Part shown: positions 1-64,000 of the stretch, piece after piece
How the letters are laid out: each line of letters starts with the position of its first letter
Numbering within the stretch: position 1 is the stretch's first letter
Assembly: GCA_036925085.1 (NCBI GenBank)
Contig: JAUPFP010000121.1
Coordinates: 186,001-250,000, forward strand
Source of the DNA: Brachycybe producta
Taxonomy: Eukaryota; Arthropoda; Diplopoda; Playtdesmida; Andrognathidae
Reading direction: 5' to 3'
Length of the DNA: 64,000 nucleotides
Notes under the pieces: generated by a model
Seen by the model: the letters and a program-made list of their open reading frames with translations, nothing else
What the model was told of the DNA's origin: nothing
Database searches by the model: none
Made by a program: the position numbers and the translations under genes

Positions 1-30
1 CCCATTTCGTGTTAAACGGGTTTCCACTGT
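1..30. mobile_element. End of a pogo-like MITE, cut by the window edge
   Basis: The right end, read on the minus strand, starts CAGTGGAAACCCGTTTAACA and continues CGAAA. The same palindromic 'cgtgttaaac' motif occurs near 17333-17476 and 32826-32876. CAGT-type termini are known for pogo/Tigger elements. Only one terminus is inside the window, so the assignment is by similarity to the other copies. Confidence 0.45.
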
Positions 31-146
31 TCTTTCATTAGTTCATACAGTTGCCTCTAAAAATTTGCACAATAAAAGTCTCATTTTATTTTTAAATCTA
101 TATCTTAAATAATAATATATATATTTTATTAATTGTTTATTTCCAG

Positions 147-1431
147 TTGGTTATGCTGATTTAGCGAAATACAATCTCGATATAGCCGAAGATTCTATTC
201 GAAGAGGGATTGCTGGAATAGCTGGTGTTTCGCCACTTCGTATCACCAACATGTTTGTATGTTTTTGTTTAATTCACTTCAGAGTACTTAAATTTTTTAA
301 TAAAATTTATTTTCCATTTCTCTCTTTTTTCAGATTGGAAGGTCGCAAGAAGATGAAGTCGACGTTTGGTTTGTTCTGTTAGAAAGACCAGACGTGACTG
401 GAAATGTTCCAAATCCACAACCGCAGATGTACATGGCTGACGCTTATCGTTTGCTGTATAATTTTATCGAGAACAGCGACGCCGTTATCATTATCGACAC
501 GGGATCGAAAGAGCAACAAGTTAAAAATTGCATTTTATGTTTGAAATAGAAACTCATCTCTTATTTTCAACTCTTTTATTCATGTTAGAAAGCGCATATT
601 AAACGTGCATCACTGGAGAAAACACGAGAAGCTCTGCATCCAAATACGAGGCATAAAAGTCTTCGTTACTTGAAAGCGGGCTACACGGCTGGTATTTATA
701 TTTATATAGTTGTTATCGAATACGGTCTTCCTAAACTAAATGGATAACTGGTGCAAAAAAAAAATGACGCGAACTCTTTTTAATACATCTTATGAAAGAA
801 TAGTAAACAAATTTCCAAAGATGATTTCTCATGATAATAATTTTTCAAGAATAATTAATAATAATTTTAAAAATAAAATAATAACTAAAAAATAAACTTT
901 TTATTAAAAAAAGAAATTTCTACGCCTTTTCAGATATAAACTACCATAAAAAGTTTATTTTCATTGATAATTAAGGCTAAATGTTTGCACTAAAATGCAC
1001 AAAATGCGTAATTGCAGTTATTAACACCTCTGTATAAATTCGTATGTAACTGATTTCTTAAAAAAACATTTTTGGCCAAGAAAAAAATTTCTAAAAGAGT
1101 TTCTTAAACGAAATTGTTTTGATTTTACTTTTTCTGACGACTGAAGCTATTGTTTCATATATTTAATTAATAGCACTTCTAAAAACAAATCACACCTTTC
1201 TGAAATTTTCATAAAAATGTGTGGCCTTATTGATAATTCGTCATTCTTTTTCTGCATCATTTCGAAAACTCAAAAAAAAAATAATATTGTATTCATTCTT
1301 TTATTGTTTAATTAGGTTCAATGGCTGGTTTGGGTTTTTCGATGGCAATATTGGGTACATGTGTCGGCGTTTTTGTTGGATTTTTGCTCTGGAAAAGAGG
1401 TACTGGTATTCCATACCACATTCACCACTAA
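147..1431 (+). CDS. Last four exons of an unidentified single-pass membrane protein gene (5' part outside window)
   Basis: Four exons join in one open frame: 147-256, 334-519, 589-691 and 1316-1431 (TAA at 1429-1431). Introns are 77, 69 and 624 bp. Acceptors follow pyrimidine tracts (ttccag, tttcag, gttag, attag). Donors are gtatgt, gttaaa (weak) and gtattt. Phases are 0, 0 and 1 and agree across all junctions, which no shadow ORF would achieve. The product part is about 170 residues. A mixed alpha/beta stretch (AEDSIRRGIAGIAGVSPLRI, then DEVDVWFVLLERP) is followed by a basic region with KAHIKRASLEKTREAL. The last exon encodes one hydrophobic helix (MAGLGFSMAILGTCVGVFVG, then FLLW), a KR stop-transfer pair and a 12-residue tail ending GIPYHIHH. 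This implies an extracellular or lumenal body with a very short cytoplasmic tail. The alpha/beta stretch could be a SEA-like juxtamembrane module, but that is a guess. I do not recognise the family and give no function. Confidence 0.8.
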
Positions 1432-2140
1432 CAGATCGTTCTACCTTTGAAAGGTTTACTAATTTTCATTTTGTTGCTTTGGATTGTGTTTTCATTGCGA
1501 ATGCTTTTTGTGGTTGTTGTTGTTGTTGTTCTTGGAACTTGTAAGTGTCAATGATTGCAATTTATTTATGATGGAGATGTTCTTCAATATTGGATTGTAT
1601 TGTTGGACATTGGATTGTACAAAAAGACGTTCTAATGAGACATTATGTGGCACAATTATTGAGATTTTCTTAATGTTGCTGGTTTATCACGTTCTGCTCG
1701 CGTTTGGCATGATAACAATCCAAACTCCAAAGTCTGTGAAAGACAAATTTCCCTTTATATGGATTGTTAGATGTCGATAAGCTTTAGTCATGTAATGAGA
1801 ACGATACCATCGTGGTTGTAACTTCTAGTCAAGCTTTTTGTAGCAGCTTCTGCCTACTAAAATGTTGTTTTGGCCATACACCACTTCAGTGGCTTTTAGA
1901 TGTATTATTAATTTTATTATACTTGTGGATTTGAGGTATTAATTAAAAGTTATTAGAAGTTTTTATATAACTCACAATCTAAACATTTTTAACATATATG
2001 TTCCTGATAGCTGTACTTTGTAGCAATCTGTGGCAAGTAATGGATGAACTACAGTAGGAATCGATAGTAAAATCTAGAAATGAGTTTATTTTCAACGTTT
2101 GCTGCTAGTTGTAGAGAACATTGCATTGTTAGATGACATC
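1432..2140. other. Downstream/3'UTR sequence of the membrane protein gene
   Basis: No further coding frame is visible after the TAA. The stretch is ordinary AT-rich sequence with a short GTT repeat at 1514-1529. AATAAA-like signals occur further on, near 2562, but there are too many in this AT-rich DNA to choose a cleavage site. Confidence 0.35.
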
Positions 2141-2149
2141 CCTACGAGT

Positions 2150-2440
2150 AATCTAAAATCATTTGTCCTAAAGGGTCATTTTGCTGTAAAAAATCGATGG
2201 GGCCTATTTTTCACAATTGCCCCTTTAGAGCAAATGATTTCATGGCAGTTGTAACTTTAGGGCAAATGTCCCTTTAATTAGGACACATTGTTTTAGAGCA
2301 AATGTCTCTTTATGGCAAAATTTTATAGAGCAAATATTCCTTTTGCTCAAATGGCTTTAGGGCAAATATTTCTTTAAGTAAAATGGTATTATGGCAAGTA
2401 ATTTTTAGGACAAATGACCACAGGACAAGTGTCACATCTG
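2150..2440. repeat. Degenerate tandem repeat with 'ttagggcaaatg' core
   Basis: About eight to ten imperfect units of roughly 25-30 bp repeat the core 'tta(g)ggcaaatgtcc(c)tttaa', for example near 2220, 2255, 2293, 2323 and 2350. The outer parts run inverted relative to each other: 'catttgtcctaaaggg' at the left and 'aggacaaatgacc' at the right. There is no coding sense. Confidence 0.6.
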
Positions 2441-2481
2441 AAATCCAAGTATAAGTAGTATAAGTAGACACTAGGTTCTCA

Positions 2482-2514
2482 AACTGATTGCAGGTGAACT
2501 GATTTGAATTGAAT
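2482..2514 (+). mobile_element. 3' tail of a non-LTR retrotransposon
   Basis: The segment 'ctgattgcaggtgaactg' followed by TTGAAT-type tail repeats matches the 3' end of the LINE fragment at 59640-59920 ('ctgattgcaggtgtactg' followed by 'ttgaattgaatt'). Short (TTGAAT)n tails are typical of some LINE clades. The left limit cannot be placed. Confidence 0.5.
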
Positions 2515-3142
2515 TAAAATATTTGCGTCATTTTATGTAGTATTTTTGTTTCTGAGCAAATAATAAAAGTAATATGAATGATCTTCACTGTGTTTTTAGG
2601 CATGCACAATGAATTACATCCAATTTGCCTATTTAATTACTATTACTTTATTTCTTGTAAATTTACTATATGGAAATTTCTCTTTGTCACATTTCTACAG
2701 TATGAGTGTATATTTGCTAAAAATTAAAACCATTTAAAATAATATATACAATGTTGCAAATATTTTCATAAATGATAAATTCCAAAAAGGAAAAAATGCG
2801 GAAATTCCAAATTGTTAATTAAGACATTCTTTTATATGGAACTTATAGGGTAGTATTCACAATGATTGCTAAGTCAAAGTCAATTTTTGATAGGAAGTTT
2901 CATGTAAAAGTTGATGAGTTTAGCTCTACCTTTGATTTTGTAATCATTAAGAGTACGACCCTTATAGTATCTATTGTAATTAATGAAAGAATACCTATTT
3001 AAATTATATATTAAGGGTTTACATTTTTTTCAGGGATGAGTGGTATTTAATTTTCAAAAAAGTTACAAAATAGTTTGTTTTTGTATTAAGTTATATCTTT
3101 CTGCAAATAACTGAATGACTGTAAAGACTGCAAGCAAACAAA

Positions 3143-3831
3143 TGACGTCAAATGATTGCCTAGTCACAAATTCAAGATTAAAACTTAGCACTTGAACTCT
3201 CGGAGCAGGGTTCCAACATGGAAAACCCCTGTTTGAGAGTATTCAATAAAATAAAGGTTTTTTTTTTTAGTAGGAACCCTGTTTAGAGGGTTCATGTGCC
3301 TAGGTTTCGTACTGAATATGGGCCTTAACCTTACATACTAATTTAGTTAATGACGTCATTCTTGTCACGAGCACGGTTATTTGAACGTACATGGCCCACG
3401 TCATACCCCAGTATTTTTTATTGTACAATCATTTTGATCATTTTTTATAATTTTATTAAATTTAACTTTTCATTGTGTTACACTATTATTGAATTTATTC
3501 TTTTAATTTTATACAAATGAAAATTTTTTTATTGTCTTCTAATAATTATTAATTTTATTATGAATATGTACGCATACATTTAATGTTAATGATCAGCAGA
3601 TTCTGATAATAATCGATTTATGTAGCAGTGTGACGTCACGTTAATACAAATCTATGGACATTTAACGTCATACCATCGAACAAATAGATGAATAATGAAA
3701 TACGCAATTTAATCATGTTTGTAATTTTTATCTGAAAATAGTTTTTTAATTCATTTTATTTACAAAAAAAAAATTATTTAAGGTAACGGGTGACATCACA
3801 TTATTGTTTCCTATGATAGTCCGTGACGTCA
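3143..3831. promoter_or_regulatory. Cluster of four perfect TGACGTCA (CRE-type) sites
   Basis: Perfect palindromic TGACGTCA occurs at 3143-3150, 3351-3358, 3631-3638 and 3824-3831, with near matches (acgtca, tgacatca, tgacgtaa) between them. CREB/ATF bZIP factors bind this octamer. Some MITEs elsewhere in the window also carry TGACGTCA, so this may be a transposon property rather than a host enhancer. Confidence 0.4.
3165..3330. mobile_element. Family H fold-back MITE
   Basis: The left arm contains 'aaaacttagcacttgaac'. The right arm runs toward 'gggcctta' with the complementary sense ('aggtttcg', 'gaatatgggcc'). Related copies lie at about 17936-18015, 30110-30180, 34403-34615 and 40372-40549. 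All share 'attcaagaagaaactt..cacttgaac' and a central 'accctgtt'. No TSD could be assigned. Confidence 0.5.
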
Positions 3832-4563
3832 TAAGATCTCATGCAGACGCTCAAGGTGACGTAATCTCTTGTCGTCTAATATGATAGTTTCGTTTATTGA
3901 CTACTAGGTGGCGATAAAGTCAAAAATTCTCGTTTTGGCGGGGAAAAAAGTCTTTGTCGGTTCAATGTTGCAATTTTCTCGTATTTTCTGCAAGTTACGC
4001 GTTTATTACGCGAAAAATTACGTTTATAACAAGTGAAACGAAGAAGGAACAAACCATATCTCGCTTTAATTTACCTCTGAAAACGATACCTTTACTTTAT
4101 ATTCGTTTGTTTTGGTTATATCTTTTTAAAATAGCACCAATGCTATATTTTTTTTTACCTCCGTTAACGATGATATTCTGAAGAAACGCATCACTATCGG
4201 TAATCAAGGTATGATGATAATTTTATAAGCCTAATTTTATCACTGTAATCCTGTTTTTATTGTGTTCGTAATATATACTACTAGTTACAGTAGTTAATTT
4301 TTCTTCTGAATGCACTCCTTGAAAGTTAAAGATGCCAGCAGGTGGCGTGACCACCATCTTTTGGCGCCTTTTTTTTTTGCAAAATATTTTTATGCTCCTC
4401 CCCTCCCCCCCCCCCCCCCTTTGCTGATTTTCAAACTATGATTATTCTTCTGTCTTTCAGGTTATTTTCACGTTGATATCTTTTAAAATAAACTTTTTTT
4501 AGACAGGCTTAAACATAAAAAGTTTATTTTGAAAGATATCAACGTGAAAATACCTTTAAATGA

Positions 4564-4635
4564 TTAAGCTACTCTTCTAGTTTCTAAAACACGTCCAAGT
4601 TTCTCTTTATTTTGCAACCTGAAATACAGAATTAA
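4564..4635. repeat. Left 72-bp direct repeat, bracketed by TTAA
   Basis: It starts TTAAGCTACTCTTCTAG and ends CTGAAATACAGAATTAA. It is identical base for base to 5538-5609. TTAA stands at both its ends (4564-4567 and 4632-4635). Confidence 0.9.
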
Positions 4636-5537
4636 GAGCCTAGATCCACGTCGTCCATCTTGTTGTTTTGAGCAGACGACAACGAGACAAATGAGTGTTC
4701 TTATATGGTGTTACTAAAACTGAAAGAAATCGCCTCACAATCGCTCAATTAAAACGCAGTAAAGCGCAAAATGCAATAAAAAGTATTGTTCTTTCAGTGC
4801 TCGCTTTATATAAATTTTGAAAAAGGTCCTTCTATTTTTAAACAAGGTTCAAAGTCGTTCGTTTTATTAAATCCATGTTAAACCCCATTGGCCCCAAAAC
4901 CGTCCCACAGACATTTGAAAAACTCTCCTTAAAAACGATTTAGAACAATAACAAAATAATTAGCACATATATTCATGTATTGGCTTCACGATGTTTCGTT
5001 TTTATAAATTTTGAAAAGGTCCTTCTATTTTTTAATAACGTTTAAAATAGTACGTTTTTTAACTCCATGTTAAGTCCCATAGGACTAAAACACCGTCCAA
5101 CAAAAGTTAAGAGAGCTCATTAAAAATGATTTAGAGCAATCAGAAAAATTAGCACGTACTTACACGTGTTTATTGCCTTCAGGATTATTCTATTTTCTAA
5201 ATTTTAAAAGGGCTTTCTATTTTTAAATAACATTTAAAATCTTACGTTTTTTTTAACTCCATGTTACGTCCCATAGGAGCAAAAAACCGTCACCCAAACA
5301 TTTGAAGAACTCCCGTTAAAACAACTCAGAACAATAACAAAATAATTATTACGTGCATTAATCTACTGGCTTCACAATGTTTTCTTTTTATAAGATTAGC
5401 ACGCGAAATTATTTTTCCATTAATTATTATGTGACTTCAAACCGGGAGAAAAAACGTTAAAAAACCGTTTTTCAATCAACAACGATCGCAGCGCCTACAT
5501 TCGGAGAAATTTTGAACTAAACGATGTATCTAGCCTC
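4636..5537. mobile_element. 902-bp TTAA-flanked element with internal ~194-bp tandem repeats
   Basis: The ends form imperfect inverted repeats immediately inside TTAA: GAGCCTAGATCCACGTCGT on the left and, as reverse complement of the right end, GAGGCTAGATACATCGTTT. TTAA targets with TTAA duplications are known for piggyBac and Kolobok-type transposons. No coding frame is present, so it would be non-autonomous. The interior holds three tandem repeats. The flanking 72-bp direct repeats are far longer than any normal TSD for such elements. Confidence 0.65.
4809..5393. repeat. Three tandem ~194-bp repeats inside the TTAA element
   Basis: Units begin at about 4809, 5004 and 5198. Each has, in order, 'aaattttgaaaaggtccttc', 'taactccatgttaa.tccca', 'ccgtc..acaaacattt', 'agaacaataacaaaataatt' and a 'ttcacgatgtt'-like end. 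Copies differ by many substitutions, so the array is old or under little homogenisation. Confidence 0.8.
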
Positions 5538-5609
5538 TTAAGCTACTCTTCTAGTTTCTAAAACACGTCCAAGTTTCTCTTTATTTTGCAACCTGAAATA
5601 CAGAATTAA
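5538..5609. repeat. Right 72-bp direct repeat, bracketed by TTAA
   Basis: It is identical to 4564-4635 over all 72 positions, with TTAA at 5538-5541 and 5606-5609. The family C sequence continues uninterrupted after it. Confidence 0.9.
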
Positions 5610-6286
5610 CTTATTCAGAGACTAAGAAAGGTATTTACACTTTTGAAACCCATCTTTTAAAATAAAATTGTTTTTGGTCAGAAAAAAAAAAGGGTTTCTG
5701 TTATTTCATAATTAATTGTACTTTTGTTTATACGAAATATATTTTTATTTGCATAAAATGAACAATATCTTCAAACAATTTTTCATATTTTCTGAATTTT
5801 CATTTGCATAAAAATTTTCACTTTACTTTCAATTAGACTGAACAAAGTTTTAATATTTTTTGTCACAAATAGAATTAAAGAAATTTAATTTAAAGGTGTA
5901 AGTAGTCTGTTGTTCATAGTTGGATCGATAGATGGCGCTGTGTATATATAACGTTGTGTTTGTTTATCCACAAGCCCTTATCAGTTCTCCGTCCAGTACT
6001 TTATAAAGAAGCAGACAGGACAGGCGAATGATAAGGAGACGTGAAAAACAGGGGTTTATTTCGTTAAAAGAAATATCTTCATCAGTCATTTGTCTTCATT
6101 TTTCTTCCTTTTGTGAAATCCTAGCAAAAGACTTCTTCATCAGTCCATTTATTTACTAGAAAAGAAAAGAAAATCATTATTATAAATCAGTTGAATGAAT
6201 CCTTCCCTACAGAGAAAAAAAAATTCTTTTTTAGGCGCGAATCTATAAGATTGAGGTCCTTAGCTAATTATTATAAACAAAAGAAA

Positions 6287-6553
6287 TTAAAAAGTTCATT
6301 TAAAATTAGAACAGTAAAGAAATACAATAAGAATATTTTCATGGCAAAAATATCTTAAAATACATTTTATGGGTGTTTGAAAAAGTGGAAAAATTAGTAT
6401 TTTTTGACGACTTTGAGACGATTTTCAGAAATTAGTCGTCAAAAAATGTGAATTTTACACTTTTTCAAACAGCCATAAATAGTTTATTTTCAATAAATTA
6501 TTATTATTGTATTTGTTTATTAAACTAATTTTTTAAATGAACTTTGAATTTCT
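6287..6553. mobile_element. Fold-back element with nested hairpin
   Basis: The inner arms are 'tttgaaaaagtggaaaaatt' with 'ttttgacgac' at about 6376-6420, against 'gtcgtcaaaaaatgtgaatt' with 'acactttttcaaac' at about 6438-6470. The outer arms, 'agttcatttaaaattaga' (6293) and 'taattttttaaatgaact' (6527), also pair. The whole is a single inverted repeat of about 265 bp. Confidence 0.6.
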
Positions 6554-7859
6554 TTTAAAAGTTGCTTCTAAAAATGCATTGGGCATTTTCTCGATGGCAT
6601 GCTTAGTTTGAGGGCCGCGCGGCTTGCTGCACACGGACCACTTTGTGGTGCTTCATACGGATCACCATTGAAAATAATTGCGAGCTATTGTTATGACCTT
6701 TATCAGCCATGACGTAACACCCTCGCATCGCCTTTGCGTTACAAATAAAAAATGCCGTGGCGGTGGCTCGTGTGAACATTCCATATTAATCAATGTTGTC
6801 CTAAAAGGACCACTTGGCACTTTACGTAGCTGAATCCATCCACAAACTGGACCAGTTTGAAAGCGCTACTTAAAGTGGTCGTCGACCTCAAAAGGGAGTG
6901 AAGTAACCGTGAGTCACACAAATAACCGATGTATCGATACATCGTAGAAGCTTCTTGAAAGCTATATTGTAGACATACTAGTAATTTATCTTCGTAGTTT
7001 TCCTTTGGGATCAACTTTGAGAGAAATTTTTCCCTCCTCCCCTCCGCTTCCTCCCCCCCCCACACACACACACAGCCACACATTCATTTTTCTTTGTGTT
7101 TTTGTATGTGTGCTGATAAAACATCCCCAGGAATGAGGAATGAGAAAGTGAGTCTGGAGAGGAAATGATTCATTATTTCTGATGGCATAATGATGTTGTA
7201 GGCCTATACTTAAAAGTTGGTTGGTGGCTTCATTGTTCAAAATGAAGAGGGATGATGAAAAACGAAGAAGCACACTTGAGAATATATATATATGCATTTT
7301 ACAGCCAAGTTGGATTGAAAAAGAAGAAAGAAAAAAAAATCAGTTATTATCGCACTATGACTAGACAATGTGCAAACAAAAACCAATTAGGTAATAAATC
7401 TGCGCAATTGCTTAGCGTTTTAGACAATGTGAAGAATGTCTAAAAAGCTAAAACAACAAGTCAGTTTACATATTATCTGAAATGGCTTGTAGTTTAGAGA
7501 CACATTGGTTAAAACGCTATTATTTGTGTAGATTAACTAGCGAATTGGTGGTTCAGGTAGTATGTCGAATGACTGAATTGAATGACAGAACAGAGAGTGA
7601 GAGAGAGGCTGAGAATGAAGCTGAATTGGCGGCACACACGAGACGTAAGATCCATGTGAGAGAACCTGAGAGGACGCATCATTCATACAAGTGCAACAGA
7701 ACGGTTGAGATGGATGACAGGACTGTAATTAGGTCCAGTTACCGGGTAGTTAGTTAGCCTATTTAATAAAAGAAAAAGAAAACATTCAAAACATCAGAAA
7801 TATTAGTAAAAAAAAATTAAAATCCAAAAAAACCCTCTACGTTCAGTCCCACGTTTCAC

Positions 7860-8190
7860 CCCTTAAGATGGCTTATGAAATTGTTTTAGAAACTAGAAGG
7901 GTAGCTCAATAAAGTTATAATATTTTCAAGTTGATATATTTTATAATAAACATTTTTAAGACAAAAATTTAAAAAAAAAATATTGTCTGCTTCAAGTAGG
8001 GTCATTTTCAAAACTCACATAAAAAGCTCAGTTTGAAAGATTTCAACATGAAAATACAATTAAGTGATTGAATTAACCTTCTAGTTTATAAAACAAATTC
8101 AAGTTTGTCTTTATTTTTGCACCTAAAAGACAGAATATTCAAGACTTTGTTGAGAAGGGCATTTACACTTTAAAAACCAAATTAAATGCA
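7860..8190. mobile_element. Family C fold-back element
   Basis: The left arm has 'ttttagaaactagaaggg' and 'tagctcaataaag'. The right arm has 'aagtgattgaattaacct' and 'tctagtttataaaac', followed by the 'gacagaatattcaagact' outer part. The centre carries 'ttgtctgcttcaagtaggg'. It is diverged from the 46.9 and 50.3 kb copies. Confidence 0.65.
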
Positions 8191-8404
8191 ACCCTTTATT
8201 TTATTCTATCTGAAAATTATATTCATTTCACTTCGTATTTGCCAATACCAATATTAGAATTGAGCCTCAGAATTTAAATTTATCGACATTTTATTGGTTT
8301 ACCTAAATTATTTTCCAATATTTTCAAAATATTATTTTTCTTAAAAAATATTCAATTACACGTTACGTATGTCTATTACACATTTCCGCCTTGTTTTAGG
8401 ACGC

Positions 8405-8655
8405 TTCGCACCTCGGCAAGCAGCGTGGCATAACTCAAAAAGCCACTTTTTTGGGGGGAAAATGAGTTTAGAGATCCATGGCTTACTTTGCTAAGCTTTT
8501 CAAGTGCAAAACCGGTTTTAACTATTCACAATATCGGTTTATTTGGCTCCATTACAATAGATTGAGATAGAAGAATAAAATGCAACTTTAAACTCATTTT
8601 CCCTCCAAAAAAAGTGTTTTTTTTTAGTTGTGCTACTCTTCTAGCCGAGGTGCGA
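8405..8655. mobile_element. Fold-back MITE with TCGCACCTCGGC-like ends
   Basis: The left end is 'tcgcacctcggcaag'. The right end reads, reverse-complemented, 'tcgcacctcggctag'. The inner arms 'ggggggaaaatgagttta' and 'taaactcattttccctcc' also pair. It is present once. Confidence 0.6.
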
Positions 8656-9213
8656 CATTTTCATTCATACTCTTACAAATAATTATGACACAATGTTATT
8701 TGGATGTTCAACCGTTGGCACTCGAGCCACTAATACTTTTTCGCAAACAGATTCATAAGGGTAATATTTAACAATGGAAGTGACTAGCGGAAGATTTTGT
8801 GCATAAAAATCAAATTATTTTCTGGAGCTCCTAATTTTAAAATGCATTACTTCAGCAGTTCAGCTTCTGGCTTTTGACAATGCATTTTGCATTCTGCAAT
8901 TGGGCTTTTTTCCCCCCTTAGTCATAGGCCTTTTTTTTGGCTGCTTGTAGAGTAATTTTTCAAATTCAAATACAACATTATTAAATGGTTAAAGACAAGA
9001 AGGTACAAAGGACCCTTTTCTTTTTCTCAGAGAGGAGGAATGTGTTAGAAGAAAAGCCGTTTCATCCAGGGACTTAGGGTGGTTTCGATTGAAACACTCT
9101 CCCCCCCCCCCCAAAATGTGCCTTTTATTGATTATTCGAAGAGGAAACAAAAGAGAAAAAACTCGTTATATTAAAAATGGCATCTCTAAACACATGTGTT
9201 TTAATTTCCTTTT

Positions 9214-9219
<6 letters not shown>

Positions 9220-9295
<76 letters not shown>
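9220..9295. repeat. (TA)n microsatellite
   Basis: About 38 uninterrupted AT dinucleotides. The apparent YIYI reading frames over it are artefacts. Confidence 0.95.
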
Positions 9296-9296
<1 letters not shown>

Positions 9297-9631
9297 CCTA
9301 AACAATAAATTGCGAAACATGGTTTTTGTTTTACATCTAATTAAAAAAAACGGTTGCTAAATGAATTGAAGTGTAGACTTTAGAACTAAAGAGGTGAACA
9401 TATATAAATTCACTGAAGTATATACATGTATTTCTTTTCATAAAAAAACAATGGTGATAAATTGTGGTAACAAAAAAATTACTTAAATTTAGAATTTTTT
9501 AAAAAAATGGAAATGAACCATTTTTCAGTTGTTTTTTTCTTCACAGGTTTCAAAAATAATGAAAATTGATTATATAACCGTAAGAAGATAACGGCTGAAA
9601 CTGTTTAATAATTAGAACCAAAATTTTCTTT

Positions 9632-9770
9632 ATACAGGTTAGGTAAAAGCGATGCATTCTGGGAAGAAATAATCGTCCATGTTCGTTTACTAAGTTGTAA
9701 TTGCTTACGACTAAACAAACGAACATGTCCGAACATTTTCTCAGAATGCACCGCTTTTACTTATCCTACA
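9632..9770. mobile_element. Family E fold-back MITE
   Basis: The left arm 'ggtaaaagcgatgcattc' with 'tgggaa' pairs with the right arm 'ttctcagaatgcaccgct' with 'tttac'. The inner arms 'ccatgttcgttta' and 'taaacaaacgaacatg' also pair. It abuts the family D copy that follows. Confidence 0.6.
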
Positions 9771-9774
9771 AGAT

Positions 9775-10000
9775 AGATTTATAGAAGTAAATCAACTGAG
9801 AGCGCTTCCTATGAAGCATTTCGTGTCATAGCTGAGTGTGGCCAATAGATGGCGCACACTGTACTTAGTACTTCTGTTACAATTCGATTCAATGAACATA
9901 CAAAAAATGGAATGATATTTTAAGCAAGATGCCTTCTTTCCAGCTTCAAAAAGCAGACGATTTTTCACTTTTGACATTTTACTTACCTGTATAAAGCGAA
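9775..10000 (+). mobile_element. Family D MITE with 'ccaatagatggcgc' core
   Basis: Ends resemble inverted 'aaatttataaaggtaaa(g)caact'. The internal landmarks are 'gagtgtggccaatagatggcg' (about 9833-9853), 'tgtacttagtact', and 'cttcaaaaagcagacgatt' near the right end. At least six other copies or fragments are in the window (15.3, 15.6-16.1, 44.7, 57.3, 57.6, 58.0 kb). Confidence 0.65.
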
Positions 10001-10533
10001 CTATGATAGGAATAGAACACAATGAGCGCCATCTTGTGGTCTAATTTTATTTTGCACTGAAGATTGACCCTGGAACATTTATGTTCAAATGGTGTAGACA
10101 TTCTTTTGCCATCTTTTATTTAGTATGTTTTATTACTTTGTATTTATGATGTTGAATACCCATTTTTGCATTGGCTAGAGGGCGCTCGATTTCATATTAT
10201 TATTAGTTCAATCAAGCGGGCCAATTTTTTTTTGTTAAATAATTTATTTAAAAATTTTACTAAATTATTTTAAAACTTCTATAAGTTTAAAAAAAAATTA
10301 GTAAAATATATAAACTACATAAGCAGCTTTTAATTAAGCTACTTATGAAGTTTATTTGTTGTAGTAAAATCAACAATTCATTAATTCTACAAATAACTAA
10401 AGAAGCGACTATCGACGCTTCTTGATATATTTTAATTATGAACTTTTAAAAAAAACCCGAATAATTAAAATTTAAAGTAAAATATTTTAAGCTTCGTTTT
10501 ATCTTAATCATCATTTTAGACTACGAAGGGTTA

Positions 10534-10714
10534 GGCCCTTGACACACAGACCACATTTGGTGGTCGATTTCGACTGCAAAATAATGAAGTTTAATTGTAT
10601 TTTGTGTGCCAAGGTTCGCGGCTTCTTTCTATAAAAATACACCACAGCTCAGCCACGTGCGACAATATTTTGCAGTCGAAATCGACCACCAAAAGTGGTC
10701 TGTGTGCCAAATGC
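10534..10714. mobile_element. Family G fold-back MITE
   Basis: The arms are 'ggtggtcgatttcgactgca' with 'aaat' on the left and 'attttgcagtcgaaatcg' with 'accacc' on the right, with outer ends 'ggcccttgacacacagacca' and 'tggtctgtgtgccaaatgcc'. Related copies lie at 18024-18172, 42725-42862 and 43912-44090, with fragments at 60125-60250 and 60940-61005. Confidence 0.7.
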
Positions 10715-10785
10715 CTCGTATTATGATTTTTTCCCCCTCCCTTCTCCACATTTTGTTTGTGTTTGTTTTGAGTAATTTACATTAA

Positions 10786-10913
<128 letters not shown>

Positions 10914-10914
10914 T

Positions 10915-13045
10915 ATATCGATCTATTTACGAATTCCATTTAAAAACTGTCAAATTATGCAAATTGAAAGATAGTTTAGGAAAAATGTTTTTAAAATAGA
11001 AAATACACAGATCTTAGAATTCAGAAATTTGTTATAAGTTTGAATGGATGTCATCAGTGATTGCTACTCGTCAAGGGGCAAGAAGATAAAAAATAACACT
11101 TTATTTGAAAGACTAATACAATTGTTTCTACATATAAAACAATTCTGACAAGCGAATCTTTTTTGAAAAATATAATGTATTACAAAGAAACTTTCTCCTT
11201 TTTTTTGTGCACATTTTCTTGTGTCCATGTCTTCTTTCTCTTGAGACATATTTGAAACAATGTGACAAGAGAAACAGACAGAGAAAAAGTCCCTGGATGT
11301 TGTAATATGAAACGATCGATAATTTTTCTTTTACGCTCTACTGAAAAATCATCATTGTAGAAATTACGAAGTGGTTTTTTTTGTTGGTATTTTTCTTCAT
11401 CGTCTTCTTCTTCTTCTTCTGCAAACGACACTTTTGAAGCAGTTAAAAATTATGAACATGGTGGACACGAAAACTAAATCTGCCACTCTTGACTTTTTTC
11501 GTCTTAACTGAGTCAGTCAGTCAGTCAATCAAATTGCGTGTTTTATTTGTATTGTGAAACTTAAGAATGCAAGTAGATCATTTGATTTGTTTTGTGCGTG
11601 TAGCATTAGATGGCGCCACTAGCCCTCCCATTAGAAATGTACTGACACTCACGTGGCAAACTTTTAATTGCGTCATCGCTATTTCTACACGTGCTGTCTC
11701 TTCACTTATATTGTGTTTCTGGATTACGTTTGTCACGTGTTGATAATTAAGGTTGTTTCGGACGCTTTTATTAGCTAAAAGGCTGCATTATATTTAAACT
11801 AATTAGCGACGTGTGTAGTTTGCCACCTATGGAGGTTGCATGGCGCTATCTACCTTGCATTTACACAAGGATTTTTTTTATGAAACCCTCTTAAGAGCAT
11901 TAATTTTCAACAAACAGCGCCGTCTATGTGGTGCACGGCTCCTAGAGAAAATTCTGTAAAATAATTCTTAATTGTAATAGATAAATGTGGCTCGCGAACT
12001 TATACTCAAGTGTTTTGTTACTAATACTTATAAAACTTATAACACTTATAAAAACAATAACAATATTAAGCTATTTTGAAGAAAAAAAGGGGTCTAATAA
12101 GGATGCTACTTTTTATTAGCATTTTTTGAACTTTAAACAATTTGTCACACAATGAATTAAATATATATTTATAAGAAAGAAAGAAAAAAGGCTTTTATGT
12201 AAGGGATTATTCTTGTTTTTCCAATAGACTTAACAATGAAAGGAGGGGTGAAAAGGAGGAGGGGCCAGCTTATTTACTGTTTATAAGCTGTTCTCTCTCT
12301 CTTTCTCTCCTCTTTTACTACCTTCAAAATGCTGATTTCAATAGATTTTTGTTGTGAGAATAGAAAAGTTGGGAAGATTTTTTGGGGTGAATTATTAATG
12401 AGTGAAAATAAAATGAAAGGAATTGAGTGATTAGAAAAATGCAAACAGGGATTTTAGGGATATTCAGATTTTCGCCTATAAGAAGAGCCACAAAGATGCA
12501 CTTTAAAATAAGGCTTAGAAGTTTCTACTTTGATATTGATGCAAAGGGCAACAGCTCAAAGAGGACCTTATAAGCGCTAAATGTAAAATGCAGTGTAACT
12601 AATAACTTAATCGGAAACAAAACAACTCTAGTATTTGTACAAAAAAGAAGGAATTGAATTTAAAAGCTATGTTATGAGAAGAAGAAAAAAACATTAAGCA
12701 TTTAAAAATATATGAATTTTATATTTTTTAATTAAATCAAATAGCGCAGGAGTTGTTTGATTTAAATGACTAAAAATGTCATAATTTAAATCACTTTTTT
12801 ATACATAATTCACACGTTGTTTTTATTATGTTACTTTGACATGATTCATCTATCTTTTCTCAATTAAGCTTAATTTATTAATTAATTAGTCTTTTCACTT
12901 CTATCCAATTAGCTATAGATACAGCTGAATTGGTTCAACTAAGGTCCTCTCTTATGGCCTCTTTCCATTAGTTCAAAATAGAAATGAAAAATGAATTTTA
13001 AATCGGATCATATTTTAAAAGAATATTTATATAAAGGCAGAAAAA
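10915..13045. other. Non-coding stretch without a recognisable gene
   Basis: It holds a TTC-rich patch (11403-11420), a (GTCA)n patch at 11512-11527, 'agatggcgcc' at about 11609-11620, and CT-rich sequence at 12290-12315. The long open frames on the minus strand over 11064-11431 have low-complexity lysine/glutamate-rich composition and no splice context, so I do not call them. Confidence 0.5.
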
Positions 13046-13049
13046 TCTA

Positions 13050-13264
13050 CAGTGGAACGTCGATAATTATCGGAACCAATTTTCACTAATTTATCTTATG
13101 GGGAAATACTACAAATGGAAATAAAACAAAAAATCTCTTTGCAATCGGTTTTCTTCTTCTTACTTTTCTCCACTTTTTTTTAATTCGGAGTTTGATAATA
13201 TGAACTTTTGATTATCGGAAACTATGAATGTCCGACATTCGTTCCGATAATCGACGTTCAACTG
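13050..13264. mobile_element. pogo-like MITE flanked by TA
   Basis: Termini are CAGTGGAACGTCGAT... and ...ATCGACGTTCAACTG, with TA at 13048-13049 and again at 13265-13266. The sub-terminal 'aattatcggaacca' and 'gttccgataatcg' also pair. TA duplication and CAGT ends are as in Tigger/pogo elements. A diverged second copy lies at 47018-47222. Length is 215 bp, with no coding. Confidence 0.75.
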
Positions 13265-13599
13265 TATAACATTTTTAAAAATTGACTTGATCAAAATACA
13301 TTTTCGCTCCGTCTGATTTGATCTCATGTAAACAAGACATTCCGAATGATTCTTATCAATGTCATGTTCAATGCGTATCAATTGTTTTGTCTGGTGGTTG
13401 TCATAAGGAGAAAAATACTGAAAAAAAACCACTTCAGAATGTTGTTCGCAAGTTGCATACAACAACAAGAGCCAAAAAAAAGTGTAAAATTGGCTACCTT
13501 TGGAATCATTCACATACCGGTAGTAAAGTAACAAATTGGGCAATAATATATAAAACAGCAAAACATGTTACTTATGTTAAGAGTACTTCAACATGAAAG

Positions 13600-15285
13600 A
13601 TAAAAACGTTTTGTGTAATGTCTGAAAAATAAATAAAAATCACAATTTATTTTCTTGAAAAAATGTTTAAAACAATTTTTTTTTTTAAATAATCTAATTG
13701 TTTGTTGTCTGTTTTTGTTTAAATCATGATTTTTAATAATCCTGTGAACAAAATTAAGATTATTAATTAATTAATTAAATATTGAAATGAAATAATTGCA
13801 TTTATGAATTTTTTTTCTTCTAATTTTTAATAGATTCAAATTCTCAGAGTTGAATTTGATATCAAATTAAAATTTAATTAAAATATATTTTTGTTAAAAA
13901 AATCATCTGATTTAATACTGTATAATGATATAATTTTAGAATGTTTTAAATGGAACAACATATTGCTTTTCGTAGTTGTTGTTGTTTTTGTAGCACCATA
14001 ATGTACAAATACGGGAACCTACAGTAGGATTCCTAGAAACAAGTTATAGTTCTGATTCCTGTCAACGTCAATTTCAATCAATTAGTCAATAAAGTTTCTA
14101 GATTGGCTCTCAAGCTGTTGTTGTTAGCCACCAGTTCAGTCCACTGTTTATATGAAGTCAAATAATAGTTCTATTTTAATGATTGTTGAAGGGGGGTTTC
14201 TCTCTTGAAAGGGTGGAAAGTAGGGTTCAAAGGAGGAGTGTGCCTAGGGTTAGATTGGACACGCCCACTGTGAAGTAGAGAGAGAGAGAGAGAGAGAATG
14301 AAAAAGAGAGAGAGAGAGAGGTTACATGATAATTCTAATTAGGTTTCTATGTAATACAAGCAGCTGCCTTTCATATTTACATAGAGAAATGCAATCAGTG
14401 TCATCAGAATGGTATTTTTTAAATTAGATATTGACAGTGGATTTCATCAAAAAATTCATTTGCTATTTTAGTTGTCATGACATAAACAACATTTCGAATA
14501 TTCTAAAAACTAACTGATCTCTTGACATAAGGTTGGGTACAAAAGTGACAGCAACTATACCACAATGGGGGTTTTACTGGACTCAAGAGATGTGGAGAAT
14601 CGAAGGGTGGTGGGGGAGAGAGAGAGGACAGGGTAGAAGTTTGAAGTCACAATCTCATTTTATCAAAAACATAGATGGGACTCCACCTCCATTATCATCA
14701 TTGCATAAAAGCAAAAATCTATAGGTTTGTTAATAATCAAAACCATTTCCATAATAGAATTCTTGTATTTCTATTAAAACACGCACAAAAAAAAGGAACA
14801 ACACATCAAAAAGTAATGCAATGGATATTGATTTTTGTTTTAATATTTTAAATCTATTGTTACTTCTAACGTGTAAACCACACATTTCTTGCTATTTACT
14901 TCAACTCTTATAGTACTAGTGTTATTTTTGCATTCTTATTTTTTGTCGTTCGTTTTTGTTTTTTTGTGTAATTCTCTTAACAGTCTTTTCGTTATTTTTT
15001 ATTATATTTTTTATTTAGACATATATACAACAATCATCAAGTTTTTTTTTGGTTTGTTTGTATGTGTTTTTGTGTATGGAAATCGATTTTCTACCCAATT
15101 AACCGGCTCTTGTTTAGTTTCTACATTGTTTTTCTTTTCCATTCTTTTTGCTTTCTTCTTCTTCTGAAAGTATGATTTGAAGGTGGTGGTGATGGTGGTG
15201 TTAAAGTGTACGGTTTTGTTTTGTAATTGATTTACCACATGGTGGCACCACGATAAAAATGTTGGTGTGCGAGGTTCACTTTATT
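13600..15285. other. AT-rich non-coding stretch
   Basis: No coding exon is recognisable. It contains 'ttaattaattaattaa' near 13763, a (GA)n tract at 14276-14322, and purine-rich sequence around 14600. The open frames here are simple-sequence artefacts. Confidence 0.45.
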
Positions 15286-15289
15286 AAGA

Positions 15290-15542
15290 AGGTTAGGTCA
15301 AAATATAAACTTATAAAGGTAAAGCAATTCCATGTTAGAAAAAAAAACGTCAAGGTAGTTGGAGCTAGAAGGAAGACATCTTGTCTTAAAACTTCATCCA
15401 TTTTTATTTGTATGTCCATTGAACCCTCCTGTAACTGAACCACTAAGTACAGTTTGCGCCATCTATTGGCCACATTAGGTTTTGGCACGAACTCCTCCAT
15501 AGGAAGAGCTCTTATTTGAGTTACCTTTGTATACGTATCTTG
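15290..15542 (-). mobile_element. Family D MITE, inverted relative to the 9.8 kb copy
   Basis: It starts 'aaacttataaaggtaaagca', contains 'tttgcgccatctattggc' at 15453 and ends 'acctttgtatacgtatcttg'. The order of landmarks is the reverse of the 9775-10000 copy. Confidence 0.65.
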
Positions 15543-15629
15543 GGTTATACAAAGAAGCCATATTCGTTTGGTCACATGCCAGTTGATTACATTTGTAACA
15601 ATTGTGACGTCACTGAATACTTTTCAAAG

Positions 15630-16075
15630 CAAGATACATATACAAATGCAAATCAACTAAGAGTTCTTCCTATGGAGTATTTCGTGCCAAAACCGAGTGT
15701 GAACAATACAGGCAGTTAGAAATCGGGGAGAACTTCAGTTGGCTCCGCCCTTGTTATGATGACTGGCAACTTCTAATTGGTTGGTTATGTAGTCTGACGT
15801 CACATGCTCCGCCCTTTTCAACGTCGAACCGCACAACAAACCAATTAGAAGTTGCCGGTCGTCATAACAAATGCGGAGCCAACTGAAGTTCTCTCCTATT
15901 TCTAACTGCCTATGTGACCAATAGATGGCGCAAACTATACTTAATGGTTCAGTTGCAATAGGGTTCGATGGATGACATTTTAGGAAAGATGTCTTCCTTC
16001 TAGCATCAAAAAGCAGACAATTCTTCACTCACTTTTTCTAACATGGAGTTGCTTTACCTTTATAAATTTATCTTG
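15630..16075 (+). mobile_element. Family D MITE interrupted by a family A MITE
   Basis: It starts 'caagatacatatacaaatgc' and ends 'tttacctttataaatttatc' followed by 'ttg'. The diagnostic 'gagtgtg.ccaatagatggcg' is split by the family A element at 15708-15913 and resumes at 15914. The rest ('cttctagcatcaaaaagcag') follows the family. Confidence 0.75.
15708..15913. mobile_element. Family A MITE (206 bp) with 9-bp target duplication, nested in family D
   Basis: Ends are ACAGGCAGTTAGAAAT and ATTTCTAACTGCCTAT. The flanking 9-mers are GTGAACAAT (15699-15707) and GTGACCAAT (15914-15922), one mismatch. The inner arms are 'ttggctccgcccttgttatg' and 'cataacaaatgcggagccaa'. A 9-bp duplication is typical of Mutator-like elements. 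Copies occur at 35282, 35708 and 48736. Confidence 0.85.
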
Positions 16076-16079
16076 CGTT

Positions 16080-17330
16080 AAACTTCATTTACTCAGAATA
16101 TTACTTCTGTTACTTATTATTAAGTTATTATATTCCTTGGCTTCTAGGGGGGGGGGGGGTCGTCATTTGAAAAAAACATACTTTTTTGTAAGTTATGAAG
16201 CCGTTGTCACGTGATCAAAAAACGAACAGGGCTGCTTTACCTAACCTTTATAAATAGAAACTTGTGGGTGTATATTCACATTAGATTATAACTTGCAATG
16301 GCCATAAAAAGCCCTTGCTGAAATTGAAATTGAACAATGATTGAAGCAGAAGGAAATAATAGCAATTGAAGAGAAAAAAAAAATTGCAAATTGAATTTTT
16401 CTACATATTTATTCGTATATCAGGTGAAATGTACTTTTTTTTTGTTAAAAAAAATACAATTTGGGTATAAACATAGGTTGAGATGGGTATAAACAAAACC
16501 CACATCTATCCTCAACCCCCTTGTTTATCCTTATATAGAAACAACACATATATTTAAAAATCGATATTTTTCTACTTGGTTTCATACATAAATGCATTTA
16601 TCAAAAAGAGAAGACCAACAACAACAAAAAAATTTACTAAAAAGATAGAAAACCTCGTCTGGAATATACAGTATAACTGATTTTTCTTGTAAAAAAAATG
16701 AAAAATAAAAGAAGAAGAAGAAGAAAAAAAAGCTGATTTATTTTTAAAATATGTGCATTGAACAACAACAAAAAAAAAATACAATACAATAGAAAATATA
16801 TAAAACAGATGGGGTCTGAATAACAGCAGCGTGTTTGTATTCATATTAATATTTTGGTGAATGTTTTCAGCTAATATTTAATGTGTTTCTACTATAATGT
16901 ATATGAATTCCTATGAGGATACATCGTACATTATGTAAGCAATGTTGCATTGAGATCGAGAGGAGGAGGTTCAGTGGAGGGGGTTTGGGGGTTTGTAAAA
17001 GAGGGTGCAACCGAATACACTAACTGAGCCACACACAAAAAACAACCTCACTCCGCCATATAGTTTTCGATATGAACGACAACAACAACAGAGGATGGAT
17101 GGAGTTCATTATCCTTTTTGCAAAAAAAAAAATGGATTATGAGTTCTTCTTTCATTCTTTCAATGTGATAAACTTGGCATCTTATCAAGTTTAGTTTGTT
17201 TTGGCTCATTTAACGAGAATAGTTGATCATCTCCCATACGAAGAACACATTTATCACAGTCAAAACACATTGTGGCACACATGTAAATTATACATGTATG
17301 TTACAGTAAATACTCGAAATTAATGAAAAA
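16080..17330. other. Non-coding, simple-sequence-rich stretch
   Basis: It includes a G12 run at about 16148, GAA-rich DNA near 16710, and A-runs. No exon or RNA gene is seen. Confidence 0.45.
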
Positions 17331-17332
17331 TA

Positions 17333-17476
17333 CAGTAAAAAAATCGTTTAACACCAGAAATGTTAGGAGACTAGATTGTTTTTTTTTTCGTGTTATACGA
17401 ATTTCGTGTTAATTCTAAAAGACTGGAACTAAAATATATTTTGTGTTAGTTCCGTGTTTCGTGATAAACAGGTTTT
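17333..17476. mobile_element. Second pogo-like MITE family ('cgtgttaaac')
   Basis: The left end after TA is CAGTAAAAAAATCGTTTAAC and the right part is 'tttcgtgataaacagg'. The internal 'ttcgtgttaattc' and 'cgtgttatacg' resemble 1-30 and 32826-32876. Boundaries are approximate. Confidence 0.4.
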
Positions 17477-17491
17477 AATTTAAAAAAAAAG

Positions 17492-17765
17492 AAAGTGTTC
17501 TGGAAACTAAAGGGTACCACAACCACGTAAAGGGCATTTTAATGCTGAGGTCTTTCAAAATAAACGTTTTATAGACAAAGATTGAAAAATATCATTGTGC
17601 TTAAAGTTGGGTCATTTTCAAAGAGATCAACATGAAAAATGCCCTTAAGTAATTGAGTGTTACCCATTCTAGTTTCTAAAACATTCAAGTTTCTCTTCAT
17701 TTGCCTTCTGAAAGACAAAATAACCAATAGTTCGAAAAGGCATTTATGGTTTAAAAGCACTTTAA
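17492..17765. mobile_element. Family C fold-back element
   Basis: The centre is 'atcattgtgcttaaagttgg' with 'gtcattttcaaa'. The right arm is 'tgcccttaagtaattgagtg', 'tacccattctagtttctaaa' and 'tgaaagacaaaataacca', ending near 'catttatggtttaaaagc'. The left arm is partly degraded. Confidence 0.6.
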
Positions 17766-17929
17766 ACTCATTATTAACTCTTGCATAATAAATTATAATT
17801 CATAACCTAATTACTGCAACTAACACACCCACGTTACACACAAAAATTAACTAATAAAAACTAAAAAAAAAAGATAAGTGAAAAACACACTAATTAGTAG
17901 TAATTACAATTGGACACACAGACACACAT

Positions 17930-18180
17930 ACATAAAGGCTCAAATTCAAGAAGAAAACTTCACACTTGAACTTTACCTTAAACCCTATGACCAGGGTTCT
18001 AACATAGAAAAAAAGTGTCTTATGGTTGGAACACACAGACCACTTTTTGACTGCAAAATGAAATTGGGTTGTCGCCAAAACCAACCACTTTGTTGAGTCT
18101 TTCCATAGAAAATAAATTGCAACCACAACCCAAACACCTGCGACTTCATTTTGCACTCAAAAAGTGGGCTGTTAAAATCC
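17930..18180. mobile_element. Family H fragment followed by family G MITE
   Basis: 17936-18015 carries 'aaattcaagaagaaaacttc', 'cacttgaac' and 'ccagggttctaacatag' (family H). From about 18024 to 18172 the family G arms 'cacacagaccactttttgac' and 'ttgcactcaaaaagtgggct' follow directly. Confidence 0.55.
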
Positions 18181-18574
18181 CGATTTTCGCAGAAAACTAA
18201 TTTCAATTTTGAAAATAATGTTTTCATTCCGAATTTACGTTTTTTTTAAAAAAATTGTAATTTTTATAGATTGTCAAATTTTTCACTGCATCAAACTATC
18301 TCTGGTTTACTCAAATTTATAATCTCAAATAAAATAAAACAGGACCTACAGGCTACTGCATAAATAAAGACTAAACTAAATCAACTGTGAGGCTATAGTC
18401 ATGTTGGCTTCAAGAATAGGTACAGTGAAAAATTAATTGTCATTCAATTTAATTATTTCTGATCTTTGAGTAAATAAGTTATAAATTCTGTATATTATTT
18501 TTGATAATATTTTCTCTAAAACAATCATTGTTTTAATTCCGATTTTTTTTTCTCATAATTTTTTTTTTATATTT

Positions 18575-18805
18575 TGAGTTCCCGAATTCCTCCTGCATTT
18601 GGCTATTTTTATTCCCAAATTCCTCCTGAATTTGACTTTTTTGGTTCCTGAATTTTTTCTGATTTTTGACTATTTTTTGTTACCGAATTCCTCCTGATTT
18701 TTTTGGCTATTTTTTGTTCCCGAATTTCTCCTGCATTTGGCTATTTTTTGTTCCCGAAATCTTCCTGATTTTTTGGCTATTTTTATTCCTAAATTTCCGA
18801 GCCGT
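18575..18805 (+). repeat. Minisatellite, ~40-bp units
   Basis: Six imperfect units of the pattern 'ttcccgaattcctcctg', a short AT-rich link, then 'ttggctattttttg'. Starts are near 18580, 18615, 18652, 18685, 18718 and 18752. Units differ by small indels, so this is an aged tandem array. Confidence 0.75.
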
Positions 18806-19277
18806 GGTTATCACATACACACAAAAGTTAAAATAAAAACAGGGTGGAAAACGCAAATATTATGTTGTTTACACACTCATTTACACATAACGCACACAAA
18901 AATGGGTGCACACACATACAGAGAGATGATACATTATATTACACATTATACAGTAATTAGCGTTTTATTTTTTTATCTGTTTGCATAAAATGTAATTTCT
19001 TATCTCATTTAAAAATGGGTTTATCACCGACTCCCCCTCTTTCTCTCTCTCTCTCTATCTTGTTATTTAAGACTCCATATTAATTTTATCTTTTGATGCA
19101 ACTTCTTTCTCAGTAGGAATAGGTTTATAGGCCTATTTTACAAGATCGTAGAATATAGAGTATTGCAAAAGTGAGGGAGGGAGGGGGAAAACGAAGGGAA
19201 GAAACTAACCGTAAATTGTAACCGTAAATTGTAAAATGAATTATACCCACACAGAATATAATATTATTAATATATAA

Positions 19278-19726
19278 TTAGTGGGGTAACCCGTCATAAA
19301 TGACGGGAGCAAAATTCACAGGCAATTGTGCCCAGCATTAGAATTTCCTTTCCTCCGCCCTTTTATGACGTCAGACCAAGTAACAAACCCAATTAGAAAT
19401 TGATGGCGTTCATAAAAGGGCTGAGCAAAAGAAATTCTATCCCCTCCCCTTTTTTATATTTGAAAGAAAAAATGAGATTTTCATTTTCTCTGGTGTGCGC
19501 ATGCGCGTCGTTTTTTCCTTTTTTTTTACTCCTTTCATTTCAATTTCAGTCACCCCTCCCACTTTTTCCCCCTTGCACGTTTTTCTCTCTCTCCCCCTTC
19601 TACACTTTCCAACCTTTCCCCCCCCTCTCCAATTTAATATCATGGGGTTCTTGGATGTGTGCAACATATAGTTCACCTTGAGAAAAAAAGCGGTTCATTT
19701 ATTTAAATTTATATAAATTCCGACGT
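19278..19726 (-). repeat. Composite repeat, copy 1 (inverse of 39240-39739)
   Basis: This ~450-bp block is the reverse complement of 39240-39739. It runs from 'agtggggtaacccgtcataa' to 'tatataaattccgacgt'. Shared landmarks are the 'gcgcatgcgcg' stretch (about 19498), a C/T-rich region, 'catggggttcttggatg' and 'gcaacatatagtt'. It includes a family B MITE at 19318-19440 that has lost its right end. Copy 2 has the full MITE plus some 35 bp more at that junction. Confidence 0.8.
19318..19440. mobile_element. Family B MITE, truncated at right
   Basis: The left terminus is ACAGGCAATTGTGCCCAGC. The interior has 'tgacgtcagaccaagtaaca' and 'aattagaaattgatgg'. The usual right end GCTGGGCACAATTGCCTGT is missing: sequence jumps after 'gaaattctat' into 'cccctcccc'. 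The intact sister is at 39557-39699. Confidence 0.75.
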
Positions 19727-19729
19727 GCA

Positions 19730-20255
19730 TCAAGGTTTTTGTCCTTGTTTGTACAGCGTTACTCATAGAAACACAGAATCACAGACCTGGCTTAATAAAG
19801 TGAACACGAAAATTAGCAGTTAAGGTCTATTCTAACGGTGTATTTAATATCCGTCATACACGAAAGGTGGTGGTGGTGATGAAAATAGAAACATTTATGA
19901 TATTATTATTATGAAATAGTTATCTTTTTTTACGGTTTTAATGTGGTTGTTAGTACTGAGGAGGGGTAAGAAACTAGAAGAGGGTGAGATATCATCCTCC
20001 TCAACCACCACCCTTACTGAGATAACAACGTAAAGGCTTTAATAAATTCTAACGGATGTTCTAACCATTAGTCAAATTGAAATAAATATTTCAATTTAAG
20101 TGAAGGATTTCCCGTCAGGCAACAACTTAGTACCCTAGATATGACATTATAAAAGATACAAGAGAGGAAGAGACGATTCTAACTCGGACAACGCCGAGGG
20201 TTGGAGGTGGAGGCTAACAGTGACTTGTAGGTAGCGAAAATATAAACAAATATAA
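19730..20255. other. Non-coding stretch
   Basis: No gene or family assignment. It contains a small (TTA)n patch near 19903. Confidence 0.4.
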
Positions 20256-20261
20256 AAACGG

Positions 20262-20400
20262 ACGTATTTTTGGTTCCTATGTTTTATTTCTACTAAGACA
20301 TGTTTTTTGTTTTGGGGACTACAGGAATGTCATTTTTGTATTTTGTTGAAAAGTACGTTTAATTTAAGGTACCCGGCCTCCTATAACAGGTCGAACTGGT
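20262..20400 (+). repeat. Dispersed repeat M, copy 1
   Basis: The run from 'cgtatttttggttcctatgt' through 'ttttggggactacaggaatg' to 'tttaatttaaggtacc' is matched in inverse orientation at 52455-52615. No inverted ends are evident, so the element class is unknown. Confidence 0.6.
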
Positions 20401-20409
20401 AGAGGCTGC

Positions 20410-21162
20410 AGTTTGCAAAATGTTCAGCTCTCTCTCTCTAGGTAATTATGGGGTTAAAATAGGAGAAATATACAAATGTACGCAAACGGACAACCATCAT
20501 GTTAACTTAAATAAAAGCTTATAATAAGCAAATGTATACGTTTGTTAAATTAAACAATTTCAATTTAAATCCATTCTTTTAACATTTGTAAATTCTTTCT
20601 TTTGCGCTCTATTCCGCTCTTAAATGAATGCGTTTTATGCTATTAAACTGGTCGTTTAATTCTTTTTCTCTACTTCGCGTCACTGCTAGCCTCTACTTCC
20701 AACCCTAAGCGTTCTCCAAAGACAAAATCGACCCAGATGGGAACACACCAAAGAGAGAGAGAGAGAGAGGGTATTAGGGATAAACAGAAAGAGAGATAAA
20801 CATACATTAGTCATTAGATTATATTTTAAACTATGAAGAGTAGTTGTTACACATTATTATTATTATTATTGTTTCAAAGTTCAATGGTTCATCTCAGACT
20901 ATGGAACCATAACTATCATCATGTGTTTTTATCCATTGATCTCAAAATCAATGTTTTCTCTCTCTCTCTCTCTCTCTCTTTACATAACAGTTTTGGGTTT
21001 TTTTTGTTGTTTGGAGGTTCTATTTACATAATGCATGTGAATCACAATATTGAATCAATATTTGCATTTAATCGGTATTCGTTATTCAGCATAATTTTTT
21101 TTTCTTTCTCCAGTTTATTTTCTCTTCTTTTTGTTCTTCTTCTGCTTTTATTCTATTATTTC

Positions 21163-21195
<33 letters not shown>

Positions 21196-22895
21196 CACTG
21201 TGATAACAGTTGTTCATAATTAGGAAAAATGGAAATATTGTGTGGTTGTAAATGGGCCGTGTTTAAAACTTAAAACAAATGGGTCTTTTTTAACCTTTTC
21301 TAGACATGAAAAAACTGTTAAAAGTAGTATAGTGCTCCTCTCTCTCTCTCTCTCTCTCAGTAAAAGACTGTGTCTTATCTTATGAACACATACACACTTT
21401 TATCGCTTTTATATTAAAATAATAATTACTATTGATGTGAGGTTTTTTTTCTTCTTATATAAATTATATGAAAGCTAATTAATCTAAGGCCAAAAAGTTA
21501 GGTTTTAAATATATAGAACACATAATGATAATAAATTCGACCTATTTTAGATACATTTTTAATGTCATATAATTGCAGTATTTGCAATAATAATAATCAG
21601 TTAAACTCATAATTAATCATATTGCATATATAATAAGGATTGTGCATAAAATTGCATATATTTGAAGGAATGTGCATAAAATTGCATAATTTCATAAACT
21701 TTTTTTTTTTTTAAAAAAAAGGAAATTTACGATAATTTTGTTACGTTGTATATTTTTTTTAATGCTTTTTACATTTTTTAGCACTGCTAATTTGCTCCAG
21801 TCAATTAATTAATTGTGTTTGTATTACATATATTATGCAGTAGGCCTGTTCATTCTTTATTTACATGAAATGCATCAATTTTTCAAGTTTATTTTTTTCT
21901 TCATGAAAATTATAATGAACAACTGACACTGATTATTTTTCTCGCAAGATTCCGTGAAAGAAATGAGTCCAATATTGTTGTGAATCTTTGCAATTTCTTG
22001 CACCAAAAAAAGTGTGCAAGAAACAACTTTAGTGTCTTGCAAGCGTATTATTACACTGGTTATTTTAATTAATTCAAGGACACATTGCATCGAATCTTGC
22101 TTTAAATATTGTCAATGGCATGTGTGAAAGTTTTTATGAACTACTTTATATGTTAGAAATCTCATCTTTCTACAGTTTCAAAATGGCGGTTTTTCCAAAT
22201 TCAAAATGGCGTTCTCTCTTAGAGTGGCTTGAGTAACCGGTGAAAAGACTTCCTGATCATCTTTCTGTCACAACAACAACAACATCATAATTGCTGACAT
22301 AGAGTTTAATTTCTGCGTGTGTTTCCTTTCCTTTCTATATTTCTCTGTTCTATGGTAATAGTCATAAAATAATACTGCACAAGCACTGTTATCACAAGGT
22401 ATGATTGTCACAATTTAATAATTTTTTTTCTCTTACATTGAGTCTCCAGATTTCGTTTTTTTTTTGCATTTTGAATTTTCAAATTAAAATGTGTTTCTTA
22501 TTAGTTAATTAATTCTTGCCAATTTGAGCCTAATGCAATTACATAAAATGAATAAGAAATAAATTAGGATGTGGATTTTTGGCCTAATGAGTGCAAAGGT
22601 TTGCACATCATCCTACTCATATCATAAGTCATAAGCTGTCTTTCTCTTGTTTTACAAATGCACAATTATGTATTAGCCTTTTTTTTATATAATTTTGTAC
22701 ATTCATCCAATTGAGATAAATGAATTATAATTAGCGTTTAAGTAGCAGATAGCCTACTTAAAATAAAATGTTACATATTGTATTGACATAATCATAACGT
22801 GGTAGTAGTTTCAGTTTACATTTATTCCCATATGCAACACATAGACCTACATATTTACTGAAGGAGAGAACGAATTAATCGTTACATAATAATAC
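20410..22895. other. Non-coding, microsatellite-rich stretch
   Basis: It includes GA/CT runs at 20754-20770, 20959-20980 and 21338-21358 and a (TTA/ATT)n run at about 21162-21196. The frame spanning 20833-21219 reads mostly serine/leucine and tyrosine repeats from these microsatellites and is not called. Confidence 0.45.
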
Positions 22896-22902
22896 ACAGT
22901 TT

Positions 22903-23445
22903 AGGGATGGTTCACACATGCAGAAAATAGATATAAAAATTCAAATAAAGAATTCAGCTATATTTCTGCTTTACTTCGCGTACAAAAGAAAACATTTCAA
23001 GGACATTGTTGATAGTTTGTACAATAGAAGAGAAATAATTAAAGGAGGAGCCATAAATAATAATGCTATACCTGCCTCATCCTAAGAAGAAACTTGTGAC
23101 GTCATAGGGATTGACGAAAAATTTACGATTGTGGTCATTTTGTCTGATAAAAAAGAGTGAACAACTGACCAAAATAATTCAAGAATCCTTTTGTTTAATC
23201 AGTTGAAAACGTTTGATATCATCTCTTTTTATTATCAGACTAAATGAGACAATAAGAAATTGTTCGTCAACCCGTATGACGTCACAAGTTTCTATAAGCG
23301 ATTAGGCGGGTATACTGCGGGCATACTTAGGAGAGTATAATTCCTTGTGACAAATTCAGTCAGATAAATAAAAATAGAATTATTCAAATTCTAAAAAATA
23401 AAATACAGTTTAGTGATTTTTTTTCTGCATGTGTGAACCATCCCT
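22903..23445. mobile_element. 543-bp fold-back transposon with 25-bp inverted ends
   Basis: The ends are AGGGATGGTTCACACATGCA plus GAAAA and, at the right, the near-perfect complement ending TGTGTGAACCATCCCT. A second inner palindrome lies at about 23085-23300 ('aaacttgtgacgtcataggg' against 'cgtatgacgtcacaagttt'). It carries two TGACGTCA sites and no coding frame. No target duplication was clear. Confidence 0.75.
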
Positions 23446-23449
23446 TAAA

Positions 23450-25030
23450 TGGATCGTGTCTTCTTCTTCATAATTCTCTCCAGTGAAAGTCTAATTTCAT
23501 CTTTTGTTAATCATGAAGCAAAAGTAATTAATACGACAAGTAACATTTGTAGAGAACAGTCAGCTTCAATTCTGTGTTATTTGTGACTGACTGACTGTTT
23601 TTGTATGTGAACTAAATTTAGGTCGGGAATGATAAAGTAAATTAATTATTAGCTCTAATTTTGGTGAGAAATAAAGGATACAGTCAATGACATCCAATCA
23701 TGAGGATTGTGTTATATGATATTCAGATCCATCTGGTGGCGAGAGCTTACCACAATAAAAAAAAGACTGGTTAAAGGCTAGTAGATAAAAAAATTCTAAT
23801 GTCAACTAAGTGTGTTTTAATTAGAATAAGCATGTGATTGCTGTTGCTCCAGGAGCGGACTGAGAGGAAAAAAAAACGGCCCGAAAAAATATTTTCCAGT
23901 TTCTATTGAGATTCAAAAATGCTCAGAACTCCATACTCCTTTTTAAATGCAAGCGTAGCGAGTAGTGTGCAATACATTTATTACACATTTATTGTTGTTA
24001 ATCTTCATGATTGATTTTGGTCCATAAAATTGGCAACTGTCTTACATGGGTAATCTAGTCATAGGCGCTGTGGGATTTCAGGGCCCTACTGTTTTGACAA
24101 TTTCTTTTTCATTAAATTAACAACAACAAATTAAAAATAACTAAGTCAAATTTTTATTTGTAAAAAAGAGGAAATTAAAAAAAATTAATTACAAATAAAT
24201 TAGTAAATTATTGTTTTGACTTTTTGGTGTCCTAAAAATTGGGGGCCTTAAGTGCTAACTAGTGAGCCTATGCCGAAAATCGTCACTATATAAACTACAT
24301 AATACTATTTTGCATTATAATTTAGTGAAATGTCGTTCTTTCTGAGATATTTTTCAGGTTTCTTTTTCTAATAATAAGAAAAATGTCATTTTACTTTTTT
24401 TGTTCAATTTTTAAACCTTTAACGAAATTGGCCCTAAAATAAAAAATATGGTCTACCACTGTATTGGTTTACTGTTAATGAAGGGTCTGTTTGGCCATTT
24501 TTAGCCTTCTACTTTTTTTTTCAAAAAAAAAAAATACATTTAGAAGAAAAAAAAAGCAAATTAATCAGAAAATGCAGTTGATTCACATTATTATTATTAT
24601 ATATTAATATTGACAGAAACTCAATAATAATAATAATAATTGATTTGTTTGATAATAAACAATATCATTAAAAGAAAAAAAACATGAAATATGAATTCAT
24701 ATATCATTTACGCTTCGTCTCTTATTTAGACTGAAACATTTTTTTTAAAATATGGATTAAGTAAAGAAAAACATTTTGTGGATCATATTTTATCAAAAAA
24801 GTGGAAAACCATTTTATGAATTGGCCGATTAGTTTCTAAACTAGAAAAACCATCGATTCGGTTCTTCTTTTGTATTTTTCTTCTTCATTTCTCATCATAA
24901 TATCGTCTTCTTCTTTGTTGAAAGCCTTAAGGCGAATACTGTATATTTGCATGTACTTTATTAATGTTTATAACTTAATACTACAGGTTTTTTTTTATTT
25001 TTGAAAAATTGCATCGTCTTTTGCTACATA
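23450..25030. other. AT-rich non-coding stretch
   Basis: A possible DNA-element remnant lies between 'tcataggcgctgtggga' (24059) and 'tagtgagcctatgcc' (24261), whose ends pair weakly. Otherwise only A/T runs and an (ATT)n patch near 24585 are seen. Confidence 0.4.
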
Positions 25031-25035
25031 TAATA

Positions 25036-25132
25036 AACATCTCTTTAATCCAGTTTAATCACTTGTTAGATACATATATATATATATATATGTATGTATC
25101 TAACAAGTGATTAAACTGGATTAAAGAGATGT

Positions 25133-25219
<87 letters not shown>

Positions 25220-25351
25220 TATATATATATATAGATATATAGATATATATATAGATAGATATATATATAGATAGATATATATATATATATATATCTATCT
25301 ATATATGTATGTATGTATCTAACAAGTGATTAAACTGGATTAAAGAGATGT

Positions 25352-25390
<39 letters not shown>

Positions 25391-25490
25391 TATATATATA
25401 TATAGATATATAGATATATATATATATAGATATATAGATATAGATATATAGATATATATATAGATAGATATATATATATATATATATATA
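25036..25490. repeat. Hairpin plus direct copy of a 42-bp unit embedded in (AT)n/(GATA)n
   Basis: A unit containing 'aacaagtgattaaactgg' and 'attaaagagatgttt' occurs three times: inverted at about 25038-25075, direct at about 25094-25133, and direct again at about 25315-25354. The first two form a hairpin around a short AT loop. The second and third are separated by some 180 bp of AT and GATA repeats, and each is followed by AT tracts. Confidence 0.85.
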
Positions 25491-25499
25491 TGTTTGGGA

Positions 25500-25782
25500 T
25501 TACATTCTCATTTCTACTTGTATATTAGATGAAAGAAAGTTCATTGCATAACAACAAAATACAGCGATATTGTTGCCTAGTAAATATTTCTATTAATAAA
25601 TCGAGACTTATTAAGACTTTGAGAAACATTTCTGTATAATGCAATTTTATATTGCGGACCACATAGACTAGAATTATTATTATATACTATATATAGTAGA
25701 ATTACAAATGATGATGATGATGTCACTGACTTGCTTGTATATTTAATTCAATCCCAGTATGGGTGGAGACTGGAACCGTGGA

Positions 25783-25814
<32 letters not shown>

Positions 25815-26690
25815 GGGTGAGTTGAGGTGGTTGTGGGTGGAGACTGGAACCATGCATGGGGGTTTGCCTAATTATTATGTTTCAAACTTCGTGTCACCAT
25901 CAATCCATATCTAGTCTTCTATTTTACTTTTTTTTTTTTGCAACTGGATTTACTGTGATGTATGATCTAATATCGATAGATCTTTTCTCTCCGTACTTTA
26001 CAGCCATGTTTAATCTTCTAATATTCAACTGAATGATGGGAGATGATGAAGAAGACGCAGTCTGAATCTTTTATTAAATGTCACAAAGAGAGAGAGAGAG
26101 AGATGGAGGTTTATAGAGGGAAGGAGAGAGAGAGATAGATAGACAAGAGATAGAGGGAAGGAGAGAGAGAGAGAGGGAGAAAATGACCAAATAATGGCAC
26201 CTCAGATGAATTTCATTTTCGCTTTTTCTGTCATCAGCTTTGAAAAATACATAATCATATTATCTATATTATTCATCGCCTCAAGATTACTGGTTGGATT
26301 ATGTAAATGAGTTGTATTAATGCGCGCATATATAACTAAAAAAAATGTTTGGCATTGCAAATGAAAAATATCAGAGTTGGTTAGCTATAACCACACCTTA
26401 ACTAACTGTTAATCAGATAAAAAAAAACAATAGTAATTATCAGTATTATTACAGATGTATCTCATTTAATTAAACCAACCAGTTATCTAGAAAATAGTAT
26501 AAACCAAATTTCGATTTAGCTTGAAATTTGTAGACATTTTTGTAAATCAAATTATTTCTTCTATCATTTGTGATTATTAGATTTAAATTTTAAATACCTT
26601 TTCTATTTAATTATATATATATAGAGAAAGAGAGGATATAATGTAGAGGTGCGCCGTTGTTGGTTATATCATCCATCATTCACATCATCT
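25500..26690. other. Non-coding, (GA)n-rich stretch
   Basis: GA runs lie at 25784-25815 and 26088-26185. 'gtggagactggaaccgtg' (about 25763) and 'gtggagactggaaccatg' (about 25837) are a short local duplication. No exon is seen. Confidence 0.4.
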
Positions 26691-26693
26691 ACA

Positions 26694-27345
26694 GCAGGTG
26701 GTTCTCAACCCTTTTCTAAGCGTGTGCCAATATAATAATAATTTGCTAAGTATTGGTGCGGAGACGTTTGATAAGTAGCCTACCGTACGAACGATTGAAC
26801 TGCGGCTAAGAATGCATACTAAAGAGGTTTTCAAAAACTTCAAATTTCATCAGATTTCATTTTTTATATTTTGTTTAGTGGTTTTCAGGATGAAAATACA
26901 CTGAAATGCAGTAAAATTACGCAGTGTTGTACTTTATTGAAGCTTGAGAATATACTGAATAAATGCCCTTACTATTCTGCAAGCTTATTCAGTGAAGAAG
27001 AAAAAACATTTTAAATATCCTCTGTTTTCCCGACTTTTTTCAGGCTAAAAATATACTGAAATGCAGTAAAATTGCGTAGCGATGGACCTTGTTGAAGCTT
27101 CAAAATATATAAATGCATTTACTATTCTGCTAGCGTAGCGAGTGAAAAAAATTCAAAATGGTTTTAAATGTCTTCTAGTTTTTTCTTATAAAAATAAGAA
27201 AAAAACTAAGAGAACATATAAAACCATTTTGAATTTTTTTCACTCGCTACGCTAGCAGAATAGTAAAGGCATATACAGATTAATTACAGATAATAAAATT
27301 ATATATTCTTTTATAAATAAAATTCAGCACAGGTTGAGAACCACA
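26694..27345. mobile_element. hAT-like non-autonomous element with internal tandem duplication and hairpin
   Basis: Ends are CAGGTGGTTCTCAACCC and GGTTGAGAACCAC, a terminus common among hAT elements. Inside, two ~160-bp tandem copies start near 26883 and 27040 ('aatacactgaaatgcagtaa' and 'tatactgaaatgcagtaaaa'). A long hairpin follows, with arms of about 48 bp at 27118-27166 and 27218-27266 ('ctagcgtagcgagtg' against 'cactcgctacgctag'). Confidence 0.65.
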
Positions 27346-27349
27346 AATT

Positions 27350-30105
27350 TACACATTCTAGATAATGATAATGATGATATAACAACAAAGTAGGCTTAGT
27401 CTATTTTTTTCTTTCATCAATTTGCAACAATGATGAGCAAGTTAAATAATGAAAATGATGATTGAAATTTGCAATTTAAATGAAACTTTTCATTAATTCG
27501 TGATGTTTAAAACATTCTATTAAAAGTTAAATTAGATAATAATAATAAAAAGAAACATTAGGAATAGGAAGAGCAGAATTTTGTTTTCATTTGTACTTTA
27601 TATTAAAATAAAATTAAAGTAGGACTATGTTTAACCTATGGTAGAGAAGATGGTTTTCAATCAAGGTTTAAATAAAAACCTGGTTCATTGTTTTGTTTCC
27701 TCTTTATTTTTCTATGAAAACATATCTGAGAAAAGTGAATATAAGACTGAAGAAGGACAAAAAAATATTGTTAGCCCTTTGGTGTGTTGTGTGTGTATTT
27801 GATGAGTGTTTTCCTCCAATTGGAATCCCTGCTGCTGTCAATGGCAGCCATGAGTTCTAAGCTCTTGAAAATTGGTGAAAGGGAGGGAGGGGGGAGGTTA
27901 TTTGTGGGAGAGAGGGTTGAAAAAAACGGGAGAGACGACCTTTATTATAAGGAACCCCCTAGATTCCAATTTGAAGCCACATCCAGGAAGGATTTGCAAT
28001 CCCTTTTTTATGACTGATATATGTTCATTATAAAATGGCAAATAGAAAACATGTCTATTAGGGTTTTAGAATATGAACATTTGAGCTTTTCTTTTATAAT
28101 GTGTGCTTGCTAAAGCTAAGATTTTATAATGAAAAATTGAATGACTGAAATGGATTTCGAAGTAGGATTTTTATGTTGCTGAGTTATTTTTTTGCTTCTT
28201 CAATTTTATAGCTGTTATTTCTCCTGAGATATAAAGACTTTTTTTTTTTTTGAAAATGAGAATTGAAATTGTAGACATGCAGGAGGAGAATGGAGAGAGA
28301 AAAAAAGGGATCCATTTGTTTTCACACCCGCCATCTTGGATCTGTAATATTACTTTTTTTTCTTGCTTTGTTTGCAACAAAAACCTATTTCATGGTTTTG
28401 TGATAAAAATATAAAAAGATGGCGTTGCAAAATAATACAAATATCAATACAAGCAAAATGATTTTTTATATATAAATTTGCAAACATGCATTAAAAATGA
28501 ATTTTACTAAATAACATTAATTTATACTTACATAATTTTATTTGTTTGCAACTTCCTTTTTTTTGCGCTGGTTGCATGTTTTTTTGGTGGCACTAGTAAC
28601 AGTATAAACTCACATTATGCTGTAAATTACAAGAAGAAGAAGAAAAAAAAGGTTGCCATCTTTTCTCAAGTCTCTTTGCTACTTATATATAAAGGTAAAT
28701 CTGACGTCATCTGCTGTGCAGGAAAAATACATCTAAGGGTGTTTCTGAATATAACAAACAAACAAAAAAAAGATGTTTTTATCTGAAAGAAAGAAAAATG
28801 TCAATTCGTTGTGCAGCATGTTATTTTTTTTGTCCAAGGTATTTGAGTAGAGAAGAAGAAGAAAAAAATTGGTAAAAAAGAGGTAAGAATCAATCTGCTT
28901 GCTGAAAACAAATAACTAGAAACAGATGCATTTTTTACAGCAGAAATGTGTGCAATGAGAGAGATTCTAGTGATGTTGCTTTTGCTGCTGCTGCTGCTGC
29001 TCCAAGAGACTTTTGAGTTGCAAACTAATGCATCATCATCATTGTTATGAGACAATTGCAGCTGCTGCTGCTGTTTCTGTTGCTGCTTGCTGCCTCTGTA
29101 TTTTTTCTAATAGAGAGAAGAAGAAGAAAAAAAAATACACAGCCTATTGTTTCTCATTCTCTTTATCTTTGAAGCACCAACAAGCAACATTTTGCTCATC
29201 ATCACAATTTGCACTGCAGGCAACAAAGGAAGAAGAAAAAAACAATACAAAAATATTATTCAGATGATGATGTTTCAATGTTGGTGAAACCTCAGCATTG
29301 AGCAGCTTTTCCTCTCTTTCTCTTAATACGTTTAGAATCTTCTTCTTCTATGAGCTTTATAATTGTAATATTAAAAAAATTTCTTGGTACAAATAAGATG
29401 AGAGATGAACGGAATAAGAGAAGGGAGGAGGAGGTTAGAAGAAGATGAAGAAGAAAAAAAAAAGGGGGACGATTTCATGTTGTAGCTGCTTTAAGTCGAG
29501 TCGCCGACCGACTATAGAGATGAACCAATGAAAACCGTTTTTATCATCCGGGTACAATGTCTGCTATTGATTACCTATGACTCAACACGTCCCTAATGAA
29601 ATCTAATGGAAACAATGGAGAAACTGGCAGCATTTCTTTCTTTCTTTCTCTCTTTCTCTCTCTTTTTTTGGTATTGCTTTTTACGAAATTGATTAACATA
29701 TGGCGGGATTTATCCTCATGCACCCTGTTTCACCTCCACACCATCCCTTCATTTTTCTATCATTGTAGCCTCTTCCTCCCTCCCTCTCTCCTCTTCTTTC
29801 CCCTCATTTTCTCAATATAACCCAACCACCTCCATCATTTATTCCTACTTTATTTCATAGAATAAGATAGAGGGAGATTTTTACACACAAAAAAAAACCT
29901 TCCAAATTTACACCTCCCCTAACCCAATCTTCTTATTCAAAAAATCTCCCAACCATTTTTAACTCATTTTTGACGTTGAAATTATCTTTCAATTTTGACG
30001 TTCATTTTCTATTGTTTGCGATTGATGATGATTATGGAACATTTTTGCTATTTTTCTGTTTTTGATCTTTATTATAACTTTTGATTTTGATTTTCTATTT
30101 TCTTT
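27350..30105. other. Non-coding stretch, trinucleotide-repeat patches
   Basis: (CTG)n patches occur at 28980-29001 and 29058-29090, and GAA/AAG patches near 28632, 28855, 29117 and 29445. The frame at 27784-28017 is not low-complexity throughout, but it has no recognisable domain or splice context, so I leave it uncalled. Confidence 0.4.
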
Positions 30106-30718
30106 GAAAGGTAAAGGGCCTTTCAGTTTTTTTTGCCCAAACCCAAATTCAAGAAGAAAACTTGGCCCTTGAACTTTTAAATACAATGAAGTCTTCGACT
30201 TAACGCGGATTCATAGATACAAAAGCAAGCAAAGTATCAATTGGCTCTGTAAACGCAATTAAAATCACACAGTACTTAAGTGCATTCGACTTATAGGTGG
30301 AAACCTTCGGAACGAATTAAATGCGCAAGTTGGAGAGTTAGTGTTGACTCACACTAGATAATCAAGACAGGGTCCGGTCAAGTGTGGTCAAATATCGTAC
30401 TAGAGATTTTCGGTTAAAATCCGATTTATTTCGAAAGTTGGTGATCACACTCAGATCATATTTTTTATAGAAAAATTTGAATGGACCATGTTTTAATCGG
30501 ATAGTGTGAAGCGGCCTTTACTGTACTCAATGGGTTAAAGTTGGAAGTTTAAATGCCACGTTTTTTTGTGCATTGAATTTGGTCCATAGACACTTAACCC
30601 TCCACCAAATGCTTTATATTTATGTCATCAGTTTATATATCCTCATCTTTAGGTTTAGATTTATGAGGTTTCTAGACTCAACAATATAAAATAGAAAGAA
30701 AATGAGAATATACATGTA

Positions 30719-30893
30719 TATGTTACTGTCAATCTGCAGAATGCCTAGGCAAACTGTAAAACAACCAACCTGCTAGTGAATCTGCAAAATTCAACACCTA
30801 AAATATATTAAATTTTGCAATTGCAGTTTGGTGGTTTTGCAAATTGCCTAGGCAATCTGCAGATTGACTGATTCCACAGATTGACAGTAACAT
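30719..30893. mobile_element. Fold-back MITE with 'tatgttactgtcaatctg' ends
   Basis: The left is 'gttactgtcaatctgcagaa' with 'tgcctaggcaaa'. The right is 'ttgcctaggcaatctgcaga' and then 'cagattgacagtaacata'. Both flanks are AT-rich (tata), consistent with but not proving a TA target. Confidence 0.7.
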
Positions 30894-31366
30894 ATATATT
30901 GTATATTATATTGATCTCTCAATTTATATATATAGGCCTACATATACATGCATTTACAGTATTTGAGGTTTTTAAGTGTGGTATCCATGGTAATGAGATA
31001 TGACATAGATGGCGCCACTGATATGCAATACTCAGGCAAATGATTATCTTGTCTACACACACACAAGACATATATCCAGATAGAAGCTCATGAATGAAAT
31101 GATATTAAAGAGATCTCTTCTGTAGGTCTAATCTTGTAGATGATTTTCATTGGTAGACACATACAGTATTCTATAGGTCTATATATATATCTTAAAGTTA
31201 GCCTATTTATGTAGTGACCGGCATTGTGGCTATTCTGTGGAATGTTGTTTTCTAGTATATAATTCCATCATATTACTGTCTATATTTATTGATTAGCTGC
31301 TAAGCTTCAGAAAAAAAGAAGTAAAAAAAAGATGGTGGTTCAAAAAATCGATTGTTGTATTTGAAA

Positions 31367-31368
<2 letters not shown>

Positions 31369-31446
<78 letters not shown>
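31369..31446. repeat. (TA)n microsatellite
   Basis: About 38 uninterrupted AT units following 'gaaaataa'. Confidence 0.95.
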
Positions 31447-31449
<3 letters not shown>

Positions 31450-31621
31450 ACTAGCTTACAGTAAGTTGCTCAATGTTTACAATTGAAACATGAAGTTGCT
31501 CAGTTGGTATTTCTATAATATAAATGGGATAGGAAAGAAGAAGAAAAAGGCTTAAGATGATTTTTCGAATTCTTGATTGAATATTCTTGTCTTTAAGAAG
31601 TAAAATTCAGAAAAACTAGAG

Positions 31622-31870
31622 TGTTTTTTTTTAGAAACTAGAAGGGTATATAGCTCAATTACTTAAAAGGTATTTTCATGTTGATATCTTTCAAAATAAA
31701 CTTTTTGTAGACAAAAATTAAAAATGTTGAGTCATTTTTAAACTCATATAAGAAAAGCTTATTTTGAAAGATAATCAATATAAAAACACTCTTTAAGTGA
31801 TTATATGCTACCTTCTAGTTTTTAAAACGCATTCAAGTTTTTCTTCATTTTGTATCTGAATTTTGTATCA
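31622..31870. mobile_element. Family C fold-back element
   Basis: The left arm is 'tttagaaactagaagggtat' with 'ttcatgttgatatctttc'. The right arm is 'ttgaaagataatcaatataa' with 'cttctagttttt'. The tail 'ttcttcattttgtatctgaa' follows. The outer right end is missing. Confidence 0.65.
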
Positions 31871-32039
31871 TAAAGGATCACTAGGCGGAGATTGCTCTTA
31901 GTTAATTAATCTAGAATATTGTATTATCATTAAAGGTGTATTGGACGTTGCAAGCCGTAAAATTTGTAACAACTTACAATTGTCGAGCATATAGACAACC
32001 GCCATTTTGACACCTTTAATGTTCTCGTCAATTCATTAT

Positions 32040-32395
32040 TTTTATTCTAAAGTGGTTTTAAGAGTGTAAATGCCTGCAAAATGAAGAGAAACTCGAATGT
32101 GGTTTTAGAAACTAGAAGGGTAACTCAATGATTCAATCACTTTAAGGCTATTTTCATGTTAATATTTTTCAAAATAAGCTTTTTATTTGAGTTTGAAAAT
32201 GATGCAACTTTACGCAGACGACGCTAACCAGACAATACTTTTTAAATTAATGTTCGTCTAGAAAAAGTTTAATTTCATAGATATTAACATGAAAATACCC
32301 TTAAGTTATTGATTTACCTTTGTAATTTGAAGTTTCTCTTAGTTTTACTACTGAAAGGCAAAGTAATCATAGTTAAAACGGCGTTTACACAGGAG
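32040..32395. mobile_element. Family C fold-back element, near full length
   Basis: It starts 'aaagtggttttaagagtgta' and runs through 'tgcaaaatgaagagaaactc', 'tagaagggtaactcaatg', the centre 'acgcagacgacgctaacca', and the right arm 'gatattaacatgaaaatacc'. It ends at about 'ggcgtttacac'. Confidence 0.7.
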
Positions 32396-32429
32396 ACATT
32401 ACATCTACACATTACAAAAAAAATTCAAA

Positions 32430-32730
32430 GTGTTTTAGAAACTAGAATAAGTTAGTGATAATGCTAAAAGTTTGTTTTATTATGATATCTTTAAAAATAA
32501 ACTGACAGTTCGAAAAAGGCCAAAATAATTTTTCATGAAATTTCAACGGAAAAATTTAATAACCCGTCATTTTCAAATTGCTATAAAATATTTATTTTTT
32601 AAAACATTGTCATGAAAAAACTTTTATCATAGTCTTCTATCATTCTAGTTTTGAAAACAATATTTTCAATTTTTTATAAGTTTTTTAAAAAACGTTCACT
32701 TAACGTTTCTGCGTCGAAATTTTCGAAAAA
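32430..32730. mobile_element. Family C variant subfamily
   Basis: The arms are 'tgttttagaaactagaataa' and 'tatcattctagttttgaaaa', with a 'ttcgaaaaaggccaaaataa' centre. This is the same subfamily as 55055-55460 and shares 'ttttcatgaaat', 'gtcatgaaaaaac' and 'aacgttcacttaacg'. Confidence 0.6.
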
Positions 32731-33230
32731 CATCTCATTAGCGACTGCAGTGCATTCTGGGGGATAAATATCTATTCAGCCACCTTTAAAAAAAATTAAA
32801 AATACAAAACCTGGCATATATTTCGTGTTATCCGATTTTTCGTATTATCCATTTTCGTGTTAAACGGTTTTCACAGTTTATGCATTTTATGCTTAAGATG
32901 AAATTATATATTATTATTATTATTAATATTTTTGTTGGTATTTTTCAGTTATATGACTAAGGTCAAGGGTTGAGACCATGTGTTTTGAATTATAACAAAT
33001 AAAAAACTTTCTTGCTTCATGTTTTGTTTGCCACTAATTACAAATAGCAATGTACGTTTATCATTTTAAATACCAAAAAAAATGAAAAAAATGCTAAATG
33101 GCGAAATTTCTTCTTCGTTCTTTTCAAAAGGCTTAAAATAACAACAATTTTCAGCCTCAACCACATAAAACATGGGGACTCCCCTACATAACACAAATGA
33201 TTGCAGAAAAACGTGTAAACATACACGCGT

Positions 33231-33336
<106 letters not shown>

Positions 33337-33795
33337 AATACCGAAACATAACATAAAATGTTGTCATGTCATAAATGGTTTACACTGTTTCTTTCATTCT
33401 AAATAATAAATAGGCAAAAACATTATTATATGGAGAAGGAGGAGGAGGATGACATTGTGCTTTTAAGTTTTCTAAAAAAAAATGTCAGTCATTTTATAAG
33501 GTTCTCTTTGTAAAAATTCCACCTCATACATTCAAACAATAGAAACGTGACATATTTCATCTTATATTGTTTACTTTCATGTTTTGTTTTATGTATATGA
33601 ATATATTGCATGATTGTTGGAAGGTTTTATTATATAAAAGTAAAAACAAGAAAATGATGGAGACAAAATAGACGAAATAAAAAAATATTCTAGAATTGCA
33701 ATCGCTTAATCTTAAAAGAACAGGTCTATATTTATTTATAACTAGAGCTCCGATTTTTAAGCAAAATATCAAGCGAAATATTTCTTAATTTGTTA

Positions 33796-33984
33796 TCCCA
33801 AGTGCCAATTGTGAAGTAATCATCATAATCATTAGAGCAACTGCAATTATGTTATTTTTTAATAATTAAAATGGCTGGTTAGAGGCTAGATGTCTGGTTA
33901 CAATCAGTTGTCAACAAAGAGTTCTAACCTCTAACCAGTGGTTGATCTAAATAGGATTGTTACTTCATAATTATCCCTTGGGCC
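33796..33984. mobile_element. Fold-back MITE
   Basis: The outer arms 'cccaagtgccaattgtgaag' with 'taa' and 'ttacttcataattatccctt' with 'ggg' pair. The inner arms 'ggctggttagaggctagat' and 'gttctaacctctaaccagt' pair as well. Confidence 0.6.
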
Positions 33985-35270
33985 ATAGATTGAGAAACAT
34001 TTGCTTGATATTGCATAATAATCTAAGCCCTAATTATAACCAATATTTTTTTCAGTAGTTCTCAACCAGTGAGCCACTTTATTCACTTTTTTATTTAAAA
34101 CTCATAAATAATAAGGTTGAGAATCATTGATCTGCTGAAATATTGAGTTCAACCCATAAATTGATTCATCTCTCTCTTTCTTATTCTCTTTCTCCCTCTC
34201 TCTTTTACTCTTTCTCTCGTTCTCTTTCTATCTATCTATCTCTCTCTCTAACTCTCTAGTCAGATAAAGAAAGAGAATCAGTTCTAAAGCCTCCGGAAGA
34301 AAAAACACGCAGATGCGCGGTTGCCATGACAACGGCTAGATCCACCTATACAGAAAGAGATGAATATAGAATAGAGATGGCCAACGTATGGCCCTTAATG
34401 AAAGCTACAAACAAAAATCTATAAATTCAAGTTAACAAACATAACACTTGAACTTTAACTTGAATTTTCGAAACGAAGTTAAAATATAGAAAGAAAAAAC
34501 CCTGTTCGATGAACAATCAGTAAAAACTTAAAATTGGTAGTTGGAAACTGTGTTTAGTGAGAGAGTTCAAGTTGAAGTGTCAAGTTTCGTTTCTGAATTT
34601 GATCTTTATAGTCTTCAACGTTGAAAATAGTAGAATTCATATAACATAATCCAACTGGACTTATTTTTCTTTCTTTTTTCAAATAGGTAATCATTTATGA
34701 GGTGCATAATTGCAAAAGTGGGCTCATCCCTAGTTATTACAAGATGTAAACGGGTTCTATCTGCTTTCAAAGCACGTCACACACAAAAAACAACCTAACG
34801 AATTCTAGTATATTACATCTGTGTGATGTTCGTGCGTAAAGTAATAACATACTGAAAAAAAAATTGATCGTTTGGTTTAGTCTGGTTTAAATGCAGTTTG
34901 TACGGGCAACGTACTCGTATATATTTTTTATATGGAAAATATTGAACTTGCTCATGGCGCAATCGATCAGTAAAAGATTGTAGCCTTATTACATTGTTGT
35001 GGGGGTTTGATGTTGTAGGCTACATTCAGTGGATGGATGAACTTATTGAAGACTAGAATGCACACACACATACATTGTATAGGCTTAGATATTGTAGTTA
35101 GCTTCAGCTTGATATTAGCTTATATATTGGTCGATTTGTGGGGAAACTGGGAGTTATTTACAAAAGTACACATACAGAAACACGCAGAAAGGGAAATGCA
35201 CACGCACAGGTGTTAAAGCTTAACCAAACACTCATTAAGTAATAAAGTGCACACACACATAGTAAACATG
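33985..35270. other. Non-coding stretch with small repeats
   Basis: It holds a ~70-bp hAT-like mini-element at about 34056-34125 ('cagtagttctcaacc' against 'ggttgagaatcattg'), a CT-rich tract at 34170-34260, and a family H copy at 34403-34615 ('cacttgaactttaacttg' to 'agttgaagtgtcaagtttc'). No coding exon is seen. Confidence 0.5.
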
Positions 35271-35281
35271 TACACAAACGA

Positions 35282-35488
35282 ACAGGTAGTTAGAAATAGG
35301 TGAAAACTTCAGTTGGCTCCGCCTTTGTTATGACGACTGGCAACTTCTATATGGCTGGTTATGAAGTTTGACGTCACATGCTCCGCCCTTTTCAACGTCG
35401 GACTACATAACCAGCCAATTAGAAGTTGCCAGTCGTCATAACAAGGGCGGAGCCAACTGAAGTTTTCATCTTATTTCTAACTGCCTGT
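35282..35488. mobile_element. Family A MITE (207 bp) with perfect 9-bp target duplication
   Basis: Ends are ACAGGTAGTTAGAAAT and ATTTCTAACTGCCTGT. CACAAACGA lies at both 35273-35281 and 35489-35497. The arms 'cagttggctccgcctttgtt' and 'aacaagggcggagccaactg' pair. Its right target copy is also the left flank of a family B element. Confidence 0.9.
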
Positions 35489-35497
35489 CACAAACGA

Positions 35498-35641
35498 CAG
35501 GTAAATGTGCTCAGCACTAAAAATTTGTTTGCTCCGCCCCTTTTATTGGCGCTATCAATTTCTAATTGCTTTGTTACTTGGTCTGATGTCATAAAAGGGC
35601 GGGGCAAACGAAATTTTAGTGCTGGGCACACACTTGCATGT
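35498..35641. mobile_element. Family B MITE immediately after family A, sharing its target site
   Basis: It starts CAGGTAAATGTGCTCAGCAC and ends GTGCTGGGCACACACTTGCA then TGT. It is flanked by CACAAACGA (35489-35497) and CACAAACAG (35642-35650). Inside are 'tgctccgccccttttattgg' and 'cataaaagggcggggcaaac'. Confidence 0.8.
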
Positions 35642-35707
35642 CACAAACAGTGAACACGCACAACAGAAAGAAAAAAAAAGCTCACACACACACACAGAAT
35701 GATAAAC

Positions 35708-35912
35708 ACAGGCAATTAGAAATCGTGACGAACAGAAGTTGGCTCCGCCCTTTTTATGACGAACGGCAACTTCTAATTGGTTTGTTGTGTGGTTCGACGT
35801 TGAAAAACGCGGAGCAGGTCACGTCAGACTACATAACCAACTAATTAGAAGTTGCGTTCGTCATAAAAAGGGCGGAGCCAACTTCTGTTTGTCCCGATTT
35901 CTAATTGCCTGT
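35708..35912. mobile_element. Family A MITE (205 bp), third copy
   Basis: Ends are ACAGGCAATTAGAAATC and GATTTCTAATTGCCTGT, with arms 'ttggctccgccctttttatg' and 'cataaaaagggcggagccaa'. The flanking 9-mers do not match, so one flank has changed after insertion. Confidence 0.8.
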
Positions 35913-36232
35913 ATTTTCCAAATGTTTTTGTTGAAAAAAAAATTTGAAAAAAAAATTTTTCGAAAAAATTTTTTTCGAAACATTTTTTTTTTTAAATTGC
36001 TAAGTAGTTTTCTTTTTAGAAGTTCTTTTGAAAGAAAGCTTAGCGCCATTTATGCTGAACGTTTACACCCCTCACCTAAAAATACAGAAGCTAGAGTCCT
36101 GAGGAAGTTTATGGTGTCATAAACACAAACCAAAGTCCCCTACATGGAAAATAATCAAGACTAGAAAATCCAGTTAACTCTACTCTCGCCGGACAGGAAG
36201 AAGCAATTTTTAAAGGTATGAAATTTGTTGGT

Positions 36233-36650
36233 GGCGCTGATCAAGCGCCAAATTGAACAAGTGCCAAATTGAACAAGTGCCAAATTGAACAAATGCCAAT
36301 CTGAACTAACGCCAAACTGAATAAACGCCAAATGGAACAAACGCCAAACTGAACAAGCACCAAACTGAATAATCGCCAAAATGTGATAAACACATTGTTA
36401 GGTTAGGTTAGGTTAGCATGTTCTGTAAATCTATAATCTATAAAAACTCACAATATTTGGACCAACAGAATTTACAAAATACCTGATTAACCGCCAAACT
36501 GAATAAGCGCCAATTGGAACAAATGCCAAACTGAATAAGCGCCAAATGGAACAAACGCCAAACTGAATAACCGCCAAATTTTTGGCTTTTATTCAGTTTA
36601 GCGTTTCTTCCATTTGGCGCTTATTCAGTTTGGCGTGACACTCTTCTGAG
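36233..36650. repeat. 16-bp minisatellite 'cgccaaactgaataag' with TTAGG run
   Basis: About 16 units of 16 bp ('cgccaaactgaataag', 'cgccaaatggaacaaa') lie in two blocks (36233-36380 and 36489-36578). A shorter inverted block follows ('ttggcgcttattcagtttgg', about 36590-36640). Between the two blocks, at about 36398-36417, stands a run of four TTAGG-type units. The minus-strand frame it produces is repetitive and is not a gene. Confidence 0.85.
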
Positions 36651-36677
36651 CGCCAAATTTAAAATCCCGTTTCGTCA

Positions 36678-36683
36678 CATATA

Positions 36684-36744
<61 letters not shown>

Positions 36745-36749
36745 GTATA

Positions 36750-36824
<75 letters not shown>

Positions 36825-36829
36825 GTATA

Positions 36830-36872
<43 letters not shown>
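36678..36872. repeat. (TA)n microsatellite with periodic 'tatg', left side of the transposon
   Basis: AT repeats with blocks of 'gtatatat' at two places. The hAT element is inserted at its right edge and another TA tract resumes at 39083. Confidence 0.95.
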
Positions 36873-39213
<2,341 letters not shown>

Positions 39214-39239
39214 TATTAAGCCAATTCTGTGTGTGTGTA

Positions 39240-39930
<691 letters not shown>

Positions 39931-40371
39931 ACAAATCTCAAATAATAAATCTCAAAAATATATATACAAATATCAAATGCTATTTGGCCTTTAAGCAGTG
40001 TATAAATTTTAATAACTGCATTTATGTATAGTGGACTTATAAATATTATGATGGTGGCCTACTACATATTAGAGACTAGAAGTATCTTTAATGCAAGAGG
40101 TTTAAAATATATCGACCCGATGTTGCGAAATCTTTTGTACTTTTTTTGAGATGAAGGGGATGAACCTGCAATTTAAAGTTAAAATCCTTTTCATTGCGAT
40201 TTTTTTTTATTCTGTCATGATGATTTTAAACAATTCAGTTTTAATTACAATGTTTGAAGCATTCATTTATATACATTGAGGAATTTGATGTATGTAATTT
40301 TTTGGTCCGAACTATACCCGGAAAATGAATTTAACCGGTATTGGGATTAAACACAATATTTTTACAACTTA

Positions 40372-40549
40372 GGCAAAAATTCAAGAAGGAAACTTAGCAC
40401 TTGGACCTTCAAAACTGGGTTTCAATACAGAAATAAACTGTTTCATTGAGGAGACAGGGTTTTTTTTCTTTCTAAATATAACTTTGCTCAGAGGTTTTGA
40501 GTTGAAATTCAAGTGTCAAGTTTACTTTTTGAATTTGGACCTTAGTCAA
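40372..40549. mobile_element. Family H fold-back MITE
   Basis: The left arm is 'aaattcaagaaggaaacttag' cut to 'cacttgga'. The right arm is 'aattcaagtgtcaagttta' and 'tttgaatttggacctta'. The centre is 'gagacagggttttttt'. Confidence 0.55.
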
Positions 40550-41086
40550 TTTTCTTGAACTATTTAGCGTTTTATAAATCTCGCCTAGGGACCAATAAAA
40601 CATATATGAATCACGAGTTTATTAACACCGTAGGGTTTTTGTTATTGTCGATTTTGAACATTTTTTGAGGCCACCCTTTGTATAAATATAAATTTAAGAG
40701 GTTTTCTCAGTGAGTGTGTGTGTGTGTGATAGTAGTAGTTGCAAGTGTTGTTGCTTTTGCAGTTTGTTTTCAAGTATGTTTTAGTAACAAACTAATCGAT
40801 ATTGGGTGAGGTGCATATCACGAAATGTTCTTCTTTTTTTTTCTTCTCTCTGTAGTAAAAAAAGAACTTGTTTGAAATATAATCAAGGCATTTTTCAGAC
40901 TAGATTGGAGAAAAATCGGAAGTAATGCATTTGCCTTGGGCTTCATTTTGTTGATTAATGTTACATGTACAATATATGCTTGCATATATATATATATATG
41001 TCTCTTTTTTTGCGCTTCGTTTGTTATCACATTCCTTCTTTTATACAGTATATACATTGTATAATATATGAAAAGATGGAAAGAGA

Positions 41087-41500
41087 GTGGAGTTGATGGA
41101 ACTCCTCAATAGTGTTATCATTGATTGCCTACTTACAAGGGGAAAAGAAAGAACGCGTGAAAAAGCGAGAGAGAGAGTAGGCAGGATGGAAGGAGAGAGA
41201 GAGAGAGAGAGAGAGAGGAGGGAGAAAGTAAAGGGAACACGAAAGGGAGAGAAAACAGAAAGTGAGAGTGAGGGAAAGGAAGAGGGAGAGAGAAAGAGAG
41301 GCCGAGAGAGAGATAGTGAGAAAGAGAAAGACAGGAAGAGTGAGGGAAAGCGAAAGGGAGAGAGTGAGGGAAAGTGAGAGGGAGAGTAAGGAAGAGAGAG
41401 AGAGAGTGAATGAAAGTGAGAGGTAGAGTAAGAGAGACAGAGAGAGTGAGAAGAAAAGAAGAGGGAGATAGCAAGAAAGAGAGATAGAAAGAAAGTAAGA
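41087..41500 (+). repeat. GA-rich simple-sequence tract
   Basis: About 400 bp of imperfect (GA)n/(GGAGA)n. The frames on both strands (Glu/Arg/Lys/Ser on one, Ser/Leu/Pro on the other) follow purely from this composition. Confidence 0.9.
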
Positions 41501-41814
41501 ATTATACTGAGCGTGTGGAATTACTACTTATTTTATAATATTTGCTTCGTTCTTTTGCATTTGAGGTCTTTTTTCTTTAAATAATGATTGTCTTTTGATG
41601 TTGATGTGTTCAACATCTTTTTTTCTTTTTTTCTTAAATCGGGTGGCGCTGATGAAACGCGTCCTATTTAAAGATGATTATCTCAGAAACTATAAAAGCT
41701 ACACATTTTGAAATTTATTTCCATTAATTTTTTTAACGACATATCAAACTGAATATTTTTTAACAAAATATTGAAACATTGAATTTTGAAAAATGTCGTT
41801 TAAAAATATCTGTT

Positions 41815-42108
41815 CTAATACCTTGTACACGCATGAGTTCAAATTAAATGTGTTTAGGTGAATTATACGGAATCCAGTTAAAGACATGAACCAAATAAAA
41901 ATTGACTTTATTATTTTAAATTGAAATTTACTAAATCAATATTTTTTCAATAGTTTATAAATTATATTTAAGTATTAACTGAATATTTTCAGATTATTAA
42001 CTGAATAAATTGAATTCGACATATTGTTTGTTTGCCCTTCACGGGGCTCTGTAGAACACGTTTATTATTTAAATTTATTTAAATTATCAGGTGTATACTA
42101 GGTATAAG
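41815..42108 (+). mobile_element. Family F MITE (~295 bp)
   Basis: It starts 'aataccttgtacacgcatga' and ends 'aggtgtatactaggtataag'. The interior is 'aattcaaattaaatgtgttt', 'tacggaatccagttaa', 'gacatattgtttgtttgc' and 'gggctctgtagaacacg'. A strongly diverged inverse copy follows at about 42112-42370. Confidence 0.7.
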
Positions 42109-42487
42109 GCCTAATAATTTATCTGCACCTAAAAAGTTAAATGCATTTAAAATAATTAAACATGAAATATGTTAAATTCAATTTATTCAGTTTATAATTT
42201 ATATTGAGTTAAACATTATTTTTAATTTGTATTCCAAATATTAATTTAATATTTCAAGTTGTTCAAATATTGAGTAATAATTTAAATTTTATTTGGTTCA
42301 TCAACTGTTCAACGAAACAAATTTAACTTGAATACACTTAGCTTAAGTGTAGTTAAGGTATAAGCAAATTAGAGACAACTTTTGTTATTTGAATTGCTAA
42401 CCTATACTTACTACGAACATACTAGAACATACACACCGTAAAATAAGGAAATTTATGTGCCCTCTACTGAGCATTAATAGAAACAAT

Positions 42488-42488
<1 letters not shown>

Positions 42489-42519
<31 letters not shown>
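42489..42519. repeat. (AC)n microsatellite
   Basis: About 15 CA dinucleotides. Confidence 0.95.
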
Positions 42520-42724
42520 CCAAATTACCATCCATATTCTTCATGCTAATGTACTTTGTTTAATTCATTTTTCAATAAATTTCTTGTTCACTTTTGGCGG
42601 AAAGTTTCTGAACGGAATTCTGCGTGTGTTCCAGGCTTTTTTTTCATTTTATGTTGGTATTAAAAAATTACCATTAAAGTTTTTTTTAAATATTAAACAT
42701 GAAAATCTCATTAAGTAATTCAGT

Positions 42725-42862
42725 TAGGGCTTTGGCACACAGGTGACTTTTAACTGTGTGCGAAGGTTAGCATCTTTTTTTATAGAAATCACATTGCCGC
42801 AACCTTCGACTTCATTTTGTTACCTAAAGTCTTTCAATAATTGTCTTTATGTCAAGGCCCCT
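42725..42862. mobile_element. Family G MITE, degraded
   Basis: 'gggctttggcacacaggtga' at left and 'tctttatgtcaaggcccc' at right are the family ends. The inner 'cgcaaccttcgacttcattt' matches the 18.1 and 44.0 kb copies. Confidence 0.5.
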
Positions 42863-43171
42863 TATACCTTGTACACACATACACAGTTAAATGCATTTAA
42901 ATATTAAACACGTTCTACAGAGCCCTGTGAAAGGCAAATGGACAATATGTCGAATTCAATTTATTCATGTTATAATCTGAAAATATTGAGTTAATACTTA
43001 AATATAATCAGATAAACTATTGACAAAATATTGATTTAGTATTTCAATTTAAAATATTAATAATAAAAGCCAATTTTTATTTGGTGTTCATGTCCTTAAT
43101 TGGATTCCGTATAATTCACCAAAACACATTTAATTTGAATTCATTTAACTCATGTGTGTACAAGGTATAAG
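42861..43171 (-). mobile_element. Family F MITE, full length, inverse orientation
   Basis: The ends CTTATACCTTGTACACACAT and ATGTGTGTACAAGGTATAAG are exact inverted complements over 20 bp. Interior landmarks appear in reverse order to 41815-42108. Best-preserved copy of the family here. Confidence 0.85.
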
Positions 43172-43911
43172 ACTTCTAGTTTCTAAAACACTTTCAATTT
43201 ATTTCTAATGTTACTTCTAAAACATAGGATAATTACGTTTCTATGTATGATTTTAAAGGGAACAACTTAGCCTTAAGTGTTTATTTTGCATTTCAACGTA
43301 AACACATAAAAAAGGAGGAGGGGGGGGGGGGGGGGGAAATGTCAAGAAGTTATGAAATCGATAACGATTTTTAGCTAAAAAAGAAATCATTTAATGTTCC
43401 TCACATACTGAATGCGCGCCCCATTAAATATAATATCAATTAACTTCTGAAGCATTATACAATAATCGTCAAAAAAAGTTTTTATTTATAAAAAAAAACA
43501 CATTATTCTTAAATTTATATTCTTTAATGAAATGAAATGAAATCTTTGCATTATCTGATTTCACTCCAGAGGCAATTTACTATTAAGTTTTTTTGTAGTT
43601 GTCATAGAAATAAATGTCATCTCTTTTTCTCTCTCTTTCTTTATACACTTAGATTCTTAATTAAAAATAACAAATAAGGGCCATTCGGAACATCGTCATT
43701 ATCAAAGACAACTGAAATGTTCAAAATGGTCCCTAAATACCCCCCCCCCCCCCATCCACTTCGTTGATGATGATGATGATACATTTGAGTCACTAGTTGT
43801 GATCTCAAGACAGCATTTAAATTAAATATAATATATATCGAATGAGGTGCCATTAAAACGTCTCCCCCACCCCCCGTTTTAAGTTAAATATATTCGAAAC
43901 AAAAAGGTTTG

Positions 43912-44090
43912 TAGAACACACACATAGACCGCTTTTTGATGGTCGATTTCGACTGCAAAATAAAGTCGGATTGACGCCGCCAAAACCGACCACTTTGAAT
44001 TTTTCATTGCAACCACAGCTCCAACCAAGCTGCAACTTCATTTTGCAGTCGAAATCGACCACCAAAATTAATAATTGTGTCAGGACACCC
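43912..44090. mobile_element. Family G fold-back MITE
   Basis: The arms are 'tggtcgatttcgactgcaaa' and 'ttttgcagtcgaaatcgacc'. The central 'cgccaaaaccgaccactttg' and 'caaccacagctccaacc' are shared with the 18.1 kb copy. Confidence 0.65.
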
Positions 44091-44207
44091 TAAATCACAT
44101 GTAATTGAAAATTAATAAGAATATACCAACTTTTTTTAAACTTTTAACAAAGTTAATTAATTTTGAATATGACGTTTTGCAAAAATTAAATTTCATGAAG
44201 CCTAATT

Positions 44208-44512
44208 AATACCTTGTACATAAATGAGTTAAATGAATTCAAATTAAATGTGTTTAGGTGAATCATACGGAATCCAGTTAAGGACACATGAACCTAATAA
44301 AAAATTTACTTTATTATTAATGTTTGAAATTGAAATACTAAATCAATATTTTGTCAATAGTTTATAATTTATATTTAAGTATTAACTGAATATTTTCAGA
44401 TTATTAACTGAATAAATTGAATTCGACATATTGTTTGTTTGCCCTTCACGGAGCTCTGTAGAACACGTTTATTATTTAAATGCATTTGAATTATCAGGTG
44501 TGTATTATATGT
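44208..44512 (+). mobile_element. Family F MITE
   Basis: It starts 'aataccttgtacataaatga' and ends 'ttatcaggtgtgtatta'. The interior is nearly identical to 41815-42108, including 'cccttcacggagctctgtag'. A short family C end ('ttctagtttctaaaac') follows at 44518-44575. Confidence 0.7.
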
Positions 44513-44714
44513 GTTAGTTACTCTTCTAGTTTCTAAAACAATTTCAATTTCTTCTTAATAGTACTTCTCAAAATAAATGCTGAATAACAAAAGTTCTAAT
44601 CGATTGTTTGCTTTCGTTTGCATATTTTGTGCAATGGCTACTTATACAAAGCATATTCCGACTTGAAAGTCATGAAATGTCAGAGAAAATTGTAATTCTT
44701 GTAAAAAAAAAATC

Positions 44715-44805
44715 AGGTCTTTCTTTTAGCTTCAAAAAGCAGACGATTCTTCTTTTTTGACGTTTTTTTTCTATCTAACATAGAGTTGCTTTACCTTTGT
44801 TTAGC
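44715..44805 (+). mobile_element. Family D fragment
   Basis: Contains 'tcttttagcttcaaaaagca', 'gacgattcttc' and the right end 'acatagagttgctttacctt'. Confidence 0.5.
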
Positions 44806-45205
44806 ACGGTAGAACGGTTGAATGACGAAACAACTGAAATCGCAATGTTGCTTGTCATACGTCACTATGTGAAAATCGATTTTTTTTTTAAAAAAGGATT
44901 CATATTTATTATAATATTATTTTGTGTGTATTCAAAGATTTGGTACTGGTTTTATTTCCTCTTTTTTTAAACGGAAATATTGCCTTCTAACGCCGCCCCT
45001 TAAAAATGACAGCCAAGATACACTTAATAGATAGCTAGAATAAATAAGTGAGCCACTGGTTTATATGGGATAGAAAAAAATACACACTTGATCAATTTTC
45101 TGTAATAGTGTATACTTGTATTTATTCGTTGTATATTTGTATTTTTAATTTGTTTGTTAGGTTTTTTTTCTTGTGTTTGTGTATGACAGTTATTAGATTA
45201 TATGT

Positions 45206-45312
45206 ATATAAGGCCTACTTGTGTTTATTGGGGTGGAGTACATGTCGATTTTAAAAGAACTTTTAAAATTGACATGTACTCCACACCAATATACACAAGT
45301 AAGGCCCTATAT
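45206..45312. mobile_element. Near-perfect 107-bp hairpin MITE
   Basis: The arms 'aaggcctacttgtgtttatt', 'ggggtggagtacatgtcgat' and 'tttaaaag' are complemented by 'cttttaaaattgacatgtac', 'tccacaccaatatacacaag' and 'taaggccc' across a tiny loop at about 45257. Arms are about 50 bp with few mismatches. Confidence 0.8.
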
Positions 45313-45759
45313 TGAAGTTTTTTTGAAGAGAAAAGGGAAATAATATGAAACAACGCCCTATTTCCTTTTACGGTTTTTTTTTAAAGGTGGTGGTTGGTGA
45401 GGGGGGGAGGCGGAGGGAGTTGGATTTAGCAAATGAAAATTCTTTTGCTGCCTATTTTTTAAGCAGAAATTTTCTCATTTACTGTTCGTTTTTTCGGTGA
45501 TACTATCATTGCTTTCAATCTCTTTTCTAGACTTTTCGTTCTCTTTTGCTTTTTTTTTTTCTCTTCTGAACTTGCTTCCTCCTCTGTTTAATGAAATGCG
45601 TTTTGTGGTTGACAGGAGGACCACCTTTTTCTTCCCCTTTATCCATCCATCCCTTCTCTTTCCTTCTTTATTCATTCTACTTTTAAACCCCTTTTTTCCC
45701 TATCAATTTGCAGGGTGTTTGGAATAAATGTTGGACATTAACAATATTATAAATATTCC

Positions 45760-46149
45760 GGGTCAGGATAAAAAAAATGAACGGATGAACATTGGTGGTA
45801 ACTCTAAAACCAGACACAGAATGCATATAGAATTGGATGAACACTATATTAATATGGGTGAACACACATTTTAAAGGGATGAACAGAGATAGAGAGAAAT
45901 AAAAGGATGAACGTCCTTTAAAGAAATGAACATGGTTTTAAGGGGGGGGTGAACATGGTTTTATAGAAGATGAACCATGTTCATCACCATAAAACCATGT
46001 TCATCTTTCTTAAACCCATGTTCATCCTTTTATCAATGTTCATACTTTTAAAATTTGTGTTCATCCAATTCTATGTGCATTCTGTGTCGGGTTTTAGAGT
46101 TAACCCCAATGTTCATCCCGTTCATTCGTTCGTCTTTTTATCCTGACCC
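45760..46149. mobile_element. Family J MITE (390 bp) with perfect 9-bp target duplication
   Basis: Ends are GGGTCAGGATAAAAA and TTTTTATCCTGACCC. AAATATTCC is present at both 45751-45759 and 46150-46158. The arms extend inward for most of the length and carry repeated 'gatgaacat(gg)' words. The 9-bp duplication suggests a Mutator-like origin. Confidence 0.9.
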
Positions 46150-46227
46150 AAATATTCCAGTTTTCATATAATGCGATTTTGTAATACTAATTTTAGAAAT
46201 CTATTGTGTGAACAGCTGATCAAATAT

Positions 46228-46559
46228 TAGGGTGGATTGATTTAAATCAATGATTTCGATTGATTTTTTTCTCATTAAAATCAACATGATTTAAATAAAA
46301 AAAATTGGTAAAAATAAAAATTAAGTGATTTAAATCATTTTTTTTTCAGAATTTTTAGTATTTTTTTAAAGGAAGTTTTTTTCTCTTTTATAAGATGTGT
46401 TTATTATAATTTAATGTACTTGACAGACGAATACACAGATTGAACACCTCAAAAGGGTAATTTTATTAAAATTTAAATGAATAAATAATGTTTTAAACAA
46501 AAATCAAATCTGATTTTTTGGATTTTTTTTAAAGAAGTCATGATTTTGTATCCACCCTG
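46228..46559. mobile_element. hAT MITE (332 bp) with 8-bp target duplication
   Basis: Ends are TAGGGTGGAT and ATCCACCCTG. The flanking octamers are TCAAATAT (46220-46227) and CCAAATAT (46560-46567), 7 of 8 alike. The sub-terminal sequence repeats 'gatttaaatca'. Both the ends and the 8-bp duplication are as expected for hAT. Confidence 0.85.
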
Positions 46560-46609
46560 CCAAATATGCTATAACTTAAAACAGCCAAAAGTCACTGAAG
46601 AATCGATTT

Positions 46610-46740
46610 TTATTAATCTTATCGAGTGATTCGATGCCGATTCCGATTGAATAGAATCGATTCAATTTATACGATTAATCAGAACTAAAAAAATTGGTTT
46701 TCTGATTTATCGAATCGGAATAGGGCATCCTTAATCTGAA
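46610..46740. mobile_element. Remnant of another hAT MITE
   Basis: 'cgaatcggaatagggcatcc' at the right is a common hAT-type end read inward. The left part has 'ttcgatgccgattccgattg'. The boundaries are lost. Confidence 0.4.
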
Positions 46741-46859
46741 AACTTGAGTGTTTAGAATGTGGTCCAGAGATAGTTCTATAGAAATGTAGGTTATTTCACC
46801 GAAAAGTGATCTTTGTAGCAGCTTTTCCCCCTTCAGGTTGTCAGCGGTCTACCCAGCTT

Positions 46860-47425
46860 TTTAGAAGCACTTTTAAGGTGGTTTTTAAGGCTTCTCGAAC
46901 TCTTGATATTATTCTGTCTTTCATATGCAAAATGAAGAGAAACTTGAACGTGCTTTATAGACTAGAAGGGTAGCTCAGTCCCTTAAGTGTATTTTCGTGT
47001 TGATATCTTTTAAAATACAGTAGAATATCGATTATCGGAACTAATGTCGGGCATGCATAGTTCCGATAATCAAAAGTTCACATAATCGAACTCCCATTAA
47101 GAAAAAGTGGGGAAAACTAAGAAAAAACCCATTGCAAAAAAAATTTGTTACTTTTATGAAAGTAGTATTTTCTTAAGAATAAGTAAAAAAAAAATTGGTT
47201 CCGATAATCGATACTTCCGATTGAAAATGAAACAACTTTGAGAAGAAGACGATGCTTAGCAGGCAATACTTTTCATTTTCCTCAATGAAAAGGTATATTT
47301 TGAAAGATATCAACATGAAAATACCATTAAGTGATTAAGCTACCCTTCTAGTTTCTCTTAATGTTGCTTAATGAAAGACAGAAAAGTCTACTAGTTCGAA
47401 AATCAGCTGTTCATAAAACATTTTA
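46860..47425. mobile_element. Family C element carrying a nested pogo-like MITE
   Basis: The left part runs from 'cttttaaggtggtttttaag' through 'atgcaaaatgaagagaaact' and 'tagaagggtagctcagtc' to 'ttgatatcttttaaaata'. It is interrupted at about 47018-47222 and resumes with 'gagaagaagacgatgcttag' and the right arm 'gatatcaacatgaaaatacc' to about 47425. Confidence 0.75.
47018..47222. mobile_element. pogo-like MITE nested in family C
   Basis: After TA the left end reads CAGTAGAATATCGATTATCG. The right part is 'ggttccgataatcgatactt'. The 13050-13264 copy has the same ends and the same 'aaaaagtgggg' and 'attgcaa' interior. The right terminus is degraded, so its last bases are uncertain. Confidence 0.65.
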
Positions 47426-47482
47426 AGAAGAGATTTGATATAATAGTTGTCAAAAACAAGGCAATTCAAAGCAACATATTAA

Positions 47483-47677
47483 ACAGGCAATTGTGCCCAG
47501 CATTAGAATTTCCTTTGCCCCGCTTTTTTATGACGTCAGACCAAGTAACAAACCAATTAGAAATTGAAAAGGGCGGAGCATGTGACATTAGACTAAGTAA
47601 CAAACCAATTAGAAATTGATGACGTTCATAAAAGGGGCGGAGCAAAGGGAATTCTAATGCTGGGCACAATTGTCTGT
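47483..47677. mobile_element. Family B MITE (195 bp) with perfect 8-bp target duplication
   Basis: Ends are ACAGGCAATTGTGCCCAGC and GCTGGGCACAATTGTCTGT. CATATTAA lies at 47475-47482 and 47678-47685. The middle contains the segment 'aagtaacaaaccaattagaa' twice (about 47543 and 47594), which makes this copy longer than the others. Confidence 0.85.
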
Positions 47678-47899
47678 CATATTAAGAGTTTATTTTCATG
47701 TTAATATTATTTAAAATAAACTTTATTATATGGTCCTTAGGATATATATTTAGAAAATCACTTTAACGTCATAAAACTCGTAGCTATTTTTATTTTACTT
47801 TTTATTATAACAATTTCAATTTATTTTTTAAATTACAATAAAAACTTAGGTTATAATATATAATGAAATTTCATACCTAAAAAAACGCTGCAAAACACA

Positions 47900-48240
47900 C
47901 TTCCTGATAAAATTTATAATTTCTTAGAAACTAGAATAGTAGGTGAATTCTGAAAAGTATTTGCATAAAAATATCTTTTTTAAAAAAATGCAAGTTTGCA
48001 AGTTTCAATATCATTTTTTTTTATAAAAAAAAAACATGAACAGTTGATGCAAAAAAAAAAAAAAATAAAATCGTAAAATTTGATTATTTTCACAAACAGC
48101 CACAAAATGTTTATTTTAAAAGATAATAGATATATCGTGAAAATGATTTTAACATATTTCATTTCCTACTATTAGTTTCAAACAAACTGAATTTTTTCTT
48201 TAATGTAATTTCAGAAAAGATGTTTTACATTCACATCTAA
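47900..48240. mobile_element. Family C variant element
   Basis: The arms 'cttagaaactagaatagtag' and 'cctactattagtttcaaaca' pair. The centre is an A-rich run and 'tcacaaacagccacaaaatg'. It is strongly diverged from the main subfamily. Confidence 0.5.
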
Positions 48241-48369
48241 AAATTACCATTTTAAAATCGATAACTAACTAACAACAAAGCAACCAAAGACTTCTGTTGC
48301 ATCCTATGTTTAACATGGAAGAAGTAGTGCTGCATGATTACATTTTCAAGCGTTGCACACTTTTTTTTA

Positions 48370-48389
48370 GCTAGCTAGCTAGCTAGCTC
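48370..48389. repeat. (AGCT)n microsatellite
   Basis: Five AGCT tetramers in a row. Self-complementary, so it can form a small hairpin. Confidence 0.9.
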
Positions 48390-48735
48390 TGTGTCGTTGG
48401 ATCAATGAATGAATTGCAAAACTATGGTAGTAGGTAGGTACTACACTAGTATAGCACTATATGAGTCTAAAAAACATCATCTACCTCTTTCTTCTCTTCC
48501 TACTTTTGTAATATCGACTTTTTTTATACATTTGTAACGTTATCATTCATCAGTCATTTTACAGAATGTCAACAATATACAAATACCACCAATTTGCACA
48601 ATGAATATTGTTTTAAGCGATGTGCAAAATGTCTAAAAACAAGCAGTCAAGCTGACTAATCTACATTTACATAAAGACTTAAAGCATTTTTTTCTAGTTT
48701 GGATTTACAGGGTTCATACTGACCTGGAAAGACAG

Positions 48736-48942
48736 ACAGGCAATTAGAAAACGGGATAAACAGACGATGGCTCCGCGCTTTTTATGACGAATGGCAACTT
48801 ATAATTGGTTTGTTGTGTGGTTCGACGTTGAAAAGGGCGGAGCATGTGTCGTCAGACTACATAACCAACCAATTGGAAGTTGCCGGTCGTCATAAAAAGG
48901 GGCGGAGCCAACGTCTGTTTATCTCGTTTTCTAATTGCCTGT
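48736..48942. mobile_element. Family A MITE (207 bp) with 9-bp target duplication
   Basis: Ends are ACAGGCAATTAGAAAAC and GTTTTCTAATTGCCTGT. The flanking 9-mers are GAAAGACAG (48727-48735) and GAAAGTCAG (48943-48951), one mismatch. Arms as in the other family A copies. Confidence 0.9.
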
Positions 48943-48951
48943 GAAAGTCAG

Positions 48952-50300
48952 GGAAGATTGTCATTTTTTTCCCCCAAAAATCATGGAAAGACAAAAAATG
49001 TTTTATTTTTTTTAAATAAATTTAACATTTTATAAACTAGTTTAATTTATAATAATTTATTTTGTAAATTTTATTAACTAATTCTTTTCAAAGTATAATT
49101 TAGTTTTTCAGGTTGTCAATACGTTTTGCTCATTGTTTTTTTTTTTTTTTTTTTTTTTTGCAATTTTTTGATTTGCAAAAAATGTTGGCCTTAGTAATGA
49201 GGTTTAAAAATAAATACTAATATTGAAGTTGAAATTGGTCAGGAAAATGAGAAAAGAATGGTCAGGGAAATGGATTGTTTCATTTCAGTATGAATCCTGA
49301 TTTAAGCCTTTTGAAACATTGACTAAATGTCTAGGAATTCTGCAGAATAACTGATTTTCTACTTTGTCGATAATTCACACGTAAGTGGGAGGTGCATTTG
49401 AGAACGCAATACAGTGTATAAAATAGTTCAAGAAGCGTTTGAAAACATCGGGCAGTTTGTTTGAAATCTACTCCAGCCATGTATGTTATAAGATGGCTGA
49501 ATCAAGTAAAATAAATTACTGATAGTAGCAGAAGATTACTGAGAGTATGATTGTGAATGAATACTTGGATGCATTATCCATGCATCATGGGTAATGCATC
49601 CTAATTTATTCATAAATGATTGCATGTATTCTGTATGTGTGTGCTGCTGCTGCTGCTGCTGATGTTCAAAACTGATACTTTCCTACAATACTCCTGTCAA
49701 AGCAACAAACTAAGGCGTTTTCAAATGCACCCAAAATGAAAGTACCCTAACATGTATTTCTCCCTTCAGGCAAGATAGATGGATTGAGGCCTGGGGTTAG
49801 AAAGGGAGGGGGGAGAGTCCATGGGAAATTCTTTTTGTGATATTTTTGGCGAGGGTTGGAAGGGTGTGTGTGTGTTGTACCTCAAAGTTAGGCCAAAAAC
49901 ATGATTTTCATCGATTATTTAAGTGCTGCTGTGTACTGTTGTTGCTTTTTCTCTCTTATTTCTTTCTCTAGTTCTGTCTCTTGGTTGGCTGAAGGTTTTT
50001 CAGTTTGTAGTAAATGTGTTATATACCAGTATTGTATTGTACTGCAGTACTTTTTTTTTCTCTTCTTTTTTTTCCAATATATCCCTCCCCCACTCCTTCC
50101 CTTCATATATATATTACCTTGTGGAATAGACAGTTCAGAGACCATGATGGGATTTTTGTGTTACATTGGTGGGTCTCATATTAGCCATAAACTACAATGC
50201 TTTTTCAGAAAGAAAGAAAAAAATGAAAGAATGAAAAAAAAGGGATAAAAATGTATTTATTGTATGTTGAAGAAGGTTAATTGTGTTTTTTTTTCCTCTT
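48952..50300. other. Non-coding stretch
   Basis: It contains a T19-20 run near 49140, a (GCT)n patch at 49641-49663 and a GT patch at 49864. The open frames at 49901-50248 are T/C-rich artefacts. Confidence 0.4.
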
Positions 50301-50307
50301 CTTTAGT

Positions 50308-50690
50308 TAAGGTGGTTTTAAAGCGTGTAAACGTCTTATTTTGTCTTTCAGGTGCAAAATTAAGAAAATCTTCAAAGTGTTTTAGAAACTAGAAGGGAGA
50401 ACTCAATCACTTATGAATATTTTCATGTTTGATATTTTTCAAGTTAAGTTTTTTGTGTGAGTTTGAAAATAATCCAACTTTAAGCAGTCGATGCTTAGCC
50501 GTCTGCTAAACATTTTTATTTTGAACTTTTTTCTATAAAAAGTTTATTTTGAAAGATATCAAATATTAAAATATCCTTCATATGATTAAGCCACCCTTCT
50601 AGTTTCTCTTAATTTTGCTCCTGAAAGACAAAATAATCAAGAATTCGAAAATCTTATAACTGTCTATGAAACCATCTTAAGACATTTCGA
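50308..50690. mobile_element. Family C fold-back element, full length
   Basis: It runs from 'ttaaggtggttttaaagcgt' to 'gaaaccatcttaa', giving the best view of the ends: 'ttaag(g/a)tggtttt' inverted at both sides. Inside are the arms 'tagaaactagaagggagaac' and 'gccacccttctagtttctct', and a centre 'taagcagtcgatgcttagcc'. Confidence 0.8.
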
Positions 50691-51253
50691 TTTATGTCAA
50701 ATAAAACTTATAAATGATATTTGTTAAAAACGATTAACATATTAAAATATTTATATACCTTGTACACACATACACATATTTGAATGTATTTAAGAATTAA
50801 ACTTATTAATCTTCTTTGTGTTTACATGTTTATACATGTTACATTATACATATTACATGTTCACGAATTGTTACAACTCACGAAAATAAAGGGAAAAATA
50901 ACTAAAAGCAAAGTTGTGCAAGGACTTCTATAGAAAACATAGTATTCCTTGCTATGCATAATTATATAGTGAATGTATGTAGGAGGAGGTAAAATTGTGA
51001 AGCATGCAAGTGTGCATACATGGCGTCTAACACTATTATATGAACAGTGTTTAGATGCCATAATGGTTCATCTATATAATGCAAAGAAACCCCCAGACTA
51101 GAGGTAACAACGAGTAGAACAGAACCGTTTCTACTTAGTTCGAAACCGGTTTAATCGGTTTCACAATTTTTTTGGAAACCGGTTCTGATCAGTTCGTGGA
51201 TCTTGACGAATCGGTTTTTAATATACATTATCAGATTTGAGAAGCACATTACT

Positions 51254-51390
51254 TAGAGGTGGGCAAGGGTAGAACCGAACCGAATCTACTCGGTTCGGAA
51301 CCAGCTCGACCTATACTGCCAAACAGGTTCTATCAGTTAAAGTAATTGACGAACCGGTTCTACTGGTTCCGAACTGGTGACATCTCTACC
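51254..51390. mobile_element. hAT-like MITE rich in 'gaaccgg' words
   Basis: It starts TAGAGGTGGGCAAGG and ends toward 'ggtgacatctcta'. Repeated 'cggttc' and 'gaacc' words fill both arms. A related diverged block (51100-51245, with 'ctagaggtaacaacgagtag') stands directly before it. Confidence 0.55.
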
Positions 51391-51969
51391 CCCCTCTTGT
51401 GCTTCTTTATTTTTTTCTTTAATGAGTTATGTTCATTTTATTATTGAAAACGTTACGTTTTTTATGACTTTTGCGATTTTTTTTTCAGAACTTTCCTTTA
51501 GTGTTTTCAGGTAGATCACTTCGAAACCTTTTGCATCTAAGTTGTGTCCAATTTTGTTTTTTGTATAGGCGTAATTGTAATTCCCGGGCACATATTAGCA
51601 TAGTGGATTATTGGACAATTTCTTCTTAATGTTGTTGATTTATAAATTTCAGAATAATGGTTGTTTTCTGTTAGCCGCATATTTTCCAATGACAAACATC
51701 TTCATAGTTTTTTCTTCTCAAATTTCAGAAAATGAATTTTGGTTTAATATCATCGAGCACAGTGAAAATGACTTTGATAATTCTAAGACACAAATTATAT
51801 TGGAGATGGCGTCTTCAATATAAAAGGTAAGAATTGTTTTGAAAAAAAATTTAACATTCGATTAAGTTTATTATCGTTGGTGATGATCGATCCTGTGATT
51901 CATATTATTTTGGTTAAAGCTTAGTGTAATCGCCCCAATCGAGAAAAAACTATTAAAGTTAATCAACTT

Positions 51970-52070
51970 CTTTCTGTTCTAGTTTCTAACAGACTTTCTT
52001 TCTTTCTTGCAACTGCAGAAAATAATCAAGAGTTCGAAAATCAGCTGTTCATAAAACATCTCTAATCAAT
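51970..52070. mobile_element. Family C right-end fragment
   Basis: Only the outer right part is present: 'ttctagtttctaacagactt', 'aataatcaagagttcgaaaa' and 'cataaaacatct'. Confidence 0.5.
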
Positions 52071-52244
52071 ACCTGAGATTTTTTTTACATTTTGTAATAG
52101 ATATAAAATATATCTTTTTTACTTTTTTATTAGAAGCTTTTGTTTAAGTTGACATAAGCTCAAACAAGCTTGGAATGTGGTGGTAAAACGGGATGTGGGG
52201 GTCTCTTGAGAGTTTGGCACAAAATCGAAAGGAGTGGAGAGACA

Positions 52245-52302
52245 GAACCAGTAAGGCCGACCCTGCATACTGAGAGAAAAGGTGCAGGAAATGATTATGA
52301 TT
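52245..52302 (+). mobile_element. 3' end of a LINE
   Basis: 'taaggccgaccctgcatact' followed by 'gtgcaggaaatgattatgat' matches the clear LINE scrap at 59446-59499. The upstream 52130-52245 probably belongs to the same element, but I could not identify protein in it. Confidence 0.5.
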
Positions 52303-52454
52303 TAATTTGACATGATGGTGGTTGTCCGTTTGCGTGGACTTCTATATTTTTTTTCCTGTTTTAACCAACTTCCCCATAAGTTATAACCTTATAGAGATAG
52401 CTGAAATTGTGTACTACTGGCACTACTGGATCCTCGAATGACCTGTCCAGGATC

Positions 52455-52615
52455 CGCTGTTATAGGAGGAGGATGGTACCTTAAATTAAACGTACCTTTT
52501 CAACAAAATAAAAAAATGACACTCCTGTAGTCCCCAAAACAAAAACAAAAAAACATGTCTTAATAGAAATAAAAACTAGGAACCGAAAATACGTAGTTTT
52601 TTATATTTATTTGTT
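52455..52615 (-). repeat. Dispersed repeat M, copy 2
   Basis: Reverse-complement match to 20262-20400: 'ggtaccttaaattaaacgta', 'cctgtagtccccaaaaca', 'ttaatagaaataaaaac'. Confidence 0.6.
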
Positions 52616-53016
52616 TCCGTCACAATAATAATAATAATAATAAAAATAAAACTATAAAACGAATGTTGTTGGTTGTTTACTTGTATAAAAAGAATGAATG
52701 AATCATTTTGATATAAAAGGAGAGATTAAAATTGAGTTGATTCAACTTGAATAATAGAATGTAGTCTAGTAAAGGGCCTATATGCAGTTTTAATACATAT
52801 TTGTGTGTGTGTGTGTGTGTATAGGCTTACATTCCACATGGAAACGACTGGAGATTACATTTAATATGAATGGCATAATGGTTTCAACTTGGGAAGATAT
52901 TAAAAGCAGATGGCGGAGAGACGAATTTCACTTAGAAAAATGTACGCTTCACTTCATGTCCAACATTTGAAGTTTATATTGAAGTACAACAACGCCTAAG
53001 GCATAACATCTAGGCC

Positions 53017-53126
<110 letters not shown>

Positions 53127-53339
53127 AACAGGGAAATGCTCCAACACAACACCACATTACATAGAACATGCTTACAAAATATGCATAAGTTATCGTCAAA
53201 GTATAAATAAAGTTATTTTACACATTTACTAGACAATTTGCAAAGAACTACCAAATTTGGTAATAAATCTACATATTTACTGCGTTGCATTGCAGGCAAC
53301 ATACAGAATGCGTAACCATAACAATGCCCTTGTGTTAAT

Positions 53340-53720
53340 TTGGTTTTTAAAGTGTAAAGGCCCATTTAACTCTGGTTATTTATTCTGTCTTTCAGAAACA
53401 AATTTAAGGATAAATTTGAAACTGTGTTTTAGAAACTAGAATGGTAGTTCAATCACTTGAGAGTATTTTCATGTTTGATATCTTTTAAAATAAGCTTTTT
53501 TATGTCAAGTTTGAAAAATGATCCAACTTTAAGCAGGTTTTTTTTTAAATTTTGTCTCCAAAACGTTTATTTTAAAAGATGCCTAAAAATGCAATTATTA
53601 TTAAGTGATTCAGCTTACCATTCTAGTTTCTAATACGATTTCAATTTCTCTTTAGTGTTTCTTCTGAAATGTAGAATAACCAGATTTCGATACTAAAATA
53701 AACCCATCTTAAAAATCTTG
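53340..53720. mobile_element. Family C fold-back element, full length
   Basis: It runs from 'aaagtgtaaaggcccattta' through 'tagaaactagaatggtagtt' and the right arm 'cttaccattctagtttctaa' to 'taaacccatcttaa'. Confidence 0.7.
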
Positions 53721-54354
53721 TTGATGTATATGCATTTCTGCACAATTAATTTCAAATTGTTGTTTCTTGCATGCATACTGTCTACATGAATATATAAAAT
53801 GACTTATTTTTCACTTTGTCGGTAACATATGCATATCCAAGATCCAATACATAACATACAGACACACGTATAGAAAGTGAGGTTTGTGTGGGAAGAATGA
53901 GAGAGAGGGCTATTCATTTGCATTGGACCACATTAAGTAGCAGCTGTTTCTGCACGCAGTTAAGGAAACAACCATTTTTGTCATGCAAAATTGTCAGCTT
54001 TATGATGCTATATTTGTTGTATGTAGGTAGATATATATGTAAGATTCCTGTTCTCTCTATATGTAATTCTGTCACACACAAACCCCATCACACCGGTTGA
54101 AACGAACTGCCGGTTTTTTTTTTACTTTTTTTCTAAAAGAATGTCAATAGTGTACTTTAGACTAGAAAGAAGAGAGAGAGTGAGAGTGTGTATGTGTGTG
54201 TGTGTGTGTGTGAGATTGATAGATAGAGAGATAGAGAGGCTACATGAGTGTAGTCAGTATAGTGAATAAGCCTCTTGATTGTCCAATGTTGTCCATATAT
54301 CTAATTCTGTGGAGTTTGTTGTTGAGAAAAACGTTATCCTTCTATAGGTTTGCT

Positions 54355-54960
54355 TCATTTTTAAGATGTTTTTTTATGATTTTCGAACTCTGGTTTTATT
54401 CTGTGTTTCAGAACAGCAACAACTTTAAGGAGAAATCGAAAGTTTGTTAGAAACTAGAATCACTTAACATGGACATACTATTGTATGTCCATGTTAATAT
54501 TTTTTTTTCAAAATAAACGTTTTATAGATCAAAAATTCAAAATAAACACACAAAAAAAGCTTATTTTACTGTTAAGGGATTGAGCTGGGCAGACTAATTG
54601 TAGGTCATTAGGTGACCTACACTTCAGAACTGTAGATCACTCGGTGACTTACGCTTTAGATTATTTTATGATCAGTGATTGAGTGGGGGTTATGTTAAAT
54701 TAAGGGGGTCTTGGGGGGGGCGCAGTTATCCATAATGTAAAAAAGTTTAAGTCAGTGAGTGACCTACAGTTTATATCTAAGAGTGTAGGTCACTGACTGA
54801 CCAACAATTCTTCGCCAAATAGCTGTCTGTCCCGGATTGAGCTACTGGCCATTCTACTTTCTAAAACATTTTCGAGTTTCTCTTGATTTTGTTTATAAAA
54901 TACAGAATAATTTACGTTTGAAGAACGTTTACACTTTAAAACCAGCATAAATCACACATG
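54355..54960. mobile_element. Family C element carrying nested MITE W
   Basis: The left part is 'ttttaagatgtttttttatg' and 'gttagaaactagaatcactt'. The right part resumes after the nested element with 'gattgagctactggccattc' and 'tactttctaaaac', ending 'acactttaaaaccagc'. Confidence 0.7.
54587..54833. mobile_element. MITE W (247 bp) with 10-bp target duplication, nested in family C
   Basis: Ends are GGGCAGAC and GTCTGTCCC. GGATTGAGCT is present at 54577-54586 and 54834-54843. Inside, the 'taggtca' and 'tgacctac' words are arranged as inverted repeats. The target sequence is the normal family C arm, so the insertion is younger than that copy. Confidence 0.85.
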
Positions 54961-55054
54961 GCTAAGTTTTTTTTAAAAAATGTTTCACCATTTTTGTACC
55001 TTTTTCACGTTATGCAAAAACAGTGTTGAAATTAGCATAAAATGGGTTTTTTTA

Positions 55055-55460
55055 AGGTAATTTTAAAGTGTAAACGCCTCTGCATTGGCTAATGCTAGAT
55101 TCTATTAGACGTTTTTGTAAAATTTTGAATGCAAAAACGTCAAGTGAACGTTTTTTAGAAACAACATTACGAAAACATTCAAATTGTTTTCAAAACTAGA
55201 ATGGTAGAAGATTATGACTTAAGTTTTTTCATGAGAATAGCTTAAAAAATAAACATTTTATGTCGGGTTTTTTAAAATTTTTTCATTAACATTTCATGAA
55301 AAACTATTTTCGCCTTTTTCAAACTGTCATCAAAAGTTTATTTTAAAAAATATCATCATGAAAACAACTTTTAACATTATCACCAACGTATTCTAGTTTC
55401 TAAAAAAAACACCTTGAATTTTTTTTTGTAATGTTTGTCTTAAAAAAACGTTCGCTTAAA
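55055..55460. mobile_element. Family C variant subfamily
   Basis: It starts 'aaggtaattttaaagtgtaa'. The arms are 'caaaactagaatggtagaag' and 'cgtattctagtttctaaaaa'. It matches 32430-32730. Confidence 0.65.
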
Positions 55461-55510
55461 AAAAAACTGAATTTTCTCAAAACCACGGCATGGGAGAGAC
55501 CTTCCGTAGC

Positions 55511-55676
55511 CAGGGTCGGCAAACTACGGCACGCGGGCCCAAATCCGGCCCGCTGCCTTTTTATGTGGCCCGCGAGCTAAGAATGGATTTTTACATTTTC
55601 ATATTCTTTAAAATTTTAAAGTACACGTTATAAAGGAACGGCCGACTGCCGTGCTGAGGAGTTATGAGACATTATG
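55511..55676 (+). mobile_element. Left end of a hAT element
   Basis: CAGGGTCGGCAAACTACGGC followed by 'acgcgggcccaaatcc' is a classic hAT left end. No matching right end is seen downstream, so it is a truncated copy. The hAT element at 55685 lies just beyond it. Confidence 0.6.
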
Positions 55677-55684
55677 TTCTATAG

Positions 55685-56151
55685 CAGCGGTCGCCAACCG
55701 GTGCTTCGCGAGAAAATTTTGGTGGTCCACAGAAAAATCTGGACATTATTTGCATTTTTTTTATTTTATTAATAATAAAACAAACAAAAAATATTCTTAA
55801 TAAATTCTTCTATTCTGAATGACAATTTTCGCCTTTATATTGCACTAAATTCACGAAATGTACTAGACGATAACTAGAGTCTAGTACAGTTCTCCTTGAA
55901 ATACGGCACGCGAGAGCTTCATTTCGTTCGGTTATCCCCCCACCACGCGCTTCTCCCCTCCTCCCCTGTTATGATTAAATAAGCATTTATAATTTTGTTA
56001 TATTAAATAGGTGCAATTTCATATTAATAATCTCTGATCATTATTTGACAAATGTATTTATCTTTTTTAAAGAAAATTCATATTAGTGGTCCGCGGGATT
56101 TAAAATTATGAATTTAGTGGTCCGTGAGGTCCGACTGGTTGGCGACTGCTG
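55685..56151. mobile_element. hAT non-autonomous element (467 bp) with perfect 8-bp target duplication
   Basis: Ends are CAGCGGTCGCCAACCGGTG and CGACTGGTTGGCGACTGCTG. TTCTATAG is present at 55677-55684 and 56152-56159. The interior is AT-rich with no coding. Ends and duplication length are diagnostic for hAT. Confidence 0.92.
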
Positions 56152-56249
56152 TTCTATAGGACCTTTAGAACATAATAGCCACTGCAGTGGCGCCATCTAG
56201 GAGGACAAAAACAAAAGAAATATCTATTCATCCACTTTTAAGTGTTTCA

Positions 56250-56345
56250 GCTACTCTTCTAGTTTCTAATTTCCCTTAATTTTACTTCTAAAAAGCAGAA
56301 TAATGAAGAGTTCGAAAATCAGCTGTTCGTAAAACCATCTTAAGA
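56250..56345. mobile_element. Family C right-end fragment
   Basis: 'cagctactcttctagtttct' through 'taaaaccatcttaa'. Confidence 0.55.
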
Positions 56346-56349
56346 TCGG

Positions 56350-57250
56350 ACGCAAGAAGAATTAATGACACAAATATCGATTTACACTTTTTAATTGCCT
56401 CTTTGTTTACAATTTTACACGGTGTTTAAGTTTGTCAAATGTTTTTTCTTCTTCTTCTTGTTGTGGTTTTACTCCCTTATTAACACACCTCATCTTTGTT
56501 TTACTCCCACACATAGACACACACTTGTGTACCCTCTACCCGACCCTCCCTCCCTCCCTTCTTTTTTTCCCCAATCGAATTGAACTTCAGAATTTAATCA
56601 TATTGTATTTACTCTTGAAGAATTATTATTGCGTGACTAATTCAAAAAATATTTGTCTCAACCAACTTCCTTTTCATTTGAGATCTTTCTTTTTCTATTT
56701 CTTCTTCTTCTTACGTCGTCGAATGTAACTAAGGAAGGCAATCAATGTTAGCTTCAATGGGATGCAGGGAAGCGTCACAATTACCAGACAAGGGGTGTTG
56801 TTTTGGGTGGGAATAAAGGGGAGGTTTTTCTTTTCACGTTTGAATCACGGACATTCAGTTATTTCAGAAGGTTTCAATTTTTATTTTGTTTGCTTAGAAA
56901 AAAAAAAAAGACAATAATGACAAAAAGAAAACAAAATGTCCATTTTTTTGTGTGTTTTCTTTTCTTGTTCAAATACATAATAGATATTAAATAATAATTA
57001 ATTTCAAGTACTAGGGCCTACAACTATTTAAGGTTTCAGATCGTTTGTTATGTTTATTTGTATTTTTGTCACACTGTGGCGCTGTTTGTTATACTATTTC
57101 TATATTTTAAAAAAAATGGAATTTCAGATGAGTTCTATGAATAATTAATATAAACAGCTAGCGATATCTCGTTGATGCATAGGTTTTAATGCTTAAGGTG
57201 GCGCCATCTAGTGAATGGTATTTAGGTATTTATTGAAAAGCATTATATAA
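56350..57250. other. Non-coding stretch
   Basis: T/C-rich segments only. 'ggcgccatctagtga' near 57201 is the 'agatggcgc' word found in several repeats here. No exon is seen. Confidence 0.4.
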
Positions 57251-57257
57251 AAACAAA

Positions 57258-57570
57258 TAAATTTATAAAGGTAAATCAACTGAGAGCCCTATAAGAGCTA
57301 TGGAGCATTTCGTCTTAAAACTGAGTGTGGCCAATAGAGAGCGCAAACTGTACTTAGCACAGTTACAATATGATTAGTGTGTACGAGATTCACACCCAAT
57401 GTCGTCCCCCTTTAAAGTAGCTCGTCAAACCGTACGAGATTCATCCCCTGTGTCGTCCTCCTTGGCAAGAAGTTTTCCTTCTAGCTTCAGAAAGCGGACG
57501 ATTCTTCACTCACTTTTGGCGTTTTTTTTTCTAACATGGCGCTAATTTATCATTGTATATATGTATCTTG
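57258..57570 (+). mobile_element. Family D MITE with an internal duplicated segment
   Basis: Left end 'aaatttataaaggtaaatca', core 'gtgtggccaatagagagcgc', right part 'agcttcagaaagcggacgat'. Between them stands a segment not found in the other copies, with 'gtacgagattca' and 'tgtcgtcc' repeated twice (57381-57412 and 57432-57462). Confidence 0.65.
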
Positions 57571-57830
57571 ATATAAACCTGTATAAATTTATAAAGGTAA
57601 AGCGACTCCATGCAAAAGTGAGGAACGAATTGTCTGCTTTTTGAAGCTAAAAATAAGACATTTTGCTTATTAGGCCATCCATTTTTTTTTGTACATTCAT
57701 TGAATTGTATTGTATCTGAAGTACTAAATACAGAATGCGCCATCTATTGGCTACACTCAGCTATGGCACGAAATGTTCCATAGGAAAAAGCTCTTAGTTT
57801 AGCTACCTCTATATATTTATCTTGATATAA
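57571..57830 (-). mobile_element. Family D MITE, head-to-head with the previous copy
   Basis: 'taaatttataaaggtaaagc' start, 'tttttgaagctaaaaataag', 'gcgccatctattggctacac', and end 'ctatatatttatcttgatat'. A further fragment of the family ('gccatctattggctaaagtc') lies at 57980-58075. Confidence 0.65.
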
Positions 57831-58386
57831 ACATACAGGTAACTCACCTGTATGTTAGAGAAAAATCAAGAATATGAGTTAATTCTTAGTGTATCTGTTT
57901 TGTAGAGCCTCTCTTCCAGGATCTCGTTATTTATCACACCTTATCTTTCACCTCGTAATTAAATTATTGAATCATTGTAAGAAGTTCTAACTAGCAGTTG
58001 TGCCATCTATTGGCTAAAGTCAACTATGGCATAAATTGCTCCATAGGCTGAATCCCAAGTTGAGATACCTGTATGTCTATATAGTGATTGATAGTAGAAA
58101 ATTCGTGTGGCCCAAACGATTTTTGTTGTTGTTGCAAGTGATGAATTTTTATTTAAAAAAAAATGAATGCTATTGCATTTCGTTTTTTTTCTTTTTGTTT
58201 TTGCGTTTTTTACTTTTTGTTTTTGCGTTTTTTACTTTTTACTTTTTGTTTTTGCGTTTTTTACATTAAGAATTTTTATTATTATATTTAAAACTTGCAG
58301 CTTTAGATTCGTCATTGAGGAAGACATTTTATTACATATTATTAGCATGATTTATGGATATCATTTTATTGTCTTATGCCACAGCT

Positions 58387-58683
58387 TGCATTTTGGCAAC
58401 AATGAGATGGCATATTTTGCAACCAATCAGAATCCTTCATGAAAAGGTTGAACACTATAAGGACACAATCCCCTCTTTTCTGGAGCATTATGGACTGGAG
58501 GATATTGAAATCATTTGTCTTATGGTGGGTGCTAAAGGCACCATTCCCAGACTTTTTGAGAACTTTTGCACTAGATTCAACCTTCCAAAATCATTGGTTA
58601 CCGAAATTGTGACCTCTGTAATCAAACACTCAGTACAGATTGCGAGAAACCACCAGCATAATGCTACCCATTTACGTAGTTAG
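58387..58683 (+). mobile_element. C-terminal remnant of a LINE open reading frame
   Basis: The frame reads RWHILQPIRILHEKVEHYK, later LMVGAKGTIPRLFENF, then a helix-rich end and a stop at 58681-58683. The pattern '(I/L)xxGAxGxIPxxL...' followed by a short alpha-helical tail resembles the end of many LINE ORF2 proteins. No upstream reverse transcriptase motif is in frame, so this is a 5'-truncated copy. What follows to about 58915 may be its 3' untranslated part. Confidence 0.55.
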
Positions 58684-59144
58684 AAACTATACCTATTCAA
58701 TCCCATGTTATTTCGCTTGTTTTCACTTTTATGATTGTTTTCACTGTATGTACATTATTGTATTGATCCATATTCTGAGTCGCTTGTCGGCTAGTCATGT
58801 TGGTGACCAGAGAGCAATACATGCTATTCTTCAGTTTAATTTCTTCTTCTACACGTGGTTGACTGATAGCACGTCTGTCAGTGGAGACCTCTATTGGTAG
58901 TAAGTGAACTAATGCAGCTATTCCAATACCACGGTGTTAGAAAGGGAAAAAATACTCTCAAGAAAAAGAAATTTAGAAGTCAGAAATTATCAAAAGAAAA
59001 ACCCTAAAAAGTCGTAAGATAATACAAGAAGTCTCAAAAAGTTAAGACCAAAATCATTACATTAAATACATTTTATTAAAAACAAAAGTTGAACTAGAAA
59101 AGTATTGAAAAATGTTAAAATTCGAAAATGCGACTATCTACTGT

Positions 59145-59527
59145 AATACCTTGTGCACACATGAGTTAAATGAATTCAAATTAAATGTGTTTAGGTGATT
59201 TATACGAAATCCAGTTAAGGACATGAACACCAAATAAAAATTGACTTTATTATTAATATTTTAAATTGAAATACTAAATCAATATTTTGTATATTTAAGT
59301 ATTAACTCAATATATTCAGATTATTAACTGAATAAATTGAATTCCACATATTGTTTGTTTGCCCTTCACAGCTAGGGCTCTGTAGAACACATTATTTAAA
59401 CGCATTTAAATTATTACGTGTTAAATTATCACATTTAAATTATCAGCAAGGCCGACCCTGCTGCTTGCGGGATAAGGTACAGGAAATGATGATGATGATA
59501 AATTATCACGTGTGTACTAGGTATAAG
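59145..59527 (+). mobile_element. Family F MITE carrying a 54-bp LINE insertion
   Basis: Left end 'aataccttgtgcacacatga', interior 'cgaaatccagttaaggacat', right end 'cacgtgtgtactaggtataa'. The normal right arm is broken at 59446-59499. Confidence 0.75.
59446..59499 (+). mobile_element. 54-bp 5'-truncated LINE insertion with 9-bp target duplication
   Basis: The insert begins 'gcaaggccgaccctgctgct' and ends 'aggaaatgatgatgatgat'. AAATTATCA flanks it at 59437-59445 and 59500-59508. The (GAT)n tail and flanking duplication are marks of target-primed reverse transcription. The same 3' sequence occurs at 52245-52302. Confidence 0.8.
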
Positions 59528-59639
59528 AATGCAGTGGCCCATGTAGGTTTTTGGTGCTGGAAGCAAAAATCTTGTTTGAGAGAGATATAAATTCGCGTTT
59601 TTAGAATCCAGAAGTGAAACTAACATGTCTTTATAACAT

Positions 59640-59920
59640 GTCTTATTAACTAGAAATCCTCGTAAGGGTAGACAAGGCCATTCAAAGGCCATCAAAGAAT
59701 TAACCGCTAGAACTGATGCATATTTCTGGTCTTTTTTTCCAAATGTTATTCGACTATGGAATTCTCTTCCAGTAGATAGCCCTTTGTTAGGACAATTTCA
59801 ATTTAACAATGATGTCCTATTCTGTTTAAATGACAGTAGTTTATGAATGGGAGCAATCCCCCCTGCCACATGGCTTTCGAGCTGATTGCAGGTGTACTGA
59901 GTTGAATTGAATTTATCAAG
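59640..59920 (+). mobile_element. 3' end of a LINE (C-terminus of ORF plus tail)
   Basis: The frame 59640-59846 encodes LTRNPRKGRQGHSKAIKEL, then YFWSFFPNVIRLWNSLPVD and ends NDSSL-stop. The 'SFFPxxIRLWNSLP' motif is a well-known end of LINE reverse transcriptase proteins. The untranslated part ends in 'gattgcaggtgtactgagtt' and a (TTGAAT)n-like tail. The start is cut by an in-frame TAA at 59634-59636, and only this C-terminal piece is present. Confidence 0.85.
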
Positions 59921-60124
59921 AAAGGTTGCCTTGTTAATTAATATCAATTTTTAAGTATTAAACAGGAAACTTGTAAATAAAATATTAAAAATAAAAATGG
60001 AATTTGCTGGTGGCTTTTTGAAGACTGGTGCCAAGGAGCAAGCTGCTCCCATTACTCTCAGTAGATTATACACTGCTGTAAAATTGTCAAAAAACCCAAA
60101 CATTTACAGTAACTTAAAGTAAGG

Positions 60125-60250
60125 GTTGAAATACTGAGACCACTTTTTGTTTACCACTTTTCGACTACAAAATGAAGTAAAAGGTGGTTGGGCAGTGGTT
60201 TCAATGTGGGTGCAATGTATTTTTTATGGAAAGACTCAAGATAGTCTGTT
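60125..60250. mobile_element. Family G fragment
   Basis: 'gagaccactttttgtttacc', 'gactacaaaatgaagtaaaa' and 'tttttatggaaagactcaag' match family G arms and centre. Confidence 0.4.
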
Positions 60251-60404
60251 ACTGCCACCTAGTGGATCAGTGGTTGATAGTTACTAAAATAACCGCTAGA
60301 TGGCAGAGAAGTCTTAGCAAATGTTTGGAGTAAAGAACTTCTCATCATATATTATTTATAAATCATAATTTTTGTGAATAAATCAAACATTTTTGAATAA
60401 AATC

Positions 60405-60451
60405 GAGTAATTTTAATTGCTGATTACACAAATCAGCAATTAAAATTACTC
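60405..60451. repeat. Perfect 20-bp-arm hairpin
   Basis: Arms 60405-60424 and 60432-60451 are exact complements with a 7-nt loop (tacacaa). No T-run follows in the manner of a bacterial terminator. In this genome it is most simply a MITE remnant. Confidence 0.85.
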
Positions 60452-60989
60452 AGTATTATAAACTAATCGCATTTTCAGTTTTCTTTTAGCCGGAATAAAT
60501 ACTAAATATTATTTTAGTCACTTTATGACATACCCAATGAAATACATTTGTTTGTCATAAAATAAAGTTTCATAAATTGCTTTTGTGCCTGTTGAAAGTT
60601 GTGAGCTAGATATGACAGTTAGATGACCATTATATGACAGTTTTATTACTTTTCGGCTATGACCATTTCCCCGTTCTTGTTGAAATTCTGATTTGTTTAG
60701 AGGTGAATTTGACAAATGGGCCCTTTGAGTTCAAAATACTCTCAAGTTGGGTTCACATTTATGACTTATGAAGTTATGATTCATCATTATGTGGTCTTTT
60801 GCTTGTCATAAATAAATTACATCGTACATAATCATAAACTGGAATTTTTTGGGCAATGTGCCATTTTTTTCTGACGTTATAAGTAACATCTTTTTTTTTT
60901 AACTGAGGTTTTTTAATCTTAAGGTAGTTTTAGGCCCTTGTCACACAGACGACTTTTGGAACACTTTTTGACTGCAAAATTTGTTTTTT

Positions 60990-61210
60990 TTTTTAAGTTC
61001 TTTCTAACAAATTTACACACCCATGTATTCTAAAACGTTGCTTAAAATAAAGCTAAACTTTATACAAGACTGACAACATTTTCTATAGTGAGTGAAACTT
61101 AAAACTAAGTTAAACTTAAAAACTGTTCATAGACTTACTGCAAAGAAATTTTGTCTTGCATAATGGTTTAAGCTTAACTTTATTTTAAGCAATGTTTTTT
61201 GAATACGGGG
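60990..61210. mobile_element. Fold-back MITE
   Basis: 'gtattctaaaacgttgctta' with 'aaataaagctaaac' pairs with 'gcttaactttattttaagca' and 'tgttttttgaatac'. Confidence 0.6.
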
Positions 61211-61389
61211 TAAGTATTGATTTATTTAAGTTTTGGTAAAGTTAAGTTTAGAATATTCCTATGCATATCTTTCTGTAGAAAAAAGTTTATTTAGAAATAT
61301 GTGAAATTATGCGAATTTATCCAAATTTCAACGATTATGCAATTTTTGTGTTTCATGCATTTTTTATTTTTTATTTTTTATTTTTAAAG

Positions 61390-61720
61390 TGGAAACGCCC
61401 TTTGAACTCTTATTATTTTGTTTTTTTAGATGCAAAATGAAGAAAAACTTGAATCATGTTTTAGAAACTAGAAGTTTAGCTCAATCACTTAAAAGGTAAT
61501 TTAGATGTTTGATATCTTTCAAAATAAGCTTTTTAATGTGACTTTGAGAATTATTCCACTTTAACCAGACAATATCTTTTAATATTTGTATATAAAAAAA
61601 GTTTATTTTGCATGATTAAGTGATTGAGATACCGTTCTAGTTTCTAAAACACTTTTTAGTTTTTAATAATTTGGCTCTTGAAAGACAGAATAATCAGTCA
61701 TAACCCATCTTAAACTGATT
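61390..61720. mobile_element. Family C fold-back element
   Basis: It runs from 'aaagtggaaacgccctttga' through 'tagaaactagaagtttagct' and the right arm 'gagataccgttctagtttct' to 'taacccatcttaa'. Confidence 0.65.
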
Positions 61721-61914
61721 ATTATTGTACAATATGGCTCATATACGGTATCACAGTGTATCCAAAAAAAAGGATTTAAACTGTCATTGTGACTTTTGTG
61801 CAGTTTATGCTAACTTTTGGTATTATTTATGATTGTCATAATTGCTCCCCCCCACACACTTTTTAATATTGAAGGGTAGGTGTTGACCAACAATAAGTCC
61901 AATGAATCTAATTT

Positions 61915-61966
<52 letters not shown>
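61915..61966. repeat. (GA)n microsatellite
   Basis: About 24 GA units. (CT)n follows at about 62083-62111. Confidence 0.95.
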
Positions 61967-61968
<2 letters not shown>

Positions 61969-62149
61969 AAAAAATCATAAATCGACTTTGTTGCTTGTAC
62001 TTTATCATAGTCATATGATGATGATTTTAACGCCTTTAATTCCGTTAGGCGGAGTTGCAATTCAGTGTATGTGATATTTTATTTCTCTCTCTCTCTATCT
62101 CTCTCTCTCTTGTAAAATCTAAACGACCTCTATATAGAGAGAAAGAGGC

Positions 62150-62863
62150 ATGACGTCACAGTCGTATATAGTAAAAAGTAGGCCTTTTTGTCGTTTATAT
62201 GTGTATCTCTGTGTACAGCTGCTTCAAGTGTCATTGAACCCGGCAGTGAGCAAAAAAGAGCGCCGTTTTGAAGCTCAATTGTGCTGCTGTTGCTGCTTCT
62301 GCTCTCTTGCCTAAACCCGTGGTAACCCTGTTTCCATTTCTTCTTCTATGTCGTCATTATTTTGAAAAAAACAAAGTCTTGAAAAACGCGCTCTGTGCGC
62401 TCTCTGTGCACTATCTCTATCTCACTTTATTACTACTATTAACTATCTCATTTCTATCTCTCTCTCTCTTTTCGAAACTTCTGTATATGTGTGTGTGTAT
62501 TCTATGTGTACAATTTATTCATTGCGAATAATAATTGCGCGGAGTAACTAAAAAAAAAAATACCCGCCGTTTTTGGAGACTTTTTGTGGTGCAATTTATT
62601 ATTATTATTATTATTAATAATAATATTATTATGTACTGTGTCGTGTTGTTCACTGTATTTTCAGTTACCTGAGGATTTTTATTATTTTTATTGGAAAAAT
62701 TTCTACTCGGGAGTTTTTTTTTTAAAAAAAAACACTTGACATTTTTTGTTTTTGTTTTTTCTTGAGAAAAAAAGATCTAACTTTAAAAATTAGGCTTGAC
62801 TTCATTTATTATAATTATTAATATTATAAGGACATATTTTTTATTTTAATCTTGATTCTTATT
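62150..62863 (+). promoter_or_regulatory. Possible promoter and untranslated first exon of a + strand gene
   Basis: TGACGTCA (62152-62159) is followed by 'gtatatagtaaaa' (about 62164), a TATA-like box, then moderately GC-richer sequence and a strong donor, 'tttg|gtaagtaa', at 62863/62864. The exon would be non-coding or start further right. There is no cDNA evidence, and such motifs arise often by chance. Confidence 0.2.
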
Positions 62864-62869
62864 TGGTAA

Positions 62870-64000
62870 GTAAAATGATTTTTTATTGTATTTTAAATTA
62901 ATATTTATATAAATATTTTTTTTAGAAAAAATTAAATAATATTTTTAAATGTATTTTTTATATTTATTTATTTTAATAGGTTTTTTTTGTTATAAAATAA
63001 GAGTGAGAATATATTAGTTTATTTTATGGAATTGGTAATATGGTATCATGTGGATTGTCCCGTTAGTGGCATGTTTTTTTTTTTTTTTTAAATAGTATGG
63101 GGGGGGGGGGGGGGGGGGGGGGGGAGGTTTTTATGGTGGTGCTGTTGTTGTTCAATGGGTGGCCTCATCTCTCTCTTTACCAAGGAGCCTTTTTCTCTCT
63201 TTCTATCCACTTCCGCGTTGTTGCGCTGTGTTCAGGTCATTGAACTCAAAGTCGTTCCAAGTCCCCGTTACATATACACAGAGTATTTCTCTCTCTCTTC
63301 TCTTCTCTTTGCATCGTCAACACGCTTGTTTTTTTTTTTTAAAAGCCTCTCCCGTTATTATTGGAATAAGATAGAAAAGAGAAGCGAACTTTAGCTCAGT
63401 TTAGCTCTCTCTCTTAACTCTTTTTTAGCTATTTACAAATAGAATGAAATAAAGAGAACATTCTTTTGCCTCCTTTTTAGCACGAAATGAGGCTTTTCTT
63501 TTCTTAAAGCTATTCAACCCACTTCTTAAGAAATCATTTTTTCTTTCTTTTAAAGTGGCTCTGATGATTCTATGAATTTTTTTTAAAAAAATGTTTTAAA
63601 TATACAATTAACTCCTCAGGAGACATTTTTTTTCATTATGAATTATAAATATAATTATTTAAAGAATTTTTTAACGAAAAAAAATTACATTATTAAGTTT
63701 TTTTATTAATTTTAATGGAATAAATAAGAAGGAAAAAAATTATCTAAATTTAAAAAAAAAATATGTAATTTTAAAAATTTAATAATATTTTTCTCAATTA
63801 GCAGTACAGGGTGATCACAATGTGATTGTATCATGTTTTAGTTGAAAACACTTGATGAGTGTTAAATGTTATTATTCCCTTAATATATTTTACAATCCAA
63901 AACATGATACAAGGCTAAGTTAATTGTCTTTAATTATCATTTTGCATCGTTTATTAACCTTTTTAAAGATTTTTAAACATTATTCATCATAAGTTATATA
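62870..64000. other. AT-rich sequence to window end; poly(G) tract
   Basis: A pure G run of about 22 lies at 63102-63124 after a T run. The frames at 63155-63394 are CT-rich artefacts. No exon is seen. If the 62.86 kb donor is real, this is the start of its intron. Confidence 0.4.

Follow-up and report, generated by a model that had tools for sequence, protein, structure and literature searches.

Kolobok transposons are defined by a TTAA target and by ends that carry two purines (RR), according to the part of the literature on which we draw here (PMC6004289). The Xenopus T2-MITE, a non-autonomous element of the Kolobok type, duplicates TTAA and has such a purine-purine terminus, as set out in the same source. 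Coral CMITEs occur in tandem arrays and have been linked with piggyBac-like transposons, in the sections of the CMITE paper used here (PMC2872659). From the portion of a study of piggyBac that we cite, excision by this transposon is footprint-free, with the sites rejoined precisely, and its transposase can use ends that lie on two separate molecules, which it does eight-fold more often than that of Sleeping Beauty (PMC3952818). Hybrid element insertion by the P element yields flanking rearrangements, and for maize sister-chromatid transposition the sections consulted of the same paper name deletions together with duplications of the inverted, not the direct, kind (PMC3744419). The part of the open-licence literature that was covered yielded no natural case of a TTAA transposon duplicating its flank in the manner described below.

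A TTAA element between 72-bp direct repeats

The window is a stretch of 64,000 nucleotides of the Brachycybe producta genome, and positions are numbered from its first letter. A repeat search showed that 4564-4635 and 5538-5609 are direct repeats of 72 nt with 100% identity, spaced 974 apart. Both copies carry TTAA at each end and both abut a 902-bp insert. The base before the copies is A in the left one and C in the right one, and the base after them is G and C, respectively, so that the repeat stops at TTAA. Given its length and placement, a match by chance is not credible. The features of the locus are as follows.

4423..4563, forward strand: left portion of the family C element that serves as host; start approximate, inverted arms at 4455-4498 and 4517-4560
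4564..4635, forward strand: left 72-bp direct repeat, belonging to the family C host, with TTAA at 4564-4567 and 4632-4635
4636..5537, forward strand: non-autonomous TTAA element (MITE) of 902 bp with three internal repeats of ~193 bp
4636..4647, forward strand: 5' terminal inverted repeat of the MITE, matching the 3' end at 10 of 12 positions
4814..5393, forward strand: three internal tandem units of the MITE, each ~193 bp (families D1-D3), at a spacing of 192-194
5526..5537, reverse strand: 3' terminal inverted repeat of the MITE
5538..5609, forward strand: right 72-bp direct repeat, identical to 4564-4635
5610..5660, forward strand: possible right terminus of this family C host, at modest similarity

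The initial annotation had described a TTAA element with inverted ends, flanked by identical TTAA-bounded repeats that are themselves a piece of a family C element, and this description holds to the base, with the same layout present on a second contig (C23). The other TTAA-bounded repeat pairs that were found, in the window and at loci L009-L047, surround inserts with terminal matches at 1 to 6 of 12 positions. The arrangement is exact as well as real and rare, and it is found on two contigs.

The element at 4636..5537 is a high-copy TTAA-duplicating MITE. Its ends start GAGCCTAGAT, it contains no ORF of at least 130 aa, and most of its copies have TTAA on both sides. In the genome that holds the window (295 Mb, 442 contigs), a search with the 21-base 5' end including TTAA, allowing up to two mismatches, returned 1,306 places, and the reversed control returned 0. 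Among 35 copies from one contig (L069-L108), lengths fell into classes of ~523, 715 and 907 bp (6, 13 and 16 copies), which correspond to one to three whole internal units of ~193 bp.

The ends of piggyBac begin CCC. Both ends of the present MITE begin GAG, and in this it departs from the piggyBac pattern. With a TTAA target and a GA terminus, the element fits the Kolobok rule in its terminal bases. It resembles the Xenopus T2-MITE in the TTAA duplication, in the purine-purine terminus and in having members with an amplified internal segment, a likeness of description and not of sequence (PMC6004289, in part).

At three loci (L023, L091 and L094) a MITE end directly adjoins the end of another copy, with one TTAA common to both. 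The adjoining copies at L091 and L094 look head-to-tail, recalling the tandem arrays of coral CMITEs as these are described in the sections cited above (PMC2872659).

Flanks of other copies, host element and second contig

Flanks were read for 76 two-ended MITE copies in two sets, neither of them a random sample. Set 1 comprised the 41 copies scoring best against the MITE in a DNA search. Set 2 was drawn from contig C1, where the listed exact 5' ends were followed in order to give 40 loci; five of these (L088, L089, L095, L100 and L103) had no copy with both ends and were left out, which gave 35 two-ended copies. Two of the 76 are the window locus and its C23 counterpart, and the other 74 served for comparison. 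Plain TTAA was present on both sides of 70 of these (37/39 in set 1, 33/35 in set 2), and the right end was altered in the remaining four (L037, L045, L078 and L084). We scored as a wide flanking repeat any ungapped match of at least 12 bp at 75% identity that touched both ends of the element, or any gapped BLAST match that touched both ends, in flanks of at least 976 bp (set 1) or at least 254 bp (set 2). None was detected among the 74 copies, out of ~1,306 in the genome. The left and right flanks of L010 do have family C-like pieces in common, but these touch one end only.

Since 70 of 74 copies have plain TTAA and none has a wide repeat, an ordinary insertion of this MITE gives 4 bp, and something extra happened at the window locus. 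The locus is therefore exceptional, as had been foreseen for the case of plain TTAA elsewhere. The proposal that the 72 bp travelled with the element as cargo finds no counterpart in any of the 74 other copies, and the same count speaks against a general mode of mobilisation; the locus is not evidence of a general or new one. That the 72 bp belongs to the MITE itself was considered and ruled out, the segment being missing from 74/74 other two-ended copies.

Family C, the host of the insertion, is abundant, diverged, partly palindromic and TTAA-rich, with at least 101 matches from the best 40 of 4,635 candidates; by eye, it ends in TTAA in several of 20 places read. Family C sequence occurs in the window at 4423-5660, 7882-8136 and 46911-47356 and at many other loci, in places with several copies close together. 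Compared with 10 family C loci, the left flank of the locus (4401-4448) scored above every one of 100 shuffles in 7 cases. The right flank alone (5606-5670) is only weakly family C-like and did so in 3 of 10. When the empty site was joined with a single 72-bp copy, it aligned across the junction in L049, L056 and L064, the three alignments shown. Judged from these similarities, it is only suggestive that 5610..5660 belongs to the same host element as the left flank.

Five further MITE copies (L010, L013, L072, L084 and L098) lie inside family C without a duplication, with site-spanning matches of 78-122 bp interrupted by small gaps only, and a sixth copy in family C (L105) has a spanning match of 33 bp. 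Because the five copies lack a duplication, a family C target alone is not the cause. By eye, the host copy in the window seems to be without part of the left arm (4448-4470), and L064 seems similar; this loss may be a subfamily trait unlinked to the duplication.

The second contig matches window 2551-7597 at C23:56159-61205 with 97.9% identity, 46 of 5,017 ungapped columns being different in the megablast alignment. Window 40917-43000 corresponds to C23:92501-94585 at 99% and in the same order; the first 917 bases of window 40000-43000 gave no C23 match in that region. C23 probably represents the other haplotype; failing that, it would be a large duplicate. The duplication has the same layout there, with a single base changed, in the left 72-bp copy (window 4626). 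Among the locus matches scored there are two copies of the locus, in the window and on C23, both with the duplication; no single-site allele, single-copy donor allele or reciprocal deletion was seen among them. The presence of the duplication on two contigs makes an assembly slip unlikely and implies that the event took place before the two copies of the locus separated.

The zero divergence of the 72-bp copies had been taken to date the event as younger than the element. The MITE at this locus carries 8 substitutions in ~905 bp that are common to both contigs and occur in no other of 41 aligned copies. If the duplication were as old as this private branch, 1.3 differences would be expected between the 72-bp copies, with a probability of 0.28 (a 28% chance) of none, so that the argument is uninformative. 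As more than 1,260 MITE copies were left out of the alignment, some of the 8 substitutions may not be private, in which case zero differences would be still less telling. Nor does a contrast with the diverged internal repeats help: those units are built into the family, whose other copies show them as length classes, and for this reason their divergence says nothing about the age of the insertion.

Histories of the duplication

The locus is most likely best read as one aberrant transposition or as a two-step coincidence. We tentatively favour the former, in the shape of hybrid-element transposition, a route absent from the initial annotation, and put its chances at somewhat below even. The starting point would be a family C element with two sites, TTAA1 and TTAA2, 68 bp apart start to start, into one of which the 902-bp MITE would first have inserted normally. 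In a later germ cell, after replication, transposase would have brought into one synapse the left MITE end of one chromatid and the right end of its sister or of the homologue, and this hybrid element would then have joined the other nearby TTAA. As a worked case, let the MITE lie at TTAA2 and the target be TTAA1. Cutting would free the left end from chromatid A and the right end from chromatid B, and the two would be joined to TTAA1, which lies on A's left fragment. The product would be left flank-TTAA1-68-TTAA2-MITE-TTAA1-68-TTAA2-right flank, and the reciprocal product would be L-TTAA-MITE-TTAA-R, with the 68-bp piece lost. Footprint-free rejoining of the excision ends, as known for piggyBac, would make the unit run exactly from TTAA to TTAA. 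We infer each reaction step, and the choice of donor TTAA, from the product.

The product itself is what is found: a target segment is directly repeated on either side of a single element, with one new and one old target site as its bounds, and the duplication spans exactly one TTAA to the next. The rival histories predict identical letters. Hybrid insertion of the P element and sister-chromatid transposition of Ac/Ds likewise generate flanking duplications when ends from two chromatids join a nearby site, as we propose for hybrid-element transposition here, while the present duplication is direct and the one named in the cited part of the maize work is inverted (PMC3744419). Unlike in either of these systems, TTAA forms both bounds and no footprint is left, and the event is known from sequence alone. 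The direct-duplication product of hybrid ends was derived in this analysis, and seamless excision by the transposase of the MITE is assumed. The original P-element paper reportedly describes flanking duplications and deletions, as its title has it.

If hybrid-element transposition is correct, the locus would be a natural case of footprint-free alternative transposition by a TTAA element. Seamless transposons would then have a scarless way of duplicating or deleting the DNA beside them, a point that would bear on the view that genomes are left unaltered by piggyBac-like tools. With one locus, this is chiefly a lead, and its being a single event without a second example counts against hybrid-element transposition.

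Close behind, and quite possible in its own right, is a history in which the tandem came first. Slippage or end-joining at the common ATTAA, a 5-base match at both unit ends, would have produced TTAA-68-TTAA-68-TTAA in family C, and the MITE would then have hit the middle TTAA. Ordinary steps suffice for this. In 265,210 bases with 3,593 TTAA sites, TTAA-bounded tandems of 24-600 bp and >85% identity were found in four places: the AT-rich L013 (30 bp) and L014 (44 bp), a 21-bp array at L026, and at L047 a plain two-copy tandem of 45 bp with 98% identity. Taking L014 and L047, ~2 in 3,593 sites amounts to ~0.7 hits per 1,306 insertions. Such an event is rare per copy, yet one case per genome would not surprise, and the 44-45 bp tandems, by making a chance hit expected about once per genome for ~1,306 insertions, also count against the hybrid-element account. 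For any given insertion, however, breakpoints exactly at TTAA and an insertion exactly at the junction are both required. At 50-400 bp and >90% identity, the L026 array was the only tandem among 3,435 TTAA sites, and an ungapped scan found none bounded by TTAA in the 19 family C places covered. The MITE-free junction motif had 0 exact matches in the genome, a search in which an unassembled allele would be missed; allowing one mismatch gave 23 matches against 16 for the reversed control, which is background level. One locus cannot separate the hybrid-element and tandem-first histories.

We consider it unlikely that the locus arose from two insertions, at TTAA1 and TTAA2, in alleles that then recombined within the MITE, or from faulty gap repair, in which the MITE would be copied from the sister after excision and a template switch at TTAA would cause the 68-bp piece to be copied twice. 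Each of these yields the same product; the 900 bp of common MITE sequence would permit recombination, and MITE ends do abut other copies (L023, L091 and L094). A priori, nonetheless, neither a pair of independent insertions 68 bp from each other nor a template switch on only four or five bases is likely, and no single-site allele of the locus is present among the matches scored.

It had also been suggested that paired cuts were made at neighbouring TTAA sites. In one synapse, the MITE ends would attack TTAA1 and TTAA2 on opposite strands, and filling of the 72-nt gap would duplicate the piece. A duplication running exactly from TTAA to TTAA is predicted in one step, and the observed letters would result. 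In the piggyBac strand-transfer complex, in the part of its description cited here, both ends join one melted, bent TTAA, a geometry for which 68 bp between the sites is unfit if the transposase of the MITE is alike (PMC7351741). None of the 74 other two-ended copies shows such an event, and no recurrent duplication of varied length was found among them. We therefore hold this history to be very improbable, and give as little credence to the broader idea that a TTAA transposase joins its ends to two TTAA sites 68 bp apart in one reaction, as a rare second insertion mode with duplications of variable length. That a 72-bp copy was added by mis-assembly is scarcely tenable, with the layout on two contigs, of which C23 alone has a substitution in one of the copies.

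piggyBac transposase genes in the genome

The genome contains 93 matches to the piggyBac transposase domain PF13843, eight of them with open frames of 613-624 aa. By eye, no MITE-like end was seen beside one PF13843 gene in two short pieces. Among the 100 places listed of the 1,306, also compared by eye, exact MITE ends on C1 come no nearer than ~180 kb to the six strongest PF13843 genes of that contig. Four PF13843 matches (G000:C1:6141124, C1:12714159, C1:13384735 and C26:525118) score identically, each with an open frame of 620 aa, and these genes possibly represent a recently active piggyBac family.
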